Source: Spinacia oleracea
Taxonomy: Eukaryota > Streptophyta > Magnoliopsida > Caryophyllales > Amaranthaceae
DNA length: 64,000 bases
NCBI RefSeq assembly: GCF_020520425.1
Contig: NC_079487.1
Location: 129,602,385 to 129,666,384, forward strand
Direction: 5' to 3'
Made by a program: the position numbers and the translations under genes. Below the pieces are notes generated by a model. The model saw only the letters and a program-made list of their open reading frames with translations. It was not told the origin of the DNA and did not search any database. Shown one piece after another: positions 1 to 64,000 of this stretch; within the stretch, counting starts at the first letter, position 1, and each line of letters starts with the position of its first letter.

Positions 1-25
1 ATGAAGGGAAAATGATTTTCTTTTT

Positions 26-351
26 CAAAAGGTCTTGTACACACTAGGTGAACAATAAATTTATTATACATAAGTGTTTTTTTTTTAGTAATTTTTAACG
101 TGTTTTGATTAATATTTATATTATAATATTTTTTATGGAAAAACATTTTAAAGAGTTACATAGTTACCCTTTATACATTACTCCGTATTAGTGATTTTGA
201 AGAGTGTATTTTTATTAAAGCAAAAAAATTGTCACTAAAAAACGTGGTAGATAACTTTTACATTATAGCGGATAACTTTTAAAACATTATGAGTCAAATT
301 TCACTTCGATGTCAATATTTATTGTACACCACCTTTAAACAAAAATTTATG
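26..351 (+). repeat. Copy A of a dispersed ~330-bp AT-rich MITE family
   Basis: It begins with the same CAAAAGGTCTTG motif and ends with the same AAACAAnAATTTnTG motif as two tandem copies at 3132-3801 and an inverted copy at 7213-7517. Its internal palindrome is degraded compared with those copies. There is no coding capacity. The superfamily is not clear because I see no convincing terminal inverted repeat. Confidence 0.6.
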
Positions 352-512
352 CTCTCCGTTTCCCTCCCCTCTCTTATCCAAACCTTTTATCCTAACAAGA
401 GAGTTTATTCTCCTCCCTTTACATTATATTCAATTCCTTCCCTTTTCCAACATTTACCCTTATCCAAACAAAGTGTTAAGCAAATGATATAATAAGACCA
501 TACGTACTACTA

Positions 513-768
513 CCTCCGTTTCTGAATGTTTTTTAAGTACGTTTTGGAAAATGTGTCCAAAGTATGAAAACTTTGACCGTAAATTCTCACTATTATATAC
601 ATCAAAATGTTACATGTAAGATCTTGTCATATTGGTCTTGATATGTATTTTCACAATATCAAATTTTTATAATTTTTTCACATACGAAATTGAATATATT
701 AGTAGTTAAATATTGCATTAGAGTTAGTGCAAATAGTAACTGTAAAGATCTTTTTGAAACAGAGGAAG
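513..768. mobile_element. Stowaway-like MITE upstream of the intact P450
   Basis: The element is flanked by TA on both sides and has inverted ends of the type CTCCGTTTCTGAA / TTGAAACAGAGGAAG. The related copy at 8755-9006 lies in the opposite orientation, and a third related copy starts near 63792. Its right end lies about 17 bp before the TATA box of the P450 gene, so it now forms part of that gene's proximal promoter. Confidence 0.75.
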
Positions 769-785
769 TATGTAAGTAACTCACC

Positions 786-793
786 TATATAAA
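786..793 (+). promoter_or_regulatory. TATA box of the intact P450
   Basis: TATATAAA lies about 90 bp before the chosen ATG at 877. Transcription would be expected to start about 25-35 bp downstream, near 811-820. The in-frame ATG at 811 would therefore be at or before the cap site, which supports the start at 877. Confidence 0.6.
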
Positions 794-876
794 GGGCTCT
801 TTCCCTGAACATGAATCATAAGCCCCCTTCGGCCTTGCCTCCCCAACCTAAGAAAGAAATAAAAATTGAGCAAAAA

Positions 877-2424
877 ATGGTATACATGGTTATCATCACA
901 TTGCTCATTTCTTTTGTATTTTGTTGCTACTTCTTTGGTAAAAAAAATGGTCTCCCAACAAACTGGCCCCTTGTTGGGATGCTTCCCGCGCTTCTTAAAA
1001 ATGCTCACAGAATCAACGATTTTATGATTGAAGTTATGGAAAAATCTGATATGATTTTTCAAATAAAAGGCCCTTGGTTCACCAACATGAACCTACTACT
1101 TACCGTTGATCCTGCCAACATTTACCATGTGTCGAGCAAGAAATTCGGAAATTATGGAAAGGGCGCCAAGTTAAATGAAATCCTTGAACCCCTTGGAGAT
1201 GGGATCCTTAATACGGATTCTAATATATGGCTTTTCCATCGAAATGTAGCTCAATCTTTCACCAATCATCCTAAATTCCACCAACTTTTGGTGAATACAA
1301 CTTTTCAAAAAGTGGAGAGTGGTCTCATCCCGATCCTTGACCATGTATGTAAAGATGGAATTGAGATAGATTTGCATGATGTATTCTCGAGGTTCATGTA
1401 TGATGTCATGTCTATCATCATGATGGACCATGATCCATCATCTTTAACTGTTGAGTTGCCTAATTTTCCACTCTTAAAGGCTGTGCCTAGTATGGAGAAA
1501 GTGGGGATTTCTCGTCATGTAGTTCCGACATGCATTTGGAAATTTCAAAGGTGGTTGAATGTAGGCGAAGAGAAGAGGTTAAAACAAGAGACTAAAATAG
1601 TTGATGATTTCATTTACGAGTGCATAGATAGGAAAAAGGAAAAAATATTAATACAAGGAGCATCATCATCATCTAAAGACATTGATAATGAGGTGAGTCA
1701 TGTTGATTTATTGACATTATTGATCTTGGATGAGAACAAAAACACAAAATCTCTAGTTATTCAAAATAACGACAAGTTTTTAAGGGATACAATAACCAAC
1801 TTTTTCCTAGCCGGGGGTGAAACAACCAGTGTTGCTTTAGGTTGGTTTTTTTACCTTCTCTCGAAAAATCCACGAGTTTTACAAAAGATTAAAGAGGAAC
1901 TAAACACGATAATGATACCACTGAAAGATCAAAAAAATAATATAGATAGGTTTCTAAGAAACTTCAAAGAAGTCAGTAATAAGTTAATTTATCTTCATGC
2001 TACAATATGTGAAGTACTTAGATTGTATCCTTCGGTAGCTTTTACAAGCCATACACCAGTTGAACCAGACATCCTTCCAAGTGGTCATTTAGTGAATCCA
2101 AACATGCAAATTATCTTCAACCTATATGCAATGGGAAGGATGAAATCGATATGGGGAGATGACTGCAACGAGTTTAAGCCTGAAAGATTTATATCAGAAG
2201 GAAATGTGATTAAACATGAGCCATCATACAAGTATTCGGTGTTTAGTGGTGGGCCCAGGAGTTGCATAGGAAAGCAGATGGTGTTCATCCAAATGAAGAT
2301 TGTTGCTGCCATTGTAATCCAAAACTATCATATACAGGTAAAACAACATGATCATGTTCCAGATTCCTCTTTCATACTTCATATGAAGGATGAGTTTAAG
2401 GTTAAGGTATTTCGTTCTCAGTAA
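877..2424 (+). CDS. Cytochrome P450, CYP96A type (putative alkane/fatty-acid hydroxylase)
   Basis: An intact single-exon P450 of 515 residues, the usual length and gene structure for CYP96A. In order I see a hydrophobic N-terminal anchor (about 1-20), a proline-rich hinge (LPTNWPLVGMLP, 26-37), the I-helix oxygen-activation motif AGGETT (312-317), the K-helix ExxR as EVLR (379-382), FKPERF (433-438) and the heme loop FSGGPRSCIG with Cys463. The protein should sit on the ER membrane. Known CYP96A members such as Arabidopsis MAH1 oxidise mid-chain positions of wax alkanes; the substrate here is inferred only from family. The start at 877 is preferred to the in-frame ATG at 811 because the paralogue at 27412 begins at the same point and its upstream ATG runs straight into a stop. 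Two broken paralogues lie 21 and 25 kb downstream on the same strand. Confidence 0.92.
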   Translation: MVYMVIITLLISFVFCCYFFGKKNGLPTNWPLVGMLPALLKNAHRINDFMIEVMEKSDMIFQIKGPWFTNMNLLLTVDPANIYHVSSKKFGNYGKGAKLNEILEPLGDGILNTDSNIWLFHRNVAQSFTNHPKFHQLLVNTTFQKVESGLIPILDHVCKDGIEIDLHDVFSRFMYDVMSIIMMDHDPSSLTVELPNFPLLKAVPSMEKVGISRHVVPTCIWKFQRWLNVGEEKRLKQETKIVDDFIYECIDRKKEKILIQGASSSSKDIDNEVSHVDLLTLLILDENKNTKSLVIQNNDKFLRDTITNFFLAGGETTSVALGWFFYLLSKNPRVLQKIKEELNTIMIPLKDQKNNIDRFLRNFKEVSNKLIYLHATICEVLRLYPSVAFTSHTPVEPDILPSGHLVNPNMQIIFNLYAMGRMKSIWGDDCNEFKPERFISEGNVIKHEPSYKYSVFSGGPRSCIGKQMVFIQMKIVAAIVIQNYHIQVKQHDHVPDSSFILHMKDEFKVKVFRSQ

Positions 2425-3131
2425 CAAATTCAAATTAAATTGTATTACGCAAAATATGTATGTTCAATAATTTAATATTGGTGATTTAATTTCATAGCGG
2501 TAATTGTTCTCATATCAAGTGTTTATGCTATATTTTCGCATTGTATGAGGTTTAAGGCATTGTTATACTACTACGTTTATAAATCTTGTAATAAGGCCGG
2601 GTCTTAATTTGTAATGAAGTACACACTTGAGTTTGGAAATGTTATGTATTAATTACTATCTCCATTTTAAAATGATCTTTACACTTTTTATTTTAGTCTG
2701 TTTCACAATGTTATTTACAAATTTTATGTTTTTCTTAATTCGTTTTCATTTCTTTTATTTACTTTTTAAGTCAAACTAATGAATGGACAAGATTGGCTTT
2801 TTCACAATAAAGGGTCTAAGATTGAATACTATTATGGTGACTACCTTTTCTTTGCAGCCATTGAAAAACCTTTCATTAATTAAAAAATGGAAAATTTGTA
2901 ATTATTAATCCAACATTTGCCCGGTTTTCTTTAATTAAGCCTACCTATGCGATATTTCTAAATAATCCAACCTTTATGACCCAACTACTATTATTAAGCC
3001 TGGATGACCGGTTACCTGCTACAAAGTCAAGGAAATTTTGTAATTATTAATCCAATGTCCGATTTTCTTTAATTAAGCTTACCTATGCGATATTTCTAAA
3101 TAATCCAACCTTTATGACCCAACTACTATTA
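2425..3131. repeat. P450 3' flank with a ~100-bp direct duplication
   Basis: There is no gene here. About 100 bp near 2897-3000 is repeated with small changes near 3036-3131 (shared text includes ACCTATGCGATATTTC and TTTATGACCCAACTACTATT). The second copy abuts the MITE tandem that follows. Confidence 0.6.
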
Positions 3132-3466
3132 TTAGTTTCAAAAGGTCTTGCATGCACAAGGTGTACAATAAATTTATTGTACACCAACATAACTTTTATC
3201 CAGTTTTCTCTAACTTTTACCCAATTTTCTCTAACTTTTATATTATTAAAAAGAAGTTCATAGATAAACATTTTAAAGGGCTAAATGATAAATTTTATAC
3301 AATATTATTGATTTTGAAGAAATATTTTTTATTAAAATGAAAAATTTTATCAGTAAAAAATAGATAACTTTTACCTATATAAAGGTAACTTTTAAGTATT
3401 TTAAGTTAACTTTAACTTCGGTGTACAATATTTATCGTACACCCCATGTAAACAAGAATTTGTGTA
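3132..3466 (+). repeat. First unit of a tandem pair of the ~335-bp MITE family
   Basis: This unit is nearly identical to 3467-3801 at an offset of 335 bp. It contains a perfect 26-bp palindrome at 3160-3185 (GTGTACAATAAA mirrored) and a second imperfect one near the other end around 3419-3442. Short frames within it have no family resemblance. Confidence 0.75.
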
Positions 3467-3801
3467 TTAGTTTCAAAAGGTCTTGCATGCACAAGGTGTA
3501 CAATAAATTTATTGTACACCAACATAACTTTTATCCAGTTTTCTCTAACTTTTACCCAATTTTCTCTAACTTTTATATTATTAAAAAGAAGTTCATAGAT
3601 AAACATTTTAAAGGGCTAAATGATAAATTTTATACAATATTATTGATTTTGAAGAAATTTTTTTTATTAAAATGAAAAATTTTATCAGTAAAAAATAGAT
3701 AACTTTTACCTATATAAAGGTAACTTTTAAGTATTTTAAGTTAACTTTAACTTCGGTGGACAATATTTATCATACACCCCATGTAAATAAGAATTTGTGT
3801 A
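3467..3801 (+). repeat. Second unit of the tandem MITE pair
   Basis: A direct repeat of 3132-3466 with very few differences, including the same 26-bp palindrome at 3495-3520. The junction has no spacer, as expected for a recent unequal crossover or tandem insertion rather than two unrelated landings. Confidence 0.75.
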
Positions 3802-3807
3802 TTAGTT

Positions 3808-3975
3808 TTTATACTCTATCACGCCCCTCACATGAAAGCCCTTTGGGCTTGAAGTGTGGATGCATCATATGCCTCCTCATACCTAGCGCGAAATATTCCA
3901 CTTTAAAAGGAGGGGTGGATGAGATTCGAACCTGTGACCTTTGCGTCACGTTGGCTCTGATACACATTTCCTACA
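3808..3975 (-). mobile_element. Fragment of a small retroelement with an initiator-tRNA-Met-type primer site
   Basis: On the minus strand the stretch begins with TATCAGAGCCAACGTGACG and continues with GGTTCGAATCTCATCC. The motif TGGTATCAGAGC is the usual plant LTR-element primer site for initiator tRNA-Met, and this arrangement is typical of short TRIM-type elements. No terminal repeats were found around it, so it is called a fragment. Confidence 0.35.
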
Positions 3976-4067
3976 GAATGAAGTAGTATGCCTTTATTTA
4001 ATTAATTACTCCATACATATTAATTACGTTATAGCTGAAGATGAATAGATTAAAGATTATAAATTAA

Positions 4068-5041
4068 GGGTCTGTTTGGCGATCACTTTCAGTCAACTTA
4101 AATGATTAGGTGCTGATAATTTAAGTCACCTTAAATGAATAAGAGTGTTTGGTAAGAAGCTGAAATAAAATTTAAGGTGGATAAATGGACTGAAATCCAA
4201 ACGTTAATAGGATTAACGTCTGTAAATCAGTCACGAAATCAGTCATGGAATCTTTATTTTCTGTAAATAAAAAAAATAGAAAAACCAGAGAAACCAAAAC
4301 AGGTAGCAATTAATCAAGTAACAAACAAAATACTGGAACCAATACTCTGCACTGGAAACATGCAACTTATATTATCATCAAATCTCATATCAATTTCTTC
4401 AATCACAATCTCTTTCCTTGTTCTTCAAAGCCTAGAAATCCAATTATGCTAATTCCGATTTTTCAGCAAAATAAGGTGGTTTAGGACTTTAGAGTGATTG
4501 AGTGATTCAGAGGTGAGATTCAAGTTTTTTGACAAATTTTGGGATTAAAACAAACAAATTTGAAGATCTGATGGAAGGTAAATGAGAGGAATTTTTTTTG
4601 TTCTCCACCTTACTACAGACAAAAGAAAAGAAGGGAGGTTGAAAAAAGCAGGACATTGCCAAATTGCCATCCTAAAACAAAAACCTGAGAGAGAAAGGAA
4701 GGAAATCCAAAGCAAGTCAAGTGGCCCATCTTGTCCATTTACCATTCTTTAAATTTTGATTTGTTTTCAATGACCCAAATTTAACGACCCAAATTAAAAT
4801 AACATGTACGAAGTATTATTATTTTATGTATTAATAGAATAAAAATAAATAATATTGATATAAAAGTATATGAAATATTAGCTAAAAAAATCAATATCTT
4901 AAACAATCAGTTTTACCAAACAGGTTTCTAATTCAGCTATCTTATCAGTTTCAGCACCTTATCAATTTCAGTTGATACCTTATTAATTCAGGCAACTTAT
5001 CAGTTTCAGCTACATTTCAGCTAATGTTGCCAAACATAGCC
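4068..5041. mobile_element. PIF/Harbinger (Tourist-like) non-autonomous element
   Basis: It is flanked by TAA on both sides (4065-4067 and 5042-5044). Its ends are GGGTCTGTTTGGC and, inverted, GGCTATGTTTGGC. The subterminal region carries several CAGTTTCAG / CTTATCA repeats. No transposase is visible in its 974 bp. It sits directly against the 3' end of the split knottin gene. Confidence 0.7.
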
Positions 5042-5044
5042 TAA

Positions 5045-5739
5045 GCACCAAAAGGATCGGGGAAACATAACCATTTGAATAAACCCACTGGCAATTGGCA
5101 TGCACGCTAAGGGTTCGCAACATGACCTAGTCTCGTCCCCTGGATATTGGACGCATTCTTCCATCCTAGTTCTGCAACTGAGACCATTTATATTAGGTAA
5201 ATTTGTCAAAAACTACCTTATAAAATATGATTTTTGCGAAAAACTACCTTATAAAAAAAATGTTGTAATAAACTACCTTATAAAAATTTTATGTTGTAAG
5301 ATACTACCTTTGGCCATATTATGAGCATTAATTCAAAATTACGACGTTGACTTTACTAGGTGCATATTACGCGACATCTAACGGGAAAGACGTAATTAAA
5401 TGGCACGTGACATATATATGGTAAAGTCAATCCCGAAATTTCAATCAAACGTTCGTAATTTGGGAAAAGGTAGTATCTTACAACATAAATTTTTTATAAG
5501 GTAGTTTATTACAACATTTTTTTTATAAGGTAGTTTTTCGCAAAAATCATATTTTATAAGGTAGTTTTTGACAAATTTGCCTTTATATTATTGTTATTAT
5601 CAGCGCCAACCCCTTGAAGCATGATGCTTGTAAGGGGGTGCGGGATTTCGCGGACGCCTAACACGGGTTCAGGTGCGGTGGTAACCACCAATATTGCTAC
5701 CAAAACTACCATACTAACATGCACCCTCTTCATCTCCAT
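5045..5739 (-). pseudogene. Secreted cystine-knot peptide gene, amaranth alpha-amylase-inhibitor-like, split by a MITE
   Basis: Read on the minus strand from an ATG at 5739, the first half encodes a typical signal peptide (MEMKRVHVS then a Val/Ile/Leu-rich core) and a short acidic or proline-bearing propeptide. A 386-bp Mutator-type MITE (5196-5581) interrupts the gene. The far side encodes a six-cysteine pattern C-x6-C-x10-CC-x4-C-x(n)-C, including CCEPLAC. The Amaranthus alpha-amylase inhibitor knottin has C-x6-C-x8-CC-x4-C-x6-C with CCEPYTC, so a related insect-amylase or protease inhibitor is the best guess. The spacing before the last Cys is unusually long, so that assignment is uncertain. 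A second relic of the family starts at 33177. A TATA-like CTTATAATA lies just upstream near 5755-5763. The gene is presumably inactive unless the MITE is spliced out. Confidence 0.6.
5196..5581. mobile_element. Mutator-type MITE with long inverted arms and 9-bp target duplication
   Basis: Inverted arms of about 110 bp start GGTAAATTTGTCAAAAACTA and GGCAAATTTGTCAAAAACTA. The 9-bp TTTATATTA flanks both sides (5187-5195 and 5582-5590). Nine-base duplications are the hallmark of Mutator-like transposition. Each arm repeats an ACTACCTTATAAAA module three times. Confidence 0.85.
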
Positions 5740-6195
5740 TTCTTCACTTACGGAGTATTATAAGTATTTTTTTTTTTGGAGGATTAATGTACATGGGCTG
5801 CAATTAGTTTTGCTCTTCTATATGAATATTTATTTTTAAAAAATATATTCCGGGTCAGCGGTTCGAGCAAAATTTTGTGGGTTTTGACAGGACCGGATTG
5901 GAAACCCAAAATCGCATTTTCCAAGGACTGAGGACTAAATCCATTGGTCCGGACTGGACTGTGCACACCCCGACCCCTGTCCTTAAACATTTGATACAGC
6001 GTCACTGCGTCATGCTCAAACCCAGACCAGAAACGGCCCAAATACACCACGGCCCAATCCTGTTAGCCCTCTCCCCTCTGCAACTGCCGGATAAAATGCC
6101 CCCTTAATTAATAGATTGATGATGACACGTACTTAAAATTATAATTAATAATAGTAATCATTGTGATTGGTATTGGTTTATCCTCAAGTTTTATA
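5740..6195. other. Intergenic stretch without a recognisable gene
   Basis: It contains the putative promoter of the split knottin gene on the minus strand (5740-5790). The remaining sequence (5840-6120), moderately GC-rich, has short open frames on both strands that resemble no family I know. Confidence 0.5.
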
Positions 6196-6520
6196 CTCCC
6201 TCCGTCCCATAATATAGTGCCCGTTTGACCAAAATCACGGTTATTAAGGTAAAGTATAACATTGATAATAAAAACAATAATTATTTGTTCTTTCAAGATA
6301 AAGTACATGTTAGTTGGCTTATATGGAGAGAGAAATTAGAGATTAAAGGTGTGTACATAATAAATAGGCCTAAAAAAGACAAAAATCAAGCACATGGGTT
6401 GAATAAAAGTCAAAAAATACAATTTTCAAAGTAAAAATTAATGGTTTAAAATAGAAATAGGCACATCATTTAGGGACACCATTTTAGGAAAACAGGCACT
6501 ATATTATGGGACGGAGGGAG
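6196..6520. mobile_element. Stowaway MITE
   Basis: Textbook termini CTCCCTCCGTCCCATAATAT and its inverse GACGGAGGGAG are flanked by TA at 6194-6195 and 6521-6522. The length is 325 bp and there is no coding capacity. The same terminus recurs in the short derivative at 24501-24589. Confidence 0.9.
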
Positions 6521-6739
6521 TATGTGGCAAGCCACAGCATTAAGCTGATTGTATGACGTGTTCACATTGATTATCAATCAATGCAACTCTGCGCGCCTAA
6601 GCAAATATAATAAACTGGGAATACATATTATACCACATGAATGCTTGTTGGAGTAGTGTCCAACCAACTCAAACGTTTTCTTGGGCCGTTGGGCGTAAGA
6701 CGTTGCGGGTTCGATGACTGACAGGAACATTTACTAACT

Positions 6740-8310
6740 CTTCCAAACTTATAAAAGTAACTGAAAATATAAATAGAAGTAACCAGATACAAATAGAAGA
6801 AACATATACTCCATAATAAAATTACCATACGAAAAATCACCCTAGTGAAATATTAACATACGAAAAGTAGAATTGAAGCAACTAATTACAATAAGTAGAA
6901 GTAACCTTTAGTAGCTAATATTTAAAAGTAACAACGTTAACCTACAAAAAGTAATTCTAGTAAAATATTAAAGTAACATCCTAATATTCTAAGTGAATAA
7001 GTAGCTTGATTAAAGGTAATTCTTCCATAATTATAAAAATAACTGAAATTATAAATAGAAGTAACCTTTAGTAATATTTAGTAATGATTGCGCCTAATAT
7101 TTAACACAAATTCTTATTTACAATGGTTGTACAATCAATTATAAAAATAACTGAAATTATAAATAGAAGTAACCTTTAGTAATATTTAGTAATGATTGCG
7201 CCTAATATTTAACACAAATTCTTATTTACAATGGTTGTACAATAAATATTGTACACCAAAGTAAAAGTTAACTCAAAATGTCTAAAAGTTATCCATTTTT
7301 TAATGATAAATTTTTTCATTTTAATAAAAATTGTTTCATCAAAATCACTAATAATTTATAAAATTAATCATTTAACTCTTTAAAATGTTTATCTATCTAC
7401 ATTTTTTTACTAATATAAAAGTTAATCAAAACTAGGTTAAAGTTACAAAAAAATAAGTAAAAGTTATCTTGGTGTACAATAAATTTATTGTACACCTAGT
7501 GCGCGCAAGACCTTTTGAATATTTAAAAGTAACTAACATTAACATACAAAAACTATGTACCCCAGTGAAATATTAATGTAACCAATTACTATAAATAGAA
7601 GCAACCTTTAGGAGTAATATTTAAAAGTAACAACGTTAAAATACAAAAAGTAATCCTTGTAAAATAGTAAAGTAACATCCTAATGTTTTAAGTAAATAAG
7701 TAGCTTGATTAAAGGTAATTCTTCTAAAATTATACAAGTAACTGAAATTATAAATAGAAGTAACCCTTAGTAATACAAGTAGTTGTTGTTCGACCTCTCC
7801 CCCCCTCCCCCCCCTAAAAAAAAAGTTACAGTTGTGCTTTTGGTTTAAAAGTAACACCATTAACATACAAAAGATAACCTTAGTAAAAAAAACTAAAGTA
7901 ACTTCCTAATGTTATACGAAGTATGTGACTAAGTAACTGGATTAAAAATACCTATTCTAAAACTATTAAAGTAACTGAAATTATAAATATAAGTAAGTAA
8001 GTAACCCTTAGTAATATAAGTAGTGGTTGTGCATATGGTTTAAAAGTAACACAATTTACATACAAAATATAAGCTTAGTAAAAAAAAAAACTAAAGTAAC
8101 TTCCCAATGTTATATGTGACTAATTAACTGGATTAAAAGTAACATTGTTAAGACTACAAAGTAACTGGAATTATAAATAGAAGTAACCAATTACGAATAT
8201 AAGTAATCTTAAGTAATATTAGTGGTAGTTGTACTTAAAATTTAAAAGTAACACTATTAAGTATTAACATACAACATGTAACCCTGATTAAAAATTAAAG
8301 TAACTTCGCA
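6740..8310. repeat. Degenerate AT-rich repeat field built on an AAGTAACT module
   Basis: Units of very roughly 200 bp recur with text such as CTGAAATTATAAATAGAAGT, AAAGTAACATCCTAATG and TAGCTTGATTAAAGGTAATT. A nearly exact tandem duplication of about 108 bp lies at 7028-7135 and 7136-7243. A copy of the 335-bp MITE family is embedded at 7213-7517. No gene is visible. Confidence 0.65.
7213..7517 (-). repeat. Inverted copy of the ~335-bp palindrome-bearing MITE family
   Basis: It runs in reverse relative to 3132-3801, beginning CACAAATTCTTATTTAC and ending CGCAAGACCTTTTG. The 26-bp palindrome is preserved perfectly at 7471-7496. Confidence 0.7.
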
Positions 8311-8754
8311 ACATTTTATATGATAAAATACCACTTAAAAAAATAATTACTATTTAAATTAAGATTAATAATCCTAAGTATTATGTGAGTAATCTTGAAT
8401 GATATTATAAACACCAAAAATTTAAGAATTATGATGTGAATAATTTAAAAAATGAAAAAAGTTGTATCGTTGTCCAAAATAAGAGAAGGAAAAAGGACAA
8501 AAAAATTGCCTCAACCAAGGGTAGTACCCAAGATCAATGCACGCATCAAAGCTCTAATTTAATTCAATTCCATGATATATGTTCTTGCGTTTTATATATA
8601 AACACCATTAGTAGCTAGCTGGGCGGCGCACTACTTCCCCAATGTGAATGCGTCGCACCGTTAGTTGATGGTGTGGCGCGTCACACGCAAGACTTGCTGT
8701 TGTTTCTTGGGAAACGACTTTGAACACGATCTTTCCGAACACAACAAGATACTA

Positions 8755-9006
8755 TCTCCGTTTCAGAAAGTTCTTTACAGTTACTATTTGTACGGACTCC
8801 AATGCAATATTTAACTACTATTATATCCAATTTTCTATGTGAAAAAAATATAAAAAGTTGATATTCTGAAAATACATAATGAGACCAATCTAACAAGATA
8901 TTACATGTAAAGTTTTGATGTATATAATAGTGAGAATTTACGGTCAAAGTTTTCATATTTTGGACACATATTCCTAAGCGTAAAGAACTTTCAGAAACGG
9001 AGGAAG
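8755..9006. mobile_element. Stowaway-like MITE, relative of 513-768
   Basis: The termini TCTCCGTTTCAGAAAG and its inverse CTTTCAGAAACGGAGGAAG are flanked by TA. The interior is the reverse complement of the copy at 513-768 (shared text ACAGTTACTATTTG and the GTGAGAATTTACGG region). Confidence 0.8.
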
Positions 9007-10793
9007 TACGTAATAGTAGTAGTTATTTAATTTCCTGGCGCACAAGATTGGTGTCTACTATCTAACACAACGTCATAACAATGAACTAGGATTAAAAACA
9101 TAAAGAACGTAGAACATTGCATCCTACAACCTTTAAAAGTGAGAACTTGGTTTTGACTATTCATTCAATAGTTCATTGACCAAAGTGCCCTTAAACCTCT
9201 CCCATTTAACATTTGTGCTATCTTGCTCATCTGTTGCCACGTTGCTTTGTGGGCTGCCTTAACCCCCTCTGTCTTGTTTTCTTTTCTCTCTCCCTTGCCT
9301 CTCCTTCTCCCTTCATCCTTTTCTCTTTCAAGGTTTGCTGTCATCTCCCATGGCGTCGGTGCGGCCCCGCCGTTTTCCCCGGCAAAAAACTATCGGCTTT
9401 CTTGATGTTTTAAGGTTAATGTTAGTGTTAAAAAATCTGATTTTGGATCTGTTGAGCTAGAATTTGATCTCGATCGCGTTTTCTAGGGTTTCTACTTCTA
9501 GATCTTTTGATTGGCTGATGCGGAGGTGAAAGCAACGAGCTTCAAGTTGCTTCAAGTTCAAGGTTTCTCTCCTTGACTCTTTCCCTTTCTCCTCTGTTGA
9601 TTACGTTTTTTAGGGTTTATGATATCAATTTTCTTCATTTTCTCTACACACGCACTCTCCTTCTCTCAGCCATTCGAGCCATCTATCTCTAGGGTTTTGA
9701 ACTTTCATTTTCTGTTTTCATAACTCTGTCCATCAACTACCATTCTCACTCCTAAATATCAATTTCAATTCGTAACTCTAAATTCTTACAAAGTGATCGA
9801 TGAACTTCTGAAGATTTCTGCAAAATTAGGGTTTTAATTCTTCAGAACACGGTCAGATCTTCGCGAATTTCTATCAATTTGATGAAAGTTGATTGTTGAT
9901 GAGATTCTGTATGGCCATCCCCCAACGAAGGTTAGTCGTTTGTTTTTTTTCATGATTCATGACTTGATTGGTTTTTCTGGGCGAATATACATACTAAACA
10001 GGTCTTTTTTGTGTAGTATTTCAAAGTAACAATGATCCGGGACTATGGATTTCGTTTCATGTGATGTATAGGTGAGTCCTCATCTCATTCTTATGTATAT
10101 ATAGGATATCTGCTTTTCCATCATCAGTCAAACTCAGTTTGTTGGGCATCATTACAGTTGGTTTAAGCAAATTAAGATTCGAGTGCGCTAGACTATACTC
10201 AATTAAGTGGATTGGAATTATATTGGGATTTTAGTTATTCTTTAAATAAAATTGATTAGGAGTAATCGAATGGGATTAGGGGAAGTCGACTGTGTTTTGT
10301 TTTAGATTTTCGGCAATTTAATGTTGTTACTGTAAGTTTTCTTTTACAAAAATCATTTTACCATTTTCAAATTTGTTTGTATTTTTAAATTTATTATTCG
10401 CTAATTACAGCAGAAACCCTAAGAATTTTGTTCAGCTCTAAAATATTGAAATTGATTTGATCTGTTTCAAATTTCAATGATTCTATTACGTAATCTTAAA
10501 TGTGAGTACCTTTGTATTTAGTGGGACTTTGGAGACCATTACACTAACCATTTGGCAGAGATTAGTACAATGTATCATGTAGGAAATGTTTGCAGGATGG
10601 GGCATAGATGCATAGTCATGCGATTTATTCAACTTTTTCTTCACATTACAGATCAATTTTTCTCTTCTTATTAATTTTTATTTCCAATTTCTGTATGTTT
10701 GGAGCTTCATTGAGGATCTTTTTAGCTATATCAGTTTTTTTGGTGTCATTAGTATGATCTATATACAACTACATTTGCAAAATCAAGGGTGAT

Positions 10794-11228
10794 TTGATAC
10801 TTCTTTCAGTTATTGCAGGAGTTTCTTGGTTTCAGCTAGGCGCAAAAAGTATTGAGCTCACAAAGAATGTAAACCAATTATCTAAAAACCATAAGTTTAT
10901 CTGCTACTGGGTATTTTCAATGATCGAAGATCCAAAAAAAATCATGGTAATTGAGGAAGAAGAGATTGCAAAAGCGACAGTTCCAAAGTTTGTTAATTGT
11001 TCTGCTTCTGCTACAGGTGCTTCTATGGATGACCACCACCATTATCAGCAACAGCAACAAAAACTTAGTTCAGCTATCACTTTCAATGGGGTCATAATTC
11101 CTGTTGATTTGCCTCTAAAAGGTATGCCATTTCTCCTCAAATGTAGGCTTGCTGGTTACGTTTTAAACAATTATTTCCTTTTCAACTTTTTAGTTGTGAA
11201 GTTCTTCAGCTTTTTTTATTATTTTTAG
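10794..11228 (+). other. Unrecognised exon-like open frame
   Basis: The frame of 144 codons contains an acidic run (EEEEIAKATVPKF), a His/Gln-rich patch (DDHHHYQQQQQK) and then ITFNGVIIPVDLPLKG, followed by a possible splice donor GGTATGCC at 11121. The composition looks like coding sequence up to that donor and like intron after it. I recognise no family. Further exon-like frames lie at 11560-11700 and 11702-12097 (GRSTTSRCHTPF, an acidic EEEEEIS run), but I cannot join them with confidence. It may be a captured fragment. Confidence 0.25.
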
Positions 11229-14200
11229 TGGGTTCCGTTTTAAATGATTAATAAATGAAAACCCATTTTATAGAATTCAGGAAACTTAATTGGAAAAAGG
11301 AAAAAGTAGAATTTGATGATTATGTTATTTGCATATAAATTTGTCAATAATTTTGATCAATGAACTGAAAAATAGTTTCACAAAGTTGAACATGCAAATT
11401 AATTTACAGATTTTTCTTGCAATTTTGCACATTTATCTGCATTAGAATTATGATTTTCTCAAGTTTTGAATTCCTTTTTCCTGACGATTTGATTGTTGTT
11501 AAATGCTGGTTTGTCAATCTGTATGTTAATTTGACAGTAAAAATAAATCTTGTGAAAATGCAGACAAATTCACAGATGAATGAGTCCTTATATCACCAAT
11601 TTCAGATACTCGGAGCCTATGAAAGAGGCATTATTGTTCAAAAGTCACAAATTCACAATTTTGACAACAATAATAAGGCTACTGCATATGCAAGTACATA
11701 AGTGATCCCATTTCAAGAGGTGAAACACATAGATTTTGGCACTGAAATTACCCTTTTAGGCAGATCCACAACCTCAAGGTGTCACACACCCTTCAAGAGT
11801 TCCTTGCCTGCCCGTCACAACACTCCGGCTAGCCGGTCTGGCCCACTAGCATTGATGCCCACTAGCCCAATTAACATGACTCAATTACAAGAGTGTCATT
11901 TTGCCAAGCTCCAAATTGGATCAACCCCATTTGATTCACTTACGACTAATTGGAGCTTCAAAGAAGAGGAAGAGGAGATATCCAAGAGTTTAAGGCATTT
12001 GAAATTGGTAGGAGGAGTGTTTCTGTTTCTGAGTCCAGGGCTTGTGCTTGGGAAGAAGAGGAGAAGACCAAATTTTGTCTTAGGTGAGATAAATTAATAC
12101 TTAAAAGGCAATTTTGTTTGTTTAATTGATGTTATTATTTTTTCGTTTCTTAAAAACCATGCGTAATTTTGCTACTGTTTCTATGATTTGTGTGTATATT
12201 AATTTTTTTATAGGGTTTTTTGACAGGGGTGAGACGGAGCTTGAACCATAGTCCAATTTCCAAAGGCCAACGTCCATTACTAACTTCTTTGATCCTCTCT
12301 AGCACCTTATGCCCGCGTGGCAACCCTGTGTTCTGCAGCCCCGCCGCACTTCTCCCATTGCCAATCTGGGCGGTATTTTGTTCCGAAGCTCGTTGACAGG
12401 GCTCGCATTTCTGTTTGAGATTTGCTTTAGCTAGCATTTTTTGTTGCAACAATTTCTCCGAGGTTCACTTTAATGATTTACTCTATTGTTTGTTTTTTTG
12501 TTTGTTTGTTCAATCAGGAGCATCATTTTCTAGGTGTTTCAGTCCTTCTATCGCACTAATTGGTACATTTTCCGTCGCATTATACCTAATGAACTGAATT
12601 AGTTATTAATAACTGGTAGATGGTTAAGTGGGATAACGAAGTTTGCTTCTGCAGATCTATGTTGCTTTTTATCTAATCGGCGTAAGGATGGAACTTGTAT
12701 TATCATTTCATAGGTATGGCTACTTTCAGTTTTTAGTCTTAGTTTAATACATAAGGTGGAAAGAAGTTACAGGTTTAATTTTATAGTTAGTTAAATGAGA
12801 TTAATTAAAAAAGTAGATGTTACTTTAAGATCTAGATATACCCCTTGAACATAAAAGGGTCAGCGGACAGTATTGTGGTAGTATCCAATCTATCATCATG
12901 GATTGTTTCGTATGCTTTCAACTTTTCCATGGAATGGAGTTCTTAGAGTAAATGCTCCACCCCATTTGTACTCGTATGGTATTTTGTTCTGAAACCTAAG
13001 ACGTTTGTTGATTCTCTTAGTTTTCTCATATCTATACATTAGTTTTGAGTATGGGTAATCTTGCTTTGCTCTAATATGCTCTACTGTAACACATGAAATT
13101 TGGTAGCTTGGTTTAAACAATTAAATATACTGGTTGGAGAGACGAAGCAATATGTTGCTTTGCTCTAATATGCTCCACCCCATGTTGTTTTGCATCACAC
13201 TAAGTGTTAAAACTGTGTATTCCTCGAGAGACCCTGGTGGAACGACACTGCTTATTGCTTATCGTAAATAGATATTTTCTTCTCCAAACCACAAACTTGA
13301 AGAAGATTATTAGAACATTATGTGCATGTTTATGTTGATTGATCGTGAGGCTTTTGGAGTCACCGATGTGTTGCCATCCTAAGTTTATGTCTATCTTTCT
13401 CAGATAATGAAGCTGGATGTTCTACCCAGCTGATCGATGTGGGCTTTCATATAATCATATGTCGTATTTTACATCGTGAGTCCACAAAGTAGTGGTATGT
13501 ACTACCTTTTTGTTCTAATAAGCTTATACCTCAATGCATGTTGTTTTGTAACCATGGAACATACACTTTAAAAAAAAATAGATTGATCTTTTTTATTTCA
13601 GTTTAAGACGTATGTACTTCGTGTATCTTATGACTAATGTTTCTTCGCTATGTCGATTGAGTTAAAATTGTGACTAATATTCATAGCTATACTCTTGTAC
13701 TAGCTGTCATTTGACTTCTTTTTATTTTAATTCGTGTTTTTTCCAAACTACTCTACTCTAATTTTATTTCATTTATTTTTGACATTATGTACCCTCTGCA
13801 CAGTTGTCTTATATGGAAAACATGGCATCATTATGTTTGATTTCTTTCTTTTGCTACTATAAGTAAAAGTACATTATTGAATAATCATTTGGAACCAACT
13901 TCAGGGAGATGGATACATTTAGAGGACGGTAATTCGATGTATTCTTGTCCAAATTGTGTTTATTACCAATTCTATACCAGTCATATTGACAAATGAATAC
14001 TATTTTCTCTAGGTATCAGCAACCATAGGTATTTGGTTAGTAAATTGTGCCTGCATTGAGCCTTGCACTATAGTAATGGATTTGGAGGGTACTGATGGTG
14101 GAGAGGAGAGGTGATATCCATTCTCATATAATGTCTTCAGTTTTGGACGGTTTATCCACTTTCATTGATAGTTTCTAAACCCATACCGAAATCTTTTATT

Positions 14201-14392
14201 TGACATGTTTAGAAAGATACTGCTTTGGAAAAACAAAGTGCTCTCTGTTGAGACCATTCTTGTTTATTTTAATACATAATCTACTTCGCAGCATATTATT
14301 GTAATTATAGTTAAACACTATTATATGATATGAATGAAGTGTAATTTATTTATTTGGTATGAAGAGTAATAACTTCTGTAATTAAAATGCAG

Positions 14393-14670
14393 GTAATGTC
14401 CTGACCGTCCCAAGTACATGGGCCCCTTCTCAGAGCAGACCACGTCATACCTTACTGGTGAAATCCCCATCATGGGATACTGCTGGACTATCAGAAGACC
14501 CCTGAAACCTTCGCCAGGAACCGTGAGGCGTGAGCTCAAGGTCATCAACTCTAGGTGGGATATGCTTGGTGCCCTGCGCTGTGTATTCCCCGAACACTTG
14601 TCAAGGAGCGATGTCAGATTGGGTGAAGTCGCATGGTTTAAGGACGGATCCCTAATAGGGTACCCAATAC
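14393..14670 (+). pseudogene. Lhcb2 (LHCII chlorophyll a/b-binding) exon fragment
   Basis: The text directly after a splice-acceptor-like TGCAG encodes [20 protein letters not shown], matching the Lhcb2 signature [21 protein letters not shown]. Later come the remnants [20 protein letters not shown] (family [21 protein letters not shown]) and [10 protein letters not shown] (GEAVWFKAGS). The middle is frameshifted: the [20 protein letters not shown] segment is present only in scrambled frames. The N-terminal transit peptide and the C-terminal helices are absent. It starts at what is probably the original exon border, so genomic rather than cDNA capture is likely. Confidence 0.75.
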
Positions 14671-17600
14671 TTGATACCAGATTTTCGCTTGTCTGCCGAA
14701 GTTAAAACACAACACCGTTGGTTGTCTGCATCAGCCATCCAATTAAACATGTTGAAGAATTAGTAAGTCTTACTACCTCTCTACTTCTCTTGTGTTTTTT
14801 TACAACGTGTTTATTGTGTGATGCATTATTGCTTTTCAATTATCACCTTTAATGTGTTCTATAGGCCTGTCCCTGTGTGCAAAATAGATTGTAGTGTAGC
14901 TCAATTGTTGTTCTTGTTATCAGTTACAACTTCTTGGAAACCTCTGTATATTGTTCGTTATGATTGTTAAGTTTTGTGTATATGATCATTCAATTCAACT
15001 CAGTTTCTGGTCAACTATTCTTTGATTCAATTTCCTATTTTGTGCTGGTACTTTTAATCAACCTGTAAATTCTTGCACCTCCAATTTCCTCATAGCATCT
15101 GTATCACGGGTTTATATATGGCTTCCACAAGACCGAATCATTTGCATCTCTGCTGATCTAACTTTTTGTTCACGCATTTAGGATATTAAATTTGGCTCTT
15201 GATTGAGACTATTTTCTTATCTTTTTGGGTGGGCAGATGGTTATATTGGGAAGAGCCTCAAATGGTTAAGTAGAAAGGGAACTTGCATGCCTTGCAACTT
15301 TGGTAATTCGACAATAACTTGAAAGTCATCTCAGGACACAATAGAAACTGAAATTCATTGTGTATTTCCAGAAAGTTAAACGAGCTTATTGTATTACCTA
15401 TTCAGTAGGGCCAAGCTTACTTTCTCCAAGACTTCTTACTAGGTTTCATGAATGCAGAGACTAGAAGTGCATGTAAGAAAATGAACAAGGCTCTCTTGGA
15501 AGATAAGAGAAAAAATCAAAAGTCGAATAACTGCCATCAGGAAAAATATGTGGGGGGTAATTAACTGGTCTTTATGTCTCACTTTTGGCGTATATGATAT
15601 AGTGCATAGTAAACATTTAACCAGGCACCCAAATAGTGGTGGATTTTTCAATGTACCTTGGTGATTCATATATTTGTTTTGTGATTGAATTTTCAAATGT
15701 GAAGTATATTCTTCTTGTGCTCCTGAAGTTCACAAGAGTTGAACGTCATAAGATTTTGAACCACATTGTTCATAGAGTACACTGCAGGAAACGTCCTTAA
15801 TAATGACCGTGCAGCTCCAATTGTTAGGAGACTAGGCGTGTTGGGACTTGGGACCAATTCTTATACACCCTCTACCTCCTTTCCTCTTACATAGGGAGGG
15901 GTTGTTTGTTGGATGCTTACCTAATATGTATGCCGGAGTTTACATCTCGCATAAACTCTTGTCTGATTAACATAGTTATATATTCAGGTGAATTTGCAAG
16001 CTTAGCTTCATGTACCTTATTTTGGGGGATCAGGGTTCTGTTTTTAATTTTTGGGAAATTCTTCATATATGCTTTTCAAGAGATACACTCTTCTTATTCT
16101 TTTTTTTTTTCTTTGTTAATTTGTGAGCTCAGTCTCACTTATTCTGTTACTCAGAAGTCAATCCGATTCCATCAGTTTGTGTATATTTTTCTGCGTGTGC
16201 GGGTGATGGCATCTTTTGGTTAAACTCTTTATGATTTATAACTTGTTTGATTATCTCCTTTTTTTTCTGTATGTATCAGCAGAAGAGATCCCATGAGTGA
16301 TAAAATATAGTAATTTTGTTTTATCTATCTGCATCCCCTATTTTGTTTACTTTTTAAATTTTTGGGCTCTACCTAGATATGATCAGGGATGGGTTGCGAC
16401 TTTGGTGTTGTAATGTCCTTATTTGATTGAATAAGTTCACATTGTTGCGGGCTTCCCACTGTCATGTTCAAAGCCTAATTATTACCAAAATTGTTGAGCT
16501 TTGCAAAGATTGGCAGGTTGTCTTAAGCTCATGGTGAATTAGTTGATGCGTTGAGCGGTTGAGGTATTTCATTGAGGTAAAAATGATCAAGAACAATAAC
16601 TTAAGCTAACTGCCATGGTTTCATTTTAGATACGAAGAGGAATCCATGGTTTCCAAACCTGAAATGCGTCAGGAACTTGGTCCATTTATAATCACTAGGC
16701 AAGGCATTATCAAGTCAGAAACATTTAAATAGAAGAAATTCTCAACTGCATTTTCTATAATTCTGCATATAACTCTGAGTCTCTGATATTCTGAATTGTT
16801 TATCAGGTGTTAATGAATACGGATTAGCTTTCGTCCCTCACTGCATCAAAATGAAGATCAGTGACAGTTTGACAGTTATATCCTGCACATTTTAAGTGGT
16901 CTGAGAATCAAAATGAAGGTCTTTAAGACAAGATCGTGTGTTAATGAGGACTAGATATCAATATTGTATAATACCCCCTCAATACATGTAATTATGTAAA
17001 TGAGTCTGTTGAAGCTTGCTCGTGATCAATAATAGCTTGGCAGCTGGTTATATCACGCACATTTAAACAGGTCCAACTATTTGTCATGAAGAAGAGATGG
17101 ATAAATGTTACTGAAGTTAGAAGACTCACTTTTCAAACTGGAATTAAACAGTTGGTTGTAGCTAGCACAAAGTAAATCATTTGCTGCATTGATGCTGCTG
17201 AAGTACTGCTCTGCTTTCTTTGGGAGTTGACAGACTGCTAATAAAGGCTCGTCTTCTTAACTATACCACCTAAAAAGCACTGTTTATAATGCTTTCATGT
17301 TTCTGCTCATTGTGCTTTAGCTGCAATTATTATAGTAGTATATGCCTGTTAAGTTTTTGTTTATTTGTTCGGATGATGGGGATATTTCCTTTTCAAAGTT
17401 CTGATTTTGGAACATTGTTGTATCATGTGCAGTAGAATAGTATGTATTCAATACAGAGAAGAAGCAGAAACCACTGTTCCAAGTAATTAAGGCAAGCAAG
17501 ATCGCTCGGAAATCGGGCAAAAACAATTTCCAGCAGATCGTCAAAACATTTTTGTTGGTACCAGTTCTCAACTACTCGCATTATAGAAGTGATAATGGTG

Positions 17601-17806
17601 AGTAAGTGATAATGGTGAGTAATTTATGGGTTTCAAGATTTTCAACAATATCTCTTTTATATTGTCTTTTACTCCGCCTTTTAAGAAAAAACTAATAGCT
17701 CCTTATTATTTCTCTTTAAGTGCCTTGTTACTTTTAATTTGGTCATAGTTTTAATGTTTTTTCCAGAGTTATACGTAAAGTAGTACTACCATTAATTATT
17801 CGTGAA

Positions 17807-17877
17807 AGCCTATTAGCTCAATTGGTAGAGCAATGTGCCATTGCGCATATATGTAGGTTCGAGTCCTACATAGGCTA
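17807..17877 (+). tRNA. tRNA-like cloverleaf, probably a tRNA pseudogene
   Basis: A 7-bp acceptor stem pairs perfectly (AGCCTAT with ATAGGCT). The D stem GCTC/GAGC and the T arm GTAGG-TTCGAGT-CCTAC are also perfect. The anticodon stem ATGTG/CGCAT closes a six-base loop CCATTG, one base short of normal, so the anticodon is unclear (CAT if read centrally). The A- and B-box promoter motifs look intact. It could be a decayed tRNA gene or an organelle-derived insertion; a SINE head is less likely given the perfect acceptor stem. Confidence 0.45.
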
Positions 17878-17894
17878 CAATATATTTACGATAT

Positions 17895-18385
17895 AAAAAA
17901 AACAAAGTAGCAACCATGTCGCCTCTAATTAAGATGCGACTCAATAGCTGAAAGTATATCTCATATTATTGGCTATTGGGTCGCCTATGAAGAAGCACAC
18001 GACACCATAAACTATTTTACGTGTCACCTCAAGAAGAAAGCGACACCGTAGACTACTTTATGCGTCGCCTCTAAAGAAGCCGGTGACACCATATACTACT
18101 TTAGGTGTCGCCTCTAAGGAAACAAACGACACCATAGAGGCATACCCTACTATACATGTCGCCTTTAAAGAAGCAAACGACTCATAAAAAATATATAATC
18201 TATATACATGGAATTTTTTTCTTTACGAGTCGGCTCCAACATAAGAGGCCACTAAAAAACCACCCTGTAGTGTCGAGTCACATGTGACACGTCAAGATGG
18301 TATCGATTGTGTCACCTCTTAAGGAGTCGCCCCTCATGCGACTCTAGGCGGTTAAGGAGACTCCAAAAGGGTATTTTTGGTGTAA
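17895..18385. repeat. Degenerate ~60-bp tandem repeats, GTCGCCTCTAAAGAAG type
   Basis: At least six units of the form GACACCATA-CTACTTTA-GTGTCGCCTCTAAAGAAGC follow one another. Such subterminal arrays are common in CACTA elements (compare 61672-61947), but no CACTA termini were found here, so the class is open. Confidence 0.5.
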
Positions 18386-18426
18386 AAGTAATCGATTTCA
18401 TATTTAATTAGGTGATAGTTGATAAG

Positions 18427-18428
<2 letters not shown>

Positions 18429-18472
<44 letters not shown>
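18429..18472. repeat. Poly-T tract of 44 bases
   Basis: An uninterrupted T run. It may be the tail of a minus-strand retroposon, but no 3'-end signature is seen beside it. The length may be affected by sequencing. Confidence 0.8.
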
Positions 18473-18478
<6 letters not shown>

Positions 18479-18947
18479 GTTAGTGGAAAATGTGTTAAAA
18501 CTTTTTAAAAAATAATCTATAAAATGATTTTCCTTCCTGTCAGAATTTACGCTTCCTTTAGTGAGGGAACTGGCGAGCATGGGTTAATGTTTTTTCTTTG
18601 CTCTATTGATACTTACAAATTCTTGTAGCTAAATATTTTAGGGTTAAGGCATGAAATAAGGCTAATGTTAGGACTATAACTGGGTAAGGTGTTGATTTGT
18701 GTAATGAAGATAGGTTGGGTTCTATGTTTTTTCTTTCTCATGTATAACCGATTAAGGCAGATAAGTCTTTGAAGAGCTGAATCCGGCATAGGTGACTGGT
18801 TGTACTAGGAAATGTAACCAGCACGTATAGTTTGCAGTTGTAAGAAATGTTATTATATTTTATTTACAGTGCGCGCAACTTTTGAAATTTTAGTTTTACG
18901 TTTTAGTGTGCTCTATTATTTATTTCTCGAGTGTGATTAAAACCCAC

Positions 18948-19020
18948 CTTCTTCTTCTTCTTCTTCTTCTTCTTCTTCTTCTTCTTCTTCTTCTTCTTCT
19001 TCTTCTTCTTCTTCTTCTTC
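18948..19020. repeat. (CTT)n microsatellite, about 24 units
   Basis: A perfect trinucleotide run of about 73 bp. It is a likely polymorphic marker. Confidence 0.95.
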
Positions 19021-19499
19021 ATGATGTAATAAGTTATTTTGAAAAGACTTTAGAGTAATTTATATGCCAATCAAATTGATGGTGGAAGCACAAGACAACA
19101 ACAAACTTCAAACTTTGTAGCGAAGTCCTCACCAATTCCCTACAATTCATCAGCCTCCCATGACTTCAATCCCGAGGGACTGCTGCTGGAAATACCACAT
19201 AAGGTTCCTTAGCAAAAACATGATCAGATGAAACGATTGAGTACGTACGAGACCTTTCTATCAACACTCGATATCAGAGGGTAGCACATATCCAAGGCCC
19301 TCATCTTTCACCATCTGATCTGTTAAGGACACCAGCAGATCGTCTACACCCACCGTTAATTTGAGGTTATAGGTGCTCATTTGCAAGATACAATTTTTGC
19401 TTCTAGCTAGATATCTGAAGGCAGCTAAGCGTGAAGTAAAACAGGCAAAAAACATTGCATGTGCATATGGGCAATTTCATGTGAGTGTCTCAGTGCACC

Positions 19500-19640
19500 A
19501 CCAGGTTTCAGGTGCTTGATCTTAGGAATAATTCTTTCTCAAGCCCTATCAAACTTGATTTTACTGAACTGTCTGAACTTGTTGTACTTGACTTTGCCAG
19601 TAATTTTCTCGATGGGACCAACCTCATTAAGTCATACATA
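19500..19640 (+). pseudogene. Leucine-rich-repeat receptor gene fragment
   Basis: The frame reads FQVLDLRNNSFSSPI, LDFTELSELVVLDFASN and FLDG, which match the plant extracellular LRR pattern LxxLDLxxNxFxGxI. Only about two repeats are present and nothing receptor-like flanks them. The fragment lies 340 bp before a Helitron 3' end, in keeping with capture. Confidence 0.5.
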
Positions 19641-19950
19641 TTACAAGTAGTTAACATTGATGCGATTTTAAAATAAAGAATTCAAACTAAGTGCATTACA
19701 TAAGAGTATATGAGTATATGAGCATATAGTGAGCTCAAGGTTTAAGTTTGAAATGTGAAAGCATGTAATGATGTGATTATCATTTGTATATACCTCCCCT
19801 ACAATCGACAAGTGAGCCAACGATGATGAATGCCTCCACTGCACGCCTAACATCATTGCCAACACTGTACTCCTCAACCTATTTCCGCATACTAATTAGA
19901 CTCGAGATTTACATTGCGTTTTGGTAATTAATTTTTTATATCTTGGGGGA

Positions 19951-19979
19951 CCGTGCGCGCTAGCGCACGGACCAACTAG
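19951..19979 (+). mobile_element. Helitron 3' terminus (hairpin + CTAG)
   Basis: An 8-bp GC-rich stem CCGTGCGC/GCGCACGG with loop GCTA is followed six bases later by CTAG and then a T at 19980. This is the canonical Helitron end (hairpin, CTRR, insertion before T). Confidence 0.75.
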
Positions 19980-20343
19980 TGTAGATTAAAATTGCAACGT
20001 CATAACAGTAAGGCCAGTAAGGCCCATGCATGGCTGAGAGACTGAGAGTGGGTCAGGGAATTCGCGTTGATAGCGAACGCCCAAGAGGCCAAGATAGGTT
20101 GAGGTTTTGCAGCAACCACGTACCAAAATGGCTACCAAAACAAACAAGCTTAATTAATTACCACTTTATTCATCTCCATTATTGTTGTTTGTTTCACTGC
20201 TTATTTTCTGTTTTGTGTTTGATTATAAAAGAGAGGAATGGGGATGAAGAGGGTCCTTTTAATAGATCGAGTTACCTACCTCTGTAAAAAGCTCTAACAT
20301 AGTAACATTTGTCAAGCTTTTAAGTAAGTTTTTATATATACTA

Positions 20344-20682
20344 CTCCCCCGTTTCTTTTTGTTCTTTACATTTGATCTTTTGTACGTTTATTAACGATTA
20401 GATTCCTCTAATTTATTTATTTAAACAAGGATAATTACGTTTAATTATAATGTTTCACTCTTATCAAAATTCTGATATTGGGAAAATGAGAAAAAATAAT
20501 GTCCCAATAGAAAAGTGTGAGAGATTAATAACCCAATGAATTTAATTAATTGATTCAAATAATCATTGGACATAAATTTTGATAGGGAATATTAAAGCAT
20601 TTATGTGATAATATAAAAGGAAATGTGACATTTTGATACACCTAAAAAGGAAAACCTAAAAAACAAAAAGAAACGAAAGGAG
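20344..20682. mobile_element. Stowaway-like MITE
   Basis: The ends CTCCCCCGTTTCTTTTTGTT and, inverted, CTCCTTTCGTTTCTTTTTG are flanked by TA. The interior is related to the copy at 26195-26517 (TTCTTTACATTT, GACATTAAAT and AATTAAAT-type text). Confidence 0.8.
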
Positions 20683-20935
20683 TACCTAACTAATTTGTAC
20701 CCCTTAATCAGGAACACATACCTATATATAATTGTTTAAGTGGAGCGCTAAAAGCTGCCCCATGCCATATTATTTTCCCTAGCTTATTTCCCATTAGTAC
20801 CCTTACTTAATCTTGCTTTCCAATTCTCTCCCACCACCGCCGGCCACCACCTCTGGCCACCATCGCCGGCCACTACCTCCGGCCACCACCATCACGTCGT
20901 AAGCGACAAAATGGCCGAGTCTTCACAAGAGGGTT

Positions 20936-21090
20936 TTTTTTTAGAAACTTATGCATTTTTAGCTTGTACCATGGTACAGGCTTATGAATTTTAAGCTTGT
21001 ACCATGTTACAGACTTATGAATTTTTAGCTTCGATCATGGTATTGCTTATGCAATTTAAACTTGTACCATGGAAAGAGCTTAAATTCATA
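20936..21090 (+). repeat. Repeat family based on AGCTTGTACCATGGTACAG
   Basis: About three units of roughly 45-50 bp (TTTTTAGCTTGTACCATGG, CAGACTTATGAATTTT) are present. The same array, slightly longer, occurs at 34563-34790, and both are preceded by a CCACCACCG-rich stretch. This marks a dispersed element whose borders I cannot set. Confidence 0.6.
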
Positions 21091-21099
21091 AGCTCCTAC

Positions 21100-22860
21100 C
21101 TCAATGAGGGACCTCAAATCACAATACGGGATGTCCACCCATTTGCTCGCTTCATAATCCCCTTTCTCCTACTTCTGTGTTAATTGTATTGATGCCATGC
21201 AAATTGATCTTTTGAGGTCCAACCCTTATCCCTTATGGATTGTGTTGTTGCCTCCCCTTAATAACAACATCCTTTCTCTCCTCAATCTTTATGGCATATT
21301 GCATGATAGTAGAGGATACTAGTACGGGTGATGATAAAGGTCACAAATTGCGATAACTTTTAGTTGTCGCAGTTTAATTGGCACATATAGGCGTCATCTG
21401 AATACTTTTACTATCAATGCAATATTTTTACTATAAAAATATGCAAATAAGGTTGTCGATATAAAAAGGAAACAAATTATAATATTAAAATTTTCCTACC
21501 TTTTATGTAACATGTATAATAGGTTATATAAGTTAAATATTTTAGATTCCAATTTAAATCATGACACATAAGCAAGTCATGTCATCATTGTGACACGGCT
21601 TAAAGGTCACATGTTGCGACCTTTATCATTTTTGTACTAGTACATCCATATCAGAACTAATATATTCAAATCATGTACGTTTAGGTTATAATACGTAACT
21701 AATATGTCAAGATCAAAACTGATTTGTCTATATCAAAACCAACATGTTCATATCAGAATTGATCTATCTGGATTATGAAAAGTTTAAAATCGATCTACTC
21801 ATATCATATCCAGATCAAAATATTAATACAAAATTAAATGTTAATTAAATTAATACAATTTTCATGTTAATATTAATAATAATATATTATTTAGCGTTAA
21901 TACAATATGTAAATTTTTCGTCCTGTTTTTCATTTTGTTCATTAATATTAAAATTAATATGGAGTACAATAGGCATAATTCTCTACCAAGGAACAAATTT
22001 TACGGTTATCCTTTAGATGTGAAATTATGGACATTAGAAAGTTCGAAATGAAGTGAAGAAAACTCATATCTTTCTCGAGAACAAAAAAATGAAAAATAAA
22101 ATTGAGGTAAATGAACACATTAAAACGAATAATGCAGTCCTGCTTGTTATAAACTATACTCCTACTTTGAATTATGAAAACGTAAAATACATAAACTAGA
22201 TTAGGACGAGTTAATCTCTGTCCTAAATATTGCTGATGGGATTCAAAGTTAATCTATGTCATTAAATGGACCGTGCTAAGTGCTAAGTCTTGATTAATAA
22301 TATATATAGCTATATTAGGAACCCAATACTAGCAAACCAAGCTTAATGTTTCACTTGGCTTAATAACTCAAGCCATCTCATATTCAATATTCGAAAGACA
22401 TGAGTATATTTAAAGACAACCAAAACATCATATTTCTTCCATGTGTGAGATATCCTACACACATAAGATGAAGACTAATATAGTAATATGTAACACTGCT
22501 ATATATGTTCACGAGTCTAGATGTTTATTATAGGACCCCCCTCAATCAACAAAATACAAATAGCAATTAAATCACGTTTCAATAAAGGTCAAAATGCCTT
22601 AATGATTTTTTTTGCTACTCTTGGACCAGTTTAAGTTCCAAAGGCTATGGTTAATCCTCCAGATTTGGGAGATTAATTTCACGATAGATGAGTGTACAAG
22701 AACCACATACCCACTGACATTAATTTAAATGTTCCCTCCAAAATTATTAACACAAGAAAACAAATACTCCATATATGTATCTAATTTGAGTTCAATTATT
22801 TAGAGTATTGTTCAGTAGCATTTAATTAAAAATTATTTGGTTGATAGTACCCGATCGATC
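21100..22860. other. AT-rich intergenic stretch
   Basis: No gene, tRNA or clear transposon end was found. A pair of inverted similar segments, GGTCACAAATTGCGA near 21338 and GGTCACATGTTGCGACC near 21605, suggests a decayed inverted-repeat element between about 21330 and 21625. Confidence 0.4.
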
Positions 22861-22866
22861 GACCGC

Positions 22867-22874
22867 TATAAAAA
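22867..22874 (+). promoter_or_regulatory. TATA box of the second P450 copy
   Basis: TATAAAAA lies 113 bp before the ATG at 22980 and appears unchanged although the gene is broken. Confidence 0.5.
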
Positions 22875-22979
22875 GACCGTAGTTAACTCCTCCATTATAT
22901 ACACCGGCCATACTCCAAAGCTATAAACTCTGAGATAGCATTCCTAAACACATCTATAAATATAAATAAAAATATATCG

Positions 22980-24120
22980 ATGGAGTACTTTGGTTTGTTC
23001 ATCATTCTCCTATCGTTTTTTATTCTAGTTTTCTATATATTTCGCAACAAAAAAGAGTGCCCAACAAATTGGCCTGTTGTTGGGATGCTTCCAGCAATCC
23101 TGAAAAATGTCCATGACATCAACAACTATGTCATAAAAGTTATGGAAAATTCAAATTTAACTTTCCACGTGAAGGGCCCTTGGTTCTCCAAAAATACCAT
23201 TCTGTAAAAAAAAAAAAAAGTACCATTTTTATTTAAAAAAGTAGTACAATTCAATTTCTTTTTTGTCCTTTTTCATATTTTGTCTTTTGTTATGATATGC
23301 ATTTGCAAGCACATATCTGATATCCGAAAATATTTCCTCTTATCAGGTAAGCGTAAGCTTTGACTTGTTGAAATCATATATGGATGACCAAGAAAATGCC
23401 ACAATTCCCATTATTAGTAGTAAAAATAATGGGGTTGGGGTTGGGGGTGACAAATTTTTAAGGGATACAATTATTAACATTTTCATGGCAGGAGGTGATA
23501 CTACTAGCGTTGCTTTTACTTGGTTCTTTTATCTTCTTGTAAAGTATCCACAAGTTACCGCCAAGATTAGAGAGGAACTAGATGCTATATTAATAACACA
23601 AAGTAATTACAAAGATGATGATTTTGTAAAGAATTTTAGTGACAACAACAAGAAGCTAGTTTATCTTCATGCTGCATTATGTGAATCTTTACGAATGTAC
23701 CCTCCACTATTGTTCAACCATAAGACTTCAGTTAAATCAGACGTCCTCCCAAGTGGTCATAAAGTGGGTCCAAATACGGAAATTTACTTCGACATGTATG
23801 CAATGGGAAGGATGAAATCTTTATGGGGAGATGATTGCAACGAGTTTAAGCCCGAGAGATGGATAACGAAACAAGGGAATTTTAAGCTCGAGCCATCGAA
23901 CAAGCTTTTGGCTTTCGGTGCCGGGCCGAGGATTTGTCAAGGGAGGAGTATGACTTTCATACAGATGAAGATCGTAATAGCTGCTATTATCCCAAAGTAT
24001 GATATTGTGGCAGTGGAAGGACATCAAGTTGTTCCTGATGTCTCCATTGTTCTTCAAATGAAGCATGGATTTAAGGTTAAAATTGTCAGACGTCCTTCAA
24101 TTCCACTGCATGATTCATGA
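22980..24120 (+). pseudogene. CYP96A-type P450 pseudogene with central deletion and MITE fragment
   Basis: The N-terminal part (membrane anchor, CPTNWPVVGMLPA hinge, through GPWFS) aligns to residues 1 to about 69 of the intact copy at 877. About 200 residues (70-272) are then missing. In their place is a 143-bp piece of a Mutator-like MITE (23197-23339). Coding similarity resumes with VSFDLL and runs to the end: I helix AGGDTT, ExxR as ESLR, FKPERW, heme loop FGAGPRICQG and a stop at 24118-24120. The catalytic C-terminal half is open over 251 codons, so the break is the missing middle rather than scattered decay. No functional P450 can be made. Confidence 0.85.
23197..23339 (-). mobile_element. 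Half of a Mutator-like MITE at the P450 deletion junction
   Basis: The reverse complement matches the left two-thirds of the complete element at 37067-37327: one terminus (ACATATCTGATATCCGAAAA ... CCTC) and the repeated AAAAGTACCATT module. The other terminus is missing. The P450 deletion therefore starts inside the MITE. Confidence 0.8.
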
Positions 24121-24419
24121 TTTATGTTCGATCTTCATCAACCGCTGCGTACCATAGCTTTTGCTATGCAAGCTTTCATTTTATTTATGCATTATTGTTC
24201 TAATTAGGGTTTTTCTATGTTGTCCGTATTCCTGTATTTCTTTGATATCTACGTACGTTGTACTCGTGCATTTAAATTCTTCCACATTGTACGGTTGTAC
24301 CCATGTACTTGTAAAACATAGTCAACTTTTTCCTTTATGTTAATCCAACGTTTAAAAGTTCCAAAAATCATGATTTTTAAAACTATAACGAAACGTGTTA
24401 ATATAGGATTGGCGGCAAG

Positions 24420-24420
24420 G

Positions 24421-24490
<70 letters not shown>
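24420..24490. repeat. (ATA)n-(TTA)n mirror microsatellite
   Basis: A run of about twelve ATA units turns directly into about eleven TTA units, giving an AT-only inverted repeat able to form a hairpin. It abuts a short Stowaway derivative. Confidence 0.9.
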
Positions 24491-24494
<4 letters not shown>

Positions 24495-24500
24495 TACGTA

Positions 24501-24527
24501 CTCCCTCCATCCCATAATATAGTGCTT

Positions 24528-24564
<37 letters not shown>

Positions 24565-24589
24565 GTCCTCGGAGATGGGACAGAGGAAG
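24501..24589. mobile_element. Very short Stowaway derivative with poly-T core
   Basis: The terminus CTCCCTCCATCCCATAATAT and the inverse terminus GATGGGACAGAGGAAG flank a T run of about 30 bases. TA lies on both sides. It is an internal-deletion form of the 6196-6520 type. Confidence 0.7.
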
Positions 24590-24654
24590 TAATGAAGTAT
24601 ATGTATATGTACTACACATGCAATTTAGCGGCCGTGACCAAAGCTTGACTAGCG

Positions 24655-24960
24655 CTCCTCAATACATTAGAGTTCATGCTTGGGGTAACATAAGCTTTTA
24701 TGGCAAAAGCAACAATACTTTATAAAGGCCTTCAAGAAGCATTATGTACATCTCGACATCAAAAGGATCTACATTGAAGGTGACAACAAATAGTTAAATA
24801 ATATGGTATATTCCATGAAAGCTCCAAAATATCATCGTCGACATCAAATCTCTTTTAGGCTCCTTTGATTTTTGGGCGATCAAACACGTTTACAGAGAAG
24901 CAAACAGAGCACTAGATTAAATTGTAAATGTTGGACATCTAGTTAGGGATAAGTACACTA
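24655..24960 (+). mobile_element. Relic of a LINE-type RNase H-like domain
   Basis: Broken frames give VHAWGNISFYGKSNNTL, then LDIKRIYIEGDNK and VYREANRA. These match the plant reverse-transcriptase-associated RNase H-like domain (GxSNNxAEAxAL ... GDNxxV ... HIYREANxxAD). Several frame changes separate the pieces. No reverse transcriptase lies nearby. Confidence 0.5.
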
Positions 24961-25236
24961 TATTATAGTCCTAAGTTATTTTCAACTTTTTCTAGTGATT
25001 ATTAGGAGTCGACCTCGAATAGAGGGCTCCTAATTTATTATTTTCCTTACCTTAAAAAAATGTTTATCCAACGGCCAATTATTCTTCAGGCTCCAAGGCC
25101 CGAGTTCGGAGTTGGTAAGCCACTGCACCATGGGCTTAAGGGATCCAATTGATGTCGAAAGGCTTAAGAAGGTCATCTAAAATTATATGATGATGAAACA
25201 CCCAAGACTTTGCAGCATCTGGTTAGGAAGAGATAA

Positions 25237-25591
25237 GAGCATGTTCAGCCCTGTCTTATCTTAAGACTTACTTTAAATGTCACATCAGTTTTCTACTAAC
25301 TTTTAATAATTTTTTATGCGCTAAGACTTGTTACAAACTCAATTAAATTTTTCTCTTCACCCCTAAGACTCAATTAAGATTTATCAATACATGTACATGA
25401 CATCACTCACTTTTAGGATGACATCACCCATGTGAGTGTCCAAGTCTTAAATTGAGTCTTGAAAAACCAAGACTCTAATTAAGACTTTATTAAGACAAAG
25501 GGAAATAAATAGGTGAAATTATGGAAGTCTTGTCTTAAGATAATATTGATGATGTCATCCCAAGTCTTAAAACTTAGGGCTGATCTAGCTC
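25237..25591. mobile_element. Tourist-like (PIF/Harbinger) MITE
   Basis: Ends GAGCATGTTCAGCC and, inverted, GAGCTAGATCAGCC are flanked by TAA. Subterminal repeats of AAGTCTTAA/TTAAGACTT occur throughout. The length is 355 bp. Confidence 0.75.
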
Positions 25592-26043
25592 TAACCAATG
25601 GAAAAGAACTTGTGTTAACATTAATGATCACATCATTGTTAAGTGTTAACGAAACCACCACGGAAAGCGACGTCCAAGACGAAGACAAAGAAGCCGCAAT
25701 CAATTCATTCTTAGCTGAAATTTCGGTTTTACACCACCACTTGCAAATCCTATATAGGGATTAGGGGGTCGAGGGTCTGGCCCAAGCCCAGTAAAAGACC
25801 AAATAATTTTAGTTAAAAAGCCCAAATCCTAAGACTGAGCGTCTGAGCTCGCGCAGTCACATGCTGGTTCGCTGACACATTACCAAAAAGTCCAAACATA
25901 CTATAGGATTGCGTTTACGTAGGATTGTAGGAATGGTAGCGAGGATCCTAACCAGACCTTGTTAGACTTTACACTAAAATTTGGATATGGATCTTAACTT
26001 TTTAGATCCTATAGGTCAAGGTAGGTCAAGGGTAGGATACAGG

Positions 26044-26950
26044 CAGTGCCGGGGTTAAAATTACGCCGCAGTTGCGGGCCCTGTGCAATTTCTTAAAATG
26101 GGCCTCCGATTCATTATTTTAATCATATTCAGCTTTTATTAAACAAAAAAAAACTTAACTATAATATTCTCTAGATATATTCCGTAATCTATTACTCCCT
26201 CCGTCTCTTTTTGTTTTTTACGTATTCCATTTTGGGTGTTTCATTTTGTTCTTTACATTTCCTTTTATATTATCACATAATACATTAATATTCTATCAAA
26301 ATTTGTGCCCAAATATTATTTTAACCAATTAAATCCATTGGACATTAAATATTTCTCATTTTCCCAATGTCAGATTTTTGATAAAAGTGAAAACATTATA
26401 AATAAACGTAATTTATCTTGTTTAAATAAAAAAGTAGAGGAATATCAATGCACATTAAATAGTCGTTAAATCGCGTAAAAACCATGAAACGTAAAAAACA
26501 AAAAGAGACGGAGGGAGTAATTGGGAGATGAAAGTTTTTTGGGAAATTGGATGAGAAGTTTGGTAAATGGTTAAATTGAATGAGTCGACATTGTTGTTTT
26601 CCTATGTACTCCGTATTAAAACAAAAAAAAGAAAACAATACCTACAATGTTCACTAGATATATTCCGTAATCCTTTAATTTGGGAGATGTAAGTATTTTG
26701 GAAAATTGCACATTGTTTTCTCCGTATTTAAAAAAATACAAAAAAAAGAAAACAAAAACATCAAAGAGACAACAACATTTATACGTGTTGCAGGAATCGA
26801 ATCCAAGACCAATGACATCTAACTCAAATCCTTAACCAATACTCCAACTTTACTTTTGTGTATATTTGAGAAGTTAATTGCATTATATCTTAAATTTAAA
26901 TTGGGGGCCCTGTTCTGTCGCGCACCCGCGCCGCCCCAGAATCGGGCCTG
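26044..26950. mobile_element. hAT-like non-autonomous element
   Basis: It starts CAGTGCCGG and ends CGGGCCTG (inverse CAGGCCCG). It is flanked by the 8-bp GATACAGG at 26036-26043 and 26951-26958; eight-base duplications and CAG-type ends fit hAT. A Stowaway is nested inside. A CTAGATATATTCCGTAATC segment occurs twice (26171 and 26654). Confidence 0.7.
26195..26517. mobile_element. Stowaway MITE nested in the hAT-like element
   Basis: Perfect ends CTCCCTCCGTCTCTTTTTGT and the inverse ACAAAAAGAGACGGAGGGAG are flanked by TA. It is 323 bp and related to 20344-20682. Confidence 0.9.
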
Positions 26951-27411
26951 GATACAGGGGCGGTGCCAGTAAGAGTTCAGTGGGTTCAACTGAATTAAAA
27001 CTCTACTTTGTAGAGTTTTATTAAAACTCTAGAGGATCCGGACTCGGTTGGTTTTGGAGACATCTATTTTAAGTAAGCAGCTTGATTTGATGAACAATGG
27101 CACTAATGTCCTGCTTCAGATTTTGGAATTGCCTAAAGTTCTGTTCTCGCCAAAGAAAATACAGAATTAGACTATTTCAGATCTAAACGGCCAAGAAAAC
27201 TAAAACCCTAGAAGACGAGTGGAAAGAGAAAAAAAGGGAGAGAGAGAGAGGGGGCTTGTTTGACTCTACTGTACGACCATTACCATCTTTAATTACAAAT
27301 CCATAAGAAAATGACTAATAAATATAAACTCCTTACTGTACAAAAAACTATTATCCTTGAGCATGAACCATCAAGCATAAGCCCCCTTTTGCTTTCGAAG
27401 TTTAGCAAACA
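26951..27411. other. 5' flank of the third P450 copy
   Basis: It contains a (GA)n run near 27240-27250 and a TATAAA at 27323-27328, about 84 bp before the paralogous start. The leader around 27362-27411 is recognisably related to 809-876 upstream of the intact gene (GAACATGAATCATAAGCCCC against GCATGAACCATCAAGCATAA). Confidence 0.5.
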
Positions 27412-28295
27412 ATGGCATACATGATCATCATCACATTGATCATTTCTTTTGTATTCTTTTGCTGCTTCTTTCGCAACAAAAATGGTCTTCCAACAAACTG
27501 GCCTCTTGTTGGAATGCTTCCCGCACTTCTTATAAACACTCACAGAATCAACGATTTCATAATTGAACTCATGCAAAACTCTGATCTCAATTTCCATTTA
27601 AAAGGCCCTTGGTTCACCAACATGAATTTTCTATTCACTGTTGATCCCACCAACATTAACCATGTTTTAAGCAAGAAATTTGAAAATTATGTCAAGGGCG
27701 CCAAGTTAAATGAAATTCTCGAACCCCTTGGAGAAGGAATGTTTAATACAGATTCTTCTCTATGGCGTTATCATCGAAATGTGGCTCAATCTTTCTTCAA
27801 CCATCCCAAATTCCACCATTTTTTGGTCGATGTTACTTGGAAAAAAGTAAAAAGTTTATTTTCATGCTGCATTATGTGAAGCATTGAGGTTGTATCCTCC
27901 TATAGCATCAAACCTCAAAACACCAACTGAGCCAGATATCCTTCCAAGTGGACATAGAGTGAATCCAAATATACAAATTGTTTTTCACGCGTATGCAATG
28001 GGAAGGATGAAATCGATATGGGGAGACGACTGTAACGAGTTTAAGCCTGAAAGATGGATATCGGAACAAGGGATGATCAAACATGAGCCGTCGTATAAGT
28101 TTTCTGTGTTCAGTTCTGGGCCGAGGATTTGCATGGGGAAACAGATGGTTTTCACCCAAATGAAGATTATTGCTGCGATTATTATACAAAACTATCATAT
28201 CATATAGAGTTAAAAGAAACTAAACATGTTCCTAAAGCTGGTTTGGTACTTCATATGAAAAATGAGTTTAAGGTTAAGGTTTTTCCGTTACCAAG
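27412..28295 (+). pseudogene. CYP96A-type P450 pseudogene, middle deleted
   Basis: This is the closest relative of the intact P450. Residues 1 to about 146 are present (MAYMIIITL anchor, LPTNWPLVGMLPALL hinge, through FLVDVTWKKV). The sequence then jumps, with a frame change at about 27850, to the K helix (CEALRLYPP, reference residue about 370). The I-helix motif and about 220 residues are gone. PERW and the heme loop FSSGPRICMG are kept. A second frame break follows QNYHI near 28205 before the C-terminal VLHMKNEFKVKVF. An LTR element (28296-31659) landed in the last codons. Confidence 0.88.
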
Positions 28296-28724
28296 TGTTT
28301 CGGGGTTGAAACGATAGTAGGAGCGTCCTTGGTATCTTGGGTTCCGGTCTCGTGCGGTGCCTGCAAGATGAACTCCGGGCCAAGGGGGGGTCCCCGAGGC
28401 GGAGCCTCCGACGCTCAAGTCAGTACAATTGATGTATAAAATGAGTTGTTTAGGGGAGAGAGAGTATGGTGGCTTCTCTAGGGTTAGAGAATGACCCCTT
28501 TTACCTTGCCCTTTGAGGGGTATATATAGTGCCTTGTTGGGCCTTTGAGGTCTTGTAAGGGATATTGGGCTTGAATGGATTTTATTGGCTTTTGAGTTAA
28601 AATGGTGGGCCCATTTTAACACCCCAACAAATGCCCCCCAGACCCAATTCTATTTGAAAAATGGGTTGGGTTTTGATTTTGATCACTTCCAAGTGAAAGT
28701 CAATTTCAGCTTAGAATTTTAACC

Positions 28725-29110
28725 TCGGCTCGGATTGTAACATCGGTTCGAGTTGTAATCTCGGCTCGGATTTTACCTTCGGTTTTTTACCTTCGGATTT
28801 TTACCTTCGGCTCGGTTTTATCCTTCGGATTTTTACCTTCGGCTCGATTTTATCCTTCGGATTTTTACCTTCGGCTCGGTTTTATCCTTCGGATTTTTAT
28901 CTTCGGATTTTTACCTTCGGCTCGGTTTTATCCTTCGGATTTTTACCTTCGGCTCGGGTTTATCCTTCGGATTTTCACCTTCGGCTCGGTTTTATCCTTC
29001 GGATTTTTACCTTCGGATTTTTACCTTCGGCTCGGTTTTATCCTTTGGATTTTTACCTTCGGCTCGGTTTTTTCCTTCGGATTTTTACCTTCGGATTTTA
29101 CCTTCGGCTC
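28725..29110. repeat. ~32-bp tandem repeats inside the LTR element
   Basis: Units based on TTTATCCTTCGGATTTTTAC plus CTTCGGCTCGG follow one another with small length changes, about ten or more times. Confidence 0.8.
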
Positions 29111-29119
29111 GGACTGTAA

Positions 29120-29640
29120 CATCGATTCGAGTTGTAATCTCGGAGCGATTTTTAACCTCGCTCTTCAAATCCGGAGATCTGTTTAAGAACGTGCTTCTAA
29201 AATCGGCTCGGATTGTAACATCGGTTCGAGTTGTAATCTCGGAGCGGCTTTTTACCTTCGGCTCGGATTGTAACATCGATCCGAGTTGTAATCTTTGAGT
29301 GATTTTTAACCTCGTTCTTCAAATCCGGAGATCTGTTTAAGAACGTGCTTCTAAAATCGGCTCGGATTGTAACATCGGTTCGAGTTGTAATCTCGGAGCG
29401 GCTTTTTACCTTCGGCTCGGATTGTAACATCGATACGAGTTGTAATCTTTGAGTGATTTTTAACCTCGTTCTTCAAATCCGGAGATCTGTTTAAGAACGT
29501 GCTTCTAAAATCGGCTCGGATTGTAACATCGGTTCGAGTTGTAATCTCGGAGCGGCTTTTTACCTTCGGCTCGGATTGTAACATTGGTTCGAGTTGTAAT
29601 CTTTGAGCGATTTTTAACCTCGTTATTCAAATCCGTAGAC
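29120..29640. repeat. 154-bp tandem repeats inside the LTR element
   Basis: About three full units at an exact 154-bp spacing, each with GGCTCGGATTGTAACATCG, a GAGTTGTAATCT segment and AAATCCGGAGATCTGTTTAA. Apparent open frames on the minus strand merely repeat with the unit. The rest of the interior to about 30700 is rich in GACCTCGG but not regularly repeated. Confidence 0.85.
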
Positions 29641-31993
29641 TTGTTCGGAGACTTGCTACACAATTTTGATCTTCAATATTTGATGTATTTATGTTTGTCA
29701 AACATGAATTTATAATTCGTTTTGAACATGATGAACAATTTGAGGTGTATGCTCTTGCAAAATGACTTAGAAATTTAGACAATGTCTGCCAAATTAAGTC
29801 TCCAAGAATCTTAGCATTTTATCAAATTAATCAAGTCAAGTAAATTATTAATGTTGACAAGAAATATAGTACAAAGCTTAAATAAATAGAATACTTAGCT
29901 TTGAGGTTGGGCCACTCAGTTTTTGTATTTAGACCAGATTGAGTCAGTTTGTTCGGCCCATTGTATTGCTCGGCCATCCTTAGCAAATGAGCTTCGGAAC
30001 TGTCTGAACTGAGTTTTGGTGCTGAGCTAGGGAGCTGCTGACCCCGGCAGTAACTTTCAGGTACTGAGTTTAGCCTCGGGGACGAGGGCTCGGACCGTGG
30101 CTCCACCTTCGGACGAGTTAACCTCGGCGGGCCAACTTCGGATCTCTGAGTACTTGCCTCGTGTGAGTTAACCTCGGAAGCGAAGCTATGCTCGGCATTG
30201 ACCTCGGTACTGAGTTTGGACCTCGGGAAGCTCTTCGGGAGGTCACCTCGGGGTACCTTTGGCTAGTCTTTGAGGTATTTTGCCAAACACCTTGTGGGCG
30301 TCAACTAAAGTTGTAGTCATGAAGTTTCTCTTGTAGTAGCTTTCACGACCAAGTTGATTATTATGAACTCAACCATGAGGTAACTTCATTTCCATAGCCC
30401 AGTTGCAAGCTCAAAGCTGTGAAGTGTTTCACTTCTTCGTATGCTCTTTCAACATACATAATTCGCTCTGACCTCCGATGGGCTGACCTCGCCGGGTCAA
30501 CCTCGGGAGTTCGGACCTCGGGAGCATGATCTCGGACCTCGGTACTAAGCTCTTGGAGCTGGTGTGCTTGATTTCGGCACTAACCTCATCAATCGAGCTT
30601 CTGAACTGAGTTTTGGAAGGCTGACATTCATTCCGGCATTTTGACGAACACCTTGTGGGCATCAACTGAAGCTGTTGTCATGGAGTATCTTTGTAGTAGC
30701 TTCCACTTTGTCTACGGTCAGCCTCGGGAGGTTTTGGTCCAGACCCCGGGGAGACTTTTCTACTTCAGGAGATGAATTTCCACTTTTGATATGTCGGCCT
30801 GATGCTATATGTCAGCGATGAAGAGTAGTGATCCGTATGCTCGGATGCTACTTCTGGATAGAAATTGCACTCATACCCACAATTTAATGAGCTCTCAGTA
30901 GAGTTATGCCTCATTCTATTTTTGTGGGCCTTAGCTTGCATCTAGTCGCGTAGATGGTAAAATTGGAGCAAAGTATTCGTAGATGATAGGTGGTACATTG
31001 GTTGGCAAATTATTTATGCAAACCTTTGATATACTACTCTGCTTCTTGTACCCTCATCTTCTTTTTTGTTCCTTTTAGTTAGGAGCCAATTAATGCTCAA
31101 TTCGGTGCTCCAGGAGCGTTTTATCATTTATTGCCTCGGCCGATCTAAAACACAATCAGGAAGGTTTTAACCTTTTTGAAGTGTAGACCATGCGGTCTCC
31201 GGAGTAGTTAGATCTTGGTCGAGCTTATATGGTTTTTTGTACCCATTTTTGTGGTTGAACACAGTAGCCATGAAAGAGTGGGTTTTCATGGGTTTTCGTA
31301 CTCGTCTCCCCACAGACGGCGCCAAATTGTTTCGGGGTTGAAACGATAGTAGGAGCGTCCTTGGTATCTTGGGTTCCGGTCTCGTGCGGTGCCTGCAAGA
31401 TGAACTCTGGGCCAAGGGGGGTCCCCGAGGCGGAGCCTCCGACGCTCAAGTCAGTACAATTGATGTATAAAATGAGGTGTTTAGGGGAGAGAGAGTAGGG
31501 TGGCTTCTCTAGGGTTAGAGAATGACCCCTTTTACCTTGCCCTTTGAGGGGTATATATAGTGCCTTGTTGGGCCTTTGAGGTCTTGTAAGGGATATTGGG
31601 CTTGAATGGATTTTATTGGCTTTTGAGTTAAAATGGTGGGCCCATTTTAACACCCAACACCAAGTATATGTGTACGATAAAGAATGATGATTGCTTTCAG
31701 CTACTAAGTACTAAGTATGTACGATAAATAATGATGATTATTTTCTTCGCACCTAGCTTGGTTCGAGATCAAGAGGTTTAATTAATTTCTTTGTTTTATT
31801 TTTACAAGAATATATATATTTTTTTAATGAGATTTTATTATTGTAAGAGTACAATTAGCGACAGATCTTTGACTCTTCAAGTTGAAGATTCATTTTTTAG
31901 AATTGAAGCTAGAATTACGAAGTATGTTTTTTTTTCTTAATGAACAAGGTCTATACAAATCGAAAAGAAAGATATATGTAACCTAATTAACTA

Positions 31994-32328
31994 TGTTGGG
32001 GTGTTAAAATGGGCCTACCATTTTAACCCAAAAGCCAATAAAACCCACTAAAGCCCAATACCACCAACAAGGCCTCAAAAGGCCCAACAAGACACTATAT
32101 ATACCCCTCAAGGGGCAAGGTAAAAGGGGGTCATTCTCGAACCCTAGAGAAGCCACCTTACTCTCTCTCCCCTAAACACCTCATTTTATACATCAATTGT
32201 ACTGACTTGAGCGTCGGAGGCTCCGCCTCGGGGACCCCCCTTGGCCCGGAGTCCATCTTGCAGGCACCGTACGAGGCCAGATCTCAAGACACCAAGGTCG
32301 CTCATACTATCGTTTCAACCCCGGAACA
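31994..32328 (+). mobile_element. Solo LTR of the same family, opposite orientation
   Basis: It runs from TGTTGGGGTGTTAAAATGGG to CCCCGGAACA and matches the reverse complement of the LTRs at 28296 and 31328, but is more diverged from them than they are from each other. AACTA flanks it (31989-31993 and 32329-32333). An LTR-LTR recombination product is the usual origin. The LTR carries CACTATATATACCCCTC as its probable TATA region. Confidence 0.9.
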
Positions 32329-32532
32329 AACTATATATTTTAAATGCTTCTTAAATTTTAACCAATAGATCAAAATATTATTGAGCTCATTACATAGTTG
32401 AAAATGTTAAAAGATTTCAATTCCCCGGAAAATTAATCCTGGCCTTGGAGCGGTCCAACACGTATGTAGTTATGGAGATGTGAGCCATGATTACATGATT
32501 GCAGAAAAATATCTAAGATATTAAATATAATC

Positions 32533-32561
32533 CGATCCGTCCATGCAACGGTACGTCCTAG
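32533..32561 (+). mobile_element. Possible degraded Helitron 3' end
   Basis: CCGT-CCATGCA-ACGG, a short hairpin, is followed by TACGTC and then CTAG before a T. This resembles plant Helitron ends, but the stem is only 4 bp and no 5' end is seen. Confidence 0.35.
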
Positions 32562-33076
32562 TTTATCATTTACGGAGTAACAATTTTCTTCCAACCTAAC
32601 TTATTAGACAAGAAATTAATTTACATGGTCCATCACCATGGGGACATACTGACATAAGTTTACCATGTATCAATATCAGTGAATGTATATGGACATATGG
32701 TGACGATCTATATCAATTTATATTTTTTGTGAAATACTCTGTAATAATTAAAACTTTCCGAAATGGAGATCGAACATGGGAAAATATTTAGCCGGTGCAC
32801 GACTATGTTTTTTCTTAAATATAAATCACAAATTGAAATCAAATCAAAGGAGCTAGTGTGAATAGTGTCAAAACCTCAATTGTGTCATATAAAAAAGAAT
32901 AGAGAAAGTATATAACAATTACTCCATATTGATTAAGAATTGCTCCTAGCTAGGGTTGAAAGTGACAACGTATCTACCGTGTGTTTATCTAGTAATTAGT
33001 AAATGCATGCATAGTGATCTAGATCGAATTAGGTGGCGGCGAATTGAATAACGAATTTGTTGCATTGCATGCATGA
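32562..33076. other. Intergenic, no gene seen
   Basis: AT-rich sequence with no open frame, repeat end or RNA fold that I can support. It leads into the promoter of the second knottin-family relic. Confidence 0.5.
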
Positions 33077-33078
33077 GG

Positions 33079-33087
33079 CTATAAAAG
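33079..33087 (+). promoter_or_regulatory. TATA box of the second knottin-family locus
   Basis: CTATAAAAG lies about 97 bp before the ATG at 33177 and is followed by a CT/CA-rich leader typical of a plant 5' UTR. The promoter looks intact although the reading frame is not. Confidence 0.55.
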
Positions 33088-33176
33088 GGGGTCCTCTTCT
33101 TCATCATCATTCATCAAACACATACAAATCAAACCAAATAAAAATAAAAATAAGAAGAAAGTGCAAATAGTTTAAA

Positions 33177-33350
33177 ATGGAGATGAAGAGGGCAGTGAGT
33201 TTGGTTGTTTTTTTTAAGTTTAATGGTGGTTGCTACAAAACCAGAACCCATAATGGGTGACCAGCCGCCATCAATTCCCTGACCCAATCCTGTCAAGCAT
33301 TATTCTTGAAGAGATTATTCATAGTGCTCTCACTTGTCATAATCAGGATG
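33177..33350 (+). pseudogene. Broken relative of the small secreted knottin-family peptide
   Basis: The start MEMKRAVSLVV parallels MEMKRVHVSMVV of the gene at 5739, and later remnants (TKPEP, DPILSSIIL) parallel TAPEP and HPLTSIML, so signal peptide and propeptide are related. The frame is broken and no six-cysteine domain is visible downstream. Instead a long inverted repeat follows (33363-33700). The locus keeps a good TATA box and leader, so it may still be transcribed. Confidence 0.5.
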
Positions 33351-33362
33351 AGTTATATTATA

Positions 33363-33700
33363 TTATATTATATTATATTGGAGGATCTGGTGGGATCGGA
33401 CGTCGGCGAATATCATTATAAAGGACATGCATAGCTCTTATAAGAGTTATGAGAGGATGTCCGGATGATGATGAGATGATCGATTGATTAAGTACGTGAA
33501 ACAAACGGAGACACATCTGAATGACAAAACCGCCCCATATAGATGTGTAAGGCTTCCGTTTGTTTCACGTACTTAATCGATCGATCATCTCATCATCAGT
33601 CGGACATCCTCTCATAACTTTTAAAGAGTTGTACATGTCCTCTATGATAATATTCGCCGACGTCCAATCCCATCATATCCTCCAATATAATATAATATAT
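33363..33700. repeat. Long imperfect inverted repeat (hairpin with ~145-bp arms)
   Basis: The left arm (about 33365-33510) and right arm (about 33556-33700) pair over nearly their whole length at roughly 85-90 percent by eye. Shared text includes GGACGTCGGCGAATAT, AGTTATGAGAGGATGTCCG, GATGATGAGATGATCGAT and GATTAAGTACGTGAAACAAA. Even the 45-bp spacer contains a small ACACATCT/AGATGTGT stem. It could be a foldback element or a young inverted-duplication small-RNA locus; it lies just downstream of a promoter. Confidence 0.8.
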
Positions 33701-34329
33701 GTCCGAATAAATAAATTGAAGTTGAATGTATCAGTGTATTAGTGTATAATTCGTATGTGTATGTGCATGTATTTGTATGTGGATGTGTGCGTACTACATC
33801 TTAAATTTAAGTTATGTTGTTATTGATATTATGAATGTTGGATTTAATTATCTCCCGTTCTCCTGGCCTGTCTTAATTAATAACTATTCCATGTTATGTT
33901 TACGTCTTTACACTTCATAATGCTATTTGTGTTGTGCGAATGCACGCACTATATCGTCTAATTGGGACATAGTAGCCATAGCTAATATATCAGTTAAAAA
34001 TTTTGTACTCGGTAATTTTATTTCTTTAAAAAAATTGACCATGCATTTACACCCAATCCAATGTTAAAAAAACGCAATTGACAAAATCCTACGTACTATA
34101 ATAAACTTTTCAAGGGATCATTTCTTGATTAGTCTAAGTGTCTAACAAAACCTAGAACACAAATTAATTAATTGATGTTGATGGATACACTTGAATTCTA
34201 CACAATATATATCGAATTATCCAATTTTGATTCTGGGTACTTGAGGAAACGAATCAAGAACATAGGAAGTTGAAACTGCGGAGTTGGAGAAGAATCATAA
34301 AGGACTAAGAACCCGTGAGAACTTTGTTT

Positions 34330-34790
34330 TAGCAGCTTACTATTTACCGCCCCATATTACTGAAAGGCACCCCACTATTTTAATTTACTCATATACCATC
34401 CTTGATTTACCCTCATTAAAAATTTACCATCCTTATTTACCCTATTACCTTCCCACCTCCGTCCACCACCGACACCACGTCGCCGGCGAAAAAATGCGTA
34501 GTAATGTTTACATAGTCGAGTCTACAGGTGGAACGTCGAAATTTTTATTTTTTTTTCCGGAAAAAATTTCAGAAACTTATGCATTTTTAGCTTGTACCAT
34601 GGTACATGCTTATTAATTTTAAGTTTGTACCATGGTACAGACTTATGAGTTTTTAGCTTCGACCATGGTATAAACTTATGAAGTTTAAGCTCGTACAATG
34701 GACGGAGCTTAGAATTCATAAGTCTACGCCATGGTGTGAGCTTAATGTGCATAAGTCTGTATCATGGTACCATGATACAAGCTTAGAATT
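34330..34790 (+). repeat. Second copy of the AGCTTGTACCATGG repeat family
   Basis: A CCGTCCACCACCG-rich lead-in is followed by four or five units of about 45-50 bp (TTTTTAGCTTGTACCATGGT, CAGACTTATGAGTTTTTAGC). The order is the same as at 20820-21090, so the two are copies of one dispersed element of about 300-450 bp. Confidence 0.6.
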
Positions 34791-35122
34791 GCCGTAATAT
34801 TTATCTCATTACCAATTCTTTAGAACCTCATTGTAATGCCATGCTTAGCTTTTTGGATGCCTATTGCTTAATGGTCAAATAATCCATATCACATTGATGT
34901 ACTAAAGTTCTCTATACAATCATTTTCCCAAATAACTTATATGGGGTATTAAGTAGGGAGTATATGCCCAAATCCATATTACTTTTAACCATTAAATTTG
35001 TTTAGTTATGATGTAAGAGTACGATTATTAAGAGTACATGATTGATTTAACTTACTCCTTTCCGTTAAAATATTACAGATCAATAATTCTTTTGCGTTAC
35101 TTTTATTTGTGCGGCATAAAAT

Positions 35123-36438
35123 TGTTAGGTTATGAACAATCTAATTGACATGCGAAAAAATCACAATTTTAGAATCCAAATAAATCACATAATCAATTAG
35201 CATAATTTAGGAATACATACTATGTGATGCATGTCTACCCTTAGATGCTCCCTGACCGAACAAGAAAAAGTCTAGAGCTTCAAATGTCCCCCCTCCGTAG
35301 ATTGTCCACAGCACGTTCAAGTCCGCCTTAAATTCGACCAACTAGAATCTCAGTATAAGGTGTTTAGGATTTCGTGATCTCACTTTCAGGTAAAGTCACA
35401 ATTCTCTCACTTGATCTATGAGTCACACGCGTGGTTTGGTGTGATGTGTGAATTGTATGTTATAAATATTTCACCCTAGGGTGATATTTATAGTGTACGG
35501 ATTATTCTATAATCCTCTTAACCTAGTTGTATTAGGATTATGATACTAGAATTAGGGATGACTTAGGAAACAAGTAAGTTTAGTTAGATTAAGAATCTGA
35601 TACTTAGAATCCAAATCTCAATAAATATCAGTTGCTTATGGCCCAAGAAACTTGCATATCAAGTTACTTGGCGCCTAAGAATCTGCGGCTGTCAGGCCTT
35701 GGCGCAACACTGATTGTGATGGGCGTTGCCTTGTGTGCTGGTGCTTGCGTGATACACCATAGGCGTTGGAACTAGCCCATGCGCTGGCGCTTGGCCGGCC
35801 TTCGTGTGTCCAATTCGATGTTCGTTTCAGGTAATATTTCTAATTCGGGCAATATTTCTATTTCCGGCAGTATTTATGTTTCCGATAATATTTCCTTTTT
35901 TGGCAACATTTCGATTCGAACAATATTTTCGTTTCGGTCAATATTTCCGATTCCGACAACATTTCCCTTTCCGTTAACATTTTCATTTCCGAAAAATATT
36001 TCCGTTTTCGGTAATGTTTCCGATTATGGTAATATTTCCATTTCTGATAAGAACCATATTTCCGTTTCCGGCAATATCTTCGTTTCAGACAAATATTCTC
36101 GACTTTTCCTTTTGATGGTTTGTTTAGCTCCCACTGAAACCAACATCCATCATGTCCGATTATCCACTAATTGAATATTTAATAAATATTATATTCACCT
36201 AAATATTTGATCCATTCACGCACTATTTGTGTTACCTACGATTTCAATCAAGAGTAAGCTGTGGTTTAATATTATTAATTCCACTTGATCGAACTGAAGC
36301 GACATCTAGCTAGGCATTCAGACCACTTGGTCTCACTAAATAATTAACTTGTTTAATTAATACTGAACCGCATTTATTAGTTAGACTCCTCCTTAAATTC
36401 TTCAAATACAAACTTGAACCAAGTGCACATTTCCTTCA
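35123..36438 (+). mobile_element. Solo LTR, probably Copia-type
   Basis: It begins TGTTAGGTTATGAAC and ends GCACATTTCCTTCA (TG...CA), and AAAAT flanks both sides (35118-35122 and 36439-36443). The 1316-bp length and the internal CGGTAATATTTCCGTTTCCG-type array (35815-36090) are common in plant Copia LTRs. No internal domain or second LTR lies in the window. The family assignment is tentative; the solo-LTR call rests on ends and duplication. Confidence 0.75.
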
Positions 36439-36443
36439 AAAAT

Positions 36444-37056
36444 GACATCATACATGGATATTTTGCATAATTCAAAATATCTAAATGAATTATAGTTGTT
36501 GAATACTCGATCTGTATAATTAAGGAGCATTTAAATAATGAGTGGATTCATCGAATATCATTGTCAAAATTGACTAAATTATTGGTTAAAGAATTTAAAT
36601 GAATTGATTAACTTCGAATTGAGAAACATCATGTAGGTTGTAGTTCAAGCTTTCGAAAGAAATTTTACTGTTTACTTTACCTAGATATTATGTACTGGTC
36701 GAGTACTTAATTGTCAAGTATTAATTAATCTCATGGATAATTTATACGAGGGATGTGCATTTTCTTTTACCCTTTCATGGGCTTCAGATCGTTGTAAATG
36801 CAAGCCCAAAATTAAAGAAATGTAGAGTAATTAATACCACGTGGTATACATACTAGACTCGTGTAATCGTGTGTAACAAGTTACTTCCTAATTGGGCCTT
36901 TGGTTTTGCCTTTTAGTTAACCAGAATAGTATGGGCAAATAAAAAGCCCAAAATAAACGCTTGAAAAGTATAATGTGAAGAAAATATTAAGAGGGATTTT
37001 TTCATTTTTGAGGTTTCGTCGTTTTTTTTTTGTTGACAAGAGTCTTCTCCCATACT
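36444..37056. other. Intergenic, no gene seen
   Basis: AT-rich, with no frame or element ends that I can support. Confidence 0.5.
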
Positions 37057-37066
37057 TGCTTTGTAC

Positions 37067-37327
37067 GAGGAAGTATTTTCGGATATCAGATATGTGCTTT
37101 CAAATACATATCATAGCAAAAGACAAAATAGGAAAAAAGACAAAAAAGAAATGAAATGGTACTTTTAAAAATAAAAATGGTACTTTTTTTTATAGAATGG
37201 TACTATTTTTTAGAGAATGATACTTTTTTTTTTTACAGAATGATACTTCCTATTTTGTCTTTTAGCTATTTGTCTTTTAGCTGATATGTGTGTTTCCACA
37301 CATATCTGATATGCGAAAAACAACCTC
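37067..37327. mobile_element. Mutator-like MITE, complete copy
   Basis: Ends GAGGAAGTATTTTCGGATAT and, inverted, GAGGTTGTTTTTCGCATATC share the subterminal ATATCAGATATGTG. The 9-10 bp (T)GCTTTGTAC is repeated on both sides. The interior repeats GAATGGTACTTTTT. Half of a sister copy lies in the P450 relic at 23197-23339. Confidence 0.8.
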
Positions 37328-37485
37328 TGCTTTGTACTGTATGGTTATAACTTTTAAGTATGATAATGTGCACCTTAAATCGGTTGTACATTGTAAGATA
37401 TAGCTAAAATTAACTTTTTGCTCATCCGAAGCTTCCGCATAATCAAATGAGCAAATAAATAAAATGAGTGTGGGTTATACGTTAC

Positions 37486-38010
37486 TAGACCTGTCAAACG
37501 GGTCGGTCGGGTCGGGTTGTGAAAATTTACTTTCAGGTTCGGGTTGAATCGGGTCGGTCACTTTCGGGTTCGGGTTTACAAATGCTTGTTCAAGACCCTG
37601 AACTTTCGGGTTCGGGTCGACCCAACGGGTTGAGAGATTTTAAAACGCGCATTATATTTTCATTAATTTAGGTGAAAAATATACAAAATATTGGCACAAG
37701 TTAACAAATTTTCCTACGAAAGTTTATATTTTGTCAAATTCAATCATAAAATAGCGTATAATTCAAATTAAAATCATATTACACAGAACAATAGTAAAAA
37801 CAACGTGTCTTTTATGCTTAAATTTTCTCATAATCTCATTTATTACTATAAATACAATGATTTTCAATCGGTCGGGTCTAAAACGGGTTCGGTCGGGTTT
37901 TGACCCATTCCTTTTCGGGTTGTTCGGGTTCGGATAAAATCGGGTTACGGGTCACAAAATCTTGTTCAGGACCCATTATTTTCGGGTCGGGTCGATTTTT
38001 GACAGCTCTA
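37486..38010. mobile_element. hAT-like MITE with GGGTCGGGTCGGG interior
   Basis: Ends TAGACCTGTCAAA and, inverted, TAGAGCTGTCAAAA are flanked by the 8-bp TACGTTAC (37478-37485 and 38011-38018). Subterminal parts are packed with TTCGGGTTCGGGT. A larger relative occupies 51144-52452. Confidence 0.85.
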
Positions 38011-38153
38011 TACGTTACCTTGCGCAACGCACAATCGACTATAGAAAATTGCCATAATTTTTATTGACTTACTAGAGGATAATTGTGTGTTATATATGAT
38101 TGTGTCAGAGGCATTGTGATTGTGCGAAGAATGATCAAATTAGATCGATCGTT

Positions 38154-38388
38154 GCGTTCTATTCACCTGATTTTCACTTATTTTTGCTGAATTTATCTTA
38201 ATTATCTGAACTTATCTGAACTTAAATAAACATATCGATCTGAATTTATTAGAACTTATCAAAACTTATTTTAGTTATAAATTATATTTGGCCAACTCTT
38301 ATTTTTCCTGAATTTATCTTATTTGAACTTAACTGAACTTATCTGAATTTATCTTTCCTAAAATAAGTGGAAATAAGGTGAACAGAAC
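38154..38388. mobile_element. Inverted-repeat MITE, GTTCTATTCACCT type
   Basis: The left end GTTCTATTCACCTGATTTTC and the inverse of the right end GTTCTGTTCACCTTATTTCC form arms rich in CTGAACTTATCTGAA. No clear target duplication was found. Related text occurs at 46751-47090 and 54990-55100. Confidence 0.6.
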
Positions 38389-39901
38389 ATGGCCAAAGTG
38401 TAGGACATTACTCTACAAGGGGCTCCATAATTTTGGCATAAAGGGTTGATGGACATGGTGTCTCTTGTACAGTTGTACTTTGCATGCTTGTTACAATCAA
38501 AGTACGTGAACATTCATTATCATCTTGCACATTTATATGGTGTTATTGTCTAATGAACAAATTAATGAAAATAACACTTGTAAGTTGTAACCTGTTTATG
38601 CCAAATTTCGTATGGACGACCTTTGGTTGGGACATAGACGACTAGATAAAATAAAGTATGTAAATGACATGAAATAAAGGGCGGAAATAAAGAGAGACGA
38701 GACAAGAGATGGTGACGCGGAAAACCCGAAAGGGATAAAAACCGCGGGTGGCCATGAGTCCACCAATCCACTAGGTAATAGGCGTAAAAAGCCTTATTGA
38801 GTACAATTACATTGTATATTCGCAAGAACGTAAATATAGCTAATATAATAGGGTAAACACAAGTAGGTGTGGCAAATATTGTGGGAGTACGTAAGCGGAC
38901 GAGACATTCAGGGAAGACTCGTTGTGAAAGAGCTTTATAATAGGGCAGTAGGCTTAATGCAAGGGTAGTTGGTTTAGTTGGTTTAGTATATACCTTGGCT
39001 AAAGATGAACGACAATGGTTAATATCTTGGTGGAATACCCATGTGGAAGATAAGAGGAAGGCTAACTTATATTTGTTATAGGAGCTACGGGAAAAGCCAT
39101 CGGATCATAGGAGCATGAAGGGATAGTATATATATATATACCGTAGCCGTTCGGATAACGTGTGTTAGTGGAGTAAATGGCAGAACATGGGAAGCGTGGG
39201 TTTCATTGTAGGCGTTCTAGATGGAGATTGAAAGTGTCCTCTCATCGTAGACTGATGGTCTTTATATAGCACTAGGTCAAGCATAGGAGGCAGAATAATG
39301 CCGTTAGTTGTCCCTTGATACTCTCAACTGATCCCTTGATTTCCTCTAACCGTTTGCTTGATCCTTGCTAGCTTCCTTGACCTTGTCCAACAAACATATA
39401 GTGGAGATGATGGCTCCTTGAATATAGGAACCAACCTTGACTGCTTCCTTAATAGGATCCGAGGACAGACTGACTTGCGATGACTTGTTCCAGCGTCGAC
39501 CTCACGTCGTACAAAACGACCAATAACAATAGCCCCCATTTTCCTAATTGTAGGGAGTCGAAAGTTAGGAAAATAATCTTCAAAGTCTGTCACCGCGTTC
39601 ATTTGATGTCGATGCTAATCTGTCATTGTCTTCGTCTTGTCCGTCGTCTTCCATACTTAATCTTGATCAGTGGCGTCGTAACTTGGTGTCATCCATGATT
39701 TTTGACAGCACTTGATGTCATCATGCGTATATTGGCGTCTTCATGTTGGCGTTGGTGTCCTTAGCTTAATTAGACGTAAACCTGACATCTTGTGAAAGAA
39801 TCGTTCCTCTTAACGAGCGTGATACAACAGAATGTAATTCTCAAAAAACCTGTGCGAAAACATATATGTTAAGACACAACGTTAGTTAGGTATCTAGCGT
39901 C

Positions 39902-40189
39902 ATGGCCAACTTTTGTATCTTCGTCTGTCGTTTGATATTTGCGGGCGTCACGGCCAACTATTGTACCTTAGTCCGTCGTTTGATGTTTACAGGCGTCATG
40001 GCCAACTGTTGTATCTTAGTCTGTCTTCTGATGTTTACAGGCGTCATGGCCAACTGTTGTATCTTAGTCTGTCGTCTGATGTTTACAGGCGTCATGGCCA
40101 ACGATTGTATCTTAGTCTGTCGTCTAATGTTTACAGGCGCCATGGCCAACTGTTGTATCTCAGTCGGTCATCTGATGTTTACAGGCGTG
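39902..40189 (+). repeat. Six 48-bp tandem repeats inside the young LTR element
   Basis: Units of the form GGCGTCATGGCCAACTGTTG plus TATCTTAGTCTGTCGTCTGATGT occur six times without spacers. Because 48 is divisible by three, the array stays open as a 16-residue repeat (MANCCILVCRLMFTGV), which is probably a by-product and not a protein. Confidence 0.85.
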
Positions 40190-43100
40190 CCTCTATTGTT
40201 GCTGTTGTGTGACATCTATCGTATGCAGGCGATATAAGCCTTTTCGTTTGTTCGTAGTCATGCGAAGAATTTAGAGAAGGAAGTTGCGTCGATTGGGCAT
40301 AATGTCGAATTATTTTAGTCGGATGTAATGTCGTGTGAGGGTAAGTAGCAGGAGACTAAGTTGAAGTTACAAGTGAATGGAGTGAATGATTTGAAGCAAC
40401 CTTATGACGAATGTCAAGAAGATTCGAAGGGTTGTGAGGTTTCCTATAACATGAGGACAAGGGATAAGATGTTTTGATGGTGTAGTCTATGGCATAAGAC
40501 TTTAGCCTATGGGATTTTTAGAACAACAATTTAAGTAGGTTTTGAGCATTCTGGGCTTGCTTTGTTTTTCGTCAGTGTTGAGGGGGAAAGACATGTGTTT
40601 TTCTATTTTGTATTTGGCGATTGGTTAGGCGTTTGGACAAGCGTCGGGGGTGCATACATGTCGATAGCTTTTACGCTGTCTCTGCTGTTCGCTGTGAAAT
40701 AGATGTCACCTGTGAGGTACTCAAAGAACGAAGTTATGTGCGCATAAATAGTACCTGGGTTGTCTGTAGTAGTTGCGCTTAGAAGCGACATGTCATCGTT
40801 GGGATCCAATTAGTTTAAGGGTCGTGACCTTGGAGGCGTCGTCGCTTGTATTTTACGGCGTCGTTTGTTGATGTCGTCTTCTGATGACGTCGTTCGCTGC
40901 TGTTGCCGTTGGTGATATCGTTAAGAAGTGATCCGTAGAAAATACAAAAGGTAGAGGTGGACGTTTGCTTGATGCGATGTTAGTGTTGGTTTTCAAACAA
41001 ATAAGATGAAACATAAATATAATATAATTGCGTTTGGAAAGAGATATTCAAAGCGACAGATGACAAAAATTGAAATTGAACTTTAATCGCAGTGTAGTGA
41101 AAAATGTAATAAATTAATTAACGCACGAAGTAAGTGTTAGATATTACTTAATATGGGCACGTGTAACGAAATTACGTCGTGTCGCTGACTGTCCCCTGAT
41201 GACGATTCTACAATCAACAGCATTCTCCTGATGTCGTGGCACCTCTCGTCGCCGATCTTGTTTTCGTTCCTGAGATTATTGTCATCGCTTGTATCATCGT
41301 CGTCACATCTGGCGTCGTCCCGTCACGTTGAATGAGATTGACGCATCGCTGGTCTTGACACTATCCATTCCAACGTTGGTCGACTTTCTTTCTTGTTAAT
41401 CGGTTGACGTCTTATCACTTGTCGTCTTTGGGAAACCCAATGACTTCTCTTTATCCGCCTATTTCGACATGTGATAGTGGTTTAGCCCCAGTGTCCGTAC
41501 ATTTGTCTTAGCGTCGTACCTGTTACCAAAATCTTACGACAAGATCATCATGAAAATAAATTGTATCACATCGTCAGTTAAATTTCAAAGTTGTAACAAG
41601 TATATTAAACTGAACGGGAGTATGTACTATCTTGCCCCCCTGTGGCGGCTTTAGGAAGATATCATGACTGAAGTTGGCCACAGATATGATGACGTTCGTT
41701 TATATTTGACGTCGTACATGCGTGCCAGCATGATGCAACCTCTAAACGTCCTGTCAAGTCAAATTACCTCAAAACGATTTGATAAAATGGTTTAGTCATT
41801 AGAAAAATTGAGACATTCATGGTGCGATGCAAAAATTTATTAGTTAACTTGATGAACGTTGAATACGAGACATATTAATACAAGAGAACAACAATGAATG
41901 AATTGAAATGAGAAAGTGTGTGAAAAATAGTTTAGAAGTTACTCATGTGTCATCATGGTCATTGATGATGATTATTCGACATTCCGATTTCCTTAGCTTT
42001 CTCGGTAGTCTGGTGGCGTCGTGTCATCGGTCATTGCCATCTCGTGGCGTCGGGGCATACCGTCATGATCAAGGTAATCTGTTGTCATTAATATACATAC
42101 TAACGCGTATAGTCGCGGCATGTCGTTAGTAAATGAAAAATAGTTATCACGGATGATATATGAGAAAATTTCAATAGGATATGAGGTGTTAGTTTATAAA
42201 ATTTTGACGTCACTAATAAATGAATTGAGTCACTCATACCATTCGATTGTGTTGATGACCCTCACGATCTGCGATGTACGTGGCAGCGACAATACGTGTA
42301 TATTATAAATAAAAGATAACTCACTTCGAAAGTATGTTCGTACCTTTAGCCCCCATTGATATTCATGTATCAATCAACGATCTGTTGGCGAACTTACGAA
42401 GAAATATATTGTTAAAATAAAGATGTTCGATAATCACTTCTACGTACCATGTTTAACGCCGAGAAACTTCTTTGTCGTCATAGGGGTAACCAGAATGGTC
42501 GCGTCCTGCTGTCGTGGCGTCATGTTGTATCGTCGTGACCTCATGTCGTGTCGTGACCTCGTGTAACACTTCTAACGTTGGTCGCCTGCTTTACTCACGA
42601 CCTTGCCAAGCGACACGTCAGTACCTGTAGACAAGACAGTACCTTGTCACCTGCATTCTAACGTCGGTCCCCTAATGTACTCATGACCTAGCCAAGCGAC
42701 ACGTCAATACCTGTAGACAAGACAATACTTGGCGACACGACATGATCAAACGACAAGTGGTGACGATGTTAGTACAAAAGGTAGGATAACAACGTATAGC
42801 ATATATTTCAAAGTGCTTTTGGAAATTAAAACAAGCAAAGTATACTATATATAAAAAGAAAATCAAGTATACTATATGAAAATTAAATGAGATAGAGTAT
42901 ACTATATGCTCCCCTGTGGCGACTTCAGGACAACTACAAATTCTCCTATTTGATACTTAGACTGAAGTTAGCCACAAAATCTAGTATTGCCGACAATTTG
43001 TTGTTGAATCTCCATTTGTCGCCTTCGTTTTTGGAGACGTCGTCGACTGATGTGGAGGTGACGTCGGACGAAACTATGTTGACGTCATGTCATTGGTGGA

Positions 43101-43548
43101 TGACGTCACGTGTTCGCATCTGTTTTAGTGACAACAAGGACTAGAAACAATATTAGTTTAAATTAAATTCACTGGGGTTGAGTTTTATACCATACTTCTC
43201 GCGACGTCAAGTGATCAAATCGTCTCGAGGTCTTATCAAGGTACGAGACAACTCATATTGTATCTTGTTTGTGGTGACATCTGCATGATGGTCCGTGTCG
43301 TCTAGACCGAAACCTGTCACGTATTCGAAAACGAGGCCAAACGATTAGATTTGAATATTATAAATATTAGTACCTATTTTCGATGTCATCAAGCGTTGGT
43401 GTCGTTGTTGTCACGATATGCATCATCTAGGTTGAATTCGACCACTCAGACGCGTCACTTCTAGCGATGACACCTGCTGATGTCGACACCTGATCTGACG
43501 ACGACATGTACCCTGACGTCATTCCATATTCCATTGACTAACGAGCCT

Positions 43549-43760
43549 GGCGACGACACCTGACCCGTCGACGACACCTGACCCGTCGACGACGCCTGAC
43601 CTTCGACGACACCTGACCCGTCGACGACACCTGACCGTCGCCGACACCTGACCCGTCGGTGACTCCTGACCGGTCGACGACACCTGATCCATCGATGACA
43701 CCTGACCGTCGACGACACCTGACCGTCGACGACGCCTGACCCGTCGACGACACCTGTCAT
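43549..43760. repeat. ~18-bp tandem repeats CGTCGACGACACCTGACC
   Basis: About eleven units with small length changes lie just inside the primer-site end of the young LTR element. Long frames here on the minus strand are products of the repeat. Confidence 0.85.
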
Positions 43761-44883
43761 GTTGATGACATGTGCCCTGACGTAGCTCCATCTCATGGTG
43801 GCGACAAAGTATGACAACAATCCATAGCCTGACGACAAATTTATTGGTGAGCCCAAGTGGGTCGGATATTGTGTTTGAGAGAATATTTGTGGATATGTGT
43901 TTGAAGATAAATCTAGCCATCTCCCCACAGACGGCGCCAAACTGTTTATGCCAAATTTCGTATGGACGACCTTTGGTTGGGACATAGACGACTAGATAAA
44001 ATAAAGTATGTAAATGACATGAAATAAAGGGCGGAAATAAAGAGAGACGAGACAAGAGATGGTGACGCGGAAAACCCGAAAGGGATAAAAACCGCGGGTG
44101 GCCATGAGTCCACCAATCCACTAGGTAATAGGCGTAAAAAGCCTTATTGAGTACAATTACATTGTATATTCGCAAGAACGTAAATATAGCTAATATAATA
44201 GGGTAAACACAAGTAGGTGTGGCAAATATTGTGGGAGTACGTAAGCGGACGAGACATTCAGGGAAGACTCGTTGTGAAAGAGCTTTATAATAGGGCAGTA
44301 GGCTTAATGCAAGGGTAGTTGGTTTAGTTGGTTTAGTATATACCTTGGCTAAAGATGAACGACAATGGTTAATATCTTGGTGGAATACCCATGTGGAAGA
44401 TAAGAGGAAGGCTAACTTATATTTGTTATAGGAGCTACGGGAAAAGCCATCGGATCATAGGAGCATGAAGGGATAGTATATATATATATACCGTAGCCGT
44501 TCGGATAACGTGTGTTAGTGGAGTAAATGGCAGAACATGGGAAGCGTGGGTTTCATTGTAGGCGTTCTAGATGGAGATTGAAAGTGTCCTCTCATCGTAG
44601 ACTGATGGTCTTTATATAGCACTAGGTCAAGCATAGGAGGCAGAATAATGCCGTTAGTTGTCCCTTGATACTCTCAACTGATCCCTTGATTTCCTCTAAC
44701 CGTTTGCTTGATCCTTGCTAGCTTCCTTGACCTTGTCCAACAAACATATAGTGGAGATGATGGCTCCTTGAATATAGGAACCAACCTTGACTGCTTCCTT
44801 AATAGGATCCGAGGACAGACTGACTTGCGATGACTTGTTCCAGCGTCGACCTCACGTCGTACAAAACGACCAATAACATAACC

Positions 44884-46750
44884 CTTCTTGCTAGTGTTTA
44901 TATTGCGTACTACTTTATTTAAGTGTTCATTCGTCTTCTCTAATCTTTCATACTTATAAAAGAAAGAAAAATAAAAGATTAGAAAACGCACTTATATGCA
45001 TCACATCAAGGCATCAACTGAAGTATATTTCAAATGTATAAGTACACATTAAACATTAGTGGATTCCGATCCGGTGCATCCACTATCCCGAATCTGTAAA
45101 AAGAGAGAGATATCAGAATATTTTAGCACTGTGAGATAAGATTTTAAAACAAAAATATTGTTATAAATATATAATCATTAGGATTGTACTACGTATATTA
45201 TTACTCCGTACATTAATCCGAAAAAAATGATTGAGCTAGGTTTTGGGAATATTCCTCACATCAATTAACATAAATTTATCGATACTTGATTTGTTTAATT
45301 TCATGGTAATATTAATAATTGATTGTATTAGTGTAATTTCTACATACACTTTTCGTACAGCCATAGAGGTTAGTTAGGTAAGTACTGTAGTTGTTTACTC
45401 GTCATTTGCTATCATTGTATGTACATGGCCAACATGGGAGCATAACTTAAGAGGTCGTTTGCTTTGGCGTAAGAAAAACAAATGGCCAAGTTATCAAAAG
45501 ATGCACATGAAGGCATGAAGCACAAATATGAAATATGTCGCCTATGTTATTTGTTATACTCCCTCCTTTCTTGAATCCTTGTCACAATTTGACTTTTACG
45601 ATATTTATATAATATCAAGTATAGTGGGTGTTAAAGATGGTCGTGGCCCTGGTCGAACCCACACATTTTTTACAAATCGTGACGAAAATTTCAAAAATGT
45701 GGCCCTGATCCAAGTGCCCTCGTGCTAGCGGGGCCAGGGTGTCGTGCCTAAACCTAAATTTACCCATATGATAACAAACAAAGATTAAGCAAAATTGTAA
45801 GTATCGAAATTTCCCATGTGATAATAAATAAAAGAAAAGGAAAGTTGGGTAACAATGTTTGTTGGAAATAAGAAAGCAAAACAGAGGGAAAAACGTTGGA
45901 AAATAAAGTATTGCTTTCTCATTCAATGAAACAAATAATATCAGCCTATTATATAGGCATACATAACTGAAAAATGGAAAAAAAAGAAGTGGGATAAGTG
46001 ACCCACGTTAATGCATCCACTACTAACAACAATTTAACCCATGTTTATCAACTAACTTGACTGACTCTACAACCTAGCATAATGATTCCTAAAATCAAGG
46101 AACTAATTAACCACTAACTTGAAGCACTAACTTCAACAATGTTAAATGTGAAATGCGAGTAAGGGTAAAGTGGGTATTTAGTGTTTGAATACATAAAATA
46201 AAAAATATAGTGTAACTAATAGTCTAATATATATGGAGTAATGCCATAAAAGAAAAATGATACGGAGTAATGCCATAATAGAAAAATGATGCAAGTTAAT
46301 AAAAATGGAGGAAGTATGTCTGGGCACAAAGAAAGTGTAGGTTATTGTTGAAGATGGCATGACTTTGCGTAGCAAGCGGGGCTTGTTATCGTTATCGAGT
46401 CGAGCACGGTGTGTGACAGTTCTGGACTTCTGGGGATGTAAGTCGAACCAACCGCATGTGACATTATGCTATACGCCTATACTCCGTAGTCCGTAGTACA
46501 GTTTAGTACTGCGAGGCACGAATTGTTAGAAATTCTTGCTCGCCTTTACCGAACGACTGGTCGCACAACCTCAAACGTATGCAACTACTTTGCAAGATAC
46601 TACGTAGTACGTACATGCTTAAAAGCACAGGTCATGTTACTTTTGAGTTTTGACGTTGGCTTCTTTGGACGGCGCTAGTCATGACTTAATGATAGCAATT
46701 AATTAGTCTTGGAGATTAATTGAATTTTTGAAAGAGGGTGTTTGATCCTA
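44884..46750. other. Intergenic, no gene seen
   Basis: TA-CTCCCTCC at 45557 and GGAGGAAGTA near 46306 look like Stowaway ends but do not match each other well enough to pair. A GC-rich patch at 45640-45750 (GTGGCCCTG, GCGGGGCCAGGGTG) may be a transposon fragment. No coding frame was recognised. Confidence 0.4.
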
Positions 46751-46755
46751 GTGGT

Positions 46756-47090
46756 GTGTTCTCTTCAACTTATAGAACTTGAACTTATTAGAACTTATAA
46801 AATCTTATTTAACTTATAGCAACTTATAAGACCTTATTAAATCGTATTATACTTTATTTTAAGTTTATTAGATTATTACTAAATTTTTAACCATTAGAAT
46901 ATTGATAATAGCAGATTGTAAGTATTAATAAATATAAATTAATAAAGCAATTATTATTTAGTTCTTATATTAATAATTATGTTTTTAATATATCTTGACT
47001 TGAACTTATAGGCGTATAGGACCTTATTCAACTTATCTGAACTTATAGGGTTTGAAGATAAGGTCCTATAAGTTGAAAAGAAAAAGGCCT
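46756..47090. mobile_element. Inverted-repeat MITE built on ACTTATAGAACTTGAACTT
   Basis: The left end TTCTCTTCAACTTATAGAAC and the inverse of the right end (CTTTTCAACTTATAGGACCT) form short arms, and the interior repeats AACTTATAAG. The borders are approximate, and the element resembles 38154-38388. Confidence 0.5.
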
Positions 47091-47326
47091 AACACTAGGC
47101 TTGAACAGCCTCCTTTGAAAAATTCATTCGAGCTTCATTGAAATAAGGCAAAGAGTGCCATAAAGTTTACAACAGAAATCAACTCTTCCGCGACTTCTTC
47201 TACTTTTGAAAAGGAGACGTCGCATTTACGTTTTAACCAATTTATGACACAAAGAATGGAAAAAATAGAATCCTCCATTTTTTATACTCTATATATAAGA
47301 GGATATACCCATAAAACAAAATAGTA

Positions 47327-48844
47327 CTCCTTCCGTTTCTTTTTGTTGTATCCGTTTCCTTTTTAGTCGTTTTATAATGTTGTATCCACTTAGAATCTTT
47401 TCTATTTTTGGACATATATTTTTTCCTAAAATACCCTTACATTTCAATCTAATTACCATAATACCTAAAGATTCTACCCATATTCCCACCTAATTTTCCC
47501 CACCCATAATATTTAATCAATTTATTTTCCCAAAAATAATTATTTAATTCATATTACCTTCCCATCACTTTCACTCTCTCTCCTCCCTCATATTTTCACT
47601 CTCTCTCTCCCTCCTGATTTCACGTCCCTCCCTCCCCTCCCTCTTCTGATTTCATTTTCTCTCTCCTCCCTCAATCTCCGATTCTCCTCCCTCAATCTCC
47701 TCCCTCAATTTTTTCACTCTCTCTCCTACCTCAATCTCCTCCCTCAATTTTTTCACTATCTCTCCTCCCGAAACCTCTCCGCCTTCACCACCACCACCAC
47801 ACCTCCGCCGCCTTTGTGCCTCCACCACCATCTCCGGGAAAAAAAACTCTATATTAAAGCTTTAGATGGTGAAATTCGACCATAAAAATTCTAGATCTAG
47901 AGTTTTCATGGTCGAATTTGACCTCTGAATCTTCAAAATCTTGGATTCATGGTAAAATTGTTGATTTTTATTTTATTTTGTTGATTTTTTAGGTTCGAAT
48001 TTGGGTTCGAGTTTTGGGTTTTTTGGGTTTGAATTTCTGGGTTTGAATTTCTGGGTTCGCGTTCTTGTTTTTTGGGTTCGAATTCTCGAATTTCTGGGAT
48101 CGAATTGTTGATTTTTTTTTGTTCGATTTAGATTGGGTTTTTGTTGTTGATTTTCCGGGTTGATTTTTCGAATTTTCTGGGTTGAGTTTTCGAATTTTTC
48201 TGGGTTTTTGTTCTTGTATTTTCGATTTTTTTCTGGGTTTTTGTTCTTGAGGTTTTGAATTTTCTGGGTTTTTTATTTTTTGTTGATATTTATGTTCGAA
48301 TTATTTCTGGATTTTTGTTCTTGAGTTTTCGAATTTTCTGGGTTTTTGTTCTTGAGTTTTTGATTTTTTTGTTGATATTTTTGTTCGAATTTCTGGGTTG
48401 AGTTATGTTGATTTTTCTGGATTGATTTTTCTTGATTTTCTGGGTTGATTTTTCTTGATTTTTGTTCGAATTGATTTTCTGGGTTGATTTTTCTTGATTT
48501 TCTGGGTTGATTTTTTGTTCATATTTTTTTGTTGTTGATTTTTGTTCGAAATTTCTTGTTTTTTTTTTTGTTGATTTTTGTTCGAAATTTCTGGGTCGAT
48601 TTTTTGTTCATATTTTAGTTCGAATTTTCCGGTATATAAATCCTTTGAGTAAATCTGATTTATTTTAGTAATAATAATAAATATCTCCATTGTTTTCTCT
48701 CTCCTTCTTTTATTCCAATCACTTACACACAATCATTTCTCTTACACCCAATCATTACACTTATATCCATACAAACCAAGATTCTATTTTTCTTAAAAAC
48801 CCCCCAAGATTCCAAATGGATACAACATTTAGAAATGGAGGGAG
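47327..48844. mobile_element. 1.5-kb TA-flanked element with Stowaway-type ends
   Basis: Ends CTCCTTCCGTTTCTTTTTGT and, inverted, CTCCCTCCATTTCTAAATGT continue with GTTGTATCC on both sides. TA flanks the element. It is much longer than ordinary Stowaway MITEs. The interior has a CTCTCTCCTCCCTCAATCTC repeat (47570-47770), a CCACCACCACACCTCCGCC stretch and a long TTTCTGGGTTGATTTTTCTT repeat (48000-48640). No transposase is visible. Confidence 0.7.
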
Positions 48845-48990
48845 TACTTTGTAACAAACTAAAAAAACATGCTATCCCTCCTTTTTCTTTTATAGGACCT
48901 CCTTTAATAAATTGAATTTTCTCTACTACAATGAATTGAATGCTTCATACAAAAAAGCAAAAATGGTTAACAAGCCAAGAATATGCAAAG

Positions 48991-50361
48991 TTAGAACACC
49001 AAAAAATTGCTTGACATTGAAGGTTGCTCCAACCCTTCAACCCACACACCTCTTTTTATATTTTCTTCATTTATTTTATTTTTTAAATCATTATTTTCCT
49101 CACAATTTTTATTACCTTCTTTTTTAAATATTCCATAAACAATTGACTCTACATCAATTGCTTTAATTCCATCTATACTCTCCTCTCCCATTTCTTCTTG
49201 ATCAGGAATATAGGGAGGCCTTATAAGCCGTAGGATCATGTCCCAATCAACCCCCTTGAAGAAATCATGACCCTTGATTTCCTCCAATGAAATCCTCACC
49301 TTTGGATCTTTCTCAAGTAATTTCCTGATCAAGTCCCTTAACGCTGTCGTTTCACCGACCAGATCAGGTGACTTAGAAATTATTCTGTGAAAAGTTTCTT
49401 TTCTATTTACGCCTCTAAACGGTGTCGTACCGTACAACATTTCGTATAAAACAACGCCGAAGCTCCACCAATCCACGGCGTAGTCGTGGCCGTTTCCTAA
49501 GATGATCTCCGGTGCCACGTACTCCTCCGTCCCAACAAACGAGTTAGATTTCCCCACCGAGTCTGACTCGAACGATAATTTGTTCGGTGCAACAGGTTGT
49601 AACTTTTCCGAATTGACTGAATCTTCCAGCGAAAATCCAGATTTACCGCATTTGTAGAACGAAGATAATCTGGGCAGCTGGGTTTTCTTCTTCTCTAACT
49701 CGGCCGTCTTCACTGATTCAAAACTCGGCCGATTCTTCGGCGATTTTGGAGCGAGTTTGGTTGAAAGATCAAAATCTACCAACATTAAATGACCATTCTC
49801 TTGAATTAACACATTTTCTGGCTTCAAATCTCTGTAAACAATCCCCTTCTCGTGCAAGTACTCTAATGCCAATACAATCTCAGCCCCATAAAACCTAAAA
49901 AATACAAACACAAACGTAACTAAAACCGAAAACGATGAACATTAACAATATAAGGAAACCCTTAAATACGGAGTACAATACCTGATAATATCATCAGAGA
50001 ACATCTTCTCAACCTGTAGCTTCCTCAAAGAATTAAGACTACCACCAGAGCAATAATCAATTGCATACCCGAAAATATTCTCAGTTTCAAGAACCCCTTT
50101 AAGTTTAGGCAGAAGGGGATGATTAAATTCCCTCAAAACTTGCTGCTCAAAAAATACTCTGTTTTGCACTTCAACAACCCCATTACTGAGTTTCTCACTT
50201 TTGGTTTTAATGGTGGATTTCAAGACCACCTTTAGCGCCAAATCTTCACTAAAATCGTCGATTTTTACATGAAAAACAACCCCTTTTGCTCCTCTTCCAA
50301 CTGGGCCGAACACTTTCAGTTGATTTAACTCCAATTTTTGCACAATTGAGTGCTCTTTCAT
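48991..50361 (-). CDS. OXI1: OXI1-type AGC protein kinase (AGCVIII, oxidative-signal-inducible)
   Basis: Two exons on the minus strand, 50361-49982 and 49894-48991, are joined across an 87-bp intron that splits Arg127; together they give 427 residues. I see the glycine loop GxGxxG at 22-27, the ATP Lys44 in ALKV, the catalytic YRDLKPEN with Asp149, then DFD (167-169) in place of DFG, the mark of plant AGCVIII kinases. An insertion precedes [14 protein letters not shown], and [24 protein letters not shown] and RPPYIP follow. The last residues FLVF form the hydrophobic FxxF motif that docks PDK1. Arabidopsis OXI1 shares this layout, length and terminal motif. It acts in hydrogen-peroxide, pathogen and root-hair signalling through MAP kinases; the same role here is inferred. 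Confidence 0.9.
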
Positions 50362-51143
50362 CTCTGTTTTTCCCCTGTTTTTTTCAGATGGGTTTTTAGA
50401 GGTATAAGTGGAAAGGGTAAATAAAGTCTAGATTTGTGACTTGGTGAGGAAGAAATGAAGTTTGGAAAAGGAGGGTGCGAAGAAATGGGGGAATATGTTG
50501 AAGAAGAGGAGAATTGGTGATGTTAGGGAATACGTAATGTGGTTCTCTGTTTCTAGAAGGTGACACCTCTTAAATGGGAATAAGCTTTTTTTAAAAAAAT
50601 TGTCGAAAAAAGGAGAGAGAAAATGGGGTTGGTCAATAAATGTAGGAAACTATGATGAGTATTTTTGTTTACTTTAGGGAACACTCTTTTGTTTGGAAGG
50701 TGTATTCCCAAAGGGTTAGGTCATGGGCCTTGGCATGGGTTTAATGAAAAAAGTTAGGTGGTTCAAGGTTGCAAAACATGTTAGACAAAAATAATATTTA
50801 TTTTATTATGGTATATGTCATGGAAATAGAATATTTATATGACTTGTTTGATGTTTATTTTATTAAGACAAACGGTAACAAATATTTCAAATTGATTATA
50901 AAAAAAATCGACAATTTTAACCACATATGTTTTATTGAAGAAGTAATCCAGTTTACGTTAAAAGATTTAGGGTCATTTTCATAGATTAGTCAATGATCTC
51001 ATGCAATTTTAGTTTCGTTCATTCCCCAAAACTATCCTATTGACGTTGTCTTGAGTCTTAGCCCCATTTTCTTATTTTCTCGGTTAAACATGTTTTCCTG
51101 ATTTTGATGCCCATAGTAATCGGTTAAGGCCTATATTGACTAC
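50362..51143. other. OXI1 promoter side and intergenic stretch
   Basis: The stretch upstream of the kinase start (minus strand) has no strong TATA box that I can defend. No other gene is visible. Confidence 0.4.
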
Positions 51144-52452
51144 TAGACCTCTCAAACGGGTCGGGTCGGGTCGGGTTAGAGTCGTTCAACTTTGGGTTTG
51201 GGTTTTATCGGGTCGGTCACTTTCGGGTTCGGGTTGACAAATGCTTGTTCAAGACCCAGAGTGTTCGGGTTCGGATTGACCCAACGGGTTTAGAGCTTTT
51301 ATTACGCCTTTTTTCTAATTTTTTTTTTATTGTTTGTTTTGGTATATAGACGTGTATTAACAAGTCATAACCAAAATATATGTATATATATACTTCGTAT
51401 GTGACAATAAAACTACCACAAAACACCCACCTAAAAAAAACTCTACCATACCAAACACAAACTCGAGTATAAGTTTTGACTTGAGTAAAACTAAAGTGAA
51501 TAGAACACTACCATTATTGTTTATTTCCGGTTCACTTAATTTATACGAAGTTGGCACCCAAAAGAAAAAAAATTATTCGAAGTAAAGTGACAATTTGACA
51601 GAACCAGAAGAAAACTAAAGCTTTCTAAAGAAAATAAGAACTTGACAAGCCACCATTTTTCTAACACATTCACTTTACAACCCTCACAAAGTGACAAAAC
51701 TATAAATAAAAGTTAAATAAATGAGAACAATTAAAACAAGTAGGAGTCCTTTCGTATACTCAAGAAGAAGACATCGCCTGAAATGTCTATCAAAACGGCA
51801 CCGTCTCAAACTCTCAGTCTTCTCAAAATCGCCTCTCTTCACACATTATCCAGTGGGTTTCACCTCACTGTACTCCTACTGTGGGCTCAACGGCGTTGTT
51901 TATGTAACACCAAACGCTACCTCCTCGTCGTCCAGTTAACCACCAGGAAAATGTTCAAAGTTGACACCGTTGACGGCGCCACAAGTTCGGCCGCAAATCC
52001 TTAGGAGTTAGGATCCTTGCCATCAAACAGTACACTAAACAGAAATACAAGTACCGAGAACCTTCTTCACAGTGCTCTTCAATTCCTTCTCCATAGATCT
52101 CGGCTTCATAATCTTAGAAATCTCGACGGTCGACCTATACCCGACTTCTCCAGTAAATCAGAAAGCTTGAGAGGATGAGAGAGGATAGAGTATTTGAGAC
52201 TTGAGAGGAGGCGGCTAAACTGAATAACTGACTTTAGATTTAGGTTGGTATTTTCCAATTTTTAAAAATAAAAATTAAATTTCTTTAATTTTATCACTGA
52301 ACCCGACGGGTCGGATCCGACCCGACCCGATTTGACCCGGAAAGTTCGGGTTCATCGGGTTCGGATAAAAACGGGTTACGGGTTGAAAAATCTTGTTCAA
52401 GACCCGTTTTTTTCGGGTCGGGTTCGGGTCGGGTCTATTTTTGACAGGTCTA
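51144..52452. mobile_element. Larger hAT-like element with GGGTCGGGTCGGG ends
   Basis: Ends TAGACCTCTCAAACGGGTCG and, inverted, TAGACCTGTCAAAA are flanked by the 8-bp TTGACTAC (51136-51143 and 52453-52460). It shares its termini with 37486-38010 but is 1309 bp long. The middle (51720-52010) is of different, higher-GC composition with frames such as MSIKTAPSQTLSLLKIAS, possibly captured host sequence. A LINE-like 3' tail (minus strand) lies near 51318-51382. Confidence 0.8.
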
Positions 52453-52460
52453 TTGACTAC

Positions 52461-54085
52461 TATGTGCTCCGAATAGGAGTGATGGCGTGACAACACAACT
52501 CAGGTGGTTTATGTTGCGGTAAAAGCGAAAATTAGAACAAACTTATCTGATTCGATGAACTGAACGAAGAACAATTGTTGCGTCGTCGTGGACACCCACT
52601 GTCCTAACAGAATGCGGTCAAAAACATTGATCATAGTAACGGACGTAATTAATGGCATTTAATCCAACGGTTACGTAATCAATACAGATTCCCGTAACAG
52701 TGACTTGCGCAAACCGGTCCAGTTACCAAAAAGAACAGGGTTGACCCACAAAACCCACCCCACGCCCGCGAACCGCATTCCCAAGTACCAAGGCCCAAGG
52801 CCCAAGGCCCGCGCCCGGCCCGGCGCGCGCGCGTGTGTGATGTGTCCACCCATACCATTCTCACACTTTCTTAAACAAGAGTTACACTCATTCCCCAATT
52901 AATAAACAAGAGGAATATGAAGAGTTTTTCCAATGTGGGACTCTTGAATTTTCACTCACCCTTTTTTCCTTTGTGTTTCCCAATGAGAATTTCCAACAGT
53001 TTATGCAGCTAAGTTTTGTCGTGAACTTTTACAGTTTGAGTTAACTCAAACAGAGAGAGGGGAAAAAGGTGATGATGATGCGGAGGTTTCTCAATGTGCT
53101 ACTAATACAATCTTGTATGGTGGAGGTCTGGAGGAGTGTGGATGGAACACCGATAACAAATACCCATGTTATTTTTCACTAGAGATGATCATTTGCCTTA
53201 ATTTGACCTATACAATCCAATGATAAATGAATTTATTGGTTAATTATGAAAAAATAAAGCTAACAGTTCAATACTAATATTTTAAACTTTTTTGAATATT
53301 TACTAATATTGTAAACTTAATTAGAGCTCAATTTAAAATAAATAATGGTTTTTGTTGATTGAAAAAGTTTAGCTACATTGATTTTACTTTAGGAAGAAAA
53401 ACATATTTTAAATTTTCAAATTATAGTTTTGTTTAAGAAAGAAAATGTGTTGCATCAGAGGTTCCAAATCGGATTGAAATAAAATTTTGTGAAGTGGAGA
53501 TAGAGACTCGGAAATAAAAGTAAATTCTAATATCAATGCAAATAGCAAATTCTCAAATAATTATCATGTCAAATAATTATGACTATTAAGATTAAGAGTT
53601 TATTATTACCACAAAGCAGAACTACAAAAGTTACAAACTCGAGTATTAACTAGAAAATACGATGCACACAACAGTATAACCTAACCTGATTCAACTCGAC
53701 ACCATATATGTGGACTATGTCGTGTCAGACTCCTATCGTTGACCACAACCTAACTCGACTCAACTCCACAAGCCACACCATATATTGGATGACTTTTACT
53801 GATTTAATGTACGGAGTACGCCGTAATGAATAACACGACACCTTAGTTTGCTGTCAATGTCAAATTGTCAACCTATCTCATAGTGTGTAGAAGAGAGGAC
53901 ACAGTTTAACGGAAATCAATTGTATTAATCCTATATTCCTATCTGTGCAGCTATGCTCATTGATTTCAAGTGGATAAGCAGCCCAGAAACAATCAATCAT
54001 TCAATCCCCCAAATCCCTCCCTTTTGTTCCCTCTTCTTTCTCTCTCCTCTCCCTCCCCCGAACCCCAAAAAACCCAGTGAAAAGT
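52461..54085. other. Intergenic stretch before HINT3
   Basis: A GC-rich island at 52690-52845 (GGCCCAAGGCCCAAGGCCCG, then CGCGCGCG) stands out in the AT-rich surroundings and reads open on several frames without family resemblance. It may be part of a decayed element running to about 53000. From 53900 a TC-rich leader (CTCTTCTTTCTCTCTCCTCT) marks the HINT3 5' UTR. Confidence 0.4.
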
Positions 54086-57000
54086 ATGGATTTTGAAGCT
54101 CCTCAACGACGTCGTATAGCTGTATTGTGTTCTCATCTCTGTCCTTCCCACATCGATTCACGCAATACCCAAATCGTATCTACTTCGAATTGCTCTTCTG
54201 AGTCAACAACCACTCAGCTTCAAACTAGGGATTTGGCGAAAAACCCCAGTTCTAAAAAAGATTGTGTTTTTTGCCAGATTATTTGCGGCAATTCCCCCGC
54301 TTTCAAGGTATAATTACAACAATTATTACCCAGTTTGAATGTGAATATTGGTGGGTGGTAATTATTACAGTATTGTGTGTAGTGTTTTGCTTGAATTTTG
54401 GGATTTTGTTGTTCATCATAATTGTTTCTGACGCAGTAATTGAGATGTTATTCATTACTTATTAGGTATGTCTGTATTTTGTTGGAGTAGTTGTCTACTT
54501 GTCTGTGTCATTATCGGTTATTATAGCTATTTTTGGTGCACATTTATACTGGCAACAGAAGCCAGGTAATGGTACCGGAGAACTTTTAATTGGCTGGTTC
54601 TGCCATTTATTACAGCCTTCCAAACGAGCCGTCAATATTCTCAATTGGGATTTGGGAATGGTAGTTTATTTGTTTGGGGTGGGTTTGGAGGAGGAAAGTG
54701 GATAGATGATATAGAATGGAGAGACTAACAAAAAGGGAACTTACTATGAGAGTATGAAGGGACTTTGATTTCCTGAGAAAGCCAGGAAGATCCCTCAATC
54801 TGCAAGTGTAATATATTTGTGTGAGTTTGAATTCTTGACTGATTGTCTGATACATGAGTTCATGACTGAAAGTCTGATACTCGGACTCCCATACAATGAC
54901 TTTGGCAGAGGTTTTGGAAGTTAGCGTGGGCCGCGGGGATTACCGGATGTGTGTGGGGATTTTTAATCATCTAAGGGTGTGTTATCTTCACCTGAGTTTG
55001 ACTTTGACTTTGACGTATATGAGCTTATTGTAGTTGTGAATTGAACATAGGTAGCTCGCATCAGAACTTATCTGAACTTGTTAGAACTTATTTCCCCTAA
55101 ATTTACTTTTTTTTTCTTCTTATAATGTGAAGAGAATAAATCCTTAATGATGAACCTTGATCAAGCTGCTCTTGGTGATTTTACTAGTGTTCTTGTGAGG
55201 AGACTTACTGTTGCTGACAGTGCTATTTTGTGAATAATAATGTTGCTTTATTATTCTTTTAGAGCTTGTCATCTTCATCTGTATGGTCAACTCATAATTG
55301 TCATTATGTTTGTTTTTCTCATAGCTTTACGAAGATGATATGTGCCTTTGCATTTTGGATACAAGTCCACTCAGTCGTGGGTAAGGTACCATCAATTTAT
55401 AGTGCTTTAAGTCTGGCAAAATTTCCCTTAAGTGTCCTTTTGTCATCATGTTGTTAATTACTCCTTTTTCATGCTTCGATTGACAGGCACTCTCTTCTTA
55501 TTCCAAAACGTCATTTTTGTTCCTTGGATACGACTCCTCCATCTGTAAGTAACCCTTCAAACATTATGAACTCATTCAGTCTCTATGGCCATAGATTGAT
55601 CATTGCCTTGCTGTTCAAATCTGGACAAAATGCTACTGCATGCTTGTATTGTATGATGATATGTTTAGTTAAGGTCATACTTTTATTATTTGGTTGTTGT
55701 GTGAATGTGTTCCATCTAAATTTCCTGACATATCCTGATTTATTCACTACATTATCTGGACCTTGGAAGCTACTGTTTATGAACTTTACCACCTGCATAT
55801 CCTCTTCCTGTCCACGAGGGATGTGGAGAAGACCTATCTACCCGCAGCTTTAGAGAGTTACTCGACCAGAGAGCCTACTGGGTCCAGTGGCCAGTCCATA
55901 TTCATTAGGTTGATGTTGTTTGAGAGTAGGTCTGTATTATCCAGATTTGTGATAGTTTCTTGGTGGATGAAGTTTAAGTATGTTTGAAGTTTCTGCTCCA
56001 CTGTTTTTCAGTATTGTTATGGCTGACTCATTGTATTCCGATCTTAATTAGTGGCCAATTCAATCATTTTAAAGGTCCGGATTTCCTGGTCTTTGAACTA
56101 TTCTGCTCCAGTTAGGTTCCTTTAAATGAACCGGTGACTGGTTCTTGTTGAACTGATTGAGAGCTAGCGCAATCTCTCTCTTACTACCTTAACTGATACA
56201 TGATCTGCATTCTTTGATAGAAGCTCGTGTATGTGCAATTTGTTAATGCCGTAGTTGGACTTAGGTCGCAATTGTTCATTGCTAAGACCTAATGGCAAAA
56301 CTCAGAATAATTTGGTTTCGTTAGTTAAAGTGCCTTTAATCTATTTTATTCCTTTCAAACGCGTGGCCTGATACAGAGGAAGAATTTAGTAGGTTCCTTG
56401 ATTTCCATCTTTTTCAACTGCAGTACTTAGTTGTGATGTGGTAAACTGCTACCTCCTTCACTTGTACCTTTATCAAGACAATATAATTGATAGTAGAATA
56501 TGTGTCTGGTCAGGAACTGCTTCAATGAGCTACTGCACAGGCTGACCCTTAAGTAAGTAATTTTTGTGTATTGATCCAATCAGTAAAGTAACCATGTAAT
56601 TGAATTATTCACATAAAACATACGTGGACCAAGATATATCCAGTAAAACTGAGACTCTTCAGACATTTATTTTCTGTGTGAGGCGTATCAATGAACCATA
56701 TATGGTGTTGCATGACATGAGATCCAAGCATTTCTCCTCTGGCTTCTTTTCTTTTGACTGTTCTTATTTTTACCCAATTATAAATTGTGAATAAGTTCTT
56801 GAGGATTGAACTGTTCTTTTATTTTGGATTGTTTCATCAAATAATACCTTTAAAATGGGTAGAGAAACTACTACGTACAACGTATAACTTTTTGGGTTGG
56901 ATAACTACCTTTTACTATAGTTATGGTTACACAATTATACCTTTGGCTTCTTTGCAACGAGAAAAGGTGACAAACCTAAGTTGGCTATCATGTGATTTAT

Positions 57001-59882
57001 CTATGCCTTATCTTCCCCATCTTTTCCCTTCTATAAACTCCCATTCCTCCTATTCTAATTCCAAATATGACCTGCCATTATTGAATGATTGATCTCTATC
57101 TATCATTCCTTGCGGTTTCTCTCCTCCAGACCCGTCTGTCTTTCTGTCTACCGCTTTCTTTTATTGCTTGGAACATGTAATTGTATATGAGACTCTAGCT
57201 GTTGAATTGGCACCATTGGTCTCCAAATCTCAGTTTCTGGAATCCCCAATCTTGCCAATGCTATTTTTTTCCAGGAAATCAAAAGGTGCTACTCATTTGC
57301 ATTTTCCATTTGGTGCAAAGCAAAGGGGCTGATGGTGAACTTGATCTTAACATTACACTTGCACAAGGATGCATGCAATTGTATTTCCAGTAAATTAAGA
57401 CCTAGGAGGCCATCAAATCATAAAAAGCTGGATTTTGACATCAGAAAACCCTTTTTTTTAAAAAAAAATAAATAAATTTGCAATTAAATATATCCTACCA
57501 GAAAAAAAAAAACATACTCTTTAATGTAATATGAACATCCTATTTTGCATATATTTACTCCCGTTGAAATGCTATTTTCAGTTAGATAAATAATAATAAC
57601 AAGAGTCTCGTTGCTTTGTACTTGGTAGGATTGCTTTTCCCCTTCACTAATGACGCCCCATATTGTTGCAATTGAAGAATAAGATGAGGGAGAGGACGTA
57701 GTTGGGGGCGAGGGAAAAGGAGGAGTTCAGTTGATTGAGACATAAAAAGAGACATAAGACTTACATGCAGAAATCATGATCATAGCCAGTGCTGGTCTGT
57801 TAACTTTTGTCACTGTAATATGGCTAAAGCTGTAATCATGCAAGATAAAATATCACTGATGGTTCTCTTCACAAAATAGTTATGTTAGTTCCTCACAACA
57901 ACAATCCTTTTAAAAGATACTACATATCTAAATTTCATTTCATGTCATTTTATTTGCTAAAAGTTCTAGAGCTCTGCTGATGGAGAATAATACCTGAAAC
58001 CCGTTCTACAAATTGTTCTCTTGCTCAACATCTGAGCTGATTGTGCTGCAGGTGATGGCTGCCATGTGCTCAAAACTACCCTTCATTAGCAATGCAATTA
58101 AGAAAGCTGCAGGCTGTGGTAAGTCCTCAGGGCCCTTTACTGACCTTTTGTAGTGGTTGTGCCGGCTGTGGTAATACATTTTGACCCCCTTTCCCCCTTT
58201 TAAATAACCTTAGCATGTTTTTTTTCTTTTTTTTTTGGTAAGTAAGAAATATATTAACAAATCGTAATCAAATGTATGAACCTTAGCATGTTTTTTTTTC
58301 ACTATGTTCTTTGGCTGCTTGTACTTTTTGCTGCAGAAGAGAATTATATTGCTATAGGCAACAAACACAACATTAAGTTTTTGGCATAATTGTATATAAC
58401 CATAAGGCTCTAATTGGGATCCTTGGTTCTTCGGAATTGAGGAGGCTTAATCTTTTTCTAAAGAAAAATGGGTAATTACAAATGTAAGTAGATGAAGCCA
58501 CTTAAGAGCTCAATTGTGTCATGCTAAGCCATAGCCCATAGGTGGGGTTCATAGTGTTCATTCTTATTACCTTGAGTTTTGGATTAGTTGGACTGGCCGT
58601 ATGTTCAATAATGGTTATCCCTACAGGGTCCGGAGACAGGTACATCAATCCCCTTTTCAGAAGGTTATTTTCTTATACGGGGACATTAGAGGATTGAACA
58701 ATATATTTTGCTCATAGTGTCACGTTTGGGGAGTTTGCAAATCACAAGGTCACTTTAGAATTTTGCAAAACACAAGGTTAGCATGTAGAATTTCCCTTTA
58801 TTTTTTTATTTATTTTGGATGAAATGCAAGCTTTTTTGTCATTAATGCAATGGGGTGTTAGCCAAATATCCTTCAAGGAAGAAAAATTCCCTACCAGAAG
58901 ATTTGATGGGTTCTTTGAAAAGATTGGCTTAAGCCATTTCATCCTTTTCAATTTTGTGGCAGGATGTCCCTGGAAAATATTGAATCCTGTACTTGCAACA
59001 GACTCTGATTTTAGGATTGCTTGATCTTCCTTGCTTAGGTGACACCACTTGAGGCCTTAGTTTACTGGCTCATTGTTCTTTCTGTTCTCCCATGTCATCC
59101 ATGCTGGCTGCAGCATGAATATAGTGACATCATCCTTTTCATACTATAATTCTATTATTTTTAGATCATGTGCACCTTCTGCATCCAGTTAACAGGCATA
59201 TGTTCTAATCTACTTGGGAAGTACTGTGATTCTAACGCCAAATATATGGCTATTCTCTGCTGTTACTAAAAATCAAGGTTATCAGTTCGAATATGACATA
59301 ACCGGATATGAATCTTGCAGATTCCTTCAATCTTGTGGTCAACAACGGTGCTGCTGCTGGCCAAGTCATATTCCATGTGAGTAAAATGCTGTTAAACCTC
59401 ACTCTGATGTTTTTAATGACCACACAAGTTTTACAATCCATCAACCCCTGGTTTGCAAAAACGTGACTGTTTTAGTTAGGGCCAACAGATGTTATTATTT
59501 CTAAAGTGAGTGTTTTTAGTTTGTTCGATTAAGTTATTAGTTCTAGTTGTAATTATCAAATGATTTAAGTTATGTGCTATTTTTTGTGGCATCTTTAGAC
59601 ACACATCCATATAATTCCACGGAAGTTGCATGATCGCTTGTGGGATACAGAGGTATGACTACTTTCTACTCGTGTAATGGCTTCATACCACTATCGTTAT
59701 TTAGTAAAACAAAGCTGATAAGAAGTGGAACTGTTTTGTAGAGCTTGAGGCGGCTATCTTTGAAATTGGATGAGGAGGCACCTCATCTTGTAGAAAGCAT
59801 TCGAGAACATCTTTCGCTTGCAAACAGTGAGGAAGAATGCAAGGATCAAGCTTCAGCTTTGGCTGGGAATTGTAGAGAATGA
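54086..59882 (+). CDS. HINT3: HINT3-type histidine-triad nucleotide-binding protein
   Basis: Seven exons with GT-AG borders and consistent phase: 54086-54307, 55325-55380, 55487-55544, 58052-58118, 59321-59376, 59599-59652, 59742-59882, giving 217 residues. The N-terminal extension is Cys- and Ser-rich. CVFCQII (60-66) opens the HIT fold, then LYEDDMCLCILDTSPLSRGH and SLLIPKRHF, and NNGAAAGQVIFHTHIHIIPR with the triad His153, His155, His157. HIT proteins bind purine nucleotides and hydrolyse phosphoramidate or adenylyl-sulfate bonds; plant HINTs have adenylylsulfatase-type activity. The ATG at 54086 is the first in this frame after the TC-rich leader. The third intron (2.5 kb) holds many short frames but no gene, and the fourth a truncated LINE. 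Confidence 0.9.
58228..58278 (-). mobile_element. 5'-truncated LINE tail in a HINT3 intron
   Basis: On the minus strand the end reads TTTGTTAATATATTTCTTAC and TTACC followed by a long A run, as in plant L1 3' ends. The flanking text AACCTTAGCATGTTTTTTTT occurs on both sides (58206 and 58279), a target duplication of about 20 bp typical of LINE insertion. Only about 70 bp was inserted. Confidence 0.65.
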
Positions 59883-60330
59883 TCCGGTTGAATGTAATGT
59901 TTGTACACTAAATGGGTGCTTTTTATTCTTTTTCTAATTTAATCGCGCGAAAGCATGTAGATTATGCAATGTTGTAAAAAAAAATAAAAACCTTTGAGAT
60001 CAATCAAATTGTATGATTGTATTCATCATGTCATCCAATTTCCTCATTTGTTTGGCTTTCTCAAAGTGTGTTTGCTGAAAGTTTCGACTTCTTGATTGAC
60101 AATTTCTCATTGTAAGTTTGTAACAGCTTGAAGACCTACTCTGAACTTTTTGTATGGTTCGAAACTTGAAGCCATTTTCAAAAGAGTTAACAATAATTAT
60201 TCAAAACCTGATTTAAACCAGCTGATAACTCCATTTTAAGATGTTAATTACCTCAAATTCATAGATTACAAATTAATGCTCTTAGATAAACTGTACAACT
60301 TATGGGAAGTTTGGACGCAATTTAGAAGGT
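59883..60330. other. HINT3 3' flank
   Basis: It contains the 3' UTR (AATAAAAACC near 59982 could serve as a poly-A signal). Nothing else was recognised. Confidence 0.4.
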
Positions 60331-60578
60331 GGACCATGGTGCACATAGAGCATGGTGCACCTTAAGAACATTAGTATATAATTAAAAGAACATCCGTTTA
60401 CGTAAAAAGAACATGGACATATTTTTTTTTATATTTTTAATAAATTGTGATTTTTTATAACAAAAAAGTAAAAAATTATATTGCATGTTCTTTTGTCGTA
60501 GTGTCATGTTCTTTTGTTTATGCACATGTGTTCTTTTGTTGCACATGGTGCACCATGCTCTATGTGCACCATGGTCCA
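60331..60578. mobile_element. Inverted-repeat MITE, GGACCATGGTGCACATAGAG type
   Basis: A 30-bp arm at the left (GGACCATGGTGCACATAGAG then CATGGTGCAC) is repeated inverted at 60545-60578. The interior is AT-rich and carries repeated AAAGAACAT/TGTTCTTTT motifs. The target duplication was not resolved. Confidence 0.75.
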
Positions 60579-61671
60579 TAGTCCACGGATTGGAAGTTTG
60601 GATTTAGGATGGTTAATAGCTTGTCCAGCTTGAGTTTCTCCTTGTCAAAGGGGAGAGACTCCGAGTATCCATTTATTTGGGTATCTAGTCATTTTTGGTG
60701 GCCTCAGTTTGTGTAGTTTGTGTGTGAGACTCTGAGTATAAATATTTGGGTACTTGGCCATTTTTTGTGGCTTAGTTTGTGTGTGAGTTTTTGCTCAAAA
60801 TGTTAGGTCAACCATTTCGTGTTTATACCATCCTTCTCTTTCTTCGTCTTATAAGTTCCAGAGAGTTAAGGGGTCTTTGAGGTATTACCTACCCGAGCCG
60901 CAACACAAGTGGAAAGGCAATGAGGATGTGGATGTGCACGATGTGACCATTCAACGACCAACGGACGAGGTGGCCACTATCTCCGTAATTTCTCTTGGCA
61001 TTTGCAAGTGGTTTGTATATGTAACAGAACTCATATAAGCAACTTTGAATGTATATGAGTCTTCTTTAGCTCCCTAAACATTGCTAATGAGTTTTAGGTT
61101 GTAATTTGTAAACTTTTTATTTAGACAAGTTAAGCTTATGTCAAATAGGAAAAAAAAACCTTGGAAATAACAAAATTTATAATATAATCGTCGACTATGA
61201 TTAACCGGAAATACTAGGATACATCCAAGCCACCCAAATAAAATAGAATAAGAAGTATTTAAGTTAAAGGCTTGTTTTATTTTATAAGGACGATGCAAAA
61301 ATATTTATTTAAAAGACCATGCATTTTCATTATTTAACGTCAAGCATGAAGTACCTCCATCAAATTTTACGCTTTAACCTACAACTTTAACCGTCATGAA
61401 AAAGTGACATTTTACGCTTTAACCTACAACTCGACTACAACCGTGTTACTAAGTTACAATAATTTAGTATCCGTCTTACAATTATTTATTACTAATTTAT
61501 TATGCACGTGATTGTAATTCAAAGTACATACGAAGTAATAGTTATTTGAGTAATTATTTTTTTCCTTTTTTAATGATATTTTTTCTCTTAGTTTATTTGG
61601 TGATTTAATAATTATATTATAATTTTTTGTATTTAATTTGTTTAATTTTCTAATTTTAATAAAGAATAAAA
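60579..61671. other. Intergenic, small local duplications only
   Basis: GTGAGACTCTGAGTATAAAT and nearby text repeats 60650-60720 (ACTCCGAGTATCC, TTGGGTATCTAGTCATTTTT), a decayed tandem. TTTTACGCTTTAACCTACAA occurs twice (61364 and 61412). No gene is visible. Confidence 0.45.
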
Positions 61672-61947
61672 CACTACAAGAAATTGTACTACTAACGACG
61701 GAAAATCCCGTCGCGAAAGGCCAATAATAGTTGATTAACGACGGGATTTCCTGTCGCGAACCCGTCATAAAAGGGGGCCGTCGTTAATAGAAATCTCGTC
61801 GTAAATCCGTCGTAAATCCGTCGTAAAAGACATTTGCGACGGTTATTCCCGTCATTGTTTGGTTGTTAGCCCTGTCACAAAAGGTTTTTGCGACGGGATT
61901 TTTAACCCGAATTAGGTTGTCGTTAAAGATACAAATTTCTTGTAGTG
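61672..61947. mobile_element. Small CACTA (En/Spm) derivative
   Basis: It begins CACTACAAGAAATTG and ends CAAATTTCTTGTAGTG and is flanked by AAA (61669-61671 and 61948-61950), the 3-bp duplication of CACTA elements. Inside are repeated ACGACGG / CCGTCGTAAAT motifs in both orientations. It is 276 bp and non-coding. Confidence 0.92.
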
Positions 61948-61950
61948 AAA

Positions 61951-63090
61951 TAATCGATCAATCACTATTAATTTAATAGGTGTTAGTTGATAGATAGTGG
62001 GATGTTTTTTTAATATAATTAGTGAGAATGTGTAAGAGGTGGGGAGTGGTGATTGGGGTGTGATTTTTTAAAAGGTTTTTTGTATGGAATAGGGGTGTAG
62101 GTGGGGTTAGTAAATAAGTGTGAGAAATAATATAATATTGGTATAAATTTTCATTTATAGAAGCGGTGCAAATATTAAAGAACGGCCCAAAAAGAAAAGC
62201 GGTGAGTACTAAGGGACGGAGGAAGTACTCTGCATAACAAAGATACATCTGCTTTATTAATTTGTTCCTTTCTAGAATATTGTTACTTTGGTTATTTCCA
62301 TTGATCTACTCCACTTTGCTCCCTACCCTAAAAAGAAAGTCAACAACTACTATGGTTGACTGTTAGAAAAGTCAATTAAAACGACGGGTCGGTGAAAGAT
62401 TAGTGAAAAATCAAAGAATGGAGTCATATTTATCAAGGGAATCTTTCTTTTTTACCAAAACGATTTATGAAACTTACTTTACTTTAACAGGCCGGTAAAA
62501 ACTAATATAGGCACTAAGCATGTGTACTTCGTAATTCTTGTTTACAAAGGTAAAAATAATTCGCAGTCTATTTGATAGATGGTCATAAATAAAAGCGATA
62601 AGAAATGAATTTGTATATAAAATCTCAAGGAAAATCAATATTTCCATTGGCCATTATAAATTCACTCTAAATTATCCTTTTTCTTTCATAGATTTACATC
62701 ACCATCTGTTATTATTCGGTTAATTTGGCTGAAAATGCAAATTTATAAAAAAACACCAAATTTGAGATAAGTTTCATTTCCATAAATATTATGATAGTTT
62801 ATTTTCTTCTCAAATAATACTTAAATTTATTATCATTTTCATTCTCACTTTCACATGCGTATTAAACCGGTCGCTTGAGAAATTCTGTACCTTTACATAA
62901 ACAATACGGAGTGCAAGTATATAATTGGACCAACTTTCTAAATTATTTAACAGAATTGGATGCTTTTATCGAGAGCCGCCCATGAAAAATGTAACATTAT
63001 CTTACACTATTTTAAATTATAATATGAATATGAATTTGTACACATGGTTACAAAGCACGTGACAACTTGGAGTAAAAAAAATTCATAAGT
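61951..63090. other. Peroxidase upstream region
   Basis: GGGACGGAGGAAG before TA at 62226 is a Stowaway-type right end, but I could not find the matching left end. The sequence just right of the CACTA element (61955-62030) resembles 18393-18495, so both are parts of one older dispersed repeat. No gene was recognised. Confidence 0.4.
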
Positions 63091-63100
63091 TATATAAATA
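63091..63100 (+). promoter_or_regulatory. TATA box of the peroxidase gene
   Basis: TATATAAATA lies 99 bp before the ATG at 63199, a normal plant spacing. Confidence 0.65.
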
Positions 63101-63198
63101 GCCAACCGATGAAGCCATATTTGTATACCTCAGTTTGTCAATTATATTGTGTTCCAATATAAAGTTTGCTTAATTAATTAAATTATTAAGAGTTCACC

Positions 63199-64000
63199 AT
63201 GGCAGCAACAACAAAGAGCATTGTAGATGTTGAATATCTGAAACAAATTGAGGGAGCTCGTAAAGACCTTCTTGATCTTCTTCAGAAGAACAAGAAGTTT
63301 TCTCCCATTGTGCTTCGTTTAGCGTAAGTTTTCTTCTTCACTTCTTTAACAATTATGCGCATGTTACAACTAAAACTATTTTTTATTTAATTACCCCTCT
63401 TTTGTAAATGTTGTTTATAGCATTTTCTAATTTGGTTTTGGTGGTGTAGATTTCATGAAGCGGGTACTTATGACGCCAAAACTAAAACAGGAGGTCCAAA
63501 TGGTTCGATTAGGAATGAGTTGAACAACCCTGCCAACAACGGTATCAAAGTTGGAGTTGATTTTTGCGGTAAATCATCTAACTAAAACCTAGCTACATTA
63601 TGCTATTTTCCCTTCATGTTAGTTGTTATGTTGTGTATGTGCGCGCGCGGTTGAGCGTGAAGGCATTTGCCTATATACCATAAATAACTTGTTTAATTTC
63701 ATACTTTCTCAGAACAAGTGAAGGGTAAACACCCCAAAGTTACTTATGCTGACTTTTACCAGGTAAATTTTCTTAGTCATTAATATGAATAACTCCCCTA
63801 ATTTATGAAAGTTCTTAACTCATGAAATTTGTGTCCAAACTCATAACCAAATGTCAAATTTATCAAAGTATTATCTTGTGAGATTTTATTAGATTCTTAT
63901 TGAAATATTTTTTAAAATATCAATTTTTTTATATAATTTTTTCACATACGAAATTGAATATATTAATTAATAGTTAAAATTATATTAGAGTCTGTATAAA
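63199..64000 (+). CDS. Class I heme peroxidase (ascorbate peroxidase family), 5' part
   Basis: Three exons, 63199-63323, 63450-63568 and 63713-63762, keep phase over 98 codons; the gene continues beyond the window. The product begins [20 protein letters not shown] without a targeting peptide. It contains [12 protein letters not shown] (distal Arg40 and His44), [12 protein letters not shown] and [11 protein letters not shown], which align with peroxisomal or cytosolic APX3/APX5 types ([24 protein letters not shown]). The usual distal Trp of class I peroxidases is Phe43 here, as in class III enzymes and APX6-like proteins. APX removes hydrogen peroxide with ascorbate; with the proximal His and ascorbate-binding residues outside the window, the specificity is open. 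The third intron carries a MITE. Confidence 0.85.
63792..64000. mobile_element. Stowaway-like MITE in the peroxidase intron, cut by the window edge
   Basis: The text CACATACGAAATTGAATATATTA and ATTAGAGT matches the interior of 513-768. The left end CTCCCCTAATTTATGAAAGTT is diverged. Its right end lies beyond the window. Confidence 0.55.

Follow-up and report, generated by a model that had tools for sequence, protein, structure and literature searches.

SULF, a small-RNA locus of Antirrhinum, is described in two reviews as having been born by inverted duplication and as acting on the transcript of a gene (PMC9750854, PMC12371187), and the YUP locus of Mimulus appears in the second as a taxon-specific siRNA locus derived from a partial copy of a protein-coding gene; it was copied from a CYP450 homologue and targets a MYB gene (PMC12371187). 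For pseudogene-derived MIRNA genes, the inverted-duplication model starts from inverted pseudogene sequence and has the parent gene as the target (PMC3237417). The hairpin that we describe here from spinach (Spinacia oleracea) resembles SULF in its inverted-duplication origin (PMC9750854, PMC12371187), but its source is a cysteine-rich peptide gene and it is known here from sequence alone. It differs from YUP, as summarized above, in that its predicted target is the parent family itself, and from the case in PMC3237417, which involves two adjacent inverted pseudogenes, in that a single pseudogene harbors its own 3' end a second time, inverted, in its interior. SULF, YUP, and the pseudogene-derived MIRNA genes are the nearest described cases, and we regard the spinach locus as a new candidate member of this set. 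Rice Lgc1, the soybean I locus, and maize Mu killer are natural inverted repeats that silence their relatives; they are longer than the spinach hairpin or differently arranged, and silencing is proven in them.

The locus lies in a window of 64,000 nucleotides, the whole stretch of DNA that was analyzed (C1:129602385-129666384), and the genome that was searched comprises 894,210,420 bases in 242 contigs. Its outline had been proposed beforehand from the letters of the window as a TATA box and leader ahead of a peptide relic, followed about 185 bp after the ATG by an inverted repeat with a short spacer. Our analysis bears this original prediction out: the TATA box lies upstream of an ATG at 33177, the reading frame is broken, and the inverted repeat begins 187 bp after the ATG, at 33364. 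The unit, 33063 to about 33835, represents a gene copy for a secreted, knottin-like peptide that has decayed; relatives of the gene are found on another chromosome, contig C6 (L011 and its neighbors, described below). The parts of the unit are the following.

33063 to 33176, + strand: inherited core promoter and 5' leader, with TATAAA at 33080 and a K80 of 0.228 to the C6 gene L011
33177 to 33351, + strand: decayed 5' coding part, with the ATG kept and the frame broken, ending just past the first cysteine codon
33352 to 33363, + strand: AT-rich 5-bp repeat bordering the inverted copy on its left, as read from the letters
33364 to 33509, + strand: 5' arm, repeating the 3' end of the gene itself in inverted orientation and antisense to the C6 mRNAs
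33489 to 33509, + strand: predicted 21-nt guide, starting with U, that scores 2.0 on five of six C6 sites and 3.0 on the sixth
33510 to 33554, + strand: spacer or loop of 45 bp, with a short inner inverted repeat that is paired in the fold
33555 to 33699, + strand: 3' arm, made up of the last codons and 3' UTR of the gene itself, still where they originally stood
33595 to 33655 (edges approximate), + strand: partly palindromic stretch of about 60 bp, shared by both arms, which the C6 genes lack and for which genome searches gave no other place
33700 to 33835, + strand: remaining 3' UTR, with AATAAA at 33706 and 33710 and patchy similarity to C6, its end set by eye in a global alignment

The surviving TATA box and poly(A) signal AATAAA frame the hairpin. 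Compared with the C6 genes, the frame of the unit is disrupted by a single additional base and by gaps of 8 and 3 bases, and its coding part stands at a K80 of 0.118 from L011, against the 0.228 of the promoter and leader. A genome search with the query 33063-33351 returned eight places; apart from the query, all seven fall within a single cluster at C6:9.467-9.605 Mb. The leader also holds extra AATAAA words at 33137 and 33143, which have no counterpart in the aligned C6 leaders and might end transcripts ahead of the hairpin. Farther upstream, homology of 32798-32911 to the sequence preceding L011 was considered as a shared distal promoter and rejected; this stretch is a common repeat, and its homology is therefore no sign of such a promoter. 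The sequence from 34335 onward is a common repeat too.

The relic had also been said to belong to the same peptide family as others in the window, and this assignment held when the window was searched by tblastn with a C6 relative, which gave pieces at 33177-33573 (+ strand) and 5739-5608 (- strand, E 8e-6). At 5739-5040 (- strand) a copy of the family is broken by a MITE at 5195-5582, past which cysteine-rich coding seems by eye to resume. A probable third relic at 20180-20030 (- strand), with a leader and an ATG and broken early, is weak, having a tblastn E of 3.0 and being otherwise read by eye. Interspersed with the peptide relics are a Cytochrome P450-like gene and fragments (811-2424, 22980-24120, and 27412-28285), which are mutually similar and were assigned to that family by eye. 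Elsewhere in the window, two 940-bp direct repeats (38589-39528 and 43939-44878), 99.9% identical and 4.4 kb apart, have the appearance of LTRs from a very young retrotransposon.

The C6 relatives form a tandem array (L011-L016 and L057, C6:9.467-9.615 Mb) in which four copies are intact and two are interrupted. The intact copies are 99-100% identical over 105 amino acids, with a mutual K80 of 0.004-0.011. Both partial copies are split by insertions: one has its 5' piece at 9558335 and the remainder at 9564788, and the other has lost its tail, which reappears at 9615095, with TATTT at both edges of the break. When the genome was searched at the protein level with the C6 peptide, 22 matches were obtained, comprising the four intact and two partial copies of this cluster, the window locus, and 15 weaker ones. 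The latter (L033-L035 and L037-L048) are dispersed, more diverged knottin-like peptide matches on C1-C6 whose protein matches end by residue 86 of 105, and blastn of the coding part of the 3' arm against these fifteen gave no match. The C6 peptide has six cysteines in the order C-C-CC-C-C, which is the knottin order, as read by eye from the translation, and it looks secreted, the signal peptide being likewise judged by eye. Its best solved relative in the PDB is gurmarin, a weak match (E 0.0073); a second PDB search, with a diverged relative as the query, gave only E 0.16 or worse, and nothing in Pfam or NCBIfam rose above the cut-off for the proteins tried.

An origin by inverted duplication had been proposed, and the source can now be named, since the arm corresponds to the 3' end of the same peptide gene. 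By local blastn, two stretches, 33543-33588 and 33677-33724, run colinear with the C6 genes over their last codons and 3' UTR (84.8% and 83.7%, respectively), and patchy similarity continues to about 33835; the 3' arm has thus kept its original position. At its outer end, the 5' arm matches the C6 3' UTR in antisense over 24 nt at 95.8%, and this arm occupies the position that in the C6 genes codes for four of the six cysteines, while the first and last cysteine codons are still visible in the C1 copy. From these alignments, the 5' arm is an inverted copy of the 3' arm that has replaced the stretch for four of the six cysteines, and the arms derive from a protein-coding gene with extant relatives. 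The approximately 60 bp that are present in both arms and absent from C6 suggest that the inversion is younger than the arrival of this stretch in the C1 lineage, unless it was lost on the C6 side. Because the intact C6 copies are much closer to one another than the two arms are (K80 0.097), the array would have been amplified or homogenized after the hairpin arose. The simplest order of events would then be the split of C1 and C6, the inverted duplication, and the amplification or homogenization of the array, although an order based on K80 could be distorted by gene conversion and by the transition-rich change between the arms, where 11 of the 13 substitutions are transitions.

The arms are identical at 132 of 145 aligned bases, with one gap column, and the long double strand that had been expected of a transcript is recovered in the predicted fold of 33177-33720. 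This stretch folds at -283.6 kcal/mol, compared with -128 (sd 6.32) in 100 dinucleotide shuffles, none of which was as low (0/100, z -24.6). In a scan of the window with 749 tiles (340 nt, step 85), the two lowest energies, -188.9 and -172.0, overlap the hairpin, and the lowest away from it is -131.9; the latter tile corresponds to an inverted repeat at 60330-60578 with 32-bp perfect outer arms. Folded alone, the hairpin has 304 of its 337 nt in pairs on the + strand, at -235.5 kcal/mol, and 298 of 337 on the - strand, at -226.2 kcal/mol. At the level of the predicted fold, the locus has the long inverted repeat, foldable within one transcript, that characterizes the hairpin-siRNA class. The Rfam miRNA families gave eight matches at E<=1, all of them under the gathering score (the best, MIR403, had 45.1 bits against a gathering score of 70), so a known MIRNA family was rejected, an exclusion that applies to described families only. 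The stem, being long and nearly perfect, would be more in keeping with a hairpin-siRNA locus than with a MIRNA gene whose processing is precise. Among the 11 arm transitions, G:U-keeping changes on the + strand (7 vs 4) show no clear excess, and the changes are too few to decide on a covariation or G:U signal in the stem.

A genome search for a gene matching the arms had been proposed together with the original prediction, and near-complementary relatives do exist in the C6 array, on another chromosome. The 24-mer at 33554-33577, allowed up to 3 mismatches over the 894 Mb, matched ten places, which are its own two arms, six sites in the array (five with 2 mismatches and one with 3), and two sites on C4, both with 3 mismatches; the backwards control of this 24-mer gave one match, and the two C4 sites are at chance level. 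At five of the C6 sites, the pairing of the predicted guide at 33489-33509 would include a G:U at position 9 and a single mismatch, at position 18. Scores of 13 and 17 for the two C4 sites do not square with their 3 mismatches, presumably owing to a wrong orientation or position in the scan, and were set aside. The best 21-nt guide score was 2.0, and all 25 first-order Markov controls, made for one arm against one C6 gene, gave best scores of 4.0-9.0. The 21-mers scoring 4 or less number 26 of 634 on both strands and 10 of 317 on the + strand, which is the strand of the proposed transcript, and, apart from two at the outer end of the 5' arm, all come from the part of the stem next to the loop. 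Scored by a rule written for this analysis, complementarity to the targets lies within plant small-RNA rules. Because the target-match figures follow from shared ancestry, they express a capacity and are not evidence of use. A search of the main texts of papers for the 16-base core of the predicted guide gave no match.

As far as its sequence goes, the locus has the anatomy of a young inverted-duplication hairpin-siRNA locus, and we put at roughly 45% the probability that it is a gene-derived hairpin (hpRNA) locus that silences the C6 array. Transcribed from the inherited promoter, the RNA would form a stem of about 150 bp, which Dicer-like enzymes would cut into 21-24-nt siRNAs; after loading, guides from the antisense arm would bind the C6 array mRNAs at the 3' end of their coding sequence and reduce their abundance. 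Public small-RNA reads of spinach are listed under PRJNA796451 (PMC9029227). Such a role is favored by the homology of the whole unit to the array, from promoter to 3' UTR; by the arms and their fold at a single locus, with TATA and AATAAA around the hairpin; by the colinearity of the 3' arm with the gene's own 3' end, with the 5' arm as its antisense; and by the 24-mer matches in the array and the guide score of 2.0 relative to the controls. It is disfavored by the small number of 21-mers scoring 4 or less on either count, by the lack of a clear excess of G:U-keeping changes, by the AATAAA words in the leader, and by the probable amplification or homogenization of the array at a time when the hairpin already existed, a history that gives no hint of strong silencing. 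That an active, lineage-specific hairpin RNA sets the dose of the recently amplified C6 knottin-like array, with a dead member older than the present copies acting as the regulator of the family, seems to us rather doubtful.

The original prediction had named one finding that would count against it, namely many copies of the hairpin, as of an ordinary foldback MITE, and such copies did not appear in three DNA and two pattern searches, within their sensitivity. DNA searches with the whole hairpin, one arm, and the 69-bp inner part returned no further genomic copies, and two 24-mers of the hairpin, allowed up to 3 mismatches over the whole genome, matched this locus only; the pattern searches covered three 24-mers in all. 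The genome DNA search is a seeded first look in which short diverged matches can be missed: with the hairpin or the arm it did not return the C6 genes, where local blastn does find matches of 46 and 49 bp. As a positive control, the foldback query 5190-5590 gave 776 first-look candidates and 40 scored places, itself included, all 97-100% identical, and the foldback at 5195-5582 is an ordinary MITE that lies inside another of the peptide relics and is bordered on each side by a 9-bp direct repeat. The palindromic form of the hairpin and the presence of such a MITE in the relic at 5.7 kb would recommend reading it as a foldback MITE inserted into a peptide pseudogene. Nevertheless, this explanation is scarcely credible and was rejected, because the hairpin, unlike its neighbor, is confined to a single locus in these searches and because its arm is homologous to the gene's own 3' end, with similarity extending beyond the right edge. 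No target-site duplication was seen by eye at the hairpin ends, which are both abutted by AT-rich repeats.

The main rival to a silencing locus is a silent relic, that is, a dead gene copy that acquired an inverted copy of its tail by accident, through template switching in repair or replication, and that is not transcribed or not diced and decays neutrally. We consider this a distinct possibility, given the broken reading frame, the arms that are already 9-10% apart with no clear bias to pairing-neutral changes, the poly(A)-like words in the leader, and the two other family relics that the window contains (at 5.7 kb and, weakly, at 20.2 kb); the retention of the TATA box, leader, and AATAAA and the still nearly continuous stem weigh on the other side, although both are compatible with a silent locus too. 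Long inverted repeats commonly feed 24-nt siRNAs, and the hairpin might act on chromatin only: its 24-nt siRNAs would direct methylation of their own locus, and perhaps of the C6 3' ends, and would leave the mRNAs uncleaved. The predominance of transitions among the arm differences (11/13) is expected of methylated cytosines but also of ordinary mutation, whereas the C6 copies are nearly identical and intact, and we judge this alternative improbable.

Whether or not it silences the C6 array, this locus allows the source gene, the inherited promoter, the inverted copy, and the predicted target array all to be read in one genome, at a stage in the birth of a silencing locus that is usually blurred. 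If silent, it would be a dated example of the raw material for such loci; if functional, a decaying copy of a peptide gene would have become the regulator of its own family.
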